Assembly (NCBI RefSeq): GCF_900177795.1
Contig: NZ_FXWJ01000002.1
Location: 620,001-684,000 of the forward strand
DNA length: 64,000 bases
Direction of reading: 5' to 3'
Source: Plantibacter elymi (nom. nud.)
GTDB lineage: Bacteria; Actinomycetota; Actinomycetes; Actinomycetales; Microbacteriaceae
A program made the position numbers and the translations under genes. Position 1 is the stretch's first letter, and each line of letters starts with the position of its first letter. The notes below the pieces were generated by a model. That model made no database searches. It worked only from the letters and a program-made list of their open reading frames with translations, and was not told the DNA's origin. Below, piece after piece: positions 1 to 64,000 of the stretch.

Positions 1-414
1 GAAGCGCTCGGCCGCCGTGGCGAGTGAGACCCGGCCGAGGTCGTCGAGCGGGATCCAGAGCGGGGCTGCACCCTCGTGGCGCTCGAGCCATTCGACGGTG
101 TCGAGCGTGGCGTGGTGCTCCCCCGCCGGTGCGAGTACGGCGGCGCGGCGTCGATCCTGCTGGCGGTGCCAGTAGAGCCCCTTGAGGGCGAGGTTGATGG
201 ATTCGGTGCCGCCGGAGGTGAAGACGAGTTCGATGGGGTCGCACCCGAGGGTCGCTGCGACCCGCTCACGTGCCTCTTCGAGGAGGCGGCGGGCCTGTTG
301 CCCGGGGCCGTGGATGGAGGCCGGGTTGCCGACGGTCGCCATCGCGGACGCGTAGGCCTCGATCACCTCGGATCGCACCGGGGTCGTCGCGGCGTGGTCC
401 AGGTACACCACCAT
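1..414 (-). CDS. Cysteine desulfurase, N-terminal part (runs off left edge)
   Basis: The first 138 residues of a PLP-dependent class V aminotransferase-fold cysteine desulfurase (NifS/IscS type) are visible; the rest lies beyond base 1. The N-terminus carries the family motif YLDHAATTP (residues 4-12), the cofactor-binding loop TSGGTES (66-72) and EHHA (98-101), whose histidine stacks on the PLP ring. The family takes sulfur from L-cysteine for Fe-S clusters or tRNA thiolation. The ATG at 414 places the motif at the usual distance from the N-terminus. It is divergent from glgX with 68 bases between. The PLP lysine and persulfide cysteine are outside the window, so IscS, SufS and NifS types cannot be told apart. 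Confidence 0.93.
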   Translation of the reverse strand, partial: MVVYLDHAATTPVRSEVIEAYASAMATVGNPASIHGPGQQARRLLEEARERVAATLGCDPIELVFTSGGTESINLALKGLYWHRQQDRRRAAVLAPAGEHHATLDTVEWLERHEGAAPLWIPLDDLGRVSLATAAERF

Positions 415-469
415 GCCGCTCCTCCCCTCGCCGCGGTGTCCGCGGATCTTCGCGCACTCCCGCACTCAC

Positions 470-475
470 TACTGT
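470..475 (+). promoter_or_regulatory. Candidate -10 hexamer of a leaderless glgX promoter
   Basis: TACTGT ends exactly 7 bases before the glgX ATG, and no Shine-Dalgarno sequence is present. A start site 7 bases after the hexamer would put the mRNA 5' end on the A of the ATG. No convincing -35 box is visible, so this rests on the -10 and the geometry, which recurs at four other genes here. Confidence 0.4.
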
Positions 476-482
476 AGAACCC

Positions 483-2525
483 ATGAACGCTGGTGACCCC
501 TTCCACGATCTCGGCGTCCGCCTCGGCCCGTCCGGTGGTGAGCTCCGTGTGTGGTCCGAGCACGCGGATGCCCTCGAACTCGTGATCTTCGACGACAAGG
601 ATCTGAACTGGATCACCCACTCGGTCGAGATGACCCGAGACGACGATGGAATCTGGAGTGGGAGTTCCGAGGAGCTGGTGCTCGGCCGACGCTACGCGGT
701 CCGCGCTTCCGGGCCGTCCTCGCCGAACAACGCTTTCGACCCGAGCCTGCTGCTGCTCGACCCCTACGCCCGCGGCCTCGCCCGGGTGTCGGCCGAGCAG
801 TGGCGTTCCGTCGTCGTCGACGACGCGTTCGACTGGGGCGGTGTGCAGAAACCCCGTGTCCCGCTCGACAGGACCGTCGTGTACGAGGCGCACGTCAAGG
901 GGCTGAGCAAGCTGCACCCGGATGTCCCGGAGGAGCTGCGGGGCACGTATGCGGGCCTCGCCCACCCCGCGATGATCGCGCATCTGCACGATCTCGGCGT
1001 GACGAGCGTCGAACTGCTGCCGGTGCACGCGTTCACCTCTGAGCAACGTCTCATCAAGCAGGGCCTCGTCAACTACTGGGGCTACAACACCCTGAACTTC
1101 TTCAGTCCACACGCCTCCTACGCGACGAAGACGGCTCAGGCGGGTGGAGCGGACGAGGTCCTCCGCGAGTTCAAGGGCATGGTGAAGCTGCTGCACCAGG
1201 CCGGCCTCGAGGTCATCCTCGACGTCGTCTACAACCACACCGCCGAGGAGGGCCCCGGCGGCCCCCGCACGAGCTTCCGCGGCATCGACAACGCGACCTA
1301 CTACCGTCAGGACGCCACCGGCGCCTACATCGACGTGACGGGCTGCGGCAACACCGTGGACTTCGGCCACCCGGTCCCGCAGCAGCTCGTACTCGACTCG
1401 TTGCGGTACTGGGCGGACGAGGTGCAGATCGACGGCTTCCGCTTCGACCTCGCCGCGACGCTCGGTCGGAACGAGGCGGTCGAGTTCACGCCCGACCACC
1501 CCCTGCTCGAAGCGATCGTCCACGACCCGTCGCTCGTCGACGCGAAGATGATCGCCGAGCCCTGGGACGTCGGCATGGGCGGCTGGCAGACGGGGAACTT
1601 CCCCGCCGGTTGGCACGAGTGGAACGACCGGTACCGGGATCGCGTCCGGAACTTCTGGCTCTCCGACATCGACTACGCGAGGCGGGCGGACGCCCCGGTC
1701 GGGATCGGCGGGTTCGCGACCCGTCTGGCCGGATCGAGCAACACCTTCTCCGCTGAGCGCGGTCCGTTGGCCTCCGTCAACTTCATCACGGCCCACGACG
1801 GGTTCACCCTGGCCGACCTCGTCTCGTACGACGTCAAGCACAACGTCGGGAACGGCGAGTCCAACCGCGACGGGACGGACAACAACCGTTCCTTCAACCA
1901 CGGTGCCGAGGGCCCGACGGACGACCCCGCGATCCTCGCCGCTCGTCGCAAGGCGATGCGGAACCTGCTCGGTACGCTCCTCCTCTCGGCAGGTGTCCCG
2001 ATGCTCACGGCGGGCGACGAGTTCGGGCGGAGTCAGCGCGGTAACAACAACGCCTACTGTCACGACTCCGAGCTGACGTGGGTCGGATGGACGAGGGAGC
2101 CCTGGCAGGACCAGTTGCTCGCGCACAGCCGTCGGCTCCTCGAACTCCGGCGCGAACACCCCGCCCTCCGACCGGAGCACTTCGCCGCCGCCGGGACGAC
2201 GGTGCCCGGCGCGAGCGTCATGGACTGGTTCGACGCCTCGGGCGCGACCATGAGCACCGAGGACTGGACGAGCCCGCGGAACCGGACGTTGCAGTTCTTC
2301 TCGACCAGCACGCCGGAGTCAGAGGACCTCGACCGCGTGCTGCTCATCGTGCACGGCGTCGAGCAGCCGGTCGAGGTCACCCTGCCCGAGCACGAGGGCG
2401 TGACCGCGTTCGTGCGCATCTGGAACTCCGCGGACGACGCACCGATGTCCGAGGAGGAGCAGTTCCTCCCCGGCCAGACGGTCCCGGTCTCGGCCACGTC
2501 GATGCAGCTCTTCCGAGCCGTCTGA
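483..2525 (+). CDS. glgX: Glycogen debranching enzyme GlgX
   Basis: 680 residues. GlgX (GH13_11, isoamylase type) hydrolyses alpha-1,6 links in phosphorylase-limit glycogen, releasing short linear maltodextrins. An N-terminal CBM48-like beta domain covers about residues 10-100, followed by the catalytic barrel. The GH13 triad is visible: nucleophile D322 in RFDLA, acid/base E359 in AEPWD and D439 in HDGFTL; the GlgX-typical DNNRSFNHG loop follows. The reading frame stays open up to base 270, but the ATG at 483 fits the family N-terminus and lies past the divergent desulfurase start. There is no ribosome binding site, which suggests a leaderless mRNA. Glycogen genes surround it; a YbaK-type gene follows after 2 bases. 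Confidence 0.95.
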   Translation: MNAGDPFHDLGVRLGPSGGELRVWSEHADALELVIFDDKDLNWITHSVEMTRDDDGIWSGSSEELVLGRRYAVRASGPSSPNNAFDPSLLLLDPYARGLARVSAEQWRSVVVDDAFDWGGVQKPRVPLDRTVVYEAHVKGLSKLHPDVPEELRGTYAGLAHPAMIAHLHDLGVTSVELLPVHAFTSEQRLIKQGLVNYWGYNTLNFFSPHASYATKTAQAGGADEVLREFKGMVKLLHQAGLEVILDVVYNHTAEEGPGGPRTSFRGIDNATYYRQDATGAYIDVTGCGNTVDFGHPVPQQLVLDSLRYWADEVQIDGFRFDLAATLGRNEAVEFTPDHPLLEAIVHDPSLVDAKMIAEPWDVGMGGWQTGNFPAGWHEWNDRYRDRVRNFWLSDIDYARRADAPVGIGGFATRLAGSSNTFSAERGPLASVNFITAHDGFTLADLVSYDVKHNVGNGESNRDGTDNNRSFNHGAEGPTDDPAILAARRKAMRNLLGTLLLSAGVPMLTAGDEFGRSQRGNNNAYCHDSELTWVGWTREPWQDQLLAHSRRLLELRREHPALRPEHFAAAGTTVPGASVMDWFDASGATMSTEDWTSPRNRTLQFFSTSTPESEDLDRVLLIVHGVEQPVEVTLPEHEGVTAFVRIWNSADDAPMSEEEQFLPGQTVPVSATSMQLFRAV

Positions 2526-2527
2526 CG

Positions 2528-3019
2528 ATGGCGAAACGCAGGGCCGAGGGTGGCGGCACCCCGGCGACGGTGACGTTGACCTCGCTGGGCATCCCCTTCA
2601 CCCCGCGGTCCTACCACCACGACCCGTCGGTGACGGCCTTCGGTCTCGAAGCCGCCACGGCGCTCGGGGTCGACCCGCCCAGGGTGTTCAAGACCCTGCT
2701 GGCGGAGGTGGACGGGTCGCTCGTCGTCGCGATCGTCCCGGTCGCCGACCAACTCGACCTCAAGGCGCTCGCGGCGGCCCTCGACGGGAAGCGGGCGACG
2801 ATGGCGGATCCTGCCGTCGCCGAGCGGAAGACGGGCTACGTGGTCGGCGGCATCAGCCCGATCGGGCAGCGCACCACGCTCCCGACGGTGCTCGACGAGA
2901 GCGCCTTCGAGCACGAGACGGTGTTGGTCTCAGGTGGTCGGCGCGGGTTCGACCTCGAACTCGCCCCGTCCGACCTCGGAACGGCCGTCGCCGCCGTCGT
3001 CGCGCGGATCGCCAGATAG
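2528..3019 (+). CDS. ybaK: YbaK/EbsC-type Cys-tRNA(Pro) deacylase
   Basis: 163 residues, the size of the YbaK/ProX single-domain editing family, which hydrolyses Cys-tRNA(Pro) made in error by prolyl-tRNA synthetase. Family features seen are the FKTLL segment (about residues 54-58), containing the conserved lysine, and the YVVGGISPIGQR loop (about 98-109). The ATG lies 2 bases after the glgX stop, so the genes are probably co-transcribed. No functional link to glycogen is obvious, so this looks like positional coupling only. It is convergent with glgP, 57 bases away. Aminoacyl-tRNA specificity cannot be read from sequence alone. Confidence 0.9.
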   Translation: MAKRRAEGGGTPATVTLTSLGIPFTPRSYHHDPSVTAFGLEAATALGVDPPRVFKTLLAEVDGSLVVAIVPVADQLDLKALAAALDGKRATMADPAVAERKTGYVVGGISPIGQRTTLPTVLDESAFEHETVLVSGGRRGFDLELAPSDLGTAVAAVVARIAR

Positions 3020-3076
3020 TCGGATCCCTCGACGCACCGGTCCGAGGGTCGCACCGGCGCGTCGGAGGAGATCGCC

Positions 3077-5650
3077 CTACTGGTCCGCCACGGCGACGAG
3101 CCCGAGTTCCGCGGGGGTGAGGAGCAGCTCGTGTCTCGGCACGATGCGCACCGTGTAGCCGAACCCGCCGGCCCGATCGAGGGGAAGCGTCCCGGCGTAC
3201 TCGAGCGTGTGCTCCGGCCGACTCGTCGACGGGGACTGCTGCTGCTCGAGCGGCTGCGTCCGGATGTCGAGCAGTTCTCCCCCGGCACCGGGTACCCCGC
3301 AGACCACCTCGACGGTCACGTCCTCGGGTGACAGCGATCCCAGCTGGACGTAGGCGCGCAGCCGCAGCACGTCACCGACCTGCGGGACCGCGTCGACGCC
3401 GCCGCTCTCGACATGGGCGACCGCCAGCTGCGGCCAGGCCTCGCGGACCCGCTGCTTGTAGGCCGCCAGCTCGCGCGCCCGCTGCTGATCAGACGCGTTC
3501 AGCTCGCGCTCCATCGCCGCCGCCGGGAGGTACATGCGCTCCGTGTACTCGCGGACCATGCGGTCGGCGCTGAGTGGTTCGGACAGCGTCGAGATCGTGT
3601 GTCGCACCATCTGCATCCAACGCTGCGGCAGACCGTCGTCCCCGCGCTCGTAGAACCGCGGCACCAGCTGGTGCTCGAGGATCTCGTACAGCGCTGTGGC
3701 CTCGAGGGCGTCGCGTTCCTCGTCATCCGCCGCCCCGTCCGCCGATGGGATGACCCAACCGTTCTCGCCGTCCGCGTACTCGTTCCACCATCCGTCGAGG
3801 ATCGACAGGTTCAGGGCCCCGTTGAGTGCGGCCTTCATGCCGGACGTTCCGCAGGCCTCGAGCGGACGCAGCGGGTTGTTCAACCACACGTCACAGCCGG
3901 GGTAGAGCGTCTTGGCCATCCCGATGCCGTAGTCCGGCAGGAAGACGATGCGCGATCGGAGCTCGGGATCCTGGGCGAACTGCACGAGGCGCTGGATGAG
4001 CCGCTTGCCGTCGTCGTCCGCCGGGTGCGCCTTGCCCGCGACGACGATCTGGACGGGCCGTTCGGGGTGGAGCAGGATCGCGCGCAGTCGATCGGGATCG
4101 CGCAGCATGAGGGTGAGCCGCTTGTAGCTCGGCACGCGCCGGGCGAACCCGATCGTCAACACCTCGGGGTCGAGCAGTTCGTCGATCCAGGACGGGAGCA
4201 CCGCCTGCGGGTTCTGGCTCCGATACCCGTCGGCGATCCGACGCCGCACGTCGGCGACGAGGCGCTCCCGCATCCCGTGCTTCCGCGACCAGAGCTCGGC
4301 GTCCGAGAGCGACGGATCGGACCAGTCCGCTCGACTCGTGTCGGTCGTCCCCCACCGGTCCACGGCGAGGTCGACGAGCGACGGATCCGTCCAGCTCGGG
4401 GCGTGGACTCCGTTCGTGATCGACGTGATCGGCACGTCCGAGACGTCGAAGCCGGGCCAGAGGCCTCGGAACATCGCGCGGCTCACCTCGCCGTGCAACC
4501 GACTGACGCCGTTCGCGCGCTGCGCCAGACGCAGGCCCATGATCGCCAGGTTGAACACGTCGGCCGAGCCGCCGTTCGCCGTCTCGTCGCCGAGTGCGAG
4601 GACGTCCGGTGCGGCGACGCCCGGGAGCAGGTCACCGCTGAAGTAGCGCGTGATCACCTCGCGGTCGAACCGGTCGATCCCGGCCGGAACGGGGGTGTGC
4701 GTCGTGAAGACGGTCCCGCCCCGCACGAGCTGCAGCGCCTCATCGAAGGAGAGTCCGTTCCCGACGAGGTCGCTGATCCGCTCGAGCCCCAGGAAACCGG
4801 CGTGGCCTTCGTTGGAGTGGTAGACCTGCGGCAACGCGTGGTCGGTGAGCTCGCTCCACTGCTTGATCGCTCGGACGCCGCCGATGCCGAGGAGGAGTTC
4901 CTGCAGCAGTCGATGCTCGCCGCCACCGCCGTACAACCGGTCCGTCACCCCGCGCAGGTCGGCGACGTTCTCGGGGATGTCCGTGTCGAGCAGCAGCAGT
5001 GGCACCCGACCGACCTCGGCGATCCAGACCCGTGCCGACAGGCTCCGGTCGTCGGGGAGCGCCAGGGTGACGGTGACCGGTGTCCCGTCCGGTTCCCGGA
5101 GCACCGTGACCGGGAGTCCGTCGGGGTCCTGCACGGGATAGGACTCCTGCTGCCAGCCGTCGTTCGTGATCGACTGCGCGAAGTATCCGGAGCGGTAGAG
5201 GAGACCCACGCCGACGAGCGGCACACCCAGGTCGGACGCGCTCTTCAGGTGGTCGCCGGCGAGGATGCCGAGGCCGCCCGAATACTGCGGCAGGGCCGCG
5301 GCGATACCGAATTCGGGCGAGAAGTAGGCGATCGTCTGCGGTTTCGGGTCCGGGAGGCCCTGGTACCACCGCGGCTCTTCCAGGTATCGGCGGAGGTCGG
5401 CGTGCAAGGCGTCGGCCCGGCCGACGAAGTCCGCGTCGGCGGCGAGTTCCGCCAGTCGCTCCGGTGTCACGAGTCCGAGGCCGCTGATCGGATCGTGGTC
5501 GGACTCGCGCCAGACGTCCGGCGCGATCTCGTCGAACAGGCGCTGCGTCGGCTCGTGCCACGACCACCGCAGGTTCGCAGCGAGGGCGGTGAGCGAGGTC
5601 AGGGACTCGGGGATGAGCGCGCGGACGGTAAACCTGCGGATAGCCTTCAC
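3077..5650 (-). CDS. glgP: Alpha-glucan (glycogen) phosphorylase
   Basis: 857 residues, matching the actinobacterial alpha-glucan phosphorylase subfamily rather than the classical E. coli MalP/GlgP branch. It phosphorolyses alpha-1,4-glucan ends to glucose-1-phosphate. It begins with a DUF3417-like segment (residues 10-120, ANLRWSWH), followed by the GT35 fold; EACGTSGMK holds the probable PLP lysine K606. The start is GTG at 5650 and no ribosome binding site precedes it. A TAGAGT hexamer ends 6 bases upstream, consistent with a leaderless transcript. It faces ybaK and is divergent from glgE with about 170 bases between. Together with GlgX it forms the glycogen breakdown pair. Confidence 0.95.
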   Translation of the reverse strand: MKAIRRFTVRALIPESLTSLTALAANLRWSWHEPTQRLFDEIAPDVWRESDHDPISGLGLVTPERLAELAADADFVGRADALHADLRRYLEEPRWYQGLPDPKPQTIAYFSPEFGIAAALPQYSGGLGILAGDHLKSASDLGVPLVGVGLLYRSGYFAQSITNDGWQQESYPVQDPDGLPVTVLREPDGTPVTVTLALPDDRSLSARVWIAEVGRVPLLLLDTDIPENVADLRGVTDRLYGGGGEHRLLQELLLGIGGVRAIKQWSELTDHALPQVYHSNEGHAGFLGLERISDLVGNGLSFDEALQLVRGGTVFTTHTPVPAGIDRFDREVITRYFSGDLLPGVAAPDVLALGDETANGGSADVFNLAIMGLRLAQRANGVSRLHGEVSRAMFRGLWPGFDVSDVPITSITNGVHAPSWTDPSLVDLAVDRWGTTDTSRADWSDPSLSDAELWSRKHGMRERLVADVRRRIADGYRSQNPQAVLPSWIDELLDPEVLTIGFARRVPSYKRLTLMLRDPDRLRAILLHPERPVQIVVAGKAHPADDDGKRLIQRLVQFAQDPELRSRIVFLPDYGIGMAKTLYPGCDVWLNNPLRPLEACGTSGMKAALNGALNLSILDGWWNEYADGENGWVIPSADGAADDEERDALEATALYEILEHQLVPRFYERGDDGLPQRWMQMVRHTISTLSEPLSADRMVREYTERMYLPAAAMERELNASDQQRARELAAYKQRVREAWPQLAVAHVESGGVDAVPQVGDVLRLRAYVQLGSLSPEDVTVEVVCGVPGAGGELLDIRTQPLEQQQSPSTSRPEHTLEYAGTLPLDRAGGFGYTVRIVPRHELLLTPAELGLVAVADQ

Positions 5651-5656
5651 GCGCTC

Positions 5657-5662
5657 ACTCTA
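5657..5662 (-). promoter_or_regulatory. Candidate -10 hexamer of a leaderless glgP promoter
   Basis: On the minus strand TAGAGT is followed by 6 bases and then the GTG start of glgP. The absence of a Shine-Dalgarno sequence and the -10-to-start distance fit a leaderless mRNA. The -35 region is not recognisable. Confidence 0.4.
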
Positions 5663-5822
5663 TGGCAACCGCGGAACGCACCCGAACGCTCATCGGGCGG
5701 TCGCCCGGGACACGGCAGCGCCCGAGGCCTTAGCATGACGCGCGACACCCCGCGCGCCCCTTCATCGGTGGTCGTTTCGCGGTACGGTCGGACCAGTGGC
5801 ACCGAAGGAGATGGAACGCACT

Positions 5823-7873
5823 ATGCCGAAGTCAGTACCGCAGTCCTCCACCGTCGACGACGCCGTACCGGTGTCGCTCACGCTGTCCCCGAGCATCGGG
5901 CGCATCCCGATCCTTAATCCGACCCCCTCGGTCGAAGGTGGCCGCTGGCCGGCCAAGGCGTTCGCGGGCGAGGTGGTGCCGTTCGGTGCGACCGCGTTCC
6001 GCGAAGGACACGACCTCATCGGTGTCGAGCTCCTGCTCACCGATCCGCGCGGGAAGACGGTCGCGCATCGGATGGCTCCGGGCGCCCCGGGCACCGACCG
6101 CTTCGAGGTCGAGGTCCAACTCGCGACGGAGGGCACCTGGCGATACCAGGTCCGCGCCTTCGCCGACGAGTTCGCGACCTGGGAGCACAACGCCCGGGTC
6201 AAGATCGAGGCCGGTGTCGACGTCGAGCTCATGTACCTCATCGGCGCGGAACTCCTCGAGCGCGCCGCGTCGGACAAGCTCCGCCCGGCGAAGGACCGCC
6301 GCTTCCTCACCGCCGCCGCCAAGCTCCTCCGCGACACCGACGCCAAGCCGGAAACCCGGTTCGCGGTGCTCGACGACCCCGAACTCCTGGCCATCGCCGA
6401 TCGCCGACCGTTCGCCGGCCTCACCAGCGCGAGCGACGAGCGGGTGGTCCGCGTCGAGCGCACCCGGGCCGGCGTCGGTTCCTGGTACGAGTTCTTCCCG
6501 CGGTCGGAGGGTGCCGAGCGGAACCCGGACGGCTCCTGGACGTCGGGCACCTTCCGCAGCGCAGCCGGGCGGTTGCCGGCCGTCGCCGCGATGGGGTTCG
6601 ACGTCCTCTACCTGCCGCCCATCCACCCCATCGGCGTGACGTTCCGCAAGGGACCGAACAACACCCTCACACCCGGCGAGCACGACCCGGGCTCCCCCTG
6701 GGCGATCGGTGGTGCCGCGGGCGGTCATGACGCGATCCATCCCGACCTCGGCACGGAGAAGGACTTCGTCGCCTTCGTCCGCCAGGCGAAGAAGGTCGGC
6801 CTGGAGGTCGCCCTCGATCTCGCCCTCCAGGCGTCGCCGGACCACCCCTGGGTGACCGAGCACCCCGAGTGGTTCACGACCCTCCCCGACGGCACGATCG
6901 CGTACGCCGAGAACCCGCCGAAGAAGTACCAGGACATCTACCCGGTCAACTTCGACAACGACCCCGAGGGCATCCGGGCCGAGGTGTTGCGCATCGTCCG
7001 CCACTGGATCTCGCTCGGCGTCCGCATCTTCCGCGTCGACAACCCCCACACCAAGCCGCTCGACTTCTGGGAGTGGTTGCTCGCGACCGTCAACCGGACG
7101 GACCCCGACGTCGTGTTCCTCGCAGAGGCCTTCACCCGTCCGGCCCTGCTGCAGGGTCTGGCGAAGGTCGGGTTCCAGCAGAGCTACACCTACTTCACCT
7201 GGCGCAACACGAAGGAGGAGCTCGAGGAGTTCCTCGGTGCGGCAGCGACCGAGACCGCCGACTTCCTCCGGCCCAACCTGTTCGTCAACACCCCCGACAT
7301 CCTCACCGAGTACCTCCAGTTCGGTGGCCGGGCGGCGTACAAGGTGCGTGCGGCGATCGCCGCGACCGCCGCGCCGACGTGGGGGGTCTACGCCGGGTAC
7401 GAGCTCATCGAGAACGTCGCCCGTCCCGGTGCCGAGGAGAACATCGACAGCGAGAAGTTCGAGTACCGTCCGCGGGACTGGGCCGCTGCGGAAACCGCCG
7501 GCACCTCGCTGTCGCCGTACCTCACTCTGCTCAACCAGATCCGGCGTGCGCATCCCGCCCTCCGGCAGTTGCGCAACATCAGCTTCCACTGGAGCGACGA
7601 CGACCAGATCCTCGTCTTCAGCAAGCATCTCGATCAGCGGTTCACCGGCACCGGTGAGCACGACACCCTGCTCGTCGTCGCCAACCTCGATCCGCACTCG
7701 GTCCGACAGACCATGGTGCACCTCGACCAGACCGTGTTCGGTGGTGTCCCGGGCGGCAGCTTCGACGTCACGGACCTCGTCACGGGAGCCGAGTGGATCT
7801 GGTCCGACAGCAACTTCGTGCGCCTCGACGCCTTCACCGAGCCCGTGCACATCCTGAGCGTGAGGATCCGACC

Positions 7874-7877
<4 letters not shown>
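5823..7877 (+). CDS. glgE: Alpha-1,4-glucan:maltose-1-phosphate maltosyltransferase
   Basis: 684 residues. GlgE (GH13_3) transfers maltosyl units from alpha-maltose-1-phosphate to glucan ends. An N-terminal beta-sandwich (about residues 15-130) and helical segment precede the barrel; nucleophile D406 lies in FRVDNPHTK and general acid E435 in FLAEAF, both in GlgE-specific contexts. Three in-frame starts exist: GTG 5796, ATG 5811 and ATG 5823. AAGGAG at 5805-5810 abuts 5811 and lies 12 bases before 5823, so 5823 is preferred. The stop overlaps the glgB start in ATGA, implying translational coupling. The usual maltose-1-phosphate makers (TreS and Pep2/Mak) are not in the window. Confidence 0.95.
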
Positions 7878-10165
<2,288 letters not shown>

Positions 10166-10191
10166 CCAGGCTTCCGGAGCACCCGGATGCA

Positions 10192-10231
10192 CGACGAAGG
10201 CCCGCCTCCCTCAGGAGGCGGGCCTTCGTCG
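10192..10231. terminator. Bidirectional intrinsic terminator between glgB and trx-TPR gene
   Basis: A perfect 18-base inverted repeat (arms 10192-10209 and 10214-10231) with a 4-base loop CTCA lies between two convergent genes. The very GC-rich stem lacks a long U tract, as usual in high-GC actinobacteria. It can serve both transcripts. Confidence 0.85.
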
Positions 10232-10239
10232 CGTATCGG

Positions 10240-11220
10240 TCAGTAGAGGAGGCCGGTCAACCGGGCCCTGGCCTTCATGACGCGCGGATCAGTGACGCCG
10301 GCGACTTGGAACAGCTCGAGCAGGCGCGTCCGGACGGTGTCCTTGCCCGACTGATCGAGGTCGGGGAACAGCGTCAGCAGACGGTCGAAGGCGTCCTCGA
10401 GGTGTCCTCCGGAGAGGTCGAGGTCGGCGACGGTCAGCTGGGCGTCGAGGTCGTCGGGAGCGGCGGCCGCTCGCCCGCGGATCTCATCGAGGGTCTTCCC
10501 CGTGAGGCGGTGCAGCAGACGGACCTGGGCGAGGCCGGCCACGGCCATGTCGTCCTTCGGGTTCTGCGCGATGGCCTTCTCATACGCGGCGATGGCCGTC
10601 GGGTAGTCGGCGCGCTCGATGGCCTCATACGCCTCGGCGTGGAGGGGCGGCAGCGGCTCTTCCACGGGCTCGACGGGGGCTGCAGCGTCACCATCGGCGA
10701 CGACGGCCCGACCGGAGACCCCGTTCTGCTCGGCCAGCTGCAGCAGCTGCTCGATCACGTCGCGCACCTGCGACTCCGGGATCGCGCCGTTGAACATCGG
10801 CACCGGGCGTCCGCCCACGACGGCGACGACCATCGGGATCGACTGTGCCTGGAAGGCCTGGGAGAGCTGCGGGTTCGCGTCGACGTCCACCTTGGCGAGC
10901 ACGAAGCGGCCGGCGTATTCCGCGGCCAGGCGCTCGAGCACCGGCGAGAGCTGCTTGCACGGTCCGCACCATTCGGCCCAGAGGTCGATGACGACGGGCA
11001 CCACGGAGGACAGCTCGACGACCTGACCGAACCCGTCGTCCGTCGCGTCGAAGACCAGGGACGGGACCTGGACGGTCTGGTCGGTCGTCGCGCCGGGCGC
11101 TTCTGCAGGCGCGCCTGGCTGGGCCGGCGCACCGGCGGGCGGCGCCTGGTGGCGACGCGCGAGGCCGGAGAGGTCGACGGCACCGCGCAGGTGTGCTGCG
11201 CTCGGCTCCGCGGCACTCAC
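10240..11220 (-). CDS. Thioredoxin-domain protein with TPR tail (CnoX/YbbN-like)
   Basis: 326 residues. A Pro/Ala-rich linker (15-50) leads to a thioredoxin fold (about 55-160) with an intact WCGPC active site, C85 and C88; the cis-proline is in SIPMV. TPR-like helices (about 190-325) follow, including AIAAYEKAI. This architecture matches the CnoX/YbbN co-chaperone family, which in E. coli protects GroEL substrates from oxidation. E. coli CnoX itself lacks a redox-active CxxC, so this protein may still be an oxidoreductase. The GTG start overlaps the stop of the upstream membrane-protein gene in GTGA, implying coupled translation. No signal peptide is seen, so it is cytoplasmic. Confidence 0.85.
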   Translation of the reverse strand: MSAAEPSAAHLRGAVDLSGLARRHQAPPAGAPAQPGAPAEAPGATTDQTVQVPSLVFDATDDGFGQVVELSSVVPVVIDLWAEWCGPCKQLSPVLERLAAEYAGRFVLAKVDVDANPQLSQAFQAQSIPMVVAVVGGRPVPMFNGAIPESQVRDVIEQLLQLAEQNGVSGRAVVADGDAAAPVEPVEEPLPPLHAEAYEAIERADYPTAIAAYEKAIAQNPKDDMAVAGLAQVRLLHRLTGKTLDEIRGRAAAAPDDLDAQLTVADLDLSGGHLEDAFDRLLTLFPDLDQSGKDTVRTRLLELFQVAGVTDPRVMKARARLTGLLY

Positions 11221-13082
11221 GGGAGCTCCGATGCGGCGATGAGGGACTGGGTGAATCCGAGCAAGGTGATCTTCTCTCCGGAGTTGACGGCTGGCACGTA
11301 GAACAGGAGCTGGTCGCCGTAGGTGGCCTGTGTCCCCTTCGCGCTCTCGGTGATCCCGGAGAGCGCGGCGACCGCACCCTGAGGTTTCACGGTAGCACCG
11401 GCTGTGACGACGGAGACCACCTCGCCCTCCTGCACGTTGACGGCGACGATCGCGCCGGAGTCGTTGGTCGCCAGCGCGACGTTCGGGCCGGTGCCGGCAG
11501 CCGCCGAGAAGGCGATGCTCGCCGTCGTCGGCAGGTTGGCGGCCTTCGTCGCGCGGTCCGCGGCGACCTGCGTCCGGAAGACGTCGCCGTCAGCGTTGAA
11601 CAGACCGGCGAAGGTGCTCGCGTCGCCGTTCGTGATGATGTCGGCGTACGCCGCGGCGATCTCCTCCGGCGGCATGACGAGCAGCTTCGAGTCCGGCGGG
11701 ACGCTCGCGGCACCGATGGTCGCGGGCGCGACGTTCTCGAGTCGGGCGCCCTCGAGGAGCTTCTCCGCGTAGACGACCTGGTAGTTCGACCGTGGGTCCT
11801 GCTGGGTCATCACGAGGACCGTCGGCGACACCGTCTCGTCGGCCTTGTCCTGGATGGCGGTCATGACCGTCCGAGGCCAGGCGTCCGTCGCCTGAGGCAG
11901 CGTGAGCGTGACGGGCGACGCGGGGATGGGCGTCGCGCCAGCGGCGTCGGCCACCTTCGCGCGGAGGGCGTAGTTCGCGGTGCGTTCCTCGAGCGCCGGC
12001 CCGGAGAACCGGACGGCGGCGGCGGTGCCGTCGAGCGCCGCATCTGCCTCTGAGGCCGCGGTCGAGATCCGGGACACGATCCGCTCGACCTGTGGCACGG
12101 TGACGACGGGCGCCGCGAAGTCCTGGTCTTGACTGTCGGCCGGCAGGTCCGTCGCGGTGACGGTGGGCGTCGGTGACGGCGCTCCGATGGTCGGCCAGTA
12201 GTCCTGGGAGCAGCCACTCAGGCCGAGCGTGCCGATGAGGACGAGCGGGACGCCCACGACGAGGGAGCGGCGGAGCGGGGAGCGCTTCGTCTTGCCGGCT
12301 CCGAGTTCACGGGGGCGACGCGGTTTCGGTTGTCTCGACATCTTCGTGATGCCCTTCTGTCCTTGTCCCGGACCCTTGCGACGCGGGCCTCGTGAACGAC
12401 GCATGCGCTGGATCCCCGAGAGGTAGAGCACGATGCCGGCGAGGAGCACGAGGATGCCACCGGCGATCAGCGGACCGGCCCACGGGGTGGCGTTGTCGAG
12501 TGGCCAGGAGAGGCGGAGGGAATCCGGAGCGGCGGCCGTACCGTCGGTCGCGATGAGCACGTCGATGTCCTTCGGCAGGTTCATCGTCGCGATGACCGCG
12601 CCCGCTTCGTCGTACTCGCCGAGCCAGAGGTCGGATCCGCGCGGGTCCGGGCCCTTCTCGGAGGTGGTGGTGTCGTCGGTGGCCTCGGGGGCCGGCGTCG
12701 CCGACGGCTCCGGGCTCGGGGTCGCCCCGTCGTCGGTGGCGTCATCCTCGGCGGTGACGGTCGTGGACGTCAGGGCGGTGCCGGCACTGTTTACGCCGAC
12801 GCGGCTGTAGGGCTCGTCGCCGAGCCAGGCCGCGATGTCGTCGGAGCGCCCGTAGCTCATGAACACCTGTGTGTCGCCTCCGCCGGCGCTCGCCACGATG
12901 GACTGCGCTCCCGGCTGCGACTGCAGCACGCTCCCGGGGATGACGATGAACCGATCGCCGCTGTCGACCGTCGTGGACAGGCTGAAGGTGCCGGGCGGGA
13001 GGAACACGGTCCGTTGCGCGATTCCCGTCACGATCATGACGGCTGCCACGACGAACGCGGCGATGGCGAGAACGAAACGCAC
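11217..13082 (-). CDS. Composite membrane protein with internal lipobox-like segment
   Basis: A 621-residue open frame I cannot assign to a named family. Membrane segments are predicted at 3-21, 204-222 and 273-289. Residues 30-200 look extracytoplasmic, with an acidic Thr/Pro stretch at 105-150. Residues 223-272 are strongly basic and should be cytoplasmic. The third segment ends in LSGC (C291), a lipobox, followed by a 330-residue extracytoplasmic domain. M248 could start a separate 374-residue lipoprotein at base 12341, with AAGG about 11 bases upstream. The main GTG start at 13082 has GAGGAG at a distance of 8. The 3' end overlaps the thioredoxin gene by 4 bases, hinting at a joint envelope role. 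Confidence 0.7.
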   Translation of the reverse strand: MRFVLAIAAFVVAAVMIVTGIAQRTVFLPPGTFSLSTTVDSGDRFIVIPGSVLQSQPGAQSIVASAGGGDTQVFMSYGRSDDIAAWLGDEPYSRVGVNSAGTALTSTTVTAEDDATDDGATPSPEPSATPAPEATDDTTTSEKGPDPRGSDLWLGEYDEAGAVIATMNLPKDIDVLIATDGTAAAPDSLRLSWPLDNATPWAGPLIAGGILVLLAGIVLYLSGIQRMRRSRGPRRKGPGQGQKGITKMSRQPKPRRPRELGAGKTKRSPLRRSLVVGVPLVLIGTLGLSGCSQDYWPTIGAPSPTPTVTATDLPADSQDQDFAAPVVTVPQVERIVSRISTAASEADAALDGTAAAVRFSGPALEERTANYALRAKVADAAGATPIPASPVTLTLPQATDAWPRTVMTAIQDKADETVSPTVLVMTQQDPRSNYQVVYAEKLLEGARLENVAPATIGAASVPPDSKLLVMPPEEIAAAYADIITNGDASTFAGLFNADGDVFRTQVAADRATKAANLPTTASIAFSAAAGTGPNVALATNDSGAIVAVNVQEGEVVSVVTAGATVKPQGAVAALSGITESAKGTQATYGDQLLFYVPAVNSGEKITLLGFTQSLIAASELP

Positions 13083-13099
13083 GGATTACTCTCCTCTGG

Positions 13100-13133
13100 C
13101 GTCGGAGCGACGCGGGTGACCCTGCGTCCGACG
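13100..13133 (-). terminator. Hairpin in the leader of the composite membrane-protein gene (weak)
   Basis: CGTCGGA at 13100-13106 pairs with TCCGACG at 13127-13133, and shorter inner complementarity is present. It lies between the hydrolase stop and the next minus-strand start. It has no U tract and could be an attenuator, a weak terminator or chance. Confidence 0.3.
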
Positions 13134-13200
13134 GGATCCGGCTGGTCGGGCCGGCAGGAGACGCAGGTGGTTCAGGATATCGGAAGTGACTGGGAGGCGG

Positions 13201-13944
13201 CTAGACGGCCGCTGGGAGGCCGGGGGCCGGCCAGTGGGTCGGGAGCGGCAGCGCCTCGGGACGCACTGCAGCGACGATCTCGGTGAGCACGCGTCGGGTC
13301 TGGCTCTCCCCCACCCACAGGTGCTTGGCACCGTCCACCGGGACGAGGGTGGCCCCGGGGAGGACGCCGAACCGCTCCGCCGCTTCCGCGGGGCGGAGGT
13401 AGTCGTCGAACTCGGGCACGAGGACGACCAATGGCCGTTCGTCGCCGGCCCACGCCCGGAGCTCGTCCTCCGTCGTGCGGTGCAGCGGCGGAGAGAGGAG
13501 GATCACGCCGTCGACGACCGGGTCGCGACCGTACTTCAAGGCCAGCTCGGTCCCGAACGACCATCCGACGATCCACGGATGCGGAAGCCCGCGCTCGGCC
13601 ACGAACGCCAGTGCGGCCTCGACATCGGCCCGTTCGCCGACGCCGCCGTCGAACGCGCCGTCGCTCGTCCCTCGAGGAGACGAGGTGCCGCGGGTGTTGA
13701 AGCGGAGCACCGCGATCCCCGCGAGTGCCGGCAGGCGCGCCGCGGCCTTCCGGAGCACATGGGAGTCCATGAACCCGCCGGCGGTCGGCAGCGGGTGGAG
13801 CGTCACCAGGGTCGCGACGATCTCGCCGTCGGCCGGCACCGCGAGCTCGCCGACGAGGGTCAGGCCGTCGGCCGTGTGCAGCTCGATCTCCTCTCGGACG
13901 GCGGGGAGCTCGGCGCCACCACGGATCTCGATGGTGTCGGTCAT
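13201..13944 (-). CDS. Alpha/beta hydrolase (dienelactone-hydrolase-like)
   Basis: 247 residues with a complete serine-hydrolase triad in family order: nucleophile elbow GWSFG (127-131, S129), an acidic residue in PEFDDYL (D180 or D181) and H208 in AKHLW. LHPLPTAGG (49-57) is the oxyanion-loop region typical of the family that includes bacterial relatives of human KANSL3/TEX30. It has no signal peptide and is probably cytoplasmic. The substrate is unknown. It sits upstream of the composite membrane protein on the same strand with 118 bases between, so co-transcription is possible but not shown. Confidence 0.85.
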   Translation of the reverse strand: MTDTIEIRGGAELPAVREEIELHTADGLTLVGELAVPADGEIVATLVTLHPLPTAGGFMDSHVLRKAAARLPALAGIAVLRFNTRGTSSPRGTSDGAFDGGVGERADVEAALAFVAERGLPHPWIVGWSFGTELALKYGRDPVVDGVILLSPPLHRTTEDELRAWAGDERPLVVLVPEFDDYLRPAEAAERFGVLPGATLVPVDGAKHLWVGESQTRRVLTEIVAAVRPEALPLPTHWPAPGLPAAV

Positions 13945-13996
13945 GAGTCAGTCCTCCGGGGCAGTGTGGTCGGGTCGATCCGCGGCGTCCGGGCGT

Positions 13997-14287
13997 TCAC
14001 CGGATCCGCCAGCAGTGGGAGTGCCAGTGCCGTCGGGCAGCGATGTCGGCCTGGTCGCCCAGGACCCCGTCAGCGCGCCACGTCACCACATGGGCGGTAC
14101 CGGGCGGGATGGACTGTCCGCATCCAGGACACACATAGGTCTTCTGCGCACTGGAACCGCTGACGGGCTGGACGAACCAGGATCCGTCTCGATGGTCCTC
14201 GGTGCGTTTCCACCCCGCCATCAGCCGCTCGAGACCGTTACCCTCGTCGTCGCCGGGCCGTGGCCGGTGGCGGTGGTGTCGGGGCAT
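13997..14287 (-). CDS. Small zinc-finger-like protein of unknown function
   Basis: 96 residues, basic at the N-terminus (MPRHHRHRPRP). Two cysteines in CPGCGQ (about 53-58) and a later HSHCW (about 89-93) could form a treble-clef-like zinc site with His/Cys ligands. It resembles short proteins that automatic pipelines label ATP/GTP-binding in Microbacteriaceae, but I see no Walker motif and give no such function. It is surrounded by minus-strand genes, 52 bases from the hydrolase. The start ATG at 14287 is the only in-frame choice giving the whole basic leader; an internal ATG (GLERLMAGW) is possible. Confidence 0.65.
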   Translation of the reverse strand: MPRHHRHRPRPGDDEGNGLERLMAGWKRTEDHRDGSWFVQPVSGSSAQKTYVCPGCGQSIPPGTAHVVTWRADGVLGDQADIAARRHWHSHCWRIR

Positions 14288-14337
14288 GGGTCAAGTCTAG
14301 GCTCAGCCTCCACGACCGTGTCGGGAAGCGGTCCCGG

Positions 14338-15027
14338 TCAGTACCAGCCGTTGGACTCCGAGTGGGCCCACGCGCCACACGGCGTGCTGTACCGACTCGT
14401 GATGTATCCGAGACCCCAGGTGATCTGCGTCGCGGGGTTGGTCGCCCAGTCGGCTCCGGCCGAGGCCATCTTGGAGCCGGGAAGCGCCTGCGGGATGCCC
14501 GTGGCGCCGGAGCTGGCGTTGTAGGCGTACACGTTCCAACCCGACTCGCGGTTCCACAGGGAGACGAGGCAGCTGTACTCGCCCTCGCCCCAGCCGTTGG
14601 CCATGACCATGTCGTAGGCGATGGCCTGAGCCGTACCCGGGTCGGGCGTGCCTGCCGCGGGAGCGCTGCCCGTGGACGAAGAACCGCCGCCGGTCGCGGC
14701 CGGCGTCGCCACCGGGGGCGGCGGAGGCGGAGCGACGACCTCGTAGCTGTCGCGGGCGAAGGTGTACTGGTAGTTCGAGCTCGCGACGACCGACTGCGCG
14801 GCGTTGCCACCGAACTGCGCCTGCTTCTCCGCATAGGAGGACGCCACGACACTCGAGGTCGGGTCGACCATCGTCACGGCCACGAAGCCGAACGCAGCCG
14901 TCGCGGCGAAGATCCCGAGGACCTTCTTGCCGCGAGAGCGCGGCCGACGGTAGGGCTGAACCGCCTTACCGGTGTTCGGCTGGGCTGATGGTTTCCACGG
15001 GGTCACGTCAGTTGAGTCTTGAGGCAC
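14338..15027 (-). CDS. Membrane-anchored lysozyme-like wall protein (APF C-terminal type)
   Basis: 229 residues. A basic cytoplasmic leader with RRPRSRGKK is followed by one membrane segment or uncleaved signal (about 36-54), a Pro/Ser/Thr/Gly-rich linker (95-130) and a compact C-terminal domain (about 145-229). The domain contains LVSLWNRESGWN, with the glutamate expected to act as catalytic acid in lytic-transglycosylase-like folds, and ends with the WAHSESNGWY signature of aggregation-promoting-factor C-termini. It probably cuts or binds peptidoglycan outside the cell. The GTG start at 15027 has no clear ribosome binding site. A palindrome and a TACCAT hexamer lie just upstream. Confidence 0.85.
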   Translation of the reverse strand: MPQDSTDVTPWKPSAQPNTGKAVQPYRRPRSRGKKVLGIFAATAAFGFVAVTMVDPTSSVVASSYAEKQAQFGGNAAQSVVASSNYQYTFARDSYEVVAPPPPPPVATPAATGGGSSSTGSAPAAGTPDPGTAQAIAYDMVMANGWGEGEYSCLVSLWNRESGWNVYAYNASSGATGIPQALPGSKMASAGADWATNPATQITWGLGYITSRYSTPCGAWAHSESNGWY

Positions 15028-15051
15028 GATGCATCGATGGTAGCCGAGAAT

Positions 15052-15063
15052 GCCTGATCAGGC
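15052..15063. promoter_or_regulatory. 12-base palindrome upstream of the lysozyme-like gene
   Basis: GCCTGATCAGGC is a perfect palindrome 25 bases upstream of the GTG at 15027. It overlaps the expected -35 position of a possible -10 TACCAT (minus strand, 15042-15037). A near copy lies at the same distance before the DivIVA-repeat gene, so an operator is possible. Function is inferred only from position. Confidence 0.35.
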
Positions 15064-15081
15064 CACCTGGTCGCCCGACGC

Positions 15082-15639
15082 TCAGCGAACCGCCAGCATG
15101 ACGTCCACGACGCTGTCGAGCAGGGCGTCGACCTGCGACTCGCGGTATCCGGCCCACTCGTTGCGGAACACGGCCGTGCGGACTCGGTCGACGTTGAGTG
15201 GTGTGCCGTCGTGGAAGTAGGCGACGAGGCGATCCGCGAGGGCGTCCACGTCCTTGCGGCTGTATCCGCGGGCGAGCAGGCTCACGCGCTGGAACCGCTG
15301 GCCCTCGGGCCTCGTCAGCCGGTTGAGGATGACCTGTGCGGTGCCGCGGGCGTCGCGGAGCCACTCCTTGGCGCCGCGCTCCTCGACCGACCGCTCCCGC
15401 TCGCGGAGCGAGAAGGCATCCTCGAGTCGCTCGAGCGCCGCGTCGACGTGCTCGGTGCTGTAGCCGCCCCGCACGAGTCGGAACGCCACGTGCCGGATGT
15501 CCTCCGCGCTCAGGATCGCGTCGGCGTCGGCATCGGTGTCCTGCCCGTAGGCGGCGCGAGCGCGGTCGAGGAACTCGTCGACCTCGGCCGGATCGTAGCC
15601 ACGCTTCGAACGTTTTGAGGTGGGGAAGATCGTGCTCAC
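15082..15639 (-). CDS. DivIVA-repeat cytoplasmic protein
   Basis: 185 residues carrying several copies of the short DivIVA-type motif: RGYDPAEVDEFLDR (13-26), GGYSTEHVDAALER (58-71), RGYSRKDVDALADR (124-137) and a diverged AGYRESQVDALLDS (163-176). True DivIVA/Wag31 has one such motif followed by long coiled coils; here the motif is repeated and the coiled coil is missing. Polar-growth or membrane-curvature roles are inference. The open frame extends to 15786, but GGGGGAG lies 9 bases before the GTG at 15639, which fixes that start. It follows cdsA on the same strand after 55 bases, so an envelope context is likely. Confidence 0.85.
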   Translation of the reverse strand: MSTIFPTSKRSKRGYDPAEVDEFLDRARAAYGQDTDADADAILSAEDIRHVAFRLVRGGYSTEHVDAALERLEDAFSLRERERSVEERGAKEWLRDARGTAQVILNRLTRPEGQRFQRVSLLARGYSRKDVDALADRLVAYFHDGTPLNVDRVRTAVFRNEWAGYRESQVDALLDSVVDVMLAVR

Positions 15640-15661
15640 CGGACCATTCTCCCCCATGAGG

Positions 15662-15673
15662 GGCTGATCAGGC
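15662..15673. promoter_or_regulatory. Palindrome-like site upstream of the DivIVA-repeat gene
   Basis: The minus strand reads GCCTGATCAGCC, 11 of 12 bases identical to the perfect palindrome at 15052-15063. Its CTGATCAG core lies 25 bases from the GTG at 15639. The 8-base core also occurs inside glgP (near 3487), so it is not unique; the 10-base form GCCTGATCAG I noticed only at these two places. Confidence 0.35.
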
Positions 15674-15694
15674 GAAATCGGACCGATGTCGGAC

Positions 15695-16741
15695 TCAGAC
15701 CGCGAGTCCGCCGAACAGGAGGTAGACCACGTAGGCGACGACCGCCGACGGCAGGATCGAGTCGAGCCGGTCGAGGAATCCGCCATGTCCCGGCAGCCAC
15801 GAACTCATGTCCTTCACGCCGATGTCGCGCTTGATGAGCGACTCCGCGAGGTCGCCGACCGTGGCACTGCCGAGGAGCAGCAGACCGAGCAGGACACCGA
15901 CCCACCACGGAACACCGAGCATGAGGATCGCGAGCAGCACGCCGGCCACGACCGAGACGACCCCTGCCCCGGCGAAGCCCTCCCAGGTCTTGTTCGGGCT
16001 GATCACCGGCGCCATCTTGTGCTTCCCGAACGACAGGCCGCTCACATAGGCGCCGACGTCGACGCAGATGACGAGGATCAGGAACGCCAGCGTCCACCAC
16101 TCGCCCTCGGGCTGGGCGACCAGGAACACGGCGAAGGACGCGAGGAAGGGGACGTAGACCTGGATGAACGTCCCGGACGCCAGGTCGCGGACGAGGGTGG
16201 GAAGGTCCGTCCGCTTGGAGGCGGTGGCCTGCTCGGCGACGCGCCAGACGATGACGAGCAGGATGCCGAGCAGGACGACGGACCATCGCCAGACGTCGTG
16301 GAGGAAGAACGCCGCCGGCTGCATCGCGACGGCCGAGATGACGGTCGGGATCGCCGGCACCCTGCGCCCGGTCTGCTCGAGGGCCTTCCGCAGCTCCAGC
16401 GTGGCGAACGCCACCACGGCCGAGGCCAGGACGACGAAGATCACCTTGAAGATGATCAGGCTCACGAGCATGATGCCGCCCGCGGCCACCCCGATGAGGA
16501 TGGCGTTCACGAGGTTGCGGCCGACCCGCGCCTCGATGCGTTCGTTCGTCGCGTCGAACTGCGCCTTCGTCGCCTGGACCTGCCGTTCGATGTCGGCACG
16601 TTTGGCGTCGACCTGCCGCTCGAACTTCGCGCGGCGGTCCTTCAGCTGGGAACGCAATTCCTGCGAACCCGACTTGCCGGACCGGCCGGGTTCGGGCTTC
16701 GACGGATCGCTCGATCGCCCGGGAGCGACATCGTCTTCCAC
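15695..16741 (-). CDS. cdsA: Phosphatidate cytidylyltransferase
   Basis: 348 residues. CdsA makes CDP-diacylglycerol from CTP and phosphatidate in the membrane. The PROSITE signature is complete near the C-terminus: SLIKR, KDMSSWLPGHGGFLDRLD. The catalytic core has about eight membrane helices from residue 78 on. It is longer than the usual 270-290 residues because of a charged N-terminal extension (1-75), of which about 27-72 looks like a coiled coil rich in Gln, Arg and Glu. It lies downstream of frr (71 bases), the classic pyrH-frr-cdsA order. The start is ATG 16741. Confidence 0.95.
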   Translation of the reverse strand: MEDDVAPGRSSDPSKPEPGRSGKSGSQELRSQLKDRRAKFERQVDAKRADIERQVQATKAQFDATNERIEARVGRNLVNAILIGVAAGGIMLVSLIIFKVIFVVLASAVVAFATLELRKALEQTGRRVPAIPTVISAVAMQPAAFFLHDVWRWSVVLLGILLVIVWRVAEQATASKRTDLPTLVRDLASGTFIQVYVPFLASFAVFLVAQPEGEWWTLAFLILVICVDVGAYVSGLSFGKHKMAPVISPNKTWEGFAGAGVVSVVAGVLLAILMLGVPWWVGVLLGLLLLGSATVGDLAESLIKRDIGVKDMSSWLPGHGGFLDRLDSILPSAVVAYVVYLLFGGLAV

Positions 16742-16812
16742 AGGTACCTCCAGCGGGCGTGCCGTCGGTCGAGGGACCGGTCGGCGAACGGAATCAGCGG
16801 TGGGACAGCGGC

Positions 16813-17367
16813 TCAGATGGAGAGCAGCTCGGTCTCCTTGGCCTTCAGCGCGGCGTCAAGGGCGTCGATGTGCGACTTCGTGACGGCTTCGAGCTCCTTC
16901 TCGCCGCGTGCGACGTCGTCATCGCCGACCTCGCTCTTGAGCGCCTCGAGGTCGTCCTTGCCCTTGCGACGGATGTTGCGGATCGACACCTTCGCGTCTT
17001 CACCCTTGCCGCGGACGATCTTGACGTATTCCTTGCGACGCTCAGCGGTCAGTTCGGGCATGGTGACCCGGATGACGGTGCCGTCGTTCGTCGGGTTGGC
17101 GCCGAGGTTCGGGATGTCGCGGATCGCCTGCTCGATGTCGCGCAGTGCGGACTTGTCGTAGGGCGTCACGACGATCGTGCGAGCTTCCTGGTTCTGCAGG
17201 GAGGCGAGCTGCGCCAGCGGCGTCGGCGTGCCGTAGTAGCTCACCAGGACCTTCTGGAACAGCTGGGGGTTGGCGCGACCCGTACGCACCGTGGCGAAGT
17301 CATCCTTCGCGGCCTCGACGGCCTTCGACATCCGGGTACCAACATCCGAGAGGACATCCGCGATCAC
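16813..17367 (-). CDS. frr: Ribosome recycling factor
   Basis: 184 residues, the family standard (185 in E. coli). With EF-G it splits post-termination ribosomes. The typical RTGRANP segment (about 28-34) and [10 protein letters not shown] (about 90) identify it; the fold is a three-helix bundle plus an alpha/beta domain. The frame opens at a GTG at 17373, but that codon overlaps the ribosome binding site. AAAGGAG followed by TGCTC and a GTG at 17367 gives 5-base spacing, so the protein begins MIADVLSD. It is downstream of pyrH (72 bases, with a weak hairpin between) and upstream of cdsA. Confidence 0.97.
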
Positions 17368-17406
17368 GAGCACTCCTTTGATTGCATTACTGGGTTCAGT
17401 CTAGTC

Positions 17407-17433
17407 GGGCGGCGGGCCTCGGCCTGGCCGCCC
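17407..17433 (-). terminator. Weak hairpin between pyrH and frr
   Basis: GGGCGGC (17407-17413) and GCCGCCC (17427-17433) form a 7-base stem with a 13-base loop just after the pyrH stop. There is no U tract, so it may only attenuate read-through into frr. Confidence 0.35.
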
Positions 17434-17439
17434 TGCCGC

Positions 17440-18153
17440 CTAGGCGGAGGTGACGAGGGTGCCGATAGCGGCACCGCGGATGGCCGCCGTGACGTTGCCG
17501 GCCGGCTCCATGCCGAAGACGCGCATCGGCATGCCGTTGTCCATGCAGAGGCTGAAGGCCGTCGAGTCGACGACCTTGAGGCCGCGCTGGAGCGCCTCCT
17601 GATAGGAGATGGTGTCGATCTTCGTCGCCGTCGGGTCGACGCGGGGGTCGGCGGTGTAGACGCCGTCGACGCCGTTCTTGGCGACGAGGACCTCGACGGC
17701 TCCGATCTCGAGCGCGCGCTGCGCCGAGACGGTGTCGGTCGAGAAGTACGGGAGCCCGGCGCCCGCTCCGAAGATGACGACGCGACCCTTCTCGAGGTGC
17801 CGCTCGGCACGGAGCGGGATGTAGGGCTCGGCGACCTGCGTCATGGCGATGGCCGACTGCACGCGCGTGGCGGCGCCGGCCTGTTCCAGGAAGTCCTGGA
17901 GCGCCAGGGCGTTCATGACCGTTCCGAGCATGCCCATGTAGTCGGCTCGGCCGCGGTCCATGCCGCGCTGGCTGAGCTCGGCGCCGCGGAAGAAGTTGCC
18001 GCCTCCGACGACCACTGCGACCTCGACCTCGGCGGTCGCTTCAGCGATCTCGCGGGCGATGGACCCGACCACGTCGGGGTTGACGCCCAACTGGCCGCCT
18101 CCGAACGCCTCACCTGACAGCTTGAGCAGTACCCTGCGCTTCTTCTCCGGCAT
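17440..18153 (-). CDS. pyrH: Uridylate kinase
   Basis: 237 residues of the hexameric bacterial UMP kinase family (amino acid kinase fold), which phosphorylates UMP to UDP and supplies all pyrimidine nucleotides. Family motifs are KLSGEAF near the N-terminus (about 11-17), [11 protein letters not shown] (about 47-57), a [13 protein letters not shown] helix (about 73-85) and [11 protein letters not shown] (about 140-150). The ATG at 18153 follows GGAAGG at a distance of about 7. It is separated from tsf by a terminator and 169 bases, so it likely has its own promoter; TAAGTT at 18186-18181 (minus strand) is a possible -10. Confidence 0.97.
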
Positions 18154-18279
18154 CCGCCTGTCCTTCCTCGTCCCTCACACAACTTAGCGCCAGGAGCCGC
18201 CCGCTGTCCGCGACAGCCGTCGACTCGCTGGCTGGATCGTCACCGATCCCACGTGCACGGGTATGCCCGCGCACGCAAA

Positions 18280-18312
18280 GGGGTCCGGATCGCCACTGGC
18301 GATCCGGACCCC
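18280..18312 (-). terminator. Intrinsic terminator of the rpsB-tsf operon
   Basis: A perfect 15-base inverted repeat (18280-18294 and 18298-18312) with a 3-base loop lies 11 bases after the tsf stop. On the minus strand it is followed by TTT, giving a short U tract. Confidence 0.85.
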
Positions 18313-18322
18313 GTCACAACTG

Positions 18323-19150
18323 CTACGCGCCGACCTTGAAGCGGGCGAACCCGGTCACGGTGAGGCCCGCGTCAGCGAGCACCTTCTGCACGGACAGCTT
18401 GTTGTCCTTGGCGTAGTCCTGCTCGAGGAGCGCGACCTGCTTGAAGTACGAGGTCACGCGGCCCTCGACGATCTTCGGCAGTGCAGCCTCGGGCTTGCCC
18501 TCGTTCTTCGAGATCTCGGTGACGATCTCGCGCTCCTTCTCGACCTCGTCGGCCGGGACGTCGTCGCGGCTGAGGTAGGACGGGTTGGCGAACGAGATGT
18601 GCTGCGCGATGCTGCGAGCCGTCTCCGCGTCGTCGCCCGTGTAGCCGACGACCACGCCGACCTGCGCGGGCAGGTCCTTGTTGGTCTTGTGGAGGTAGAC
18701 GGCGAAGTGCTCACCGTGCACCACCGCGAGGCGGCGGAGCTCGAACTTCTCACCGATGATCGCAGCGGAGTCCGCGATGACCTCGGCGACGGTCTTGCCG
18801 TCGGCCGGAGCCGCGTTCCCCTCTTCGACGGTGGTCGCGCCGGCGGCGACGACTGCGTCGAGGACGAGGTCGGCCAGGGCAAGGAACTTCTCACCCTTCG
18901 CGACGAAGTCGGTCTCGCAGGCGAGCTCGATGAGCGTGGCGGTGTCGCCGTTCTCCTTCGCGGCGACGAGGCCCTCGCTCGTGGAGCGGTCGGCACGCTT
19001 CGCGTTGCCCTTCGCACCCTTGAGACGCAGGATCTCGGTCGCCTTCTCGACGTCGCCATCGGCTTCGACGAGTGCGTTCTTGGTGTCGACCATGCCGGTG
19101 CCGAGCTGCTCGCGCAGCACCTTCAGGTCAGCGAGAGAAAAGTTGGCCAT
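18323..19150 (-). CDS. tsf: Elongation factor Ts
   Basis: 275 residues. EF-Ts exchanges GDP for GTP on EF-Tu. The N-terminal UBA-like domain holds KVLREQLGTGMVDTKNAL (about 9-26), and the first dimerisation domain holds the near-invariant ELACETDFVAK (about 76-86). Size and domains are those of the mycobacterial/streptomycete form. AAGGAGG lies 9 bases before the ATG at 19150. It is 18 bases downstream of rpsB and ends at a strong hairpin, so rpsB-tsf is a two-gene operon. Confidence 0.98.
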   Translation of the reverse strand: MANFSLADLKVLREQLGTGMVDTKNALVEADGDVEKATEILRLKGAKGNAKRADRSTSEGLVAAKENGDTATLIELACETDFVAKGEKFLALADLVLDAVVAAGATTVEEGNAAPADGKTVAEVIADSAAIIGEKFELRRLAVVHGEHFAVYLHKTNKDLPAQVGVVVGYTGDDAETARSIAQHISFANPSYLSRDDVPADEVEKEREIVTEISKNEGKPEAALPKIVEGRVTSYFKQVALLEQDYAKDNKLSVQKVLADAGLTVTGFARFKVGA

Positions 19151-19168
19151 TGCTGGTGTCCTCCTTGA

Positions 19169-20092
19169 TTACTTCTCGTCGGCGACGACGGCGGCAGCTG
19201 CGCCCTCGGCGTCGGCGGCGGACTCGGTTGCAGCGACCTCGACGTCTTCGACAGCCGGGGCTGCCTCGACGGCGTCGGTTGCGGCGATCGCCTCATCGGC
19301 GACCTTCTCGGTCTCGGCGGAACCCTGCTCGCCACCCTGGAGCAGCTCCTGCTCCCACTCGGCGAGCGGCTCGGCCGGGGCGTCGCCCTCGGTCGGCTTC
19401 TGGTGGCGCTGGATGAGACCCTCGGCGGCGGCGTCGGCGATGATGCGCGTCAGCAGGCCGACGGAACGGATCGCGTCGTCGTTACCCGGGATCGGGTAGG
19501 TGACCTCGTCGGGGTCGCAGTTGGTGTCGAGGATGCCGATGACCGGGATGCCGAGCTTGCGCGCCTCGTCGATCGCGAGGTGCTCCTTCTTGGTGTCGAC
19601 GACCCAGAGCGCCGACGGCGTCTTCGAGAGGTTGCGGATACCACCGAGCGACTTGTGGAGCTTGTCCAGCTCGCGCTTCTTGATGAGGAGTTCCTTCTTG
19701 GTGAAGCCGCTCTTGGAGGCGTCTTCGAAGTCGAGCTCCTCGAGCTCCTTCATGCGGGCGAGTCGCTTCGACACCGTCTGGAAGTTGGTGAGGAGGCCAC
19801 CGAGCCAACGCTGGTTGACGTAGGGCTGGCCGACGCGCGTCGCCTGCTCGGCGATGACTTCCTGCGCCTGCTTCTTCGTGCCGACGAAGAGGATGGTGCC
19901 GCCGTGGGCGACCGTCTCCTTGACGAAGTCGAAGGCCTGGTCGATGTAGCCGAGCGACTGCTGCAGGTCGATGATGTAGATGCCGGAACGCTCGGTGAAG
20001 ATGAAGCGCTTCATCTTCGGGTTCCAACGGCGGGTCTGGTGCCCGAAGTGCACGCCGCTGTCGAGCAGCTGGCGGATGGTTACGACGGCCAT
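19169..20092 (-). CDS. rpsB: 30S ribosomal protein S2
   Basis: 307 residues. The core (1-235) carries S2 signatures such as [19 protein letters not shown] (8-26) and [12 protein letters not shown] (about 190-201). A further 60-70 residues form an acidic Ala/Glu/Val-rich tail, as in several Actinobacteria. The open frame extends 39 codons upstream, but AGGAG lies 8 bases before the ATG at 20092 and homology starts there ([10 protein letters not shown]). A leader of roughly 190 bases separates it from the best promoter candidate. S2 represses its own operon in E. coli; whether that applies here is not visible. Confidence 0.98.
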
Positions 20093-20289
20093 GAGCCGTT
20101 CTCCTGTTCTGCGCTCGCCACCGCACCGCTGACGCGGACGGGTGGGAGTGCCTCGGTTGTCTGACGGACCGGATGGCCTCGTCCCTGGTGCCCGGCGCAC
20201 GTCCGCCACGCTCCGGAGAGCGAGGACCGATTGGAAGTGGTGGCCGAAATGGCACGCGTAGTCACCCCGACGAGCGAGGTGCTCCGTTC

Positions 20290-20295
20290 AGCATA
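20290..20295 (-). promoter_or_regulatory. rpsB: Candidate extended -10 of the rpsB-tsf promoter
   Basis: On the minus strand TGCTATGCT gives a -10 hexamer TATGCT with the TG extension one base upstream. The -35 region is poor, as is common with extended -10 promoters. Transcription from here would give a leader of about 190 bases before rpsB. Confidence 0.5.
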
Positions 20296-20383
20296 GCATC
20301 AGGCCACCGTGATGACGGCGCTCCACAGGCCGTCCGACCACGTCCGCCTCCCCGCTCCGAAGCGCCCAACTGCCTTCGCTTTC

Positions 20384-20402
20384 CCGAGCCCGCCAGGCTC
20401 GG
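20384..20402 (+). other. Hairpin abutting the M23 peptidase start codon
   Basis: CCGAGCC (20384-20390) and GGCTCGG (20396-20402) form a perfect 7-base stem with loop CGCCA, ending 3 bases before the ATG at 20406. There is no separate ribosome binding site. It could limit translation initiation or be a chance fold in GC-rich DNA. Confidence 0.4.
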
Positions 20403-20405
20403 ATC

Positions 20406-20930
20406 ATGATGACCTCGATCGCGAGCCGGTTCCTCATCTCCTGCCTGGTGTTCCTCGCACCCGTGAGCACGTCTCGGGCTGCGCCGGCCTGGAGCTGGCC
20501 GATCGCTCCCCCGCACGTCGTCACCGAGCCGTTCGTCGCGCCGCCCGACCCGTACAGCGCCGGCCACCGGGGTGTCGACATCGCGGCATCGCCCGGTCAG
20601 CCGGTGGCCGCAGCAGCCGCCGGCGTCGTGACGTTCAGCGGGACGGTGGTCGACCGCCCACTCGTCGTGATCCGGCACGACGACGGACACCTTTCAAGCA
20701 TCGAGCCGGTGATGGGTTCGGTCGAGGTCGGCAGCCGCGTGACCCGCGGGGCACCGATCGGGACGGTCGGCGTCGGCGGGCACTGCGCCGACAGCTGCGT
20801 GCACTTCGGGGTGCGGCTCGACGGCGTCTACGTCAATCCGATGCTGCTGCTCGGCGAGGTGCCACCCGCCGTCCTGCTCCCGCTGACCGCGACAGCGGCG
20901 GCTCAGGCCCGCGGGTGGGCGTTGCGGTAG
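20406..20930 (+). CDS. Secreted M23-family peptidoglycan endopeptidase
   Basis: 174 residues. A signal peptide covers about 1-25 (hydrophobic core [12 protein letters not shown], cleavage near SRA-AP). The LytM/M23 fold follows, with GHRGVDI giving zinc ligands H54 and D58, and CVHFGVR giving the later histidine. The first His of the classic HxH is Cys here, a pattern I believe recurs in actinobacterial members, so activity cannot be assumed. It would act on peptidoglycan cross-links outside the cell. It is the only plus-strand gene between cdsA and lepB, and its last 28 bases overlap the end of xerC on the opposite strand. Confidence 0.85.
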
Positions 20931-21850
20931 CTCTCCTTGATGCGTTCGACGGAGACGTGTGTGTAGATCTGCGTCGTCGCGAGACTCGCGTGGCCGAGGA
21001 GTTCCTGGACCGCGCGGAGGTCCGCTCCCCCGTCGAGCAGGTGCGTCGCGGCGGTGTGCCGCAGGGCGTGCGGCCCTGCCGGACCACCACCGGGCACGGC
21101 GTCGAGGAGCCGGGCGACGAGCGTGTAGACCGCGCGCGGGCCGAGCCGCCCTCCGCGCGCGCCGAGGAAGAGGGCTGCGCCGGGCGTCGGCCCGCGGTCG
21201 TTCGCGGCTGCACGGGCGACCAGCTGCGGGCGGGCGCTCGTGAGGTAGTCGACGATTGCCGACTGAGCAGGGACGCCGAACGGAACGACCCGCTCCTTGT
21301 CACCCTTGCCCGTGACACGGACGGTGAGTCGGTCGAGGTCGAGGTCGTCCCGGTCGAGTCCGCACAGCTCGGACACGCGAAGGGCTGACGCGTAGAGCAG
21401 TTCGACGACCGCGAGGTCGCGGAGGGCGTTCGGCTCCCCCGATGCGGCGCGGTCCTCGAGCCCTGCGAGGAGGTCGTCGAACGGGCCCCGGCTGACGACG
21501 CGTGGCAGAGTCCGCCCCGTCTTCGGACTCCGGAGACGCGCCGCGACGTCCGAATCGACCCTGCCGGTGCGCAGGAGCCAGGCGCTCCAGGCCTTGGCCG
21601 TGGCCGTGCGTCTGGCGAGTGTCGCCTTGGACGAACCGGCTTCCGAGGCCGCCCAGAGCCAGTCGCGGAGGAGGTCCAGCGTCACGCCGTCGACGAGCTC
21701 GACGTCGCGTCCGGTGGCGAAGTCGGCGAGCTGCCGGAGGTCGGATGTGTAAGCGCGAACGGTCTGCGGCGACAGCCGACGCTCGGAAGCGAGGTGCTCC
21801 GAGAACCCGTCGATGCTGCTCCAGATGTCCACGTGGACAGCATGCCCCAC
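20903..21850 (-). CDS. xerC: Tyrosine recombinase XerC
   Basis: 315 residues. XerC with XerD resolves chromosome dimers at dif. The N-terminal SAM-like DNA-binding domain spans about 8-100; the catalytic domain contains all six active residues: R158 (ALRVSEL), K182 (TGKGDKER), H261 and R264 ([10 protein letters not shown]), H287 (LGHASL) and Y296 (TQIYTHV). Its place between rpsB and dprA is the ordinary actinobacterial position, so it is not a phage integrase. The GTG at 21850 is one of several possible starts; a second GTG 21 bases downstream would remove MGHAVHV. The 3' end overlaps the M23 gene by 28 bases. Confidence 0.95.
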
Positions 21851-21889
21851 GCCTCCGACGCCGTGGTCTTCCCCCGCCGACCGATCACC

Positions 21890-23230
21890 TCACGCCCGTC
21901 CCCCGACGAGCACCCACCCCCGTTCACGTTCCTCGACGACCCCGGCCAGATCGAGCGCACCGAGCAGTCCGCCGACCTCACGAGGACTCAGACCACTGGC
22001 TTTCGCAAGGGCCTCGACGGTGCGCGGCGAGCGCGCGCTCATCACATCACGGACCCGGCGTTCCTCTGGTGAGGCGAACGCCTGCGCGTCCGCGTCGAGC
22101 GCGGTCCACCCGGCGAGCTCCGCCATCTGCTCGGCATTCGTCACGCAGGTGGCGGCGTACTCACGGATCAGGCGGTGACAGCCAGCCGACGACGGACTCG
22201 TGACCGGGCCGGGCACGGCTCCGAGCGGACGCCCGAGGGACGCAGCGTGTCCGGCCGTGTTGATCGACCCGGAGCGGTCTCCGGCCTCCATGACCACCGT
22301 CGCAGCCGCGGCTGCGGCGATGAGTCGGTTCCGCTGCAGAAATCGCCATTTGGACGGCGTGGACCCGCACGGTGATTCGCTGATGACGGCTCCGCCGGAC
22401 TCGCGGATCCGACGGATGAGCGCATCGTGACCGGCTGGGTACGGCCGATCGACCCCGCCTGCGAGGTAGGCCACGGTCACACCTCCGCTCCCGAGCGCGG
22501 CTCGGTGCGCGGCGCCGTCGATGCCGTACGCGGCACCAGACACGATCACGAAGCCCCGATCGACGAGCCCGGCCGCCGCCTCGAGGGTGACGTGCTCGCC
22601 GTAACCGGACGCAGCCCGGGCCCCGACCAACGCGATGGCGCGTCCTCCCGCAGGCGCGTCGGGAGAACCGCGCAGCCAGAGGGCGTGCGGCGCGTGCACA
22701 CCGAGGTGGTCGAACCCCGCATGCCAGCCCGGAACGCCGGGCAGGAGTAGTCGAACGCCGACCTCGATCGCCGTCTCACAGGCGGCGACGAGGTCAGCCG
22801 AGACGAGACGGGGGCGCCAGCGTTCCAGCGCACTTCCGAGCACGCGTGAAGCGGGCATCGCGGCGGGATCCTCGGACTCGGCATCGGCAGACGTCGAGCC
22901 CGAGCCGCTGGACCACTCGCTGCCGAGGATGCGGCGCTGCAGTTCGGTCGGCCCCACCCGTTCCAGGACCGCTGAGAGCGCGCCCGCTGGGCCGAGCGCA
23001 CCGACCACGAGCCCGGCGACGCCGTCACCCGGTTCAGCGATCATCGTCCAGGCTGCCCGAGCGAAGGCCGCCCGTATCCCGGCGGTGCCGACGTTCTCGT
23101 CGGCCTCTGGGACGTGCTCGGCACCTCCATCTGCGCGAGGATTGCCCGCGGCCTCGGCCGACTCCAGGCCGCCGAGTCCTCGGACGAGGCGTTCGATCAA
23201 CTCGCGGTCCAAGCCGAACCACGCACTCAT
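21890..23230 (-). CDS. dprA: DNA processing protein DprA
   Basis: 446 residues, longer than the 300-380 usual for the family. The Rossmann-like core (about 165-370) has LVGARAASGYG, FVIVSGAAYGIDGAAHR and the ESPCG and RNRLIAA blocks that define DprA/Smf, which loads RecA on incoming single strands during transformation. A winged-helix-like C-terminus (about 380-446) is present. The extra length is an N-terminal region of about 150 residues with a Ser/Gly/Asp-rich stretch near 105-125. The ATG overlaps the stop of the comM-like gene by 4 bases. A competence role is unproven here; the gene is widely kept in non-competent Actinobacteria. Confidence 0.92.
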   Translation of the reverse strand: MSAWFGLDRELIERLVRGLGGLESAEAAGNPRADGGAEHVPEADENVGTAGIRAAFARAAWTMIAEPGDGVAGLVVGALGPAGALSAVLERVGPTELQRRILGSEWSSGSGSTSADAESEDPAAMPASRVLGSALERWRPRLVSADLVAACETAIEVGVRLLLPGVPGWHAGFDHLGVHAPHALWLRGSPDAPAGGRAIALVGARAASGYGEHVTLEAAAGLVDRGFVIVSGAAYGIDGAAHRAALGSGGVTVAYLAGGVDRPYPAGHDALIRRIRESGGAVISESPCGSTPSKWRFLQRNRLIAAAAAATVVMEAGDRSGSINTAGHAASLGRPLGAVPGPVTSPSSAGCHRLIREYAATCVTNAEQMAELAGWTALDADAQAFASPEERRVRDVMSARSPRTVEALAKASGLSPREVGGLLGALDLAGVVEERERGWVLVGGRA

Positions 23231-24756
23231 GAGATGCCCTTCCGCAGGAAGAGGGCGCGCCCCAAGTGCTCGGCTGTGGGGCTGCCGGCCCCGTCGAGGT
23301 CGGCGAGCGTCCAGCTCAATCGGAGGATGCGGTCGTAGCCGCGCATGGTGATCCCTCCCCGCTCGAGGGAGCGGTCCAACGCGCTGGTGACGGATCTGGG
23401 CAGCCGCATCCGAGGGCTCCTGAGCCAGGTGCCGCTCGCCTGCGCGTTCGTGGTCCAGCCGGTGCCGGCCAACCGCTCGGCACTCGCGGCCCGCACCGCT
23501 TCGACGCGGGAACGAGCCTCAGTGGTGGAGACACCGCCCTCCTGCGAGAGACTCGTCAGTGCCGAGGTGATCCGGTGCACCCGGACGCGGATGTCGATCC
23601 GGTCGAGGAGCGGCCCCGAGATCCGCCCGAGATAGCGTCGACGGGCCTGCGGTGGACAGGTGCAGACGCCGTCCGCCGTGCCGTACTGACCACAGGGGCA
23701 GGGGTTCGCAGCGAGGACGAGTTGGAAGGCGGCCGGGAACGTCGCGCTGCCGTGTGCACGATGCACGGTGATCACGCCGGCTTCGAGTGGCTGACGCAGC
23801 GAGTCGAGGACGTCGGCGCGGAACTCCGGCGCTTCGTCGAGGAAGAGCACGCCGTGCGCCGCGCGCGCAGCTGCCCCCGGCCGGATCTGGCGCGAACCAC
23901 CACCGATGATCGCCGCTGCCGATGACGAGTGATGTGGGCTCTCCCACGGTGGTCGTCGGGCGAGCGTGCCGTCAGGCGGCAGACCGATGAGCGAGCGGAG
24001 GCAGCTGACCTCCACCGCGGCCTCGGGCTCGAGGTCGGGAAGGATCTCGGGGAGCCGGGCGGCCAGCATGGTCTTGCCGGCACCGGGAGGTCCGACCATC
24101 ATGACGTGGTGCCCGCCGGCCGCCGCAGCGACCATCGCGTCGACCGCCTCCGGTTGTCCGACCACGTCCGCGAGATCGAGCGGGTCGGGCGTGGGTAGCC
24201 GGTCGACGCGTTGCCGGACGGGTTCGAGGTCGATCGCGGACAGTTCTGCACCGTGCCAGATGGCCGCATCGCGCAGCGAGGTCGCCCCGATCACCGTGAC
24301 GCCGGGCACGAGCTGCGCCTCCTCGACATTGGCCGTCGGCACCATCACCGCGTCGTAGCCGGCGCGGGCGACGGCGAGGACGGCCGGCAGCACCCCGACG
24401 AGCGGACGGAGCCGACCGTCGAGCCCGAGCTCACCGAGATGGACGACCCGCTCGGCGGACTCCCGGCGGACCAGGCCGCCCACGGCGAGACAGGCGATCG
24501 CCATGGAGAGGTCGAAGGCGCTCCCCTGCTTGGGCAGCGACGCGGGAGACAGGTTGATCGTGAGCTTGCCACCGGGCAGCTCGCAGCCGGAGTTCGCCGT
24601 CGCACTCTTGATGCGGTGCGCGGCCTCACCGAGCGACTTGTCGGGAAGGCCGACGATCGCCATGCCCGGTACGGTCGCGGCAGCTGACGCCTCGACCTCC
24701 ACGATCGCGCCCGTGAGGCCGGCGAGCGCGACCGACCAGGTGCGTGCGACGGCCAT
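23227..24756 (-). CDS. YifB/ComM-family Mg-chelatase-like AAA+ ATPase
   Basis: 509 residues in the standard three-part layout: an N-terminal ChlI-like Lon-protease-fold domain (about 1-165), a central AAA+ domain with Walker A VGPPGAGKTMLA (about 220) and the Walker B region LFLDEAPEF, and a C-terminal domain. NPCPCGQYG and CTCPPQ lie in the zinc-like insert. In Haemophilus and Vibrio, ComM is a helicase promoting branch migration in transformation. The ATG at 24756 shares one base with the yraN stop (TGATG), and its own end overlaps dprA by 4 bases. This makes yraN, comM-like and dprA a tightly coupled set. Confidence 0.94.
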   Translation of the reverse strand: MAVARTWSVALAGLTGAIVEVEASAAATVPGMAIVGLPDKSLGEAAHRIKSATANSGCELPGGKLTINLSPASLPKQGSAFDLSMAIACLAVGGLVRRESAERVVHLGELGLDGRLRPLVGVLPAVLAVARAGYDAVMVPTANVEEAQLVPGVTVIGATSLRDAAIWHGAELSAIDLEPVRQRVDRLPTPDPLDLADVVGQPEAVDAMVAAAAGGHHVMMVGPPGAGKTMLAARLPEILPDLEPEAAVEVSCLRSLIGLPPDGTLARRPPWESPHHSSSAAAIIGGGSRQIRPGAAARAAHGVLFLDEAPEFRADVLDSLRQPLEAGVITVHRAHGSATFPAAFQLVLAANPCPCGQYGTADGVCTCPPQARRRYLGRISGPLLDRIDIRVRVHRITSALTSLSQEGGVSTTEARSRVEAVRAASAERLAGTGWTTNAQASGTWLRSPRMRLPRSVTSALDRSLERGGITMRGYDRILRLSWTLADLDGAGSPTAEHLGRALFLRKGIS

Positions 24757-25112
24757 CAGGAGACTCCCCGCAGGTGCTGGAGTCGTATGTCCCCTTCGGA
24801 GGGCAGCACGATGCCGACGACGTCGACGCGCATGCGCCTCGAGCGCGGTCGGTGCTCAGCGCACCAGGCTCCGGCGAGGCGACCGATCCGGGCCAGTTTG
24901 CTCAGCGTGACCGCCTCCGCGGGATCACCGAAGCCGACGCCCGAACGCGTCTTCACCTCGACGAAGACCAGCGTGCCGTGGTCGTCCGCAACGAGGTCGA
25001 GTTCGCCCTGCGGGCATCGCCAATTGCGGTCGAGGATGCGGTATCCGCACGCCTCGAGATGATCCGCCGCCAGTTGCTCGCCGCGTCGGCCGAGCTCGTC
25101 CTTCCGTGCCAT
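24756..25112 (-). CDS. yraN: UPF0102 (YraN) nuclease-fold protein
   Basis: 118 residues. Family hallmarks are the N-terminal GRRGEQLAADHL helix (about 8-19), GELDLVADD (about 36-44) and VFVEVKTRSG (about 49-58). Together they give the D...ExK arrangement of restriction-endonuclease-like nucleases resembling Holliday-junction resolvases. The biochemical function is not established for most members. The frame extends to 25136, but AGGAGG with 5-base spacing marks the ATG at 25112. The stop overlaps the comM-like start by one base. Confidence 0.92.
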   Translation of the reverse strand: MARKDELGRRGEQLAADHLEACGYRILDRNWRCPQGELDLVADDHGTLVFVEVKTRSGVGFGDPAEAVTLSKLARIGRLAGAWCAEHRPRSRRMRVDVVGIVLPSEGDIRLQHLRGVS

Positions 25113-25234
25113 GTGCACCTCCTGGCATCCAGCCAAGCGTGCAGACGAGGCGCGTTACCCGGAGGTGAGTCTGTCGTCGACGAGCGCGTGAAGAAGCGCG
25201 CCTGTGGAGCGCTGTCGATCGCGGGGACTGCGCC

Positions 25235-25558
25235 CTACTCGTCGAGCGTGAGTTCCTTCGGGAGCTCGAAGTCACGCGAGGACAGCTGCTCGACGTTGAC
25301 GTCCTTGAAGGTGAGCACTCGGACGCTCTTGACGAACCGGTCGGAACGGTAGACGTCCCACACCCAGACGTCGGTCATGGAGAGCTCGAAGTAGAAGTCG
25401 TTCGCCGTGTCGCGTCGCACGAGGTCGACCTCGTTGGCGAGGTAGAACCGGCGCTCGGTCTCGATCACGTACTTGAACTGACCCACGACATCGCGATACT
25501 CGCGGTAGAGGGCCAGTTCGACCTCGCGGTCGTAGTCTTCGAACTCGTCTTCGTCCAT
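25235..25558 (-). CDS. DUF2469 family protein
   Basis: 107 residues, acidic, beginning with MDEDEFEDYDREVE and containing LYREYRDVVGQF and FYFELSMTDVWVWD. This is the highly conserved actinobacterial DUF2469 family (Rv2901c type in mycobacteria), nearly always beside rnhB and lepB. Its function is unknown. GGAGAG lies 3 bases before the ATG at 25558, and rnhB ends 12 bases upstream, so co-transcription from lepB-rnhB is likely. No signal peptide or membrane segment is present. Confidence 0.9.
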   Translation of the reverse strand: MDEDEFEDYDREVELALYREYRDVVGQFKYVIETERRFYLANEVDLVRRDTANDFYFELSMTDVWVWDVYRSDRFVKSVRVLTFKDVNVEQLSSRDFELPKELTLDE

Positions 25559-25570
25559 GGTCTCTCCAGT

Positions 25571-26215
25571 CTACGTGTAGGCGGGCAGCCAGCTGCTCCG
25601 GTGGTGGAGGGTCAGGCCGTGCTCGGAGAGGGCCGACAGATGATGCGCCGAGCCGTACCCCTTGTTGCCCTCCCACCCGTACTCCGGCAGTGCCTCGTGC
25701 AACTCGATCATCAGTCGGTCGCGGTGCACCTTGGCAAGCACGGACGCCGCGGCGACCGACGCGCAGTCCCGATCCGCTTTTACCCTCGTGGTGATGGTGA
25801 GCGGTCGCTGGAGCGCCCGGCTCAACCAGTCGCTGTTGCCGTCGAGCAGGACGGTCGATCCCGTGACGTCCGCGCCGACGGCGTGCAGTTCGAGCAGCGC
25901 CCGACGGCCGGCGAGTCCGAGGCACGCGGTGATGCCGAGCTCGTCGACCTCCGCGGGGCTCGCGAGCCCGACGGCACCGTACAACACCCACTCGCGAGCC
26001 AACGGTTCCAGGCGGGTCCTCGCTCGCTCGCTCAACAGCTTCGAGTCGCGGAGTCCCTCAGGGAACGGCCCACACGCCGGGGCGACGACCGCAGCGCCGA
26101 CGGCCACCGGGCCGGCGATCGCCCCGCGGCCCACCTCGTCCATGCCGATGACCGACGGGACACCCGCAGCGAACAGTCCGTGCTCGACCTCGAGGGTCGG
26201 TTCGCTGACGGCCAT
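25571..26215 (-). CDS. rnhB: Ribonuclease HII
   Basis: 214 residues. RNase HII removes ribonucleotides from DNA and RNA-DNA hybrids. The catalytic DE pair is in IGMDEVGRG (D26, E27), and further acidic ligands are in LLDGNSD and KADRDCASVAAASV. The C-terminal HHRSSW block is also typical. Two starts are possible: ATG 26215, which shares one base with the lepB stop (TGATG), or GTG 26218. The ATG is preferred. It is translationally coupled to lepB and precedes DUF2469. Confidence 0.95.
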   Translation of the reverse strand: MAVSEPTLEVEHGLFAAGVPSVIGMDEVGRGAIAGPVAVGAAVVAPACGPFPEGLRDSKLLSERARTRLEPLAREWVLYGAVGLASPAEVDELGITACLGLAGRRALLELHAVGADVTGSTVLLDGNSDWLSRALQRPLTITTRVKADRDCASVAAASVLAKVHRDRLMIELHEALPEYGWEGNKGYGSAHHLSALSEHGLTLHHRSSWLPAYT

Positions 26216-26964
26216 CACTCCTCTTCTGGGGCGGGGATGCCCTGGAAGACGGACGGGTAGTTGTCGAGCCAGGCCCAGTTGCTGGACGGCCAGGTGATGA
26301 CGAACGCGCGCCCCACGACGTTGTCGATCGGGACGAAGCCCCCACCGGGGGTGTCGCCGTTGTACCGGGAGTCCTTCGAGTTGTACCGGTTGTCGCCCAT
26401 GACCCAGAGCGAGCCTTCGGGGACGACGATGTCGAACGCGTCTCCGGACACCTTCTCAGTGCCGGCCGGGAGCTTCACGTACGGTTCGTTCAGCGGCACC
26501 CCGTTGACCGTCATCTGCCCGAGGGGGTTGCAGCACGACACGTGGTCGCCCGGCAGGCCGATGACGCGTTTGATGAGGTGGTCGTCGCTGTCGGGAGCGA
26601 CGAGGCCGAAGATCGACAGCACCCATTCGACGGCTGCGGTGACGGGAGGCTGCGGAGCCTCGACCGTCTGCGGGAGCCAGCCGCCCGGATCCTGGAACAC
26701 GACCACGTCGCCGCGGTTCAGCGAGACCACGTCGGGGACGAGCTCGTTCACCAGGATGCGGTCCTGGATCTGCAGCGTGTTCTCCATCGACCCGGACGGG
26801 ATGTAGAACGACCGTACGAGGAAGGTCTTGATGAGGAAGGAGACCAGCAGCGCGACCACGAAGATGATGAGGAGGTCGCGAAGGAAGAGCAGCGCTCCGC
26901 GTTTGCCGCGGGGGCGCTGCTGGTGGTCGGGCGACGCGTCTGCCGCCAGGGAATTGTCTGTCAT
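26215..26964 (-). CDS. lepB: Type I signal peptidase
   Basis: 249 residues. LepB cleaves Sec and Tat signal peptides on the outer face of the membrane. A basic cytoplasmic leader precedes one membrane anchor (about 27-48). The Ser/Lys dyad is S59 (PSGSMENTL) and K132 (IKRVIGLPGD); the box E signature MGDNRYNSKDSR follows. Two cysteines in SCCNPLG lie beside the K132 region. It lies downstream of rplS but is separated from it by a strong hairpin. AGGCGG lies 4 bases before the ATG. Confidence 0.96.
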   Translation of the reverse strand: MTDNSLAADASPDHQQRPRGKRGALLFLRDLLIIFVVALLVSFLIKTFLVRSFYIPSGSMENTLQIQDRILVNELVPDVVSLNRGDVVVFQDPGGWLPQTVEAPQPPVTAAVEWVLSIFGLVAPDSDDHLIKRVIGLPGDHVSCCNPLGQMTVNGVPLNEPYVKLPAGTEKVSGDAFDIVVPEGSLWVMGDNRYNSKDSRYNGDTPGGGFVPIDNVVGRAFVITWPSSNWAWLDNYPSVFQGIPAPEEE

Positions 26965-26971
26965 TTAACCG

Positions 26972-27010
26972 CCTGAGCTCCCCACCAGCTTATCCGGTGG
27001 GGAGCTCAGG
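26972..27010 (-). terminator. Terminator between rplS and lepB
   Basis: Perfect 15-base arms (26972-26986 and 26996-27010) with a 9-base loop start 30 bases after the rplS stop. The right end of the stem is close to the lepB start, and its foot contributes AGGCGG, so it may also influence lepB translation. Confidence 0.75.
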
Positions 27011-27040
27011 AATGATCGCGGACGGCGACCGGGAGGACGA

Positions 27041-27388
27041 CTAGTTGTCGCGCTTCTCCTTGATCTTCGCCTTCTTGCCACGGAGTTCGCGGAGGTAGTA
27101 CAGCTTCGCGCGACGGACGTCACCGCGGGTGACGACCTCGATGTGGTCGATGTTCGGGGAGTGGACCGGGAAGGTACGCTCGACGCCGACCTGGTAGCTC
27201 ACCTTGCGGACCGTGAAGGTCTCGCGGACACCCTCGTTGGAGCGGCCGATGACGACACCCTGGAAGACCTGGATACGGGACTTGTTGCCCTCGATGATGT
27301 TCACGTGCACCTTGACGTTGTCGCCGGCGCGGAAGTCGGGGATGTCCGACTTGAGGGATGCTGCATCGACTGAGTCGAGAATGTGCAT
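27041..27388 (-). CDS. rplS: 50S ribosomal protein L19
   Basis: 115 residues, a normal L19, located at the 30S-50S interface. Signatures include [16 protein letters not shown] (about 20-35), [10 protein letters not shown] (about 38-47), [13 protein letters not shown] (about 75-87) and [18 protein letters not shown] near the C-terminus. In most bacteria rplS follows trmD directly; here a 4.6 kb envelope-stress module lies between them. The 126-base upstream stretch contains a distant inverted pair CCACAGG/CCTGTGG that could form a leader fold. Confidence 0.98.
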
Positions 27389-27514
27389 GATGATTCCATC
27401 TCTGCGACCGCCACAGGTCGACCGCTGAATACGTTCGGAAGGAAGGGTGTGCCCGATGCCGGCGTTCCCCTGTGGCAGAACTGCGGAGGCACAAACAGCA
27501 ATTGTGTCATGAAA

Positions 27515-27540
27515 GGGCCCCGGATGGGAAACCGGGCCCC
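27515..27540 (-). terminator. Imperfect terminator after the 176-residue membrane-protein gene
   Basis: GGGCCC arms with two inner C-G pairs across a single-base bulge enclose an 8-base loop. On the minus strand the stem is followed by TTTC. It lies 35 bases after the stop of the gene ending at 27575. Confidence 0.55.
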
Positions 27541-27574
27541 GGACGGCACAGGCGTCAGCGGTGGATACGACCGC

Positions 27575-28105
27575 TCAGCGGCGCTCGTCGGGCTTCGACT
27601 CCTCGATCACGATGAACTCGCCGCCGTCGATCGGACCGGGATCGAACCGCGGCTGCGGCGGGATCGCCGATCCGGGGACCGTGCCCGGACCGGCTGCAGC
27701 GGCCATGCGCTCGAACTCGGCCATCGTCTCGCGGGCGCGGCGCGCCGTCTCGGAGATGAGTTGCGCGATGACACCCCAGAAGGCGGCGAGGCCCGCGACG
27801 ACGCCGAGGACCGCCCAGAGGGCGACGCCCGAGCTGAAGGAGCCGAAGCAGATGATCGTGATGTGCCAGAGCGTAAGCAGGCCGACGTCTGTCCAGGACA
27901 CGAGCTTCGTCGTCCGGACGCTGGCCCTGGCGGAGATGAGGAACGCGATCGCGGCGAGCGCGATGGCGAGGATCGGCATGGCGATGAAGAGTCCGAACAG
28001 GCTCCAGCCGCTCTCGCCGAAGAGTCCCCATCCGACGAACGGCCAGGCGGGCAGCACGAAGATCGCGGCGAATCGCCAGTAGTAGAACGCCCGACGGATG
28101 ATCAT
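27575..28105 (-). CDS. Four-helix membrane protein of unknown function
   Basis: 176 residues with hydrophobic segments near 10-28, 33-60, 75-95 and 98-120, then an amphipathic helix (ETARRARETMAEFERM) and a Pro/Gly-rich cytoplasmic tail. I recognise no catalytic motif; pipelines sometimes call such proteins permeases, which the sequence does not support. The frame opens at 28141, but the ATG at 28105 gives the natural membrane-protein N-terminus MIIRRAFYYW. It lies 78 bases downstream of the response regulator on the same strand, so it may belong to that envelope-stress module. Confidence 0.75.
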   Translation of the reverse strand: MIIRRAFYYWRFAAIFVLPAWPFVGWGLFGESGWSLFGLFIAMPILAIALAAIAFLISARASVRTTKLVSWTDVGLLTLWHITIICFGSFSSGVALWAVLGVVAGLAAFWGVIAQLISETARRARETMAEFERMAAAAGPGTVPGSAIPPQPRFDPGPIDGGEFIVIEESKPDERR

Positions 28106-28183
28106 GTCTCTCAGGCTACCGCCGGGCTCCTGAGCGCGCACTGGTCGTTCGCTGTCGGCCGATGTCGGTCCCGGCCCGAGTGG

Positions 28184-28843
28184 TCAGAGGAGCTTGCGCT
28201 GCAGAGCCCAGGCGGCGAGTTCGTGGCGCGAGGACAGCTGCAGCTTGCGCAGCACGCTCGACACGTGGGTCTCCACGGTCTTCACGGAGATGAACAGCTC
28301 CGTCGCGACCTCCTTGTAGGCGTAGCCGCGGGCGATGAGGCGCATGACCTCCTGCTCACGGGCGGACAGCCGGTCGAGCTCGTCGACGGACTCCGCCGTC
28401 TCCCCCGTCACGGCACCGAAGGCGTCCAGGACGAATCCCGCGAGCCGGGGTGAGAAGACCGCGTCGCCGTCGTCGACCCGCCGTGCGGCCTCCGCGACCT
28501 CGGCCCCAGAGGAACTCTTCGTGATGTACCCACGGGCGCCGGCCCTGATCACCCGGACCACGTCCTCGGCGGCGTCCGAGACGCTGAGCGCGAGGAACCG
28601 GGTAGCAGGCGCGATCGACACCGACCCGGCGATCACGTCCGCGCCACCGCCGCCGGCACCACCCGGCAGGTGGACGTCGAGCAGCACGACCTGAGGGCGC
28701 GTCTCCCCGATCACCCGGATCGCCTCCTCCACGTCGCCGGCCTCCCCCAGCACCTCGATGCCGGGATCGAGTTCGCTGCGCAGGCCGGAACGGAAGATCG
28801 AATGGTCGTCGACGATCACGACGGTCAGTGGTCGGTCGCTCAT
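28184..28843 (-). CDS. LuxR-family response regulator (LiaR/NarL type)
   Basis: 219 residues. The receiver domain (about 6-128) has the acidic pair in VIVDDHS, the phospho-acceptor Asp in VVLLDVHLPGG and the Lys in the ITKSSSGAE region. The LuxR-type helix-turn-helix (about 150-215) is LSAREQEVMRLIARGYAYKEVA...VKTVETHVSSVLRKL. A small Gly/Ala-rich loop (GGAGGGGADV) is inserted after the phospho-acceptor. Its ATG overlaps the kinase stop by 4 bases, so the two are a coupled two-component system. Target genes are not identified; the divergent PspC gene is the obvious candidate. Confidence 0.93.
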   Translation of the reverse strand: MSDRPLTVVIVDDHSIFRSGLRSELDPGIEVLGEAGDVEEAIRVIGETRPQVVLLDVHLPGGAGGGGADVIAGSVSIAPATRFLALSVSDAAEDVVRVIRAGARGYITKSSSGAEVAEAARRVDDGDAVFSPRLAGFVLDAFGAVTGETAESVDELDRLSAREQEVMRLIARGYAYKEVATELFISVKTVETHVSSVLRKLQLSSRHELAAWALQRKLL

Positions 28844-30093
28844 GGTCGGCTCCTCGGAACGGTCGGGACGGGGTCGGGCTGCGGCGCGGGCGGTGCGGTG
28901 TCGTGGACGGGCAGGATGAGACGGACCTCGGTACCTCGTCCGCCGGGCCCCGAACGGATGGTCGCCTCGCCACCGATGCGCTGCATGCGGCCGATGATCG
29001 ACTCCCGGACCCCGAGGCGGTCCCGCGGGACCTGTTCCAGGTCGAAGCCGGGGCCGCGGTCGGAGATCGACACCTCGATCCGCTGCGGCGCCGTCTCCAG
29101 ATAGACGGAGACGTCGCCACCGGCGTGACGTGCCGCGTTGAGCACCGCCTCCCGTGCGGCGGCGAGGAGCGGCTCCGGAGCGTCGTCGATCGCACGCCCG
29201 ACCGCTACGACGTCGACGCGCACCGCGTGGTCGGCCTCCACCGCGGCCGCGATGGTCCGCAGCTCGGTCGCGAGGTCGCCCGTCGGAGCAGTCCCGCCGG
29301 AGAAGAGCCAGTTCCGCAGCTCGCGCTCTTGCGCCCGCGCGAGACGGGACGCCTCACTTCCCGGACCGGCCTGCTGCTGAATGAGTGCGAGCGTCTGGAG
29401 CACGGAGTCGTGCAGATGCGCGGCGATCTCGGCGCGGTCGGCCTCGCGCATCCGCGCGGCGCGCTCGTCGGCGAGGTCGCGGTTGAGCTGGAGCGCCCAC
29501 GGGGCGATGACCACGGCGACCCCGAGGAGCACGGCGATCGCTGCGACGATGACCGTCCACATGTTCGGGCGGTCACCGGTGACGAAGAACAGGAGGATGC
29601 CGAGGACGACGAGGACGAGCGCTCCGAGCACGCGGATCAGGAGGGCACGTGAGCCCTCCCCGCGACCACGCTCGCCGAACTGCCGCCACGCGAGTGCGGC
29701 TCCCGCGAGGACGACGATGACGGGGATGACGGCCTCGAGCGGGATGTCCAGCCCGGTCCGGGTCGCGATCAGCGCGGTCCCGGCCGCGAGCAGGGCGATC
29801 CCGAGCAGCACCTCCGTGATCGGCGCGCGACGGGGGCCGTCGAGGTCGCCTCCGTCATCGGTGGAGGCCGGCCGGAGCAGGTGCTCCCGGGGATCGAGCG
29901 GTGCGTCCGCGCCCTGCGTCGGCGTCATGACCCACAGCCACACGTAGAGGAGCAGGCCCGCTCCGCCGCAGCACGCGAGGATGACCGTCGCCGTCCGTAC
30001 CGCGGCGACGGGGAGACCGGTGTGCTCGGCGAAGCCGGCGCAGACACCGCCGAGCAGGCGGCGCCTCGGACGGATCATCACCTCGGTTCCCAT
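28840..30093 (-). CDS. PspC-domain sensor histidine kinase (LiaS-like)
   Basis: 417 residues. A PspC domain opens the protein (RPRRRLLGGVCAGFAEHTGL, residues 6-25), followed by its membrane helix and more hydrophobic segments up to about residue 195. The HisKA_3-type dimerisation domain carries H228 in AHLHDSVLQTL. The ATPase domain shows the N box in AVLNAARHAGG, the G1 box SDRGPGF and a terminal GGRGTEVRL. The frame extends to 30405, but homology begins at the ATG at 30093 (30078 is also possible). PspC kinases paired with LuxR-type regulators sense envelope stress in Actinobacteria. It is divergent from a LiaF-like PspC gene across 112 bases. Confidence 0.92.
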   Translation of the reverse strand: MGTEVMIRPRRRLLGGVCAGFAEHTGLPVAAVRTATVILACCGGAGLLLYVWLWVMTPTQGADAPLDPREHLLRPASTDDGGDLDGPRRAPITEVLLGIALLAAGTALIATRTGLDIPLEAVIPVIVVLAGAALAWRQFGERGRGEGSRALLIRVLGALVLVVLGILLFFVTGDRPNMWTVIVAAIAVLLGVAVVIAPWALQLNRDLADERAARMREADRAEIAAHLHDSVLQTLALIQQQAGPGSEASRLARAQERELRNWLFSGGTAPTGDLATELRTIAAAVEADHAVRVDVVAVGRAIDDAPEPLLAAAREAVLNAARHAGGDVSVYLETAPQRIEVSISDRGPGFDLEQVPRDRLGVRESIIGRMQRIGGEATIRSGPGGRGTEVRLILPVHDTAPPAPQPDPVPTVPRSRP

Positions 30094-30205
30094 GGAGCCA
30101 TCCAAGCAGTTCGGGGTGCGGTCGGCACCCTGGGACGGCAGGATCAGGGTGCACTCAGGGTCATACCGGATGGGCCCGACCCGGACGCTTCGCCAGAATC
30201 GGACC

Positions 30206-31711
30206 ATGACGAACCACAGCACGCCGCCCACCGGAGCAGAACCGGGGACACCAGCCCCGCAGGATCCGACGACCCGCTTCTTCGACTGGTGGCGGTCCAC
30301 CGGTCTCCGTCGCTCGAGCGACTCGTGGCTCGGCGGTGTCGCCGGTGGTGTCGCGGCCCGGCTCGGCCTCGATCCGATGATCGTGCGCGGAGCCCTCATC
30401 GTCATCGCGATCCTGGGCGGGCCGGTCCTCTTCGTCTACGCCGCGGGCTGGGCGCTCATCCCCGACCAACAGGGTCGGATCCACCTCGAGCGTGCGATCC
30501 GGGGCGTCTTCGACCCGGCGATCGTCGCGATCGGCATCCTCGCGGTCCTCACCGTCGTGCCGTTCATGCGCGGCCTCTGGTGGGACGGCGTGCCGCATGC
30601 GTGGAACCTGCCGGGGTGGCTGGAGTCGACCATGACCGCCGGTTGGGTGATCGCCTTGGTCGCCGCGGCGGTCTGGCTGATCGTGATGTTCTCCCGCCGC
30701 GACCCTGGGCGGGCGACTCCACCTGAGACACCGCCGCAGCGCGACCCGTGGACCAGCGACGCCTCGATCCCGAAGCCGACGGCACCATCGCCCACGGCCT
30801 CCCCCGCGGGCCCTACCGGCCCGGCCCCGGCGTCCCCCGGTGCCGCGAACCCGGTGTCGCTCGCGAAGGCCGACGGTTCGCCTGGTGATGCGAGCGCGAC
30901 CGTCCCACTCCCTGGAGCCACCACCGCCACCGCGTGGAACGGAGCTCCGAGCCACCAGCGCGGCTGGACGAGTCAGGAGTTCCGGGATGAGATGAGCCGC
31001 CAGCGAGCCGAGCAGCAGGCCGAGCGCGAGACGAAGGCTCGAGAGCGTCGTGCGCAGCGTCCTGGAGCGGCCTTCGTGGCCATCACCCTCGGGCTGGCAC
31101 TGCTCGCCGGTGCCGGCGCGGCCGTCATCGCGGCGAGCGCCGGGTTCTCGATCCCGGTCGTCGTGGTCATCGGGCTCGCCGCAGCGCTCGGTGCGCTCGC
31201 TGTCGCGACGATCGTCGCAGGCATCAGCGGACGGGAGAGCGGCTGGCTCGGACTGTTCACCTGGGCCGCCGTGATCTCCTTGCTCGCCACCGGGGTGTTC
31301 CCCCTCGGCTCCTCCTTCCTGCCGGTCGGACGCACGACCTGGACCGTGACGTCGACGGATGCGGACGACCGACGCGGCTACGTGATGATCGCCGGCCAAC
31401 CCACGCTCGACCTCGGCGAGCTCGCCGACGACGACGCCTTGCGCGGTGGCACGATCGACGTGTGGATCCTCGCAGGAGAGGTCGACGTGCTCATCCCCGA
31501 GGACGTGCCGGTGATCGTCGAGTTCTCAGCGATCGCGGGCACCCTCGAGACGGGACGCGATGGTCGGGACCGGACGGACCGCCGCGGCGGAGCCCTCTTC
31601 CAGGATGAGGCACGGTACGGACGTACGGCGTCAGGAGACACGACGCGGGTACGGGTGTGGACGGTCGCCGGCAGCGCCGTCGTGACCGAGGAAGCGGAGG
31701 CGGGACGATGA
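30206..31711 (+). CDS. PspC-domain membrane protein with LiaF-like C-terminus
   Basis: 501 residues. An N-terminal PspC domain (about 30-90; SSDSWLGGVAGGVAARLGLDP then a helix ending WALIPDQQG) is followed by membrane helices, a long Pro/Thr/Ala-rich linker (about 175-250), a charged helix (QRAEQQAERETKARERR), three more helices (about 285-375) and a beta-rich C-terminal domain (about 380-501). That last domain resembles the C-terminal part of LiaF-type proteins. LiaF regulates the LiaS kinase in Bacillus. Its position divergent from the PspC kinase suggests a partner of that kinase. The ATG at 30206 precedes the PspC domain; the open frame further upstream is ignored. Confidence 0.88.
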   Translation: MTNHSTPPTGAEPGTPAPQDPTTRFFDWWRSTGLRRSSDSWLGGVAGGVAARLGLDPMIVRGALIVIAILGGPVLFVYAAGWALIPDQQGRIHLERAIRGVFDPAIVAIGILAVLTVVPFMRGLWWDGVPHAWNLPGWLESTMTAGWVIALVAAAVWLIVMFSRRDPGRATPPETPPQRDPWTSDASIPKPTAPSPTASPAGPTGPAPASPGAANPVSLAKADGSPGDASATVPLPGATTATAWNGAPSHQRGWTSQEFRDEMSRQRAEQQAERETKARERRAQRPGAAFVAITLGLALLAGAGAAVIAASAGFSIPVVVVIGLAAALGALAVATIVAGISGRESGWLGLFTWAAVISLLATGVFPLGSSFLPVGRTTWTVTSTDADDRRGYVMIAGQPTLDLGELADDDALRGGTIDVWILAGEVDVLIPEDVPVIVEFSAIAGTLETGRDGRDRTDRRGGALFQDEARYGRTASGDTTRVRVWTVAGSAVVTEEAEAGR

Positions 31712-32091
31712 GCGAACAGGACGACCGGACCGGAGCGACGAGCATGTCGTTCCCAGTCGACGCGGCGACGGAATCGGCTCCGTCGGCGACCGATCAGACG
31801 GCCGCCGTGGAGTCGGACGACACGCGACCGACCACTGCACAGCCGGCCACAGCGCCGACGGCCGGTGAGCCGAGGGCCGATGTCGGCACGACGGATCGAG
31901 GTGGTCGGGCGCCGCGCTTCGGCACGATCCTCTGGGGTGTGCTCCTGCTCGTCTTCGCCGGGGCCATGCTCGTCACCAATCTCACCGAGGTGCGCATCGA
32001 CCCCCTGGGGTGGATCACCGGGGCGATCATCGCGACCGGGGCCGTCCTCGTCGTCGCCGGCATCGCCGCCGCCGTGCGACGTCGGCCCTGA
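31708..32091 (+). CDS. Small two-helix membrane protein
   Basis: 127 residues: a Thr/Asp/Ala-rich disordered N-terminus (1-68), then two hydrophobic helices (about 72-90 and 101-121) and a short basic end (RRRP). I recognise no family. The ATG overlaps the stop of the PspC/LiaF-like gene by 4 bases, so it is almost certainly made together with it. It is convergent with trmD, 29 bases apart, with no clear terminator. Confidence 0.75.
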   Translation: MSEQDDRTGATSMSFPVDAATESAPSATDQTAAVESDDTRPTTAQPATAPTAGEPRADVGTTDRGGRAPRFGTILWGVLLLVFAGAMLVTNLTEVRIDPLGWITGAIIATGAVLVVAGIAAAVRRRP

Positions 32092-32120
32092 CAACCGTCA
32101 CGCACAGGACCCCGGCGCGC

Positions 32121-32828
32121 TCAGGCGTCGGGCCCGTCAGCGGGCAGCAGATCCGGGCGGACCTCGCGGGTCCGCTCGATCTGCTGCTGACGACGCCAGG
32201 TGGCGATCGCACCGTGGTTGCCGCTCAGCAGCACCGGCGGTACCGGGAGTCCTCGCCACTCGGCGGGCTTCGTGTAGCTCGGGTACTCGAGGAGCCCGTC
32301 TTCGTGCGACTCCTCGACCAGACTCTCGGGGTTGCCGACGACCCCCGGGACGAGCCGACCGATCGCCTCGATCATCGCCATCACGGCGACCTCTCCCCCG
32401 TTGAGGACGTAGTCGCCGAGGCTCACCAGGCGGACCCGCGCTCGGCTGGCGGTGTGGTCGAAGACGCGGTGGTCGATGCCCTCGTACCGGCCGCAGCCGA
32501 AGACGAGGTGCGGCTCGGCCGCGAGCTCGCGGGCCATGGCCTGCGTGAACACCTCACCCGCAGGAGACGGGAAGATGACGAGCGGCTCGTCCTCGGTGTC
32601 GTCACCCAGGATGCCGTCGAGCGCCTCACCCCAGGGCTCCGGCTTCATGACCATGCCGGCTCCCCCGCCGTACGGGGTGTCGTCGACGGTGCGGTGACGG
32701 TCGTGCGTCGAATCCCGCAGGTCGTGGACGTCCAAATCGATGAGCCCGCTCTGCTTCGCCTTGCCGAGCAGCGAGAGGTCCAGGGCATCGAAGAAGGTCG
32801 GGAAGATCGTGACGATGTCGATGCGCAT
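32121..32828 (-). CDS. trmD: tRNA (guanine37-N1)-methyltransferase
   Basis: 235 residues. TrmD methylates G37 of tRNAs next to the anticodon, using SAM bound in a trefoil knot. Signatures are [10 protein letters not shown] at the start, [13 protein letters not shown] (about 49-61), [11 protein letters not shown] (about 112-122) and the knot segment [11 protein letters not shown] (about 135-145). In most bacteria it lies between rimM and rplS; here it is cut off from both. It follows cbiX by 46 bases. TAGACT ends 7 bases before the ATG and there is no clear ribosome binding site, suggesting its own leaderless promoter. Confidence 0.97.
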
Positions 32829-32835
32829 GAGGAGC

Positions 32836-32841
32836 AGTCTA
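32836..32841 (-). promoter_or_regulatory. Candidate -10 hexamer of a leaderless trmD promoter
   Basis: On the minus strand TAGACT is followed by 7 bases and the trmD ATG. This would free trmD from the upstream nitrate genes nirD-cbiX. The -35 region is weak. Confidence 0.4.
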
Positions 32842-32874
32842 TTCGCGCGACGGTCGTCGTCCCGGTCGCGTCGG

Positions 32875-33633
32875 TCAGCCCGACAGTCCGGCCGAAGCCT
32901 CCTCGTAGCGGTCGACCACGAGGTCGACGATGCCGGGATCGGGAACCTCTCCGAGGTGGAGGAGCGGCGGCGTCACGAGGTCCGCTCCCGCCTCCTCGAG
33001 CAGCCTCGCGAAGTAGCCGGGCGCCAGCAGGTAGGTGGCGATGATGACCCGCCCTCGCGGTCGGCTCGTTCGCGCCGCCGCCACCGCGTCGGGCACCGAC
33101 GGCTGAGCCGCGGAGACGAACGCCGTCTCGACCGGCACACGCAGTCGCGATTCCAGCCGACGTCCCATGTCGACGCAGTCGGCGACGGCCCTGGCGTCGG
33201 TGGACCCGGCCGCTCCGAGCACGATCCGATCATCGGGCGTCACGTGCAGCGCCTCCAGTCGCCTGGCGAGGACCGTCACGAGGCGGTCGTCCGGTCCCAT
33301 CGCCCGCCCGAGTGCCGTCGGCCGATCCGTCGCCTCGAGGTCCTCGACGAGGTCGACGTGGACGTGGAACCCCGCGGACAGGAGCAAGGGCACGACCACC
33401 GCGGGCCGCTCGGGCTCGATCGAACCGAGGGTGGCCGGGACGTCGGGCTGCTGGACGTCGACGAAGCCGCCGGCGACGTGGAGGTCGGCACGCGCCCGTC
33501 CGACGGCGTCGACGAGCGCGGCGACGGAGGCCTGTCCGATCGGGCAACTCGTCCCGTGGGACACGGCCAGGAGCGCCGGACCCGTCCGCGGACGCGTCTG
33601 CAGGCGGCGAACCGCGGCCTCGAGCAGGGTCAT
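32875..33633 (-). CDS. CbiX-type sirohydrochlorin chelatase
   Basis: 252 residues, the long form with two fused half-domains of the CbiX family. The N-terminal half has the metal-binding histidines in AVSHGTSC (about 23-30) and [12 protein letters not shown] (about 84-95); the second half has the degenerate [11 protein letters not shown]. These enzymes insert Fe or Co into sirohydrochlorin. The setting beside nirBD and cobA argues for iron and siroheme, which NirB needs. The ATG overlaps the nirD stop by 4 bases, so nirD-cbiX is one minus-strand operon. The frame extends further upstream but that region is nirD. Confidence 0.9.
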
Positions 33634-34004
33634 GCGTCCTCCCCCAGCTCGATCTCCACGAAACCGCCCACGATGCGGGTGCGGAAGGTCTGGAGGAAGA
33701 GGTTCGGGTCGGTGAAGCACTCACCCGTGCCGAGGTCGTACACCTGCTTGTGCAGCGGTGACGCGATCGTCGGTCGCTCCCCTCGGGAACCGACGATGCC
33801 GCGAGCCATCACCGGCGCGTCCGTGTGCGGGTCCCGATGGTCGACGGCGTAGACCTCATCGGCCCCGATACGGAACACCGCGATCTGCCGGGCTCGGAGC
33901 AACGCCACCTCGCCCCAGGAGAGCTCGAGGTCGTCGATGGCGCAGACGCGTCGCCACTCGGCGAGCGCCGTCCGCCCGGTGTGCTCCTGCATCGTGATGC
34001 TCAT
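33630..34004 (-). CDS. nirD: Nitrite reductase small subunit NirD
   Basis: 124 residues with a Rieske-like fold. NirD assists NirB in the six-electron reduction of nitrite to ammonium. Segments VYAVDHRDPHTDA (about 53-65), GIVGSRGERPTIASPLHKQVYDL and TGECFTDP match the NirD subfamily. As in E. coli NirD, the Cys-His cluster ligands of true Rieske proteins are missing. The frame extends to 34067, but AGGAGG at 6-base spacing selects the ATG at 34004. It is divergent from nirB with 205 bases between; the shared region holds a candidate GlnR site. Confidence 0.93.
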   Translation of the reverse strand: MSITMQEHTGRTALAEWRRVCAIDDLELSWGEVALLRARQIAVFRIGADEVYAVDHRDPHTDAPVMARGIVGSRGERPTIASPLHKQVYDLGTGECFTDPNLFLQTFRTRIVGGFVEIELGEDA

Positions 34005-34022
34005 CGTCGGCCTCCTGGTCGT

Positions 34023-34040
34023 GCGTCGGAGCACCGACGC
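34023..34040. other. Hairpin in the nirD leader
   Basis: GCGTCGG (34023-34029) and CCGACGC (34034-34040) form a perfect 7-base stem with loop AGCA, between the candidate GlnR box and the nirD ribosome binding site. A role in mRNA stability or translation is possible but not shown. Confidence 0.35.
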
Positions 34041-34052
34041 TACGGGTGGGGT

Positions 34053-34090
34053 GTTTCGTCGGATCACCCGTGACGTTTCCGTGAGGTGAA
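34053..34090 (-). promoter_or_regulatory. Candidate GlnR binding site between nirD and nirB
   Basis: Read on the minus strand, four pentamers sit at exact 11-base spacing: TTCAC (34090-34086), GAAAC (34079-34075), GGTGA (34068-34064) and GAAAC (34057-34053). The known actinobacterial GlnR consensus is gTnAC-n6-GaAAC-n6-GtnAC-n6-GaAAC. Both GAAAC elements are perfect, the first element matches except its first base, and the third is poor. The site is 49 bases from nirD and 120 from nirB, suited to control both. nirBD is a known GlnR target in Streptomyces; binding here is inference. Confidence 0.6.
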
Positions 34091-34209
34091 ACCGACCTCA
34101 CATCCGCCCGGGCGTCGTGTGCGGTCCTGGACGCGTTCGGGACACATGCGGGCAACGGTCCGGAAACGCCGCGTCAGTACGCTCGCTGGAACACGAGCCG
34201 AGGGGGCCC

Positions 34210-36813
34210 ATGATGATCGATCCCACCGCAGGAGATCTGCCGCGTCGCGTCGTCGTGGTCGGTGGCGGCCCGGCCGCGCACCGTCTGGTCGACGCCCTGC
34301 ACAGTCGCGATGCCGGGCGCACGATGCACATCACGGTCGTCTGCGAGGAGCTCCACCGTCCCTACGATCGTGTGGCGCTGAGCAAGCGTCTCGACGATGC
34401 GGCGATCGACCTCACGCTCGCGCCGACGGGCGTCTGGGACGAGCAGCACGTGTCGCTCCTGCTGGGCGAACGCGCCGAGCGGATCGACCGCGAGGCCCGG
34501 ACGGTGCACACCTCCCTGGGGCGGGTCGTCGCGTACGACGAGCTGGTCCTGGCGACCGGCTCCTCGGCCCCGGTGCCCGAGATCGATGGTTCGGAACACG
34601 CCCTCGTCTACCGGACGATCGACGACGTGGACCTGCTGGTGTCGGAGATCGAGCGAATCGGCTCCCTGCGAGGTCGTCCCGCCCGGGTGATCGTCGCCGG
34701 CGGCGGGTTGCTCGGGCTCGAGGCTGCCGGTGGTGCGGCACGGCTCGGTGCCGAGGCGAGCGTCGTGCACTCCGGGTCGTGGCTCATGTCCGCCCAGCTG
34801 GACGAGGGAGCCGGTCGAGCCCTCGGGCGCATCATCGGCGGCCAGGGCATCGGTCTGCACCTGGGGACGAGGCCCCGGTCGATCCTCGTGGACGAGCAGG
34901 GCGGTGTCTCGGGCGTGAAGTTCTCGAGCGGCCAGCAGGTCGACGTCGACATCGTGGTGTTCGCGATCGGTATCCGCGCCAGGGACGAGCTGGCCCGCGA
35001 TGCCGGGATCGAGCTCGGTGACCGCGGCGGTGTCGTGATCGGGACCGACTGCAGGACGTCTGCGCCTGGTGTCTGGGCCATCGGCGAGGTCGCGTGCTTC
35101 GACGGTCGATGCACCGGTCTCGTCGCGCCGGCGAACGCGATGGCCGAGGTCGTCGCGGATCGGCTGCTCGGTGGCCAGGCGGAGTTCACGATCGTCGACG
35201 ACGCGACGAAACTCAAGCTCTCCGGTGTCGACGTCGCGAGTTTCGGCGACGCACTCGCGCGCACCGAGCACAGTCTCGAGATCGTGTACGCGGACCCGGC
35301 GCGCGGGCTGTACCAGAAGCTCGTCATGACGGACGACGCCAAGACCCTCCTGGGCGGGGTCTTCGTCGGCGACGCCTCGCCCTACGCCTCGCTGCGTCCG
35401 CTCCTCGGCGCTGAGCTGTCGAGTGAGCCGGCCGCCTACCTGTCGGCCTCAGGGATCGAGGCACCGGCCGGGGACGAGCTCCCCGACGCAGCGCTCGTCT
35501 GCGCATGCAACGCCGTCACCGCGGGGACCGTCCGCGACGCGATCGCGGGCGTGCACGGCGAGGCGTGCACCGAGCTGGGGGCCCTCAAGACCTGCTCCCG
35601 TGCCGGGACCCAGTGCGGCTCCTGCGTCCCGCTCGTGAAGAAGATCCTCGAGACGGAGCTGACGAAGTCCGGCATCGCCGTCTCGCGGGCACTCTGCGAA
35701 CACTTCGAACTGTCCCGCCAGGAGCTGTTCGAGACCATCCGGGTGCTCGGCCTCACCTCCTTCGACGAGATCCTCGCGCGCTACGGCACCGGCCGCGGCT
35801 GCGACGTGTGTAAGCCGGTGGTCGGTTCCATCCTGGCCAGCCAGCAGGGTGGGTACATCCTCGACGGCGGTCGGGGGACGCTGCAGGACACGAACGACCG
35901 TGCGCTCGCGAACATGCAGAAGGACGGCACCTACTCCGTGGTCCCCCGGATCCCCGGTGGCGAGATCACACCGCAGAAGCTCGCGGTGATCGCGCAGGTC
36001 GCCACCGACTACGGGCTGTACACGAAGATCACGGGCGGTCAACGCATCGACCTGTTCGGCGCGCGCCTCGAACAGCTGCCCGACATCTGGCGCATCCTCG
36101 TCGACGCCGGCTTCGAGTCCGGACAGGCGTACGGGAAGTCGCTCCGCAACGTGAAGAGCTGTGTCGGCTCCAGCTGGTGCCGCTTCGGCGTGCAGGACTC
36201 CGTGGGCATGGCGGTCCACCTCGAACTCCGGTACCGCGGCCTCCGGGCACCGCACAAGTTCAAGTTCGGGGTCTCGGGGTGCGCGCGCGAGTGCGCCGAA
36301 GCACGTGGCAAGGATGTGGGGATCATCGCCACCGAGCAGGGCTGGAACCTGTACGTCGGCGGCAACGGAGGGTTTCAGCCGACCCACGCGCAGCTCCTCG
36401 CCGGAGACCTCGACGACGAGACGCTCATCCGGTACATCGACCGCTACCTCATGTACTACATCCGGACGGCGGATCGACTGCAGCGCACCGCCAGGTGGAT
36501 GGAGGATCTCGACGGCGGACTCGACCACGTGCGGGAGGTCGTCGTCGAGGACTCGCTCGGACTCGCCGCCGAACTCGAACAGGCCATGGCCGCCCATGTG
36601 GACGGGTACGAGGACGAGTGGGCGGCGACCCTCGCCGACCCGGAGCGCCTCCGCCGGTTCCGGTCCTTCGTCAACGAGCCGGGCGACGCCGAACCGCGAC
36701 TCGCGCGGGTCGCGGAGCGAGGCCAGTACCGGCCCGCGACGACGGAGGAGATCGAGCGCGGCGAGGCCGTCTATCTCGCAGGGCCTACCATTCCAGTGAG
36801 GGAAGGGGCATAG
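34210..36813 (+). CDS. nirB: NAD(P)H-dependent nitrite reductase large subunit NirB
   Basis: 867 residues. NirB reduces nitrite to ammonium using NAD(P)H, FAD, Fe-S centres and siroheme. The FAD/NAD reductase part (1-410) has VVVVGGGPAAHRLV and a second GGGLLGLEAAGG fold. BFD-type [2Fe-2S] ligands follow in CACNAVT and QCGSC (about 425-480). The ferredoxin-half and sulfite/nitrite reductase domains (about 545-800) carry siroheme/4Fe-4S ligands C651, C657, C691 and C695. ATG 34210 or 34213 follows GAGGGG; upstream open frame is not used. The stop TAG is directly followed by the cobA ATG. Nitrogen control is probable through the upstream GlnR-like box. Confidence 0.96.
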   Translation: MMIDPTAGDLPRRVVVVGGGPAAHRLVDALHSRDAGRTMHITVVCEELHRPYDRVALSKRLDDAAIDLTLAPTGVWDEQHVSLLLGERAERIDREARTVHTSLGRVVAYDELVLATGSSAPVPEIDGSEHALVYRTIDDVDLLVSEIERIGSLRGRPARVIVAGGGLLGLEAAGGAARLGAEASVVHSGSWLMSAQLDEGAGRALGRIIGGQGIGLHLGTRPRSILVDEQGGVSGVKFSSGQQVDVDIVVFAIGIRARDELARDAGIELGDRGGVVIGTDCRTSAPGVWAIGEVACFDGRCTGLVAPANAMAEVVADRLLGGQAEFTIVDDATKLKLSGVDVASFGDALARTEHSLEIVYADPARGLYQKLVMTDDAKTLLGGVFVGDASPYASLRPLLGAELSSEPAAYLSASGIEAPAGDELPDAALVCACNAVTAGTVRDAIAGVHGEACTELGALKTCSRAGTQCGSCVPLVKKILETELTKSGIAVSRALCEHFELSRQELFETIRVLGLTSFDEILARYGTGRGCDVCKPVVGSILASQQGGYILDGGRGTLQDTNDRALANMQKDGTYSVVPRIPGGEITPQKLAVIAQVATDYGLYTKITGGQRIDLFGARLEQLPDIWRILVDAGFESGQAYGKSLRNVKSCVGSSWCRFGVQDSVGMAVHLELRYRGLRAPHKFKFGVSGCARECAEARGKDVGIIATEQGWNLYVGGNGGFQPTHAQLLAGDLDDETLIRYIDRYLMYYIRTADRLQRTARWMEDLDGGLDHVREVVVEDSLGLAAELEQAMAAHVDGYEDEWAATLADPERLRRFRSFVNEPGDAEPRLARVAERGQYRPATTEEIERGEAVYLAGPTIPVREGA

Positions 36814-37593
36814 ATGTCGGGTCCAGGCAGGGTCACGCTCGTCGGCGGCGGACCGGGCGATCCCGCGCTGCTGACCGTCGCCGCCGTCGAGGCCCTCCGC
36901 GACGCGGACGTGGTCCTCTACGACCGGCTCGCACCCCACGACGCCCTCCCCGAGCTCGCCCCGAACGCGCTCCTCGTCGACGTCGGCAAGCGCCCCGGCC
37001 ATCACCCGATCGGCCAGGACGGCATCGAGACGGTCATGGTGCGACACGCGCTCGACGGCGCGGCGGTCGTCCGGCTCAAGGGAGGCGACCCGTACGTCTT
37101 CGGGCGCGGCAGCGAGGAAGTCCTGGCCTGCCACCGCGCGGGCGTCCCCGTCCGCGTGATCCCTGGCGTCTCGAGTTCCGTCGCCGTGCCCGCGGCGGCA
37201 GGCATCCCCCTCACCCACCGGAATCTGAGTCACCTCTTCACCGTTGTCAGCGGTCACGCGCCGCTCTCCGACGAGGAACACCGTCACCTCGCCGGACTGG
37301 GCGGGACGATCGTCGTCCTCATGGGCGTCGGCACGCTGCCCTCAATCTCCCACGGGCTCCTCACCTCGGGGCTCGCCGCCGACACCCCTGTCGCGATCAT
37401 CGAGCGCGGCTACAGCGAGACCCAGCGCACCACCGTGGCAGACCTCGGGACGATCCTCCACGTCGCCGCAGCCGCCGGTGTGCGGTCACCGGCGGTCATC
37501 GTGATCGGCCACGTCGTCGCCTTCGCCTTCGACGGTGACGCCGAGGCCTCGGAACTGCTGGCGCGGGCCGAACGTCTGGGGGCATCGGCGTGA
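36814..37593 (+). CDS. cobA: Uroporphyrinogen-III C-methyltransferase (SUMT)
   Basis: 259 residues. SUMT adds two SAM-derived methyl groups to uroporphyrinogen III to give precorrin-2, the first step to siroheme. The signatures LVGGGPGDPALLT (about 9-21), VVRLKGGDPYVFGRG (about 86-100) and VIPGVSS are all present. The single-domain length shows that the CysG N-terminal dehydrogenase/ferrochelatase part is absent. It starts with no gap after the nirB stop (TAGATG) and overlaps the next gene by GTGA, so nirB-cobA-nnaR-like is a tightly coupled operon supplying NirB with siroheme. Confidence 0.94.
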   Translation: MSGPGRVTLVGGGPGDPALLTVAAVEALRDADVVLYDRLAPHDALPELAPNALLVDVGKRPGHHPIGQDGIETVMVRHALDGAAVVRLKGGDPYVFGRGSEEVLACHRAGVPVRVIPGVSSSVAVPAAAGIPLTHRNLSHLFTVVSGHAPLSDEEHRHLAGLGGTIVVLMGVGTLPSISHGLLTSGLAADTPVAIIERGYSETQRTTVADLGTILHVAAAAGVRSPAVIVIGHVVAFAFDGDAEASELLARAERLGASA

Positions 37594-38753
37594 CCGACAC
37601 CACCCCGCCGGCCGCTGACGCCGGCCCGGACGTCACGACCCCGGTTCCGGGATTCCGCGCGGACCAGCTCGAGGGCTTCCGGATCGGGGTGACGAGCGAC
37701 CGTCGATCGCAGGACCTCATCGACGCCTTCGAGCGGCGCGGTGCCACCGTCGTGCACGCACCGACCCTCCGGATCGCGCACGCACAGCATGACGAGCCCC
37801 TCATCGACGACACCCGCGACATCATCGCCGCACGCCCCGATGTCCTGCTCGCCACGACCTCGTACGGCATCCGACGGTGGTTCGAGGTCGCGGACGCCGC
37901 TGGACTCGGCGACGAACTCCTCGAAGCGCTGGCCGAGACGGCCATCCTCGTCCGTGGGCCCAAGGCACGCGGTGCCATCCGAGCGGCCGGCCTGAACGAC
38001 GTGGGCATGAGCGACCGCGAGACCACCGCCTCCCTCGTCGACAAGGTCGTCGCCGACTACCCGGCTGGTCTCCGCGTCGCCGTTCAGCTCCACGGGTACA
38101 CCGACGAGCGCCAGCTCGAACGGCTCCGTGCCGTCCACCAGGAGGTGCACACGGTCGCCCCGTACCGGTGGACGGACCCCGACGCGACCGACGAGCGCGT
38201 GCGGCGACTCGTCGAGGCGATCGTGAGCGGCTCGCTCGACGCGGTCACCTTCACGAGTGCCCCGTCGGTCGTCGCCCTGTTCACGGCCGCGGAAGCACTC
38301 GGTCAGGAGGACGCCGTCGTCGACGCCTTCCGTCGCGACGTGCTGTGCGCAGCGGTCGGCCCGGTCACGGCGGCCCCACTGCTCGCTCAGGACATCCGGC
38401 CCATCGTCCCCGAGCGGTTCCGCATGGGGGCGCTCATCCGGCTGCTGTGCGAACACCTCGAGCAGCACGCGATCCTCCGAGCCGAGACGCTGCACGGCCC
38501 GATCGCCATCCGTGGCGCCATCGTGGAGCTGCCCGGGTCCAGGGTCCGGCTCCCCCCGAACTCCCTCGCGCTCCTCCGCGCCCTGGTCCGCGCGAACGGA
38601 GCCGTCCTCTCGCGCTCCGCACTGGCCGACGCGCTGCCCGCAGCCGCGGACCATCACGCGCTCGAAGTGCAGATGAGCCGCCTCCGCCAGACGCTCGGCG
38701 TCCCCGGACTCATCAACACGATCGTCAAGCGCGGCTACCGCCTCGACGTCTGA
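37590..38753 (+). CDS. HemD-like domain fused to OmpR-type winged helix (NnaR-like regulator)
   Basis: 387 residues. Residues about 25-285 form a uroporphyrinogen-III synthase-like bilobal fold (GFRIGVTSDRRSQDLI, then TFTSAPSVVALF and AAVGPVTAAPL). Residues about 305-387 form an OmpR/PhoB-type winged helix ending in VKRGYRLDV. This is the layout of Streptomyces NnaR, which acts with GlnR on nitrite-reductase genes. The domain order and the position in the nir operon support a regulator rather than a haem enzyme, though synthase activity is not excluded. The GTG start overlaps the cobA stop by 4 bases. Confidence 0.88.
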   Translation: MTDTTPPAADAGPDVTTPVPGFRADQLEGFRIGVTSDRRSQDLIDAFERRGATVVHAPTLRIAHAQHDEPLIDDTRDIIAARPDVLLATTSYGIRRWFEVADAAGLGDELLEALAETAILVRGPKARGAIRAAGLNDVGMSDRETTASLVDKVVADYPAGLRVAVQLHGYTDERQLERLRAVHQEVHTVAPYRWTDPDATDERVRRLVEAIVSGSLDAVTFTSAPSVVALFTAAEALGQEDAVVDAFRRDVLCAAVGPVTAAPLLAQDIRPIVPERFRMGALIRLLCEHLEQHAILRAETLHGPIAIRGAIVELPGSRVRLPPNSLALLRALVRANGAVLSRSALADALPAAADHHALEVQMSRLRQTLGVPGLINTIVKRGYRLDV

Positions 38754-38827
38754 CGGCGGCCGGTCCGGTCCCTGGACCGCGCGCGGTCATCCGCCTCACC
38801 AGGGTGATGAGTGCCTGTGAGCAGGCG

Positions 38828-38865
38828 GTTATCCAGGTGTTACCTCGCGGGTGGGGCACCGAAAC
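38828..38865 (+). promoter_or_regulatory. Candidate GlnR binding site upstream of narK
   Basis: Four pentamers sit at exact 11-base spacing: GTTAT (38828-38832), GTTAC (38839-38843), GGTGG (38850-38854) and GAAAC (38861-38865). The first and last fit gTnAC and GaAAC well and the second partly; the third resembles the weak third element (GGTGA) of the nirD/nirB site. The array ends 65 bases before the narK ATG. Confidence 0.5.
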
Positions 38866-38930
38866 ACGGCGTCGGTAGCTTCGGAGACAGCACACGTCCC
38901 GTCCCGCTTCACCGAACGCTCGGAGCAGCC

Positions 38931-40349
38931 ATGACCACGAACCTCGAAGCAGCCGACGCCCCACCGACCACGGCGACACCGACCGTCACCCCGGTCGCCC
39001 TGACCCACCGACCCGGTCGTTGGATCGACGGGTGGAACCCCGAGGACAGCGCGTTCTGGGACCGGGAGGGCCGCGGCATCGCCGGGCGGAACCTCCGGTG
39101 GTCGATCTTCGCGGAGTTCCTCGGCTTCGTGGTCTGGCAGCTCTGGAGCATCGTCGTCGTCATGCTCCCGACGGCCGGGTTCTCGTTCTCCACGGCCGAG
39201 ACCTTCTGGCTCATCTCGATGCCGAGCCTCGTCGGTGCGACCCTCAGGTTCCCGTACTCGTTCATGGTCCCGCGCTTCGGCGGGCGGAACTGGACGATCA
39301 TCTCGGCGGGGCTGCTCCTCATCCCGTCCATCGCGCTCGCGCTGTGTGTGGGCAATCCGGACACCCCGTTCGGCGTCATGCTCGTCGTCGCCGGGCTCGC
39401 CGGCTTCGGCGGTGGCAACTTCGCCAGCTCCATGTCGAACATCACCTACTTCTACCCGCAGCGGGAGAAGGGCTGGGCGCTCGGGCTGAACGCGGCGGGC
39501 GGCAACCTCGGTGCAGCGGTCGCGCAGTTCGTCGTCCCCATCGCGGTCACCGTCGGAGCCGCCGCCACTCTCAACCTGAGCCTCGCCGGATGGATCTGGG
39601 TCCCCTTCATCCTTCTCGCGATGTTCGGCGCCTACCGATACATGGACAACCTGTCGTCAGCGAAAGCGGACCTCCGCGGATCCGCCGCCGCGCTCCGGGA
39701 ACCGCACCTCTGGCTCCTCGCACTCCTGTACATCGGCACCTTCGGCTCGTTCATCGGCTTCGCGAGTGTGTTCCCCAAGCTCATCGCGGACCAGTTCCCC
39801 GACTTCTCCTCGTTCGCCGTCGGTTCGGCATCGATCTCGCTCGCGTTCCTCGGAGCCCTGATCGGCTCGCTGGCACGACCCTTCGGTGGGCGTCTCGCCG
39901 ACCGCTTCGGTGGGGCCGTCGTCACGATGAGCGCGTTCGCCGTCATGGCCCTGGGGGCGCTCGCGGTGCTGTGGACCCTGCCGCTGGCGAACTTCTGGCT
40001 GTTCCTCGGGTGCTTCCTGCTCCTGTTCGTCGCCGCCGGTGTCGGGAACGGCTCGACGTACCGCATGATCCCGAGCGTCTTCGCGGCGCGATCCGGCCTG
40101 CGCGACGCCCACCACCGCAGCGGCGACGTCGGGACGCAGCGCAAGGCCGCCGCCGCGCTCGGGCTCATCTCCGCGATCGGTGCCTACGGCGGCTTCGTGA
40201 TCCCGCAGATCCTCGGGCTCTCGCACGGCGCGACCGGCAGCTACTCGGCCGCGTTCATCGGTTTCATCGGCGCGTACGTCGTCCTGTTCGCGGTCACCTT
40301 CCTCGTCTACTTCCGCAAGAACGCGTCGCTCGCCGGCCAGCGACTCTGA
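38931..40349 (+). CDS. narK: Nitrate/nitrite transporter, MFS NNP family
   Basis: 472 residues with about twelve membrane helices from residue 60 on, after a 55-residue cytoplasmic leader. The two nitrate signatures are visible: AGFGGGNFASSMSNITYF (about 159-176) and VGNGSTYRMIPSVF (about 373-386). NNP carriers take up nitrate by proton symport or exchange it for nitrite; sequence alone does not say which. With NasA downstream, uptake for assimilation is likely. The ATG at 38931 is preceded by a candidate GlnR site; the 177 bases upstream show no terminator for the nirB operon. nasA follows after 37 bases. Confidence 0.94.
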   Translation: MTTNLEAADAPPTTATPTVTPVALTHRPGRWIDGWNPEDSAFWDREGRGIAGRNLRWSIFAEFLGFVVWQLWSIVVVMLPTAGFSFSTAETFWLISMPSLVGATLRFPYSFMVPRFGGRNWTIISAGLLLIPSIALALCVGNPDTPFGVMLVVAGLAGFGGGNFASSMSNITYFYPQREKGWALGLNAAGGNLGAAVAQFVVPIAVTVGAAATLNLSLAGWIWVPFILLAMFGAYRYMDNLSSAKADLRGSAAALREPHLWLLALLYIGTFGSFIGFASVFPKLIADQFPDFSSFAVGSASISLAFLGALIGSLARPFGGRLADRFGGAVVTMSAFAVMALGALAVLWTLPLANFWLFLGCFLLLFVAAGVGNGSTYRMIPSVFAARSGLRDAHHRSGDVGTQRKAAAALGLISAIGAYGGFVIPQILGLSHGATGSYSAAFIGFIGAYVVLFAVTFLVYFRKNASLAGQRL

Positions 40350-40386
40350 GCCGGCGCTCCACCCGCTCCTGATCGAAGGACAACGC

Positions 40387-42540
40387 ATGCCTCGTCCCAC
40401 CGCCCCGGTGACCGACACCCACTGCCCGTACTGCGCGTTGCAGTGCGCGATGTCCCTCACCCGAACGGCGGCGGTGGACGGGGTCGCTCCGAGGCTCCCG
40501 GTCGACGTCGCCGGGCGGGACTTCCCGACGAACCGGGGCGGCCTCTGCAAGAAGGGGTGGACGTCGGCCGAGCTCCTCGCGCGGGGCGATCGCCTCACGA
40601 CCCCCTTGGTGCGCGACGCCACCGGTGCGCTGGTCGAGACGAGCTGGGATGCGGCCCTCGATCTCGTCGCATCGACCATCCTCCGCATCCGCGGTGAGCG
40701 CGGGGCGGACGCGATCGGGGTCTTCGGAGGCGGTGGCCTCACGAACGAGAAGGCCTACCAGCTGGGCAAGTTCGCGAGGATCGCGATCGGGACGAGCCGG
40801 ATCGACTACAACGGTCGGTTCTGCATGTCGTCCGCCGCGGCAGCGGGCAACCGCGCGTTCGGGATCGACCGGGGGCTGCCGTTCCCACTGGAGGACCTCG
40901 ACGACGCGTCGACCATCCTGCTCCTCGGATCCAACGTCGCGGAGACGATGCCCCCGTTCATCGGTCATCTCGTCGGTGCTCAGGCCGCCGGTGGCCTCGT
41001 CGTGGTCGATCCGCGCCGCTCGGCCACCGCGCGACTCACCGAGACCGGTCGTGGACTCCACGTGCAGCCCGCGCCCGGAACGGATCTGGTCCTACTCCTG
41101 GGGCTCACGCACATCGTCCTCGCCGAAGGACTCGCCGACGAGGCCTACCTGGCCGAGCGCACGACCGGGCTGGACGGCCTGCGCCGCAGCGTGAGCGCAT
41201 GGTGGCCGGAACGCGTCCAATCCGTGACCGGCGTGCCGGCGCCGGTCCTCCGAGACGTGGCTCGTCGGCTCGCCGCCTCGGACGGCACCTACATCCTCAC
41301 CGGTCGCGGCGTCGAGCAACATGTCGACGGCACCGACACGGCCACCGCCGCCATCAACCTCGCACTCGTGCTCGGACTGCCGGGCCGGCCGGGATCGGGC
41401 TACGGCACGCTCACCGGCCAGGGCAACGGCCAGGGCGGCCGCGAACACGGTCAGAAATGCGACCAACTGCCCGGGTACCGCAAGATCACCGATCCGGAAG
41501 CCCGCAGTCACGTCGCCGAGGTGTGGGGTGTGCCGGTCGAATCGATCCCCGGTCCCGGGCTGCCGGCCGTCGCCCTCTTGAACCGACTCGGTGAACCGGA
41601 CGGTGTGCACGCGCTCCTGGTCCACGGCTCGAACGTCGTCGTATCCGCTCCGAACGTGCAGACGGTCCGGGACGGACTCCGACGCCTCGAGCTGCTCGTC
41701 GTCTGCGACTTCTTCCTGTCGGAGACCGCCGTACTCGCGGACGTCGTCCTCCCGACGACGCAGTGGGCGGAGGAGGATGGCACCATGACCTCGCTGGAGG
41801 GGCGTGTGATCCGCCGCCGGCGGGCGCTCGATGCCCCGGTCGGCGTCCGCAGCGAGCTCTGGATCATGCACGAACTCGCCCGTCGTCTCGATGCTCCGGG
41901 CCGATTCGAGCTGGACCCGTCGATCGTGTTCGACGAGTTGGCGGCCGCATCCGCCGGAGGCCTCGCCGACTACTCGGGACTGAGCCACGCCCTGCTCGAC
42001 ACCGGGCTCGCCGCGCACTGGCCGTTCCCCGTCGGCAGCGTCGGCACGCCCCGGCTGTTCACGGAACGGTTCGCACACGACGACGGTCTCGCCCGCATCG
42101 TCCCGGTCCGCCCCGCGAAGGTCTCGGAGTCACCGGGGACCGGGGAGGAACTCACCCTGACGACCGGACGCCTTCTCGAGCACTACCAGTCGGGCACCCA
42201 GACCCGCCGCGTCCCCGAGCTCGACGACGCCCGTCCCGAGGTCTTCGTCCAGGTCCACCCCGCGACGGCGGCACGACTCGGGATCGTCGAGGGCGGACTG
42301 GTCGAGGTGTCGAACCGTCGGGGCACGCTGACGGTCCGAGCCCGTGTCGACGGCGACATCCGTCACGACACCGTCTTCCTGCCGTTCCACTACCCGGGGG
42401 ACGCTTCGGCGAACCTCCTGACGCAGGACGCGGTCGATCCGATCTCGGGGATGCCGGACTTCAAGCGCGCGATGGTGCGGCTGCGCCCGGCCGCTGGCGC
42501 ACCACTGCCGGAAGCCACAGCGACCGGAGCCCTCCGATGA
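40387..42540 (+). CDS. nasA: Assimilatory nitrate reductase catalytic subunit
   Basis: 717 residues of the molybdopterin oxidoreductase (DMSO reductase) family. The N-terminal [4Fe-4S] ligands are C13, C16, C20 and C54; the probable Mo ligand C146 lies in NGRFCMSS, as in Nas/Nap enzymes. A bis-MGD binding C-terminal barrel (about 590-700) closes the protein. No Tat signal precedes the cluster, so it is a cytoplasmic assimilatory enzyme, not NapA. The C-terminal BFD domain found in some NasA proteins is absent here and is instead on the next gene, whose ATG overlaps the stop by 4 bases. Confidence 0.94.
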   Translation: MPRPTAPVTDTHCPYCALQCAMSLTRTAAVDGVAPRLPVDVAGRDFPTNRGGLCKKGWTSAELLARGDRLTTPLVRDATGALVETSWDAALDLVASTILRIRGERGADAIGVFGGGGLTNEKAYQLGKFARIAIGTSRIDYNGRFCMSSAAAAGNRAFGIDRGLPFPLEDLDDASTILLLGSNVAETMPPFIGHLVGAQAAGGLVVVDPRRSATARLTETGRGLHVQPAPGTDLVLLLGLTHIVLAEGLADEAYLAERTTGLDGLRRSVSAWWPERVQSVTGVPAPVLRDVARRLAASDGTYILTGRGVEQHVDGTDTATAAINLALVLGLPGRPGSGYGTLTGQGNGQGGREHGQKCDQLPGYRKITDPEARSHVAEVWGVPVESIPGPGLPAVALLNRLGEPDGVHALLVHGSNVVVSAPNVQTVRDGLRRLELLVVCDFFLSETAVLADVVLPTTQWAEEDGTMTSLEGRVIRRRRALDAPVGVRSELWIMHELARRLDAPGRFELDPSIVFDELAAASAGGLADYSGLSHALLDTGLAAHWPFPVGSVGTPRLFTERFAHDDGLARIVPVRPAKVSESPGTGEELTLTTGRLLEHYQSGTQTRRVPELDDARPEVFVQVHPATAARLGIVEGGLVEVSNRRGTLTVRARVDGDIRHDTVFLPFHYPGDASANLLTQDAVDPISGMPDFKRAMVRLRPAAGAPLPEATATGALR

Positions 42541-44198
42541 GTCCGCGACCAGGTCGCGCACTGCGCATCGTCGTGGTCGGATTCGGCCCGGTCGGTGCGC
42601 GATTCGCCGAGGAGGTCGCCCCCGGCGTGCGGGACGGCTCGCTCCAGGTGACCGTGGTCGGGCAGGAACCGGTCGACGCGTACAACCGGGTGCTGGTCGC
42701 CGATCACGCGGTCGGCTCGACCGGACTCGCCGACATGACGCTCGTCAGTGCCGAGGACCTCGCGCTGGACGGTATCCATGTCCTGCGCGGCACGACCGCG
42801 ATGCAGATCGATCGCGAGACGCGGACCGTCGAACTCGACACCGGGGAGACGCTCCCCTACGACCGCCTCGTCCTGGCGACGGGTGCGCGCGCCAACGTTC
42901 CGACGCTCGACGGCGTCGATCGACGGAAGCGTGACCGCCCGGCGCTCGAGAAGTACGGACGGTCGTTGCTGCTGTCCGACCACGACCTCCCCCGGGGCGT
43001 CTGCACCATGCGTGATCTCGCGGACGCCGACACCGTCGCCGAGGTCGTCCGGTGTGGCGGCCGGATCGTCGTCCTGGGTGCCGGCGTCCTGGGACTGGAG
43101 CTCGCGCTCTCCGCCGCTCGCGCCGGCGCCGACGTGGTCGTCGTCCACCACGGAGCCACCCCGATGCCCCGGAACCTCGACCGCGGCGGCGGCTCCGTGC
43201 TCGCCGCGGCGCTGCGGACAGCAGGAGTGGAGGTCATCGCACACAGCCGCGCCGAGGCGGTCGGTCATCGGGACGACCCCGCGGGCGGGAGGCACTTCGA
43301 CGCGCTGATCACCGCTGACGGGAAACGGATCACCGGCGATCTGCTCGTCCTGTCGTGCGGGGTGAGCGCACGCTCCGATCTGGCGATCCTCGCCGGGGTC
43401 CGTGTCGGGTCCGGGGTGCTCGTCGGCGAAGACCTCAGCAGCTGGTCCGACGAGCGGATCTTCGCCATCGGTGACTGCGCGCACGTGCTGGCGCCGACAC
43501 CGGACCTGCGCCGCGAACGCATCGTCCCGGGCGGCCCGTCGGGGCTCATCGGCCCAGGATGGCGGCAGGCCGAGTGGCTCGCCGCTCGATTCCTGGTCGA
43601 GGCCGCGGCCGGCGGACCACCGCTCGAGCTGGCTCCGCCACCGGTCGAGCGGGCGAGCACCGTCGCACTCAAGGCCGAGCGGGTCGACGTCGTCGCGGTC
43701 GGCGACGTCCAGGCGGAGCCCTGGGACCTCGAGCCGACGACCGCTGACGCGTGCGGCGTGCATTCGCCTGCTCCGCGCAGCGTCTCGGTGTGGGCGGACC
43801 CCGACCACGGCCGCTACGTCAAGATGATCACCCGCGCCGGGGTCCTGACCGCCTTCGTCTGCGTCGGCATGCCACGCACGGCGGCCGAGCTGACGCTCCT
43901 GTACGACGCGGGCGGCGAGCTGCCGGCGGATCGCTCGGTCCTCCTCCGGCTCGACGGGCCGGACGCGACAGGCGGTGCCTCCGCCGATGCGTTCGCCCCT
44001 TCGACCACCGTCTGTACGTGCAACGGCGTGACGGTCGGCAGGATCATGGATGCCGCGCGATCTGGCAACACCACGGTCGCCTGCATCGGCAAGGCGACCC
44101 GCGCCGGTACTGGCTGCGGTGGGTGCGCCGGCCGGATCGCCGCGGTCCTCGAGCGGGTCGCGGACGGTGACCGTCAGGGCGAGCCCGTACCGGCGTGA
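42537..44198 (+). CDS. FAD/NAD(P)H reductase subunit for nitrate reductase (NasB-like)
   Basis: 553 residues. An N-terminal FAD fold (RIVVVGFGPVGARFAEE), NAD fold (IVVLGAGVLGLELALSAARAG, about 180-200) and ATG-type motif (LVLATGARANVP) are followed by a C-terminal BFD-type [2Fe-2S] domain with CTCNG (about 494) and GCGGC near residue 527. It resembles the first half of NirB without the siroheme part. It likely passes electrons from NAD(P)H to NasA. The ATG overlaps the nasA stop by 4 bases, so the pair is made together. It ends before a strong hairpin facing rimM. Confidence 0.88.
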   Translation: MSPRPGRALRIVVVGFGPVGARFAEEVAPGVRDGSLQVTVVGQEPVDAYNRVLVADHAVGSTGLADMTLVSAEDLALDGIHVLRGTTAMQIDRETRTVELDTGETLPYDRLVLATGARANVPTLDGVDRRKRDRPALEKYGRSLLLSDHDLPRGVCTMRDLADADTVAEVVRCGGRIVVLGAGVLGLELALSAARAGADVVVVHHGATPMPRNLDRGGGSVLAAALRTAGVEVIAHSRAEAVGHRDDPAGGRHFDALITADGKRITGDLLVLSCGVSARSDLAILAGVRVGSGVLVGEDLSSWSDERIFAIGDCAHVLAPTPDLRRERIVPGGPSGLIGPGWRQAEWLAARFLVEAAAGGPPLELAPPPVERASTVALKAERVDVVAVGDVQAEPWDLEPTTADACGVHSPAPRSVSVWADPDHGRYVKMITRAGVLTAFVCVGMPRTAAELTLLYDAGGELPADRSVLLRLDGPDATGGASADAFAPSTTVCTCNGVTVGRIMDAARSGNTTVACIGKATRAGTGCGGCAGRIAAVLERVADGDRQGEPVPA

Positions 44199-44213
44199 TC
44201 GGCCGGAAACGAC

Positions 44214-44251
44214 GACGGAGGCGCCGGTTGCACGCAACCGACGCCTCCGTC
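44214..44251. terminator. Bidirectional terminator between nitrate cluster and rimM
   Basis: 18-base arms with one mismatch on the plus strand (a G-U pair in minus-strand RNA) lie between two convergent genes. The repeat begins 16 bases after the reductase stop and 41 bases after the rimM stop on the other strand. Confidence 0.8.
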
Positions 44252-44291
44252 ATGGGTGTTCCGAGCCGGGAGGACCGACTCGGAACGAGTA

Positions 44292-44939
44292 CTACTGCTC
44301 CGGCTGCGACGCTCCGGTGTCGTCCTGAGCCTCGTCGGAGGCCTCGGACTCGACTGGGCCGGCCGGCGTCGTCTCGGAGGCGTCGTCGGCCTCCGGGAGT
44401 TCCTCGAACAGGCCGGTGGGTGGCGTGACCGTCACGATCCCGGCGGCGATGTCGACCGTGGGGACGATCGCCTTGACGAACGGGACCATGACCTCGCCGT
44501 CGCCGGTCTTCACGATCAGGAGGTCCTGAGCCGGGAAGTGGTCGACGCGAGCGACGGTACCGACGGCGACGCCGTCGCGGTGCACGGCCAACCCGACGAG
44601 CTGGTGGTCGTACCACGCGTCGTCTTCGACCGGCAGCTCGGTGGGATCCTGCTCGACCCAGAGGATCGCTTTCACGAGGGTCTCCGCCTCACTGCGATCG
44701 GAGATGCCGACGAAGAAGGCGACCGGCTGGCTGTTGTACCAGCGCAGTTCGATGAGCTCGAGCGTCTTGCCGCGCCACTTCGATCCTGCGGGGACCTGGA
44801 GCGTGAACGTCGAGCCCGGGGTGAACCGGTGCTCCGGCTCATCCGTGTAGAGCTCGACCTTCAGGGCGCCCTTCAGGCCATGGGCTTTCGTGAGCCGACC
44901 GACCCGCAACTGGGTCTTCGGCTCCGTCTCGTCCGCCAC
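44292..44939 (-). CDS. rimM: Ribosome maturation factor RimM
   Basis: 215 residues. RimM binds S19 and helps mature the 30S head. The N-terminal domain has LRVGRLTKAHGLKGALKVE (about 11-29), and the PRC-barrel half holds VGLAVHRDGVAVGTV and VPFVKAIVPTVDIAAGIVTV. The last 40 residues are an acidic Glu/Asp/Ala/Thr tail, longer than usual. The GTG start directly abuts the khpA stop (TAG GTG). trmD, its normal downstream partner, is 11.5 kb away because the nitrate cluster lies between them. Confidence 0.96.
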   Translation of the reverse strand: MADETEPKTQLRVGRLTKAHGLKGALKVELYTDEPEHRFTPGSTFTLQVPAGSKWRGKTLELIELRWYNSQPVAFFVGISDRSEAETLVKAILWVEQDPTELPVEDDAWYDHQLVGLAVHRDGVAVGTVARVDHFPAQDLLIVKTGDGEVMVPFVKAIVPTVDIAAGIVTVTPPTGLFEELPEADDASETTPAGPVESEASDEAQDDTGASQPEQ

Positions 44940-45191
44940 CTACGCGCTGGCGCCGGAGGCGTCCGTGTCGACCACGTCGACTCGGACCCGCCGACCGTCT
45001 GCCAGCGCTGCCACGAGGGTGCGCAGGGCTTTGGCCGTCCGGCCGGCACGACCGATGACCCGGCCGAGGTCCTCGGGGTTCACACGAACCTCGAGGACCT
45101 CGCCACGGGCGGAGTTCTGTGCCGTGACGCGAACGTCATCCGGGTGATCCACGATCCCCTTGACGAGATGTTCGAGCGCGGGAGCGAGCAA
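44940..45191 (-). CDS. khpA: KH-domain RNA-binding protein KhpA
   Basis: 83 residues with a single type-II KH-like domain. LGRVIGRAGRTAKALRTLV (about 42-60) contains the GxxG loop (GRAG) that grips RNA. The family sits between rpsP and rimM across Actinobacteria and Firmicutes; in Streptococcus KhpA with KhpB influences cell division. It begins 2 bases after the rpsP stop and abuts rimM, so rpsP-khpA-rimM is one operon. Confidence 0.95.
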   Translation of the reverse strand: MLAPALEHLVKGIVDHPDDVRVTAQNSARGEVLEVRVNPEDLGRVIGRAGRTAKALRTLVAALADGRRVRVDVVDTDASGASA

Positions 45192-45193
45192 GA

Positions 45194-45619
45194 CTACGCC
45201 TGCTCTGCTTCAGCGGCGTCGGCAGCGGGCGCCTCGGCCTCGGCCGGTGCAGCCTTGGCCGCGGGGGCCTCCGCCTTCGGCTTGAGGACGGGCTTCTTCT
45301 TCTCGTCGGCGACGAAGGCGGCCTTCGGCTCCTTGACGCGGACGGTGCTCACGGCGTCCTTGTCGCCCTTGAACTTGCCCCAGTCGCCGGTGAGCTTGAG
45401 GAGTGCTGCGACCTGCTCGGTCGGCTGGGCGCCGACACTGAGCCAGTACTGCGCACGCTCGGAGTCGACCTCGATGAACGAGGGCTCCTCGGTGGGGTGG
45501 TACTTGCCGATCTCCTCGATGACACGACCGTCGCGCTTCGTGCGCGAGTCTGCGACGACGATGCGGTAGTACGGCGCACGGATCTTGCCGAGACGCTTGA
45601 GACGGATTTTGACAGCCAC
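45194..45619 (-). CDS. rpsP: 30S ribosomal protein S16
   Basis: 141 residues. The S16 core (1-85) begins [19 protein letters not shown] and includes [11 protein letters not shown]. The C-terminal 45-55 residues are a Lys-then-Ala/Glu-rich extension, common in Actinobacteria. The frame opens at 45676, but AGGAG with 4-5 base spacing fixes the GTG at 45619. It is the first gene of the rpsP-khpA-rimM operon; a candidate promoter with a leader of about 120 bases lies upstream. Confidence 0.97.
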
Positions 45620-45747
45620 GATTCTCCTGAATGATGTGATGTTTGATGTGCTCGCTGCCGAAAGGTGGGGCCACACGCTCGACGCGAAAACTGTGGTTGC
45701 TGCGGGCGTCGGATAGAGGGTCGAACTCCGCGCAGACTCAACTCTCT

Positions 45748-45777
45748 ATTCTGCCAGACATCGGGCGATCTGGGTAA
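45748..45777 (-). promoter_or_regulatory. rpsP: Candidate promoter of rpsP-khpA-rimM
   Basis: On the minus strand TTACCC (45777-45772) and CAGAAT (45753-45748) are separated by 18 bases, acceptable as -35 and -10 elements. The match is modest. The predicted leader before the rpsP GTG is about 120 bases. Confidence 0.35.
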
Positions 45778-45870
45778 TCCGGCGACACCGATACCGAACG
45801 ACCCCTCCACCCCGTGTGAAGATGGGCTGGCGCGTGGCATCCGGCCGCGCCCTGCGGGAGGTCGACGCCA

Positions 45871-47013
45871 ATGCCCATCGAGTTCGCCAGATCCGAGCGT
45901 TCGACCGTCGGCCTCGAATGGGAGGTCGCCCTCGTCGACCGCGACACCGGCGATCTCGTCGGCGCAGCGGACACCGTCCTGTCGGAACTCCGCCCGAGCG
46001 ACGGTTCCGATCATCCGCAGATCACCAACGAGCTCCTGCTCAACACCGTCGAACTCGTCTCGGGTGTGCACCACACGGTCCCCGAGGCGATCGCGGACCT
46101 CGAAGGCCAGCTGGCCGAGGTGCGGGCGATCACGGACCCGATGGGCGTCGAACTCATCTGCAGCGGTTCGCACCCGTTCGGCCAGTGGTACGACCAGCAG
46201 GTCACCGACAAGCCCCGGTACCACAAGCTCATCGACCGCACCCAGTGGTGGGGTCGCAACATGATGATCTGGGGTGTGCACGCGCATGTCGGCGTCGAGA
46301 CGGTCGACAAGGTCCTCCCGATCATGAACGGGCTGCTGACCTATCTGCCCCACCTCCAGGCGTTGTCGGCGTCCAGCCCGTACTGGGGCGGGGTCGACAC
46401 CGGGTACGCGTCGAATCGCGCGCTCATGTTCCAGCAGCTCCCGACGGCGGGCCTCCCCTACCAGCTCTCCGACTGGGAGCAGTTCGAGGCCTACGTCGAC
46501 GACATGACGGTGACCGGCATCATCGAGGACCACACCGAGGTCCGCTGGGACGTGCGACCGTCGCCGCAGTGGGGCACAGTGGAGATGCGTGCGTGCGACG
46601 GGGCGTCGACCGTCGCGGAGTTCGGGGCCCTCGCCTCGCTCATCCACTGCCTCACCGAGCACCTGTCCGACCGCCTCGACGCCGGAGAGCGCCTGCAGAC
46701 CCTGCAGCCGTGGTACGTCCGCGAGAACAAGTGGCGTGCGGCGCGGTACGGCATGGACGCCGAGATCATCCTCGACTCCTCGGGCCACGAGCGCCTCGTG
46801 ACCGACGACCTGCACGACCTGCTCGACACCCTCGCGCCGGTCGCCCGTCGGCTCGGCTGTGCGGACGAACTGGCGAGCATCGCCACGATCATCGAGCACG
46901 GCGCGAGCTACCAGCGGCAGCTCGCCGTCGCCCACGCGAACGGCGGCAGCCTGCAGGCGGTCGTGAGCTCGCTCGCGAAGGAGCTTCGACACGGGGTCCA
47001 GCCCTCCGCCTGA
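45871..47013 (+). CDS. YbdK-type carboxylate-amine ligase (GCS2 family)
   Basis: 380 residues of the glutamate-cysteine ligase type 2 family. The N-terminal ATP/Mg segment has STVGLEWEVALVD (about 11-23), followed by ELLLNTVELVSG (about 54-65), IWGVHAHVGVE (about 131-141) and RPSPQWGTVEMRACDG (about 230-245). E. coli YbdK has weak glutamate-cysteine ligase activity. Actinobacteria normally make mycothiol rather than glutathione, so the real substrate is open. GGGAGG lies about 9 bases before the ATG. It is divergent from rpsP and convergent with the META lipoprotein gene, 10 bases away. Confidence 0.9.
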   Translation: MPIEFARSERSTVGLEWEVALVDRDTGDLVGAADTVLSELRPSDGSDHPQITNELLLNTVELVSGVHHTVPEAIADLEGQLAEVRAITDPMGVELICSGSHPFGQWYDQQVTDKPRYHKLIDRTQWWGRNMMIWGVHAHVGVETVDKVLPIMNGLLTYLPHLQALSASSPYWGGVDTGYASNRALMFQQLPTAGLPYQLSDWEQFEAYVDDMTVTGIIEDHTEVRWDVRPSPQWGTVEMRACDGASTVAEFGALASLIHCLTEHLSDRLDAGERLQTLQPWYVRENKWRAARYGMDAEIILDSSGHERLVTDDLHDLLDTLAPVARRLGCADELASIATIIEHGASYQRQLAVAHANGGSLQAVVSSLAKELRHGVQPSA

Positions 47014-47023
47014 CGAAGCGGCG

Positions 47024-47404
47024 TCACTCGGCGCGGTCGAGCGTCCCGATCCGCGTGCCGGCGTCGTCGGTCAGGGTCAAGCGCCCGCCGTCGTCCGAGA
47101 GCGTCGCCTCTGCGATCCCCCGCAGCCAGGTGTCGACGCCCGGGCATGCCATCAGGGTGCTCGCGACATCGGAGACGACGACCGCGTCGTCCTCGGCGCG
47201 CCAGGAGCCGGAGAGGCTGTTGCAGCCGTCCGAACCGCTCACGCGGCCGTCGTCGGCGAACACCAGGTGCGGGTCGGCGGCACCGGTGCCCTCACCCCAG
47301 GTGCCCAGGACGCGTTCGCCCGGAGACGGCGCGGAGCACCCGGCGAGCATGCCCGCGGCCAGCACGACTGCGACGACCGAAGCCGCCGCCCTCAGCGCGC
47401 GCAT
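47024..47404 (-). CDS. META-domain lipoprotein
   Basis: 126 residues. A signal peptide with lipobox LAGC (C23) directs lipidation on the outer face of the membrane. The rest matches the META/HslJ domain: LGTWGEG (33-39), VSGSDGCNSLSGSW (55-68) and a second cysteine in MACPG (C87) that could pair with C61. HslJ-type proteins are linked to heat or antibiotic stress in E. coli, but function here is unknown. It lies 16 bases upstream of nothing in common orientation except ffh, which ends outside it: ffh starts further right and terminates at the neighbouring 47421, so a shared transcript from ffh is possible. Confidence 0.85.
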   Translation of the reverse strand: MRALRAAASVVAVVLAAGMLAGCSAPSPGERVLGTWGEGTGAADPHLVFADDGRVSGSDGCNSLSGSWRAEDDAVVVSDVASTLMACPGVDTWLRGIAEATLSDDGGRLTLTDDAGTRIGTLDRAE

Positions 47405-47420
47405 ACCGCCTCCGCTCGGC

Positions 47421-48974
47421 TCAGCGACCCAGGAACTTCTGCAGCTCGGCGAGCTCCGCCTCGGTCGGGGCTGCCGATCCCGACGACGGACCGCCGCCGA
47501 GGCCGAATCCAGCGCCCGTAGCGGCAGCCGGCGTCTCGACGGCGCCGGCGTTCTCCGCCGCGCGCTTGGCCGGGTTGCCCGAACGGGAACCCTTCTTCTT
47601 GGCCTGCGGCTTCGGTCGGTTCGTCCGCGCACCGGGGACCGGACCCATGCCGGGGATGTTCGGCACGCCACCCTTGGCCACGGTCTTCATCATCTTGGCC
47701 GCCTGCTCGAAACGGTTGACGAGGGCGTTGACCTCGGTGACGGTCATGCCGGAACCCTTGGCGATGCGCAGGCGACGGGATCCGTTGAGGATCTTCGGGT
47801 TCGTGCGCTCGGCCGTGGTCATCGACTGGATGATGGCCTCGGTGCGGACGATCTCGCGCTCGTCGAAATTCTGGAGCTGCTCTTTCATCTGCCCCATGCC
47901 GGGGAGCATGCCCATCATCTTCTTGATGGAACCCATGCCGCGCAGCTGCTGCATCTGCTTGAGGAAGTCGTCGAGCGTGAAGGAGTCGGTCGCGAACTTC
48001 TCCGCGACCTTGCGCGCCTCCTCCTCGTCGAAGTTCTGCTGCGCCTGCTCGATGAGGGTGAGGATGTCACCGAGGTCGAGGATCCGGCTCGCCATGCGGT
48101 CGGGGTGGAACGGCTCGAAGTCGTCGAGACCCTCACCGGTCGACGCGAACATGATGGGGCGTCCGGTGACCGAGGCGATGGAGAGTGCCGCACCACCGCG
48201 GGCGTCGCCGTCGAGCTTGGAGAGCACCACGCCGGTGAAGTCGACGCCGTCGAGGAAGGCCTTGGCCGTCGCGACCGCGTCCTGACCGATCATCGCGTCG
48301 ATGACGAAGAGGACCTCGTCGGGGTCGACCGCCTTGCGGATGTTCGACGCCTGCTTCATGAGCTCGGCGTCGACGCCGAGTCGTCCGGCGGTGTCGACGA
48401 TGACGGTGTCGTAGAGCTTCTGCTCGGCGAACCGGACACCGTCGCGGGCGACCTTGACCGGGTCGCCGACGCCGTTTCCGGGCTCGGGAGCATAGACGGG
48501 GACGCCCGCCTGCTCACCGACGACCTGCAGCTGGTTGACGGCGTTGGGACGCTGGAGGTCGGAGGCGACGAGGAGCGGCGTGTGGCCGTCCTTCTTGAGC
48601 CACTTGGCGAGCTTGCCGGCGAGTGTCGTCTTTCCGGCACCCTGGAGTCCGGCGAGCATGATGACGGTCGGCGGCTTCTTCGCGAACTCGAGACGGCGCT
48701 GCTGCCCGCCGAGGATCGTGACGAGCTCGTCGTTGACGATCTGGACGACCTGCTGCGCCGGGTTGAGGGCCTTGCTCACCTCGTCACCCAAGGCGCGCTC
48801 GCGCACGCGACCCGTGAAGTCCTTGACGACGTCGAGAGCGACGTCCGCGTCGAGGAGGGCGCGACGGATCTCGCGGACGGTGCCGTCGACATCGGCCGCG
48901 GAGAGCTTGCCCTTGGTGCGGAGGTTCTTGAACGTATCCGCGAGGCGGTCAGAGAGTGTGCCGAACGTTGCCAT
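47421..48974 (-). CDS. ffh: Signal recognition particle protein Ffh (SRP54)
   Basis: 517 residues. Ffh with SRP RNA delivers nascent membrane proteins to FtsY. The N domain (1-85) leads to the G domain with Walker A GLQGAGKTTLA (about 107-117), the DTAGR and TKLDGD-type motifs (KLDGDARGG) and RIL at the G-M boundary. A methionine-rich M domain covers about 325-450 (MGSIKKMMGMLPGMGQM). The last 50 residues are a Pro/Ala/Gly-rich tail. It is divergent from lipB with 103 bases between. The lipBA-DUF2004 block separates it from ftsY. Confidence 0.97.
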   Translation of the reverse strand: MATFGTLSDRLADTFKNLRTKGKLSAADVDGTVREIRRALLDADVALDVVKDFTGRVRERALGDEVSKALNPAQQVVQIVNDELVTILGGQQRRLEFAKKPPTVIMLAGLQGAGKTTLAGKLAKWLKKDGHTPLLVASDLQRPNAVNQLQVVGEQAGVPVYAPEPGNGVGDPVKVARDGVRFAEQKLYDTVIVDTAGRLGVDAELMKQASNIRKAVDPDEVLFVIDAMIGQDAVATAKAFLDGVDFTGVVLSKLDGDARGGAALSIASVTGRPIMFASTGEGLDDFEPFHPDRMASRILDLGDILTLIEQAQQNFDEEEARKVAEKFATDSFTLDDFLKQMQQLRGMGSIKKMMGMLPGMGQMKEQLQNFDEREIVRTEAIIQSMTTAERTNPKILNGSRRLRIAKGSGMTVTEVNALVNRFEQAAKMMKTVAKGGVPNIPGMGPVPGARTNRPKPQAKKKGSRSGNPAKRAAENAGAVETPAAATGAGFGLGGGPSSGSAAPTEAELAELQKFLGR

Positions 48975-49043
48975 GATCCCTCCAGTTTAGGGCAGACCGC
49001 GGCGCGACCCGGTCGATCGCCGCCGCGATCGGAAGACGAGTAT

Positions 49044-49058
49044 TTGGACGCCGTCCAA
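49044..49058. promoter_or_regulatory. lipB: TTGGACG-C-CGTCCAA palindrome in the lipB promoter
   Basis: A perfect inverted repeat with 7-base arms around one central base. Its left arm contains TTGGAC (49044-49049), which is also a good -35 hexamer for the TATCGT -10 at 49065-49070 (15-base spacer). Such compact palindromes are typical of TetR-family operators. A repressor would block the -35, and the site also lies 70 bases upstream of ffh. No regulator gene is nearby. Confidence 0.5.
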
Positions 49059-49064
49059 CAATGC

Positions 49065-49070
49065 TATCGT
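49065..49070 (+). promoter_or_regulatory. lipB: Candidate extended -10 of a leaderless lipB promoter
   Basis: TGCTATCGT gives a TATCGT hexamer with a TG extension, ending 7 bases before the lipB ATG. No ribosome binding site precedes the gene, so the mRNA probably starts at the ATG. Confidence 0.5.
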
Positions 49071-49077
49071 GGCGGCC

Positions 49078-49752
49078 ATGACACAGCTCCTCATCGCCGG
49101 GCTCGCGCCCGCATTCGTCCCGTACCGCGAGGGTTGGGCGCTGCAGCGTCAGATCCATGAGGCGGTCGTCAGCGGAGCAGGGCCGGAGCACCTCATCCTG
49201 TGCGAACACGAGCCCGTGTACACGGCGGGCAAGCTCACCCGCCCACACGAGCGTCCCGACGACGGCACGCCGGTCGTCGAAGTCGACCGCGGAGGCCGCA
49301 TCACCTGGCACGGACCCGGACAGCTCACCGGTTACCCGATCGTCCGCCTCCCGGAGCCGGTCGACGTCGTCGCCCACGTCCGCTTGCTCGAGGAGGTCAT
49401 GCTGCAGACGATCACGGAGCTCGGCGTCACCGGCCGCCGGATCGACGGACGGTCGGGCGTCTGGGTCGACCCGGTCGCCGGCGGACCGGCCGCGAAGATC
49501 GGCGCCGTCGGTGTCCGGGTGCAGGCGGGGGTCACGCTGCACGGCTTCGCGCTCAACTGCGACAACTCCCTCGAGCCCTTCGGCCACATCGTCGCGTGCG
49601 GTATCGCCGATGCCGGGGTCACCACGATCAGCGCCGAGCTCGGTCGACGGATCACGCCGAGCGACGTCGCCGAGCGCGTCTCCGAGATCTTCGAAGCGCT
49701 CCGGCCGGGTTGGACGGCCGCGTCCGTGACCACGATCGGAGCGGCCGCGTGA
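49078..49752 (+). CDS. lipB: Octanoyl-[ACP]:protein N-octanoyltransferase LipB
   Basis: 224 residues. LipB moves octanoyl groups from acyl carrier protein to lipoyl domains of dehydrogenase complexes and GcvH. The conserved [17 protein letters not shown] block (about 65-81), the catalytic lysine in [11 protein letters not shown] (about 138-148) and the acyl-accepting cysteine in [14 protein letters not shown] (about 175) are all intact. GTG 49069 is an alternative start, but ATG 49078 matches the family and the -10 spacing. The stop overlaps the lipA GTG by 4 bases. Confidence 0.96.
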
Positions 49753-50765
49753 GCGGCTGCGGCGCACCGGCACCCGCTCCCGCGGCGGACACCGGCGGAC
49801 GGAAGCTCCTGCGGCTCGAGGTCCGGAACGCCCAGACCCCCATCGAGCGGAAGCCCGACTGGATCAAGACCCGCGCGACGATGGGACCCGAGTACCGACA
49901 GCTCCAGGCGCTCGTGCAGGAGGAGGGCCTCCACACGGTCTGCCAGGAAGCCGGCTGCCCGAACATCTTCGAGTGCTGGGAGGACCGCGAGGCGACCTTC
50001 CTCATCGGCGGGTCGCAGTGCACGAGGCGCTGCGACTTCTGCCAGATCGACACCGGCAAGCCGGCCGACTATGACCGTGACGAGCCACGGCGGGTGGCCG
50101 ACTCGGTGCAGCGGATGCGGCTGCGTTACGCGACCGTCACCGGTGTGGCGCGCGACGACCTCCCCGACGAGGGGGCGTGGCTGCACGCCGAGACCGTCCG
50201 GCGCATCCACGAGACGAACCCGGGGACGGGGGTCGAGATCCTCGCGACCGACTTCTCCGGGAACCCCGACCTCCTCGGCGAGGTGTTCGCCTCCAAACCG
50301 GAGGTGTTCGCACACAACGTCGAGACGGTCCCACGCATCTTCAAGCGGATCAGGCCCGCCTTCCGCTACGAGCGCTCCCTCGACGTCCTGACCCAGGCGC
50401 GTGCCGCCGGCCTCATCACGAAGTCCAACCTCATCCTCGGGATGGGCGAGGACCGGAGCGAGATCAGTCAGGCGCTCGAGGATCTGCACGAGGCCGGCAC
50501 CGACATCATCACCGTCACCCAGTACCTCCGGCCGACGCCTCGACACCTCCCCGTGGACCGCTGGGTCAAGCCGCAGGAGTTCCTGGAGATCAAGGAGGAG
50601 GCCGAGGAGATCGGGTTCCTCGGTGTGCTCGCGGGTCCGCTCGTCAGATCGTCCTACCGTGCCGGACGCCTCTGGGCGCAGTCGATGACCGCGAAGGGCC
50701 GCGAGGTCCCCGAGGGACTGCAGCACCTCGCAGACGCCTCACTCGGCTTCGCCCAGGCGGTCTGA
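49749..50765 (+). CDS. lipA: Lipoyl synthase LipA
   Basis: 338 residues. LipA is a radical-SAM enzyme that inserts two sulfurs into protein-bound octanoyl chains. The auxiliary cluster ligands are in [12 protein letters not shown], the radical-SAM cluster in CTRRCDFC, and the C-terminal RSSY serine ligand in VRSSYRAG. A Cys/Ala/Pro-rich leader of about 20 residues precedes the conserved [15 protein letters not shown]. The GTG at 49749 overlaps lipB (GTGA), so lipoylation is encoded as one coupled unit. It ends 24 bases from a convergent DUF2004-type gene. Confidence 0.97.
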
Positions 50766-50789
50766 GGCAGACGCCTCGACCTGCCGGGC

Positions 50790-51290
50790 TCAGTCCTCGC
50801 TCGTGACTCCGGTGACCTCGCCGTCGGAGGTGTACGCGACCATGAGCACGCCGTCGAGCTGGTCCGCGTCGAGCGAGTACTCGAAGATCGCGAACGCCTC
50901 GTCGCCGTTGTGCTGATGTGGCGCGAACCCGACGCTCAGCAGCGTCATCGACCGGATGACGTCCACGTCGCGGTCTCCGGACTCGTCGACCAGGACGTCC
51001 GGCAGGGACTCCCCCAGCTCCTCGACGGCCTGGATGATGTACTCGGTGACCTCGGAGGTGCGGTCGTCGACCTCGCTCAGCATCGCCTCGCGCGAGCGCA
51101 GGTCGAAGCCCTCGAGGGCGAGGATCATCGCGGCCGCCAGGTCGAGCGCGTCCGCCGGGATGTCGTCCTCGTCGGGGGCGCTCAACGAGATGGAGACGGA
51201 CTGCTCCCCGACGTCGATGTTGTCGGACCAGTAGACGCCACCACCAGGCTCGGTCGCGATGATGCCGAAGTAGTCGTGTTCGATCGCCAT
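50790..51290 (-). CDS. DUF2004-like acidic protein
   Basis: 166 residues, strongly acidic (many Asp/Glu, few Lys), with no signal peptide or membrane helix. The pattern YFGIIATEPGGGVYWSDNIDVGEQSVSISL at the N-terminus (about 7-36) resembles the DUF2004 family, a set of uncharacterised cytoplasmic proteins; the family call is from memory of the pattern and is moderate. The ATG at 51290... is the ftsY stop region: the two genes share one base (TGATG), with ftsY upstream on the same strand, so translation is coupled. No function is proposed. Confidence 0.72.
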   Translation of the reverse strand: MAIEHDYFGIIATEPGGGVYWSDNIDVGEQSVSISLSAPDEDDIPADALDLAAAMILALEGFDLRSREAMLSEVDDRTSEVTEYIIQAVEELGESLPDVLVDESGDRDVDVIRSMTLLSVGFAPHQHNGDEAFAIFEYSLDADQLDGVLMVAYTSDGEVTGVTSED

Positions 51291-52168
51291 CAGCTGCCCA
51301 CCAGGTTCTGTGCGAAGACGTGCGGCGTGAAGCCGGTGAGGTCGCCGATGCCCTCACCCTGACCGACGAGCTTGATCGGGATGCCGGTCTTCTCCTGCAC
51401 GGCGAGGACGAACCCGCCCTTCGCGGAGCCGTCGAGCTTCGTCAGGACGAGCCCGGTCACCCCGGCGTGCTCGATGAACGCCTGCGCCTGCGACAGACCG
51501 TTCTGACCGGTCGTCGCATCGAGGACGAGGAGGACCTCGGCGATGGGCGCCTGCTTCTCGACGACGCGACGGATCTTGGACAGCTCGTCCATGAGCCCGC
51601 CCTTCGTCTGCAGCCGACCGGCGGTGTCGATGATGACGATCTCGGTGCCGGTCTGCTTGGCGTATTCGATCGTCTGGAAGGCGACGGACGCCGGGTCCTG
51701 CCCCTGCTGCTGGGGGCGGACGATCTGTGCGCCCGCGCGCTCCGCCCAGGTCGCCAGCTGCTCCACGGCAGCGGCACGGAAGGTGTCCGCGGCCCCCACG
51801 ACGACGGTGCGGTCGTAGTTGCGCAGGAACTTCGCGAACTTGCCGATGGTGGTCGTCTTGCCGACCCCGTTGACGCCGACGACGAGGACGACCGCCGGAC
51901 GCTCGCTGAGCTTCAGCGTCGTGTCGAACTTCGACAGCCGCTCCTCGACCTCCTCGCGCAGCATGCGCTGGAGGTCGCGCGGGTCGGTGGTGCGGTAGCG
52001 GTCGACGGAGGCGTGCAGGCCCGTGACGATCGACTCGGTGACGTCGGGGCCGAAGTCCGCGCCGATGAGCGCGTCCTCGAGGTCCTCCCAGGTGGTCTCG
52101 TCGATCGTCGGACGTTGGAACATGCCTTTGAGGGCACCGGAGAGTGACCAGGGTGTGCGTGCAGCCAT
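51290..52168 (-). CDS. ftsY: SRP receptor FtsY
   Basis: 292 residues. FtsY is the membrane-associated SRP receptor GTPase. The NG domain is complete: Walker A GVNGVGKTTTIGKFA (about 99-113), DTFRAAAVEQL (about 129-139), IIDTAGRLQTKGGLMDEL (about 180-197) and TKLDGSAKGG (about 243-252). The long acidic A domain of E. coli FtsY is missing, as in some Actinobacteria; an amphipathic N-terminal helix may anchor it. It is downstream of smc by 54 bases and overlaps the DUF2004-type gene by one base. Confidence 0.97.
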   Translation of the reverse strand: MAARTPWSLSGALKGMFQRPTIDETTWEDLEDALIGADFGPDVTESIVTGLHASVDRYRTTDPRDLQRMLREEVEERLSKFDTTLKLSERPAVVLVVGVNGVGKTTTIGKFAKFLRNYDRTVVVGAADTFRAAAVEQLATWAERAGAQIVRPQQQGQDPASVAFQTIEYAKQTGTEIVIIDTAGRLQTKGGLMDELSKIRRVVEKQAPIAEVLLVLDATTGQNGLSQAQAFIEHAGVTGLVLTKLDGSAKGGFVLAVQEKTGIPIKLVGQGEGIGDLTGFTPHVFAQNLVGS

Positions 52169-52222
52169 GGTCTCAGCGTAGCCGTCGGCGACGCGGTCCC
52201 GTCGCGTGGGGACGAGACCGGA

Positions 52223-55200
52223 TCAGCTCGCGCGTTCTGCTGCCACGCGCTGACCGACGACGGCCGACACCCCGTCCTGGCGCATCGAGACGCCGTAGAG
52301 GGCGTCGGCGATCTCCATGGTGCGCTTCTGGTGCGTGATGACGATGAGCTGGCTCGTCTGACGGAGGTCCTCGAAGATGGTGAGGAGCCGCCCGAGGTTC
52401 GCGTCGTCGAGGGCCGCCTCCACCTCGTCCATGATGTAGAACGGGCTCGGTCGGGCTTTGAAGATGGCGATGAGCAGGGCGACCGCGGCGAGCGAGCGCT
52501 CCCCGCCCGACAGGAGCGACAGGCGCTCGATCTTCTTGCCGGCGGGTTTGACCGACACCTCGATGCCCGTGGTGAGCATGTGTTCGGGGTCGGTGAGCGA
52601 GATGCTGCCGGTGCCGCCCGGGAACAGGATCGGGAACACCTCGGTGAAGGCGGCTTCGGTGTCGGCGAACGCCGAGGCGAAGATGACCTCCATCTTCCCG
52701 TCGATGTCCTCGATGATCGACAGCAGGTCGGCGCGGGTGCTGGTGAGGTCGGCGAGCTGTTCGGTGAGGAAGCGGTGGCGCTGTTCGAGTGCCGCGAACT
52801 CCTCGAGCGCGAGCGGGTTGACCCGGCCGAGTTGAGCGTAGGTGCGCTCCGCCGCGGCGAGGCGCTTCTGCTGCTCGGCGCGGACGTAGGGCGTCGTCGG
52901 CACGTCGTCCGACTCCTCGGTGGGTTCCTCCACCGGCTCGACGTCCGGCGTCACGGAACCGTCGGCAGGTGCCTCGGGTGCCTCGTCCGAGTCGGGCGTC
53001 GTCGTCTCGGGCGAGTCCTCCGGACCGGTGTCGTCCGCCGGTCGCACGGTCGAGCGGGCGGTCGCGCGGGGTGTCGGAGGGTCGACGGGAACCGGAACCT
53101 CGGGCCCGTACTCCGCGACGAGCACGTCCTCGACGAGCCCCAGCTCCGACCCGGCGCGCTCGAGCAGCCCGGACAAGTGGAGCTTCTTCTCGTAGATCTG
53201 GAGTTCGAGGCCGTGGACGCTCTCGGTGACGACCTGCAGCCGCTGCCGGAGCGTGTGCTCCTCGCCGCGCAGTCGCACGAGTTCGGCGTTCCGACTGGAC
53301 CGCGTCGCCTCGGCTGCCGCGAGCGCGACGCGGGCCTCGGTCACCGACCGGTCGACCGAGTCGAGGACGGGCGGGAGCGCCTCCGTCACGGCGGTGGCGG
53401 CCGCGGCCTGGCGCGCACGGATGACGGCACGCCGAGCCGCTTCCTCCGCTGCCGCCTGGTCGGCCTGCCGCTGCCGCTCGAGGCTCGCGACCGCGAGCTC
53501 CTCCGCCCGTACGCGTTCGCGCGCGGTCTCGAGGAGGAGGCGGTGCTGCACTTCGGCCTCGCGCGCCGCGTCCAGTTCAGCCGAGAGCCCGTCGCGTGCC
53601 GACACGTCGAGGAGCGGTCGTGGACGCGCGCGAGCGGTGTCGTGGTCCAGCTTGGCCCGCTCCACGGCGGCAGCGGCGTCGGCGACGGCCGTCTGCGCCG
53701 TCCCGGCAGCTGCGAGGAGGCGGTCATGTTCGGCCTGCGCGGATTCGTACCGGACCGTGACCCGGTTCACGCGCTCGGCCTGCGAGGCACGGTTGGCGTC
53801 GAACTCGCGGAGGGCGCTGAGCGCCGCCTGCGCGGTCTGCTTCGCCTCCTGCAGGATCGTGCGCTGCTCGGCCAGCGCGAAGCGCGCCCGTTCGATGAGC
53901 GACTCGACCTCACCGTGTCGATCGGCTGCCGCATCGCGTTCGGCCAGCAGTTCGATGCGACTCTGCGCTCCGCCGCTCCCGGCGCGGACGATGCTGTCCG
54001 TGACGACCGCGCCGTCGCGGGTCACGAGGGTGAACGCGCTGAGCGACGGGCCGAGTCGGTCGTACGCCGCGATCGCGTCGTCGAGCGAGTCGACGACGAG
54101 GACCGATGCGAGGATCCCCAGCACGCCAGGAGGGGCCTCCACCAGCTCGGCAGCCGAGGTGAACCCGGCGGGCGCGTCCGGGACGTCTCGTGCAGCGTCG
54201 GCGATGACGATCTCGACCCGGCCGAGATCCTGGTCGGCCGCGTGATCGAGCGCCCGACGGGCCGCGTGCCGGTCGACGGCGACGGCGGCCTCCGCAAGCG
54301 TGCCGAGCGCTGCGGCCACCGCCGACTCGTGGCCGGGTCGGACCTGCACCCGGTCCGCGACGATCCCGTCGATCCCGTCGAGACCGCTCGATGCGAGTTC
54401 GGCCGAGCCGGTCTTGAGGTCGAGGGCGCGCGAGAGTGCGCTGGTCTTGGCACCGAGCGAATCGCGTTCACGTTCGAGGGTGTGGAGCTGCTCGCGCAGG
54501 CCCTCGATCTCCCCCTCGGCCTCCGCCGCGCCGCGTTGGGCCGCCTCGTAGGCGTCGTCGAGTCCGGAGTCGGCGACGTCCGCCACGGTCGGGTCGTCCT
54601 CGAGCGCCTCGTACTCCAGCCGCGCGGCGTCCAGACGGAGGGCAGCGGCGTCGATCGCGTTCTGCTGGCGCAACGCCTCGCCACGGACCGCGGCGAGTTT
54701 GGACCCGGCGGCGTCGACGGCGCCCGCGAGCTTGGAGAGCTCCAGGTCGTGTCGTGACACAAGCGCGCTCTGCGCTGCGATCTCGACGTCCACCGAGTCG
54801 AGTGCGGCGCGCTTCGCGCGGGTGTCCGCCTGCGCCTCCTGCAACGCGCGCTCCGCGTCGGCGACCGCCGCCCGCAGTCCGTCGATCTCCGCGGTCGCGT
54901 CGGCGACCATCTGCTTCGTGATCCGCGGTTCGGCGGCCGTCGTGTCCGTCGAAGAACCGAGGAGCGCGAGCCGCTGGTTGGCGAGCGTGAACAGGTTCCG
55001 GAGGCGCTCCTGCACGCTCTCGAGCTCGAAGGTGATCCGGCGGGCGTCGTCGACCGCGTCGCCGAATTGCGCCTGCTCGATCCGGTTGATCCGCAGTTCC
55101 GCCTGTTCCAGCTGCTCCTGGAGGACGAGGCGTTCGCTGTGGCGCTCGCTCTCCGAGCGGTTGTGCTCGTCGAGCGAACGCCGGAGGCCCACGACGTCGT

Positions 55201-55894
55201 CGGCCAGCAGTCTGGCGCGGGCGTCCCGCACGACCGCGGCGATCGTCTGCGCCTCACGGGCGATCTCCGCCTGACGACCGAGCGGCTTCAGCTGCCGTCG
55301 GATCTCCCCGGCGAGGTCGCTCAACCGCGTGAGGTTGGTCTGCATCGCCTCGAGCTTCCGGAGCGTCTTCTCCTTGCGTCGGCGGTGCTTCAGGATGCCG
55401 GCCGCCTCCTCGATGAAGCCGCGTCGCTCCTCGGGCGTCGCCCGCAGCACCGCGTCGAGCTGCCCCTGTCCGACGATGACGTGCATCTCGCGGCCCAGAC
55501 CGGAGTCGCTGAGGAGCTCCTGGACGTCGAGCAACCGACACGTGTCGCCGTTGATGGCGTATTCGCTCCCGCCGTTGCGGAACAGGGTGCGGCTGATCGT
55601 CACCTCGGTGTACTCGATGGGCAGTGCGCCGTCGCTGTTGTCGATGGTGAGCGTGACCTCGGCTCGACCGAGCGGTCCCCTGGTCGACGTGCCGGCGAAG
55701 ATGACGTCCTCCATCTTGCCGCCGCGGAGGGTCTTCGCCCCCTGCTCGCCCATCACCCAGGCGAGCGCGTCGACGACGTTCGACTTGCCGGAGCCGTTGG
55801 GACCTACGACGCAGGTGACGCCCTGCTCGAACGCGAAGGTGGTGGGGTGCGCGAAGGACTTGAACCCTTTGAGCGTCAGGCTCTTCAGGTACAC
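52223..55894 (-). CDS. smc: Chromosome partition protein SMC
   Basis: 1223 residues. SMC with ScpAB organises and segregates the chromosome. The N-terminal head has Walker A GPNGSGKSN (31-39); the hinge lies near 500-640 between two long coiled coils; the C-terminal head has the LSGGERS signature (1128-1134) and Walker B ending D1156-E1157. An acidic Pro/Thr/Asp/Glu-rich stretch of about 75 residues (near 928-1002) interrupts the returning coiled coil. The open frame extends further upstream, but GGAGAGGAGG at 5-base spacing fixes the GTG at 55894 (start MYLKSLTLKG). mutM and rnc lie upstream beyond the inserted GNAT gene. Confidence 0.97.
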   Translation of the reverse strand: MYLKSLTLKGFKSFAHPTTFAFEQGVTCVVGPNGSGKSNVVDALAWVMGEQGAKTLRGGKMEDVIFAGTSTRGPLGRAEVTLTIDNSDGALPIEYTEVTISRTLFRNGGSEYAINGDTCRLLDVQELLSDSGLGREMHVIVGQGQLDAVLRATPEERRGFIEEAAGILKHRRRKEKTLRKLEAMQTNLTRLSDLAGEIRRQLKPLGRQAEIAREAQTIAAVVRDARARLLADDVVGLRRSLDEHNRSESERHSERLVLQEQLEQAELRINRIEQAQFGDAVDDARRITFELESVQERLRNLFTLANQRLALLGSSTDTTAAEPRITKQMVADATAEIDGLRAAVADAERALQEAQADTRAKRAALDSVDVEIAAQSALVSRHDLELSKLAGAVDAAGSKLAAVRGEALRQQNAIDAAALRLDAARLEYEALEDDPTVADVADSGLDDAYEAAQRGAAEAEGEIEGLREQLHTLERERDSLGAKTSALSRALDLKTGSAELASSGLDGIDGIVADRVQVRPGHESAVAAALGTLAEAAVAVDRHAARRALDHAADQDLGRVEIVIADAARDVPDAPAGFTSAAELVEAPPGVLGILASVLVVDSLDDAIAAYDRLGPSLSAFTLVTRDGAVVTDSIVRAGSGGAQSRIELLAERDAAADRHGEVESLIERARFALAEQRTILQEAKQTAQAALSALREFDANRASQAERVNRVTVRYESAQAEHDRLLAAAGTAQTAVADAAAAVERAKLDHDTARARPRPLLDVSARDGLSAELDAAREAEVQHRLLLETARERVRAEELAVASLERQRQADQAAAEEAARRAVIRARQAAAATAVTEALPPVLDSVDRSVTEARVALAAAEATRSSRNAELVRLRGEEHTLRQRLQVVTESVHGLELQIYEKKLHLSGLLERAGSELGLVEDVLVAEYGPEVPVPVDPPTPRATARSTVRPADDTGPEDSPETTTPDSDEAPEAPADGSVTPDVEPVEEPTEESDDVPTTPYVRAEQQKRLAAAERTYAQLGRVNPLALEEFAALEQRHRFLTEQLADLTSTRADLLSIIEDIDGKMEVIFASAFADTEAAFTEVFPILFPGGTGSISLTDPEHMLTTGIEVSVKPAGKKIERLSLLSGGERSLAAVALLIAIFKARPSPFYIMDEVEAALDDANLGRLLTIFEDLRQTSQLIVITHQKRTMEIADALYGVSMRQDGVSAVVGQRVAAERAS

Positions 55895-56043
55895 GCGCAC
55901 CTCCTCTCCCGCGTCGCGGATGCTGTGCACTACGGTAGCGAATCCGCGGACGGACGAGGGACACCACGCTGTGCCGGCCCGCCGGGGCGGTCGTAGCATG
56001 GACCGCATCACCCAGGACGGTCTGGTGTGGGAGGGAGGCGACG

Positions 56044-57126
56044 ATGCGCGTCACGATCGACGAGGTGGAGATCCCGGCGTCAGGGAGCTCAGCCGTGTTC
56101 GACGCGGTCCAGGAGGTCGCGAACACGCTCGAAGCGGAGATCTGGTCCACCGACGACTTCGCCCTGACCTCCGCCATGACCCTTCCCGAGTACCGCGACC
56201 AGCGGTTCCAGCGACGCGTCCTGCTCGCCGCCGTCCTCGACGGCCGTGTGGTCGGTCGCGGCTGGCTCGGGTACGGCACCGAGGCCGACGCGGTGACGGC
56301 CTCCCTGGACGTCGGTGTCCTCCCAGACGCGCGTCGTCGTGGGATCGGCACAGCGCTCCTGCTGGAGCTTGAGCGACGGGCCCTCGCGGCCGGTCGCCCG
56401 ACGGTGACCGCCTTCACCCAGCACGCCGTCGACGACATCCCGGTCGACGAACCGCTCCTCGGTGCGAGCGTCGGCGAACGGGCGATCCCTGCGAACGCCG
56501 CGGCGAGCCGCTTCATGCTCGATCGTGGATACGCCCTCGCGCAGGTCGAGCGGACCAACCGCTGCGACCTCGCCACGACGCTCGGGGAGCTGCCGGACAC
56601 CGTCGCGACGTCAACCGCCCGAGCCGGGCACGAGTACCGCCTCGTGCACTGGGTGGACCGCACCCCCGACGAGCTGCTCGGCTCGCTCGCCACGGCCCGC
56701 GAACACATGGCGACGGACATCCCGGCCGCAGATCTGGAACTCGACCCCGAGGTCTGGACGCCCGAGCGGGTCCGCGCCCGCGAGGATCAGCTGGCGGCGT
56801 CGGGCGACCACGCGATCGTCGTCGCCGCCGTCCACCGCGACAGCGGCGCGGTCGCCGGGTACAGCGAGCTCGTCCTCGGCGAAGGCAAGGAACACGCGGA
56901 GCAGTGGGACACGCTCGTGCTCGCCGACCACCGCGGGCACGGCCTCGGACTCTGGATGAAGGCGGCGAACCTCCTCGCACTCGCCGATCAGGCACCCGAG
57001 CGGACCCGGATCTACACGTGGAACGCCGACGAGAACGCACACATGCTCGCGATCAACGACCGACTCGGGTTCCGCATCGTCGGCTACTCGGGTGAATGGC
57101 AGCGCCGACTCCCCCGCGATGCCTGA
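56044..57126 (+). CDS. Tandem GNAT-fold N-acetyltransferase
   Basis: 360 residues with two GNAT-like domains. The first (about 10-175) has a good acetyl-CoA motif VLPDARRRGIGTALL (about 93-107). The second (about 185-355) has VLADHRGHGLGLWMKAANL (about 292-310) and IYTWNADENAHMLAINDRLGF (about 323-343), a typical GNAT end. The tandem layout resembles MshD-like and related actinobacterial acetyltransferases; the substrate is unknown. GGGAGG lies 7 bases before the ATG. It is divergent from smc and ends 3 bases from mutM on the other strand. Confidence 0.85.
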   Translation: MRVTIDEVEIPASGSSAVFDAVQEVANTLEAEIWSTDDFALTSAMTLPEYRDQRFQRRVLLAAVLDGRVVGRGWLGYGTEADAVTASLDVGVLPDARRRGIGTALLLELERRALAAGRPTVTAFTQHAVDDIPVDEPLLGASVGERAIPANAAASRFMLDRGYALAQVERTNRCDLATTLGELPDTVATSTARAGHEYRLVHWVDRTPDELLGSLATAREHMATDIPAADLELDPEVWTPERVRAREDQLAASGDHAIVVAAVHRDSGAVAGYSELVLGEGKEHAEQWDTLVLADHRGHGLGLWMKAANLLALADQAPERTRIYTWNADENAHMLAINDRLGFRIVGYSGEWQRRLPRDA

Positions 57127-57129
57127 TCG

Positions 57130-58020
57130 TCAGGTGCGGCGCTGGCACACGGGACAGCGGTGCGAGCCCCGGTTCATGAACTGCTCGCGGACGATGAGCG
57201 TGCCGCAGCGCGCGCACGGTTTGCCCTGCCTGCCGTAGGCGTTCAGGCTGTGGGCGAAGTACCCCGCCTGACCGTTGACGTTCACGTACTGGGCGTCGAA
57301 GCTCGTCCCGCCCTCGGCCAAGGCCTTGGCGAGCACGGCACGGACCTCCTCGAGCAGCCGGCCGGCGCGCCCGAGCCCGAGACGGGCGGTCTCCTGCTCG
57401 GGGTGGATGCGCGCCGCCCAGAGCGACTCGTCCGCGTAGATGTTGCCGATCCCGCTGACCAGGGTCTGATCGAGGAGCGCCCGCTTCACACCGGTGCGTT
57501 TCTCGCGCAGTCGTCGGAGGAAGCCTGCGTCGTCGAAGGCCGGGTCCATCGGGTCGCGGGCGATGTGCGCGACCTGGTCGGGCACCATCGCGACCTCGTC
57601 GCCGAACCCACCTGCGGCTCCGTCCGTCGTCGGGACGAGCGCGGTCACCGCCATGGAGCCGAAGATCCGCTGGTCCACGAAGTGCAGCCAGAGCTCGCCG
57701 TGCTCGGGGTGTTCCAACTGCAAGCGGATGCGCAAGAGTCGGTCGGCGTCGTCGCCAGGTGACCGGAGCAGCATCTGCCCGCTCATGCCCAGGTGACCGA
57801 CGATCGCCTCATCGTCGTCGAGGGGGAACCAGAGGAACTTCCCGCGTCGGACGGCCGATCGGATGGTCCGTCCCGTCAGCCGTGCGGTGAAGTCGGCGAC
57901 ACCACTCGCGTGGCGACGCAGGGAGCGTTCGTCGAAGACCTCGACGCCGGCGATCGTCGCGCCGCTGACGGCGGGCTCCAAGCCGGCGCGGACGACCTCG
58001 ACCTCAGGGAGTTCCGGCAC
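57130..58020 (-). CDS. mutM: Formamidopyrimidine-DNA glycosylase
   Basis: 296 residues. MutM (Fpg) removes 8-oxoguanine and nicks the backbone. The start PELPEVE puts the catalytic Pro2 and Glu3 in place, fixing the GTG at 58020 despite a longer open frame. The H2TH region contains LVSGIGNIYADESLW, and the C-terminal zinc finger has CARC and CPVC with 16 residues between. GAGG lies 4 bases before the GTG, inside the rnc coding end; the two genes overlap by 17 bases, suggesting coupled translation. Confidence 0.97.
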   Translation of the reverse strand: MPELPEVEVVRAGLEPAVSGATIAGVEVFDERSLRRHASGVADFTARLTGRTIRSAVRRGKFLWFPLDDDEAIVGHLGMSGQMLLRSPGDDADRLLRIRLQLEHPEHGELWLHFVDQRIFGSMAVTALVPTTDGAAGGFGDEVAMVPDQVAHIARDPMDPAFDDAGFLRRLREKRTGVKRALLDQTLVSGIGNIYADESLWAARIHPEQETARLGLGRAGRLLEEVRAVLAKALAEGGTSFDAQYVNVNGQAGYFAHSLNAYGRQGKPCARCGTLIVREQFMNRGSHRCPVCQRRT

Positions 58021-58741
58021 TGATCCTCGACCAGGCTTCCAGGGCCGCCGCCATCTCGGCGTGCTTCTTGCTCGTGCCGGAGCCCGTCGCTGTGACCGCG
58101 GTGCCCACGGTGACCGTCGCGACGAATCGTCGGTTGTGGTCGGGGCCGGAGCTGGCGATCTCGTAGACGGGCGCCGGCGCACCGATGGCCGCGGCGGCCT
58201 CCTGGAGGCTCGTCTTCGGGTCCATCGCCGCGCCGAAGCGCTCAGGGTTCTCGAGGAGGGGGTTCACCAGGCGCAGGACGAGTGCCGTCGCGGCGTCGGG
58301 ACCGGCCGACAGATACGTCGCGCCGATGACAGCCTCCATCGTGTCGGCCAGGATGGACGCCTTGTCGCGGCCACCGGTCTGGTCCTCGCCCTTGCCGAGC
58401 TTGATCCGCTCGCCCAGCCCGATCGAACGTGCGACCTCAGCGAGCGCGATCGTCGACACGAGGCTCGCACGTCGCTTCGCCAGCTGCCCCTCGTCAAGGT
58501 GCGGGAAGTCGCGGTAGAGCATGACGGTGACGGCCTGCCCGAGGATCGAGTCGCCGAGGAACTCGAGGCGCTCGTTGTGCGGGAGTCCACCGTGCTCGTA
58601 AGCGTACGAGCGGTGCGTCAGCGCCAGGTCGAGCAGCTCGTACGAGACGTCGACACCCAGTTGCCGTGCGAAAACGACCACACCGGGATCGGTCTCCGAT
58701 ACGGAGCCGATTCCGGTGTGGTCGGAATGATTCGTGTTCAC
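58004..58741 (-). CDS. rnc: Ribonuclease III
   Basis: 245 residues. RNase III processes rRNA precursors and structured mRNAs. The catalytic signature NERLEFLGDSILG (about 56-68) is intact, as is the second acidic site in DKASILADTMEAVIGA (about 125-140); the dsRNA-binding domain (about 170-245) ends with SGTSKKHAEMAAA. The GTG at 58741 begins a 20-residue leader before the core. It is 31 bases downstream of rpmF and overlaps mutM by 17 bases. Confidence 0.97.
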   Translation of the reverse strand: MNTNHSDHTGIGSVSETDPGVVVFARQLGVDVSYELLDLALTHRSYAYEHGGLPHNERLEFLGDSILGQAVTVMLYRDFPHLDEGQLAKRRASLVSTIALAEVARSIGLGERIKLGKGEDQTGGRDKASILADTMEAVIGATYLSAGPDAATALVLRLVNPLLENPERFGAAMDPKTSLQEAAAAIGAPAPVYEIASSGPDHNRRFVATVTVGTAVTATGSGTSKKHAEMAAALEAWSRISAGTP

Positions 58742-58772
58742 GCTGTTCGAACGCGGACGTTCAACGCGCGGA

Positions 58773-58982
58773 TCAGACGTCTGCGACCTTGCGGCCCTTG
58801 TACTCGAGGTACAGGGCGGTGCCCTGCGAGTCCTCGACGACCTTGGCGCGGTGCGGCAGGCTGTACGTGACGCGGCCGTTCTCCACCGTCTTCACGAGCG
58901 TCGGCACGGCGGCCTTCCACTGCGAGCGACGCGAGCGGGTGTTCGAGCGCGAGACCTTCCGCTTCGGGGGGTTTCCAGCCAT
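58773..58982 (-). CDS. rpmF: 50S ribosomal protein L32 (cysteine-free form)
   Basis: 69 residues beginning [23 protein letters not shown], the standard L32 N-terminus. The four zinc-binding cysteines of the C+ form are absent, so this is a zinc-independent version, as is common in Actinobacteria. The ATG at 58982 lies 3 bases after the DUF177 stop. DUF177-rpmF-rnc-mutM is an actinobacterial operon order. Confidence 0.96.
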
Positions 58983-58985
58983 GAT

Positions 58986-59570
58986 CTATCTCTCTTCTGT
59001 GTCTGCAGCGGCGCGCTGGGCGCTGCTGGCGTCTGTGTCAAGTACGGAGTCTGAGGACAAGCCCGCGAGCGCAGACCAGCGAGGATCTGCGACGTCGTGA
59101 GGGTGTCGTTCCGGACGTTCGGCCAGCCGCTCACCGGTCTCGGGGTCGAGTCCGGGGCAATCCGGCTGGCACACCGGCTGAAACGGTAATGCGAGAACTA
59201 CCGCATCTCTGACCAGAGGTTCAAGATCCACGTGGTCGTCGTGAACCTCGAAGTCAGACGCTTCCGAATTAGGATACGCGAAAAGTTCCTGAATCTCGAC
59301 TTCGACAGGCAGTTCGATGTCGCGGAGGCAGCGTCCGCACTCGCCGGTCGCCAAAGCATCGACGTCGACGGTCACGAGGATCCCCTCGTGCACGGACTCG
59401 AGACGCACCTGCTCGGAGAGCGTGGTGCCCTCCTTGACGGCGACCAGTCCCTCGCCCCAGCGCTCGGCGAGCACCACCTCGAGGTCGTGCTCGCGCATCT
59501 CCCCGGGACGGTTCACCAGATCGCGCACGTTGACGCTGAACGGCGAATTGTTCGTTCTCTTCCTAGTCAC
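58986..59570 (-). CDS. DUF177/YceD family protein
   Basis: 194 residues. The family (YceD, upstream of rpmF nearly everywhere) is linked to 23S rRNA accumulation in plants and E. coli. Visible features are CGRCLRDIELPVEVEIQE (about 77-94) and a later CQPDCPGLDPETG (about 133-145), giving four cysteines that may bind zinc. The last 40 residues are variable. The stop lies 3 bases before the L32 ATG, so the two are co-translated. coaD ends 39 bases upstream. Confidence 0.92.
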   Translation of the reverse strand: MTRKRTNNSPFSVNVRDLVNRPGEMREHDLEVVLAERWGEGLVAVKEGTTLSEQVRLESVHEGILVTVDVDALATGECGRCLRDIELPVEVEIQELFAYPNSEASDFEVHDDHVDLEPLVRDAVVLALPFQPVCQPDCPGLDPETGERLAERPERHPHDVADPRWSALAGLSSDSVLDTDASSAQRAAADTEER

Positions 59571-59609
59571 GATCGACGATTCTACGCCGAACCCGACCGG
59601 GAGGACGCC

Positions 59610-60092
59610 CTAGCCCTCCTGGAGGAAGGTCGCCACCACCTGCGGGACGTACGGGCTGACATCGCCACCGAGCGCGGCCACCTGCCGGACGAGCGAACTG
59701 GAGACGTGCGCGTGCGCCGGATCAGGCAGGAGGAAGACCGTCTCCACGCCGGCGAGGCTGCGGTTCATGATGGCCATGGGCGTCTCGTACGCGACGTCGA
59801 CCTGCGAGCGGATGCCCTTCACGAGCACGCTCGCGCCGACGTCCGTGCAGTAGTCGACGAGCAGGCCGACGTTCCACTGCGCGACGACGATGTTGTCAGG
59901 CAACCCGCCGTCGGCAATGGAGCGCTCGAGCAAAGACACCCGCTGCGGCATCGGCAGCAGCGCGGACTTGTCGGGGTTGTGCACGACCAGCACGTGCAGT
60001 TCGTCGAAGATGCGCGCCGCCCGCTCGATGACATCCAGGTGACCGAGGGTGACTGGGTCGAACGATCCGGGGACGACGGCGATCCGCTTCAT
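59610..60092 (-). CDS. coaD: Phosphopantetheine adenylyltransferase
   Basis: 160 residues, the normal size. CoaD makes dephospho-CoA from 4'-phosphopantetheine and ATP. The nucleotidyltransferase TxGH motif is in [15 protein letters not shown] (about 8-22); LVKGIRS (about 88-94) and the [18 protein letters not shown] segment (about 125-142) complete the active site. The ATG at 60092 lies 19 bases after the recG stop. Gene order recG, coaD, DUF177, rpmF is conserved in Actinobacteria. Confidence 0.97.
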
Positions 60093-60111
60093 GCCGCCAG
60101 CCTATCGGTGC

Positions 60112-62280
60112 TCAGTTCTTGGCGAGCGCGGCGCGGTCGGATTCGTCGAGGCGCCGACGGAGCGCTTCGGCCAGCACCGGGTGGTCGGCGAGGTCGGGAT
60201 CTGTGTCGAGGAGCTCGGCGGCATCCGCGCGCGCCTCGATGATGACCTCGCTGTCGTGCACGACCCGGAGCAGCTTGAGCGAGGACCGCCCGCCCGACTG
60301 CATGCTGCCGAGGACGTCGCCCTCACGCCGCAGCTCGAGGTCGACCTGGGCGAGGTCGAAGCCGTCGAGCGTCGCCGCCACCGCGTCGACGCGCTCGCGT
60401 GCGGTGCTCTCCGCCTCCGCCGCGGTGACGAGCAGACACAGACCGGGGACGCCGCCTCGACCGACGCGTCCTCGGAGCTGGTGGAGCTGCGACACCCCGA
60501 AGCGCTCCGCGTCGAGCACGACCATCGTCGAGGCGTTGGGGACGTCGACGCCCACCTCGATGACCGTCGTCGCCACGAGCACGTCGATCTCGCCGGCGGC
60601 GAAGGCCCGCATCGTCCGGTCCTTCTCCTCCGCGCTCATCCGGCCGTGGAGGACGTCGATGCGTCGGGACGCGAGCAGTGGGTGGGTACGCAGCTGCTCC
60701 ACCGTGGTGAGCACGGACGCGATCGGGCGCGCCGGGTCGGCGTCCTCCTCGAGTTCCTCACCGGGCTCGACCTCCTTGGCGTCGATCGCCGGGCACACCA
60801 CGAACCCCTGCCGCCCCTGCGCGAGCTCCTCGGCGAGGCGCTCCCAGACACGGGATATCCACCGCGGGTGATCGGCCAGGGCGACCACGAAGCTCTCGAT
60901 CCCCTGCCGGCCGCGCGGCAGCTCCTCGATGATGCTGACGTCGAGATCGCCGAAGACGGTCATGGCCACGGTCCGTGGGATCGGCGTCGCGGTCAGCACG
61001 AGGACGTGCGGCGGTGTGCGTCCCTTCTGACGGAGCTGGTCGCGCTGCTCCACACCGAAGCGGTGCTGTTCGTCGACGACGACCATCCCCAGATCGGCGA
61101 AGGTCACGGCGTCGCCCAGCAGGGCGTGCGTCCCGATCACGATCCGGGCCTGGCCGGCGACGATCCGCAGCAGCGCCCGTTTGCGATCGGACGTCGGCAG
61201 CTGGCCGGTGAGCAGCGTCGGCATGAGCTCGGCCGAGAGGTCGGGCCCCAGTGAACGGACGATCGACCGCAGGTGCTGCGCCGCGAGGACCTCGGTGGGC
61301 GCCAGCAGCACCGACTGTCCCCCGCTGTCGGCGACGGCCGCCATGGCCCGGAGGGCGACGAGCGTCTTGCCCGAGCCGACCTCGCCCTGGACGAGCCGGT
61401 TCATCGGATTGGGCTGCGCGAGGTCGCCCGCGATCTCCGCGCCGACCGTCTGTTGGTCGCCGGTCAGCTCGAACGGGAGCGCGGCATCGAGGCGCTCGAG
61501 GTAGCCGCCGGCTTTCGGCACGCGGGGTTCGGCCGCCAGGGCACGGGTGGCCGCACGCTGCTGGAGCAGGGCCGTCTGGAGGAGGTACGCCTCCTGGTAC
61601 CGCAGGCTGCGGCGACCGCGCTGCCAGTCGCGGTCGACCGTCGGGCGGTGGACGGCACGGATGGCGGCGTCGAAGGAGAGCTCACCCCTCGCCGCCCGGA
61701 CCGACCGCGGGACGGGGTCCTCCTGCGGCGGCAGGGCGTCCAGAACCAGCTCGACGGATTGTCTGAGGTTCCAGCTCGTGATCGTGCTCGTCGCCGGGTA
61801 GATCGGGATGGGGGCCTCCGACCACGCCTTCGCCTGGGCGTCGGCGAGCGCCGGGGCTTCAGCGTCGTCGGGGAAGATCTGGTACTGCGGGTGGGCGAGC
61901 TGATAACTGCCGCGGTAGTCGCCGACCTTGCCTGCGAAGATGCCGCGGAGTCCCGGCCGGAGTTCGTTCGCGCGCCAGGGCTGGTTGAAGAAGGTGAGGT
62001 TGAGCCGACCCTGACCGTCGGAGATGACGACCTCGAGGATGGAGCCCTTGCGTTGCTTCATCTGGCGGTCGCGGACCTCGAGGACGTCGGCGACGATCGT
62101 CACGTCCTCGCCGAGCGGCAGCAGGCCGATGACCGTCAGCTCGCCGCGCTTCGCGTAGCGACGCGGGTAGTGCTCGAGGAGGTCGCCGACGGTCTCCACG
62201 CTGAACGCCTTCTGGAGTGCCGTCGCGGTCCGTCCGCCGAGGACACCACCGAGCTTCGTGCCCAGCTCGATCCCCGTCAT
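60112..62280 (-). CDS. recG: ATP-dependent DNA helicase RecG
   Basis: 722 residues. RecG remodels stalled forks and Holliday junctions. The N-terminal wedge/OB domain (about 1-240) precedes the superfamily 2 motor: Walker A GEVGSGKTLVALRAM (about 300), DEQH box VVVDEQHRFGVEQR (about 395) and motif VI QLRGRVGRGG (about 603). The first 10 residues of the longest open frame are not needed; ATG 62280 fits the family. No ribosome binding site is seen, but TAGAAT ends 7 bases upstream, suggesting a leaderless mRNA. It is divergent from rsmD across 71 bases. Confidence 0.96.
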   Translation of the reverse strand: MTGIELGTKLGGVLGGRTATALQKAFSVETVGDLLEHYPRRYAKRGELTVIGLLPLGEDVTIVADVLEVRDRQMKQRKGSILEVVISDGQGRLNLTFFNQPWRANELRPGLRGIFAGKVGDYRGSYQLAHPQYQIFPDDAEAPALADAQAKAWSEAPIPIYPATSTITSWNLRQSVELVLDALPPQEDPVPRSVRAARGELSFDAAIRAVHRPTVDRDWQRGRRSLRYQEAYLLQTALLQQRAATRALAAEPRVPKAGGYLERLDAALPFELTGDQQTVGAEIAGDLAQPNPMNRLVQGEVGSGKTLVALRAMAAVADSGGQSVLLAPTEVLAAQHLRSIVRSLGPDLSAELMPTLLTGQLPTSDRKRALLRIVAGQARIVIGTHALLGDAVTFADLGMVVVDEQHRFGVEQRDQLRQKGRTPPHVLVLTATPIPRTVAMTVFGDLDVSIIEELPRGRQGIESFVVALADHPRWISRVWERLAEELAQGRQGFVVCPAIDAKEVEPGEELEEDADPARPIASVLTTVEQLRTHPLLASRRIDVLHGRMSAEEKDRTMRAFAAGEIDVLVATTVIEVGVDVPNASTMVVLDAERFGVSQLHQLRGRVGRGGVPGLCLLVTAAEAESTARERVDAVAATLDGFDLAQVDLELRREGDVLGSMQSGGRSSLKLLRVVHDSEVIIEARADAAELLDTDPDLADHPVLAEALRRRLDESDRAALAKN

Positions 62281-62287
62281 GCCGTCG

Positions 62288-62293
62288 ATTCTA
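62288..62293 (-). promoter_or_regulatory. Candidate -10 hexamer of a leaderless recG promoter
   Basis: On the minus strand TAGAAT is followed by 7 bases and the recG ATG. It is the best -10 match of the five leaderless candidates in the window. The -35 is not clear. Confidence 0.45.
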
Positions 62294-62351
62294 TTCGGGA
62301 CCTCGGACACCGCGGTTCGCTCGGCTTCGCGCAGCCTGCGAGGATGGGACC

Positions 62352-62924
62352 ATGGCCGGCATCAGGATCATCTCGGGTTTCGCCGGATCACGCACGATCC
62401 GGGTCCCGGGCAGCGGGACACGACCGACGAGCGATCGAGTCCGCGAGGCACTCTTCTCCGCGTTGGAGGCCCGCGACGTGATCGCCGGAGCCGAGGTGCT
62501 CGACCTGTACGCCGGCTCGGGGTCGCTGGGGCTCGAGTGCGCCAGCCGGGGTGCCGCCGTGGTCACCCTCGTCGACCGGGGGTCGGAGGCCGCGAAGCTG
62601 TGTCGTGACAACGCGAGGATCGTGACCTCGGCAGCACCTCGCGGAGCGGCGCCACGCATCACCGTGCACGCCAAGTCGGTCGGTGCCTACCTGTCCGGGG
62701 CGACGGTCCGGTCCGACCTCGTCTTCATCGATCCCCCGTACGACCTCCCCGAGGCGGAGCTCACGGCCAACCTCGCCGCGCTCGTCGGTCTGGTCACCGA
62801 CGACGGGCTCGTGCTCGTCGAGCGGAGCTCACGCTCGCCGGAACCCACCCTTCCCGCCGCGCTCGAGGTCCTGCGGAAGAGCACCTACGGCGAGACCGTC
62901 GTCTGGTGGATCACGCCGGTCTGA
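62352..62924 (+). CDS. rsmD: 16S rRNA (guanine966-N2)-methyltransferase RsmD
   Basis: 190 residues. RsmD methylates G966 of 16S rRNA. The Rossmann SAM motif is VLDLYAGSGSLGLECASRG (about 52-70) and the catalytic tetrapeptide DPPY is in LVFIDPPYDLPEA (about 124-136). RIISGFAGSRTI at the start and PTSDRVREALFSAL (about 25-38) are family hallmarks. The ATG at 62352 is chosen over longer open frame because the family starts there. It is divergent from recG; a 14-base tandem repeat follows its stop. Confidence 0.96.
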   Translation: MAGIRIISGFAGSRTIRVPGSGTRPTSDRVREALFSALEARDVIAGAEVLDLYAGSGSLGLECASRGAAVVTLVDRGSEAAKLCRDNARIVTSAAPRGAAPRITVHAKSVGAYLSGATVRSDLVFIDPPYDLPEAELTANLAALVGLVTDDGLVLVERSSRSPEPTLPAALEVLRKSTYGETVVWWITPV

Positions 62925-62952
62925 GTCACCGCGTCACCGTCACCGCGTCACC
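62925..62952 (+). repeat. Tandem 14-base duplication after rsmD
   Basis: GTCACCGCGTCACC occurs twice with no gap (62925-62938, 62939-62952), directly after the rsmD stop. The unit itself contains two GTCACC copies. It looks like a replication-slippage product in the short intergenic space between convergent genes. Confidence 0.8.
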
Positions 62953-62988
62953 GCACGGTCCCCGCACCACGGCGGCCGGGAACACCGC

Positions 62989-64000
62989 TCAACCGGACGC
63001 ATCGTCCCAGTCGCGGTAGGGATCCCAGCCGGCGCGGCCGTCATAGGCCACACCGTCGACGAGGACCCCGGCACCGGTCCGGGCCGTGCCGATGGTCCGG
63101 AAGCCGGCGGGGATCGTGGTGGCGGCCGGGAACGTCGCCAGGAGGGAGTGGTCCTCGCCGCCGGCGAGGGCGAGCGCCACGTCGGCCCCCAGGTCCTCGG
63201 CCCGCAGGTCGATCGCGACCCCGCTCGCCCGGGCGAGGCGACCGGCGTCGAGCGCGAGCCCGTCCGACAGGTCGAGCATCGCCGTGGCACCGGCGACGGC
63301 GGCGACGACGCCGGCCGCGATCGGTGGCCGGGGTGCGAGCTGTGCCTCCACCTCGACCCGGTGATCGCGTCGCAGGCCGGCCGCTGCCTCGGCCGAGGGC
63401 ACGCCGTCGGCGTCGACCCCACGCGAGAAGAGGAGTCGCAGGCCTGCCGCAGCCGAACCCAACTCCCCCGCGACCGCGACCACGTCGCCGGATCGCGCTC
63501 CGTCGCGTCGGACTGGGGCACGACCCTCGAGGTCGCCGAACGCCGTCACCGCGATCATGAAGACGTCGGACACGGCCAGATCGCCGCCGACGACACCGCA
63601 GCCGGGCGCGAGCTCGGCACAGGCGTCGCGCAGTCCGTCTGCGAACCCGTCGAGCACGGCGACCGGCAGGTGCTTGGGCATGGCGAGTGCGACGACGAGT
63701 GCCGTCGGACGCGCCCCCATCGCCGCGACGTCCGCCAGGTTGCTGGCCGCAGCCTTCCATCCGAGGTCGTGGGCGCTCGACCACGCCAGCCGGAAGTCCG
63801 GCCCGTGGATCATCGTGTCCGTCGTGACGACGAACCGACCGTCCGGCGCCAGGACGACCGCGGCATCGTCACCCGGCCCGAGGAGTTCGGCGTCGGCGTG
63901 CGGCAGGCGAGGGAAGATGCGCTCGAGCAGCTCCCCCTCGGCGAGGTCCCCGACACAGGGCCCGACCGTTCCGTGATCGTCGGACGCGCTCCCAGACTCG
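62989..64000 (-). CDS. thiL: Thiamine-monophosphate kinase (N-terminus beyond right edge)
   Basis: 337 residues are visible in an open frame that runs off base 64000, so the start codon may lie outside. ThiL phosphorylates thiamine monophosphate to the active diphosphate. The PurM-like fold shows the magnesium motif GPGDDAAVV near the N-terminus, then TTDTMIHGPDF, NLADVAAMGARP and VVGGDLAVSD. LDLSDGLALDAGRLA and AGGEDHSLLAT follow in the second half. A start at the internal ATG (63813) would lose GPGDD and is rejected. It is convergent with rsmD. Confidence 0.93.
   Translation of the reverse strand, partial: ESGSASDDHGTVGPCVGDLAEGELLERIFPRLPHADAELLGPGDDAAVVLAPDGRFVVTTDTMIHGPDFRLAWSSAHDLGWKAAASNLADVAAMGARPTALVVALAMPKHLPVAVLDGFADGLRDACAELAPGCGVVGGDLAVSDVFMIAVTAFGDLEGRAPVRRDGARSGDVVAVAGELGSAAAGLRLLFSRGVDADGVPSAEAAAGLRRDHRVEVEAQLAPRPPIAAGVVAAVAGATAMLDLSDGLALDAGRLARASGVAIDLRAEDLGADVALALAGGEDHSLLATFPAATTIPAGFRTIGTARTGAGVLVDGVAYDGRAGWDPYRDWDDASG

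What the first reader, a model, noticed from the sequence alone, without database searches (positions are those of the whole stretch)
34053..38865. Two GlnR-like arrays with identical 4 x 11-base architecture in the nitrate cluster
Between nirD and nirB (34053-34090, minus strand) and before narK (38828-38865, plus strand) four pentamers are spaced exactly 11 bases apart. The first reads TTCAC/GAAAC/GGTGA/GAAAC, the second GTTAT/GTTAC/GGTGG/GAAAC. Both fit the GlnR consensus gTnAC-n6-GaAAC-n6-GtnAC-n6-GaAAC in part, and both share a diverged third element beginning GGTG, which could be a lineage-specific variant. GlnR control of nitrate genes is established in Streptomyces and mycobacteria; here it is read from sequence only.
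Basis: partly seen in the sequence, partly recalled or inferred. Interest (0 to 1): 0.7.

Follow-up and report, generated by a model that had tools for sequence, protein, structure and literature searches.

The report
Shared two-regulator switch for nitrite reductase
The two spotted DNA arrays look like parts of nitrogen-control promoters in an actinobacterium, where sites for two regulators (GlnR and NnaR) lie on one evenly spaced DNA grid and a single central NnaR-type site is shared by the oppositely pointing promoters of the two nitrite reductase subunits.

Summary
Both arrays are present letter for letter and look GlnR-bound, but the finding saw part of the structure. The genome is close to Plantibacter flavus. 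An NnaR-type regulator (HemD fused to a winged helix) lies in the cluster, and each promoter carries the published NnaR dyad, here CTCAC-N17-GTGnG. One dyad (34097-34123) is shared by divergent nirD (array 1) and nirB, whose array (34130-34167) was missed; another (38795-38821) precedes narK. Half-sites and GlnR slots share an 11-bp lattice; TAnnnT follows the last GAAAC after 10 nt. A GlnR matrix built without nitrate-cluster sites, with slot 3 ignored, ranks the three arrays 1-3 of 127,926 window positions; with slot 3, narK falls to 12. In 61 related nirD-nirB regions the dyad gap is 17 or 18 in 49. The GGTG element is not a lineage-wide GlnR variant: nirD and narK promoters mostly leave that slot degenerate, whereas all 24 glnA promoters read fill it. 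NnaR/GlnR co-regulation is known; the shared dyad with mirrored arms seems a new variant. No binding or expression was measured.

The parts
33630..34004 (-). nirD, nitrite reductase small subunit
   Evidence: Rieske_2 PF13806 (on the longer ORF); TIGR02378 nirD 95.9 bits, over its cut-off
34037..34042 (-). -10-like TAGCGT of nirD, 10 nt after the last GAAAC
   Evidence: TAnnnT at this distance in 48 of 52 nirD arms, one base further in the other 4
34053..34090 (-).
   Evidence: rank 1 of 127,926 in four of five matrix scans, rank 3 in the other
34097..34123 (.). NnaR-type dyad CTCAC-N17-GTGCG shared by the nirD and nirB promoters
   Evidence: published motif in passages; gap 17 or 18 in 49 of 61 related regions
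34130..34167 (+).
   Evidence: matrix ranks 3, 3, 2, 2, 525 in five scans
34178..34183 (+). -10-like TACGCT of nirB
   Evidence: same distance in 50 of 52 nirB arms
34210..36813 (+). nirB, nitrite reductase large subunit
   Evidence: TIGR02374 956 bits
36814..37593 (+). uroporphyrinogen-III C-methyltransferase (siroheme synthesis)
   Evidence: TIGR01469 266 bits
37590..38753 (+). nnaR: HemD domain fused to an OmpR-type winged helix
   Evidence: PF02602 plus PF00486; 99% identical to a Plantibacter flavus protein
38795..38821 (+). NnaR-type dyad CTCAC-N17-GTGAG of narK
38828..38865 (+).
   Evidence: matrix ranks 12, 2, 117, 8, 248 in five scans
38876..38881 (+). -10-like TAGCTT of narK
38931..40349 (+). 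narK, nitrate/nitrite transporter
   Evidence: MFS_1 (on the longer ORF); NarK and NarU models below their curated cut-offs
40387..42540 (+). nasA/nasC-type assimilatory nitrate reductase
   Evidence: Molybdopterin domains; NasC model 697 bits, below its cut-off of 1100

Best explanation
These are NnaR-plus-GlnR composite promoters for nitrate and nitrite assimilation. An NnaR dimer binds a CTCAC-N17-GTGAG dyad whose half-sites start 22 bp apart. GlnR binds head to tail in 11-bp slots that continue outward from each half-site in the same register (offsets 12, 23, 34, 45 from the GTG). The last slot, GAAAC, lies 10 nt before a TAnnnT -10 element, so GlnR would help RNA polymerase at the promoter. 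Between nirD and nirB one dyad serves two mirrored GlnR arms, so both enzyme subunits would be switched on together; narK-nasA has its own one-armed copy. Each arm leaves one of four GlnR slots degenerate (slot 3 at nirD and narK, slot 1 at nirB), which would weaken GlnR alone and make the promoter depend on NnaR. SHOWN by sequence: letters, register, -10, the glnR and nnaR genes, conservation. INFERRED: protein occupancy, cooperativity, activation, and the reason for the degenerate slot.
For: Letters and coordinates. nnaR in the cluster; glnR in the genome. Published NnaR motif ctCAC[a/c]-16N-[t/g]GTGag near GlnR motifs, and NnaR shifting nirB and narK promoter DNA in M. smegmatis (PMC6277429, passages); motif CTCAC..13-16..GTGAG (PMC11162112, passages). 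Composite CTCAC-N17-GTGNG-N39-GAAAC in the 4.12-Mb genome: 3 exact (nirB, narK, one unrelated) and 1 with one mismatch (nirD); reversed-pattern control 0 at up to one mismatch. Gap scan over 61 regions: gap 17 in 30, gap 18 in 19, gap 15 in 5, every other gap from 8 to 29 in at most 2. nirD arm, fixed register, A at position 4: slots 1-4 in 51, 51, 18 and 52 of 52. TAnnnT at the fixed distance in 50 of 52 nirB and 48 of 52 nirD arms, background 205 of 39,230 positions. Exact composite in 16 of 27 NnaR-positive versus 0 of 63 NnaR-negative family genomes, L007-type site left out. In an Arthrobacter strain nirBD and nasAB rise on nitrate against ammonium (PMC12010642, passages).
Against: No binding or expression data for this organism. 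One exact composite match (C4:38376, L007) is at an unrelated TetR/oxidoreductase locus and is also in NnaR-less G002, so the pattern is not fully specific. At two mismatches the own genome has 23 hits against 6 control hits. 11 of 27 NnaR-positive family genomes have no exact composite; in one of the 16 that do (G085) the site is about 580 kb from nnaR. Genomes without NnaR may lack the nitrite reductase genes too (not tested), so the co-occurrence partly counts presence of the cluster. At fixed register the nirB arm has A at position 4 of slots 1-4 in only 42, 34, 34 and 34 of 52; 16 of 52 need a shift of one base, so the lattice is not rigid. narK scores poorly as a four-slot GlnR site. The sequences are related, so Fisher values are not independent tests. 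MtrA and PhoP are reported to bind GlnR-like boxes.
Confidence: 0.8

Rival explanations
1. Plain GlnR promoters: GlnR alone binds four slots and GGTG is a lineage-specific third-slot variant.
For: GlnR present; arrays rank high with a GlnR matrix; GGTGA is the same in the nirD arm of all 6 same-genus genomes that have the site.
Against: Slot 3 is not GGTG in most other genera or in narK of two same-genus genomes; glnA promoters in the same family fill slot 3 (24 of 24 read have A at position 4); the conserved dyad is unexplained.
Confidence: 0.08
2. The boxes are used mainly by MtrA or PhoP (OmpR-family regulators with similar repeats), with GlnR secondary or competing.
For: PMC6277429 (passages) reports near-identical MtrA and GlnR motifs and earlier MtrA binding at nirB; PMC11162112 (passages) cites PhoP and MtrA competing with GlnR.
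Against: The same slots and -10 spacing are at glnA promoters, a classical GlnR target. MtrA and PhoP genes were not searched for here, and sequence alone cannot separate competing proteins.
Confidence: 0.06
3. In array 1, slots 1 and 3 (TTCAC ... GGTGA) form a second, overlapping NnaR dyad (TTCACC-N16-GGTGAT), so GGTGA is an NnaR half-site rather than an empty GlnR slot.
For: The spacing equals the M. smegmatis form of the motif, and GGTGA is conserved in the nirD arm within the genus.
Against: Rarely seen in other genera; the halves match 8 of 10 letters; narK has GTTAT in place of the partner half-site.
Confidence: 0.08
4. The repeats are chance similarity in GC-rich intergenic DNA.
For: Short motifs; one unrelated exact composite match; array 2 ranks only 117 and 248 in two of five matrix scans.
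Against: Ranks 1-3 of 127,926 without slot 3; dyad gap and slot register conserved over 18 genus labels.
Confidence: 0.01

Closest known systems
NnaR-GlnR co-activated promoters of Streptomyces coelicolor and Mycobacterium smegmatis (Amin 2012, not held, seen only as cited; Antczak 2018, PMC6277429, passages)
   Same: HemD-winged-helix regulator, CTCAC...GTGAG palindrome beside a GlnR box, targets nirB and narK, similar spacing of the two motifs in most promoters, start site downstream of the GlnR motif.
   Different: Here one dyad is shared by divergent nirD and nirB promoters with mirrored GlnR arrays, half-sites and slots fall on one 11-bp lattice (gap 17 in this genome), and one GlnR slot per arm is degenerate. 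In the passages read, mycobacterial nirBD is one transcription unit.
Amycolatopsis mediterranei nas promoter, a1-b1-b2 GlnR sites
   Same: Three of four GlnR sites needed, with a2, the third in order, dispensable (review PMC10704036, passages; the original paper is not held), as in the nirD and narK arms.
   Different: The passage gives a 16-bp b1-b2 spacer (17 here) and mentions no NnaR dyad.
Four-site GlnR promoters such as glnA (GlnR-RNA polymerase complex)
   Same: Head-to-tail 11-bp slots; last slot 10 nt before TAnnnT in 24 of 24 family glnA promoters read; the review reports four GlnR DNA-binding domains head to tail on a four-site promoter.
   Different: glnA fills all four slots. The NnaR-linked promoters add a dyad and leave one slot degenerate.

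Membership tests
GlnR-regulated promoter (actinobacterial GlnR) | glnR gene in the genome | tested here: met
   PF21695 144.6 bits plus PF00486 98.5 bits, C3:90219
GlnR-regulated promoter (actinobacterial GlnR) | gTnAC-n6-GaAAC type repeats scoring above background with a matrix built elsewhere | tested here: met
   Array 1 rank 1 of 127,926 with all four slots; array 2 rank 12 with all four slots, rank 2 when slot 3 is ignored, ranks 117, 8 and 248 in three other combinations
GlnR-regulated promoter (actinobacterial GlnR) | GlnR binds and controls transcription | not testable with these tools
   No experiments possible
NnaR-regulated promoter | CTCAC[A/C]-N-GTGAG dyad near the GlnR box | tested here: met
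   38795-38821 perfect halves; 34097-34123 with one mismatch (GTGCG); gap 17
NnaR-regulated promoter | Exact M. smegmatis spacing (18 bases between CAC and GTG) | tested here: not met
   17 here; 17 in 30 and 18 in 19 of 61 regions. The motif given for S. coelicolor and Mtb promoters allows a range
NnaR-regulated promoter | Co-occurrence of the site with an nnaR gene | tested here: met
   16 of 27 versus 0 of 63 family genomes, L007-type site left out, 1 of 63 if counted; partly counts presence of the gene cluster
NnaR protein | HemD domain fused to a C-terminal winged helix | tested here: met
   PF02602 and PF00486; in 12 of 12 Streptomyces loci the relative sits beside narK
NnaR protein | Not the housekeeping uroporphyrinogen-III synthase | tested here: inconclusive
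   A separate HEM4 gene exists at C1:65377; activity not testable, and NCBIfam names this protein a uroporphyrinogen-III synthase
NnaR protein | Binds the dyad | not testable with these tools
   No binding assay

The most novel reading that the evidence does not exclude
NnaR and GlnR form one continuous head-to-tail filament on a single 11-bp DNA lattice. One NnaR dimer at the centre nucleates GlnR outward in both directions, so a single event opens two divergent promoters and sets matched output of the two nitrite reductase subunits. The degenerate GlnR slot makes this an AND gate for nitrogen limitation (GlnR) and the NnaR signal.
Probability: 0.4. Interest if true: 0.65.

Novelty: new variant of a known kind. 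Interest (0 to 1): 0.48.

Why it matters
How NnaR helps GlnR is unresolved: in M. smegmatis only weak direct association was seen (PMC6277429, passage). The lattice gives a concrete geometric model, namely an NnaR half-site one 11-bp step before the first GlnR slot, which can be tested by adding or removing single bases. It also gives a genome-searchable promoter grammar for nitrate assimilation in Micrococcales. Among the titles listed by the searches run here (capped lists, open-licence papers only) I saw no NnaR study in that group.

Tried and rejected
GGTG as a GlnR variant: rejected as a cross-lineage rule. C4:38376 (L007) as a fourth NnaR target: rejected, because slots 1-3 do not fit, it lies at a TetR/oxidoreductase boundary, and it persists in NnaR-less G002. 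The composite pattern at one or two mismatches as a stand-alone finder: rejected as unspecific, controls hit too. narK promoters as a uniform set: of 35 narK loci (L104 left out), 12 Microbacteriaceae arms were chosen by eye for the slot-3 count; 12 of 12 Streptomyces loci have a dyad of at least 9 of 10 (gap 18 in 10, gap 16 in 2), with the last slot one base off register in 10, in register in 1 and cut off in 1; L112, L138 and L140 have dyads but an unclear -10; the other 8 have no convincing dyad at narK. Of the 9 nirD-nirB regions without a dyad of at least 9 of 10 at gap 17 or 18, 8 show a weaker or gap-16 dyad and arms visible by eye (L091 only in part) and L100 shows none. Papers not held: Amin 2012 and Wang 2013; what is said of them comes from passages of PMC10704036, PMC6277429 and PMC11162112.
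Full report
WHAT IS THERE. The two arrays are exactly as described. The genome is Plantibacter or very close: its HemD-winged-helix protein is 99% identical to that of a P. flavus record. The cluster runs nirD (minus strand) | nirB, uroporphyrinogen-III C-methyltransferase, nnaR | narK, nasA-type nitrate reductase. Array 1 therefore lies upstream of nirD and array 2 upstream of narK. Each promoter also has a CTCAC-N17-GTGnG dyad: 38795-38821 before narK, and 34097-34123 between nirD and nirB. Counted from the first base of the GTG half-site, the pentamers start at offsets 12, 23, 34 and 45 at narK, at nirB and, reading the same dyad on the other strand, at nirD. The nirB array GACGC/GACAC/GCAAC/GAAAC (34130-34167) was not in the finding. 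In all three, TAnnnT starts 11 nt after the last GAAAC. With gap 17 the two half-sites start 22 bp apart, so half-sites and slots share one 11-bp lattice.

IS IT MORE THAN CHANCE. A matrix was built from 21 GlnR sites found with fixed consensus patterns: 18 from other genomes and 3 from this one. Seventeen of the 21 lie at glnA (positions), two at a second glutamine synthetase gene (own and a same-genus copy), one at own amtB, and one (G020) at a gene not checked, in a genome without a listed NnaR match. Because the sites were chosen by a pattern, the matrix stays close to that pattern. Five slot combinations were scanned over 127,926 window positions. With slots 1, 2 and 4 the best three are nirD, narK and nirB. 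With all four slots the ranks are nirD 1, nirB 3, narK 12 (rank 2 is a minus-strand position inside the narK promoter). With slots 2, 3, 4 they are 3, 2, 117; with 2 and 4, 1, 2, 8; with 1 and 2, 1, 525, 248 (in the order nirD, nirB, narK). Leaving out slot 3 was chosen after seeing the arrays. The composite dyad-plus-GAAAC pattern occurs exactly three times in 4.12 Mb (nirB, narK, one unrelated place) and once with one mismatch (nirD), against no control hit at up to one mismatch; at two mismatches there are 23 hits against 6 control hits. The unrelated place (L007) fails slots 1-3 and is also present in a same-genus genome without NnaR.

CONSERVATION. One (L104) was dropped, two (L082, L135) were skipped for a partial nirB, 16 had no nirD-nirB pair, and 61 had a usable divergent region. 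Scanning every gap from 8 to 29 for CTCAC-N-GTGAG at 9 of 10 or better gave 30 regions at gap 17, 19 at gap 18, 5 at gap 15 and at most 2 at any other. In 52 regions with 18 genus labels (one of them a family-level MAG) a dyad of at least 9 of 10 at gap 17 or 18 was used to read the arms outward. At fixed register, A is at position 4 of slots 1-4 in 51, 51, 18 and 52 of 52 nirD arms, and in 42, 34, 34 and 34 of 52 nirB arms (the half-site itself is matched by selection). If a one-base shift is allowed, chosen by the fit of slot 4 to GAAAC, the nirB arm has it in 31, 50, 49 and 50 of 52 (slot 4 partly by that choice), and 16 of 52 needed the shift. The dinucleotide AC at the four slot positions is found in 0.90, 0.94, 0.31 and 0.69 of nirD arms and 0.23, 0.65, 0.58 and 0.46 of nirB arms against a mean of about 0.05 elsewhere, though some other positions reach 0.2-0.37. 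TAnnnT follows at the fixed distance in 50 of 52 nirB arms and 48 of 52 nirD arms (4 more at +1), background 205 in 39,230 positions. Ten of the 149 genomes show two composite matches on opposite strands 44 bases apart, that is one shared dyad: six of the same genus (own included) and G015, G031, G048 and G135.

NnaR LINK. In the window's family (90 genomes, own included) 27 have NnaR at E <= 1e-25. An exact composite, leaving out the L007-type site, is found in 16 of those 27 and in 0 of the 63 others; counting the L007-type site makes it 1 of 63. In G085 the exact site is about 580 kb from nnaR. One exact match outside the family (G101, 89% complete) is in a genome with no NnaR match. The published motif comes from passages of PMC6277429 and PMC11162112. 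These report that NnaR binds nirB and narK promoter DNA in M. smegmatis by EMSA, that the GlnR and NnaR motifs are similarly spaced in most promoters, and that direct association was weak.

THE THIRD ELEMENT. GGTG is not a conserved GlnR variant. In glnA promoters all four slots are filled: of 30 loci fetched from 59 genomes with a match, 24 could be read (6 starts not found; 7 of the 24 are of the window's genus); slot 3 has A at position 4 in 24 of 24 (AC at its end in 15), and TAnnnT is at +11 in 24 of 24. In 12 Microbacteriaceae narK arms, picked by eye from 35 narK loci, slot 3 has that A in 0 of 12; in nirD arms in 17 or 18 of 52 depending on register handling. The review PMC10704036 (passages) reports that the A at position 4 is irreplaceable and that in the Amycolatopsis nas promoter the a2 site is not required, which matches this arrangement. 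Within the genus the nirD GGTGA is the same in 6 of 6 genomes with the site, while narK has GGTGG in 4 and GGTCG in 2.

MECHANISM (inferred). NnaR on the dyad and GlnR in the outward slots activate promoters that have a TAnnnT -10. A shared dyad between nirD and nirB couples the two subunits. The degenerate slot plausibly makes GlnR binding depend on NnaR. MtrA or PhoP may use the same boxes; sequence cannot tell. In an Arthrobacter strain nirBD and nasAB were higher on nitrate than on ammonium and GlnR was proposed as regulator (PMC12010642, passages), which fits but does not test the model.

NOVELTY. NnaR-GlnR co-regulation is known. The paper searches (open-licence papers, capped lists, titles and abstract starts seen) listed nothing on a shared NnaR dyad with mirrored GlnR arms or on this lattice. 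I call it a new variant of a known kind.

Noticed in passing
window 37590-38753: NCBIfam NF005568 names this NnaR-type regulator 'uroporphyrinogen-III synthase' (428 bits, cut-off 273), although the genome has a separate HEM4 gene at C1:65377: possibly a family-wide misnaming.
   Followed up: partly
L007 (own genome C4:38376-38446): Exact composite-pattern match between a TetR-like gene and an oxidoreductase, conserved in the genus, also in a genome without NnaR; probably another kind of site.
   Followed up: partly
L104: A contig titled Vibrio cholerae strain 35D carries an actinobacterial nnaR-narK-nasA cluster resembling the Arthrobacter loci: apparent contamination in the public record.
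   Followed up: no
window 34002-34067: The nirD ORF begins at GTG 34067 mechanically, but AGGAGG and ATG at 34004 fit the promoter better.
   Followed up: yes
window 28840-31711: Two opposite-strand PspC-domain ORFs (overlapping as called), one with a histidine-kinase-like ATPase domain.
   Followed up: no
L081, L083, L085, L087, L095, L108 (Agromyces) and other loci: The nirB arm lies one base closer to the dyad than in the window (shift -1 in 16 of 52 regions), while most nirD arms keep the 11-bp step.
   Followed up: partly
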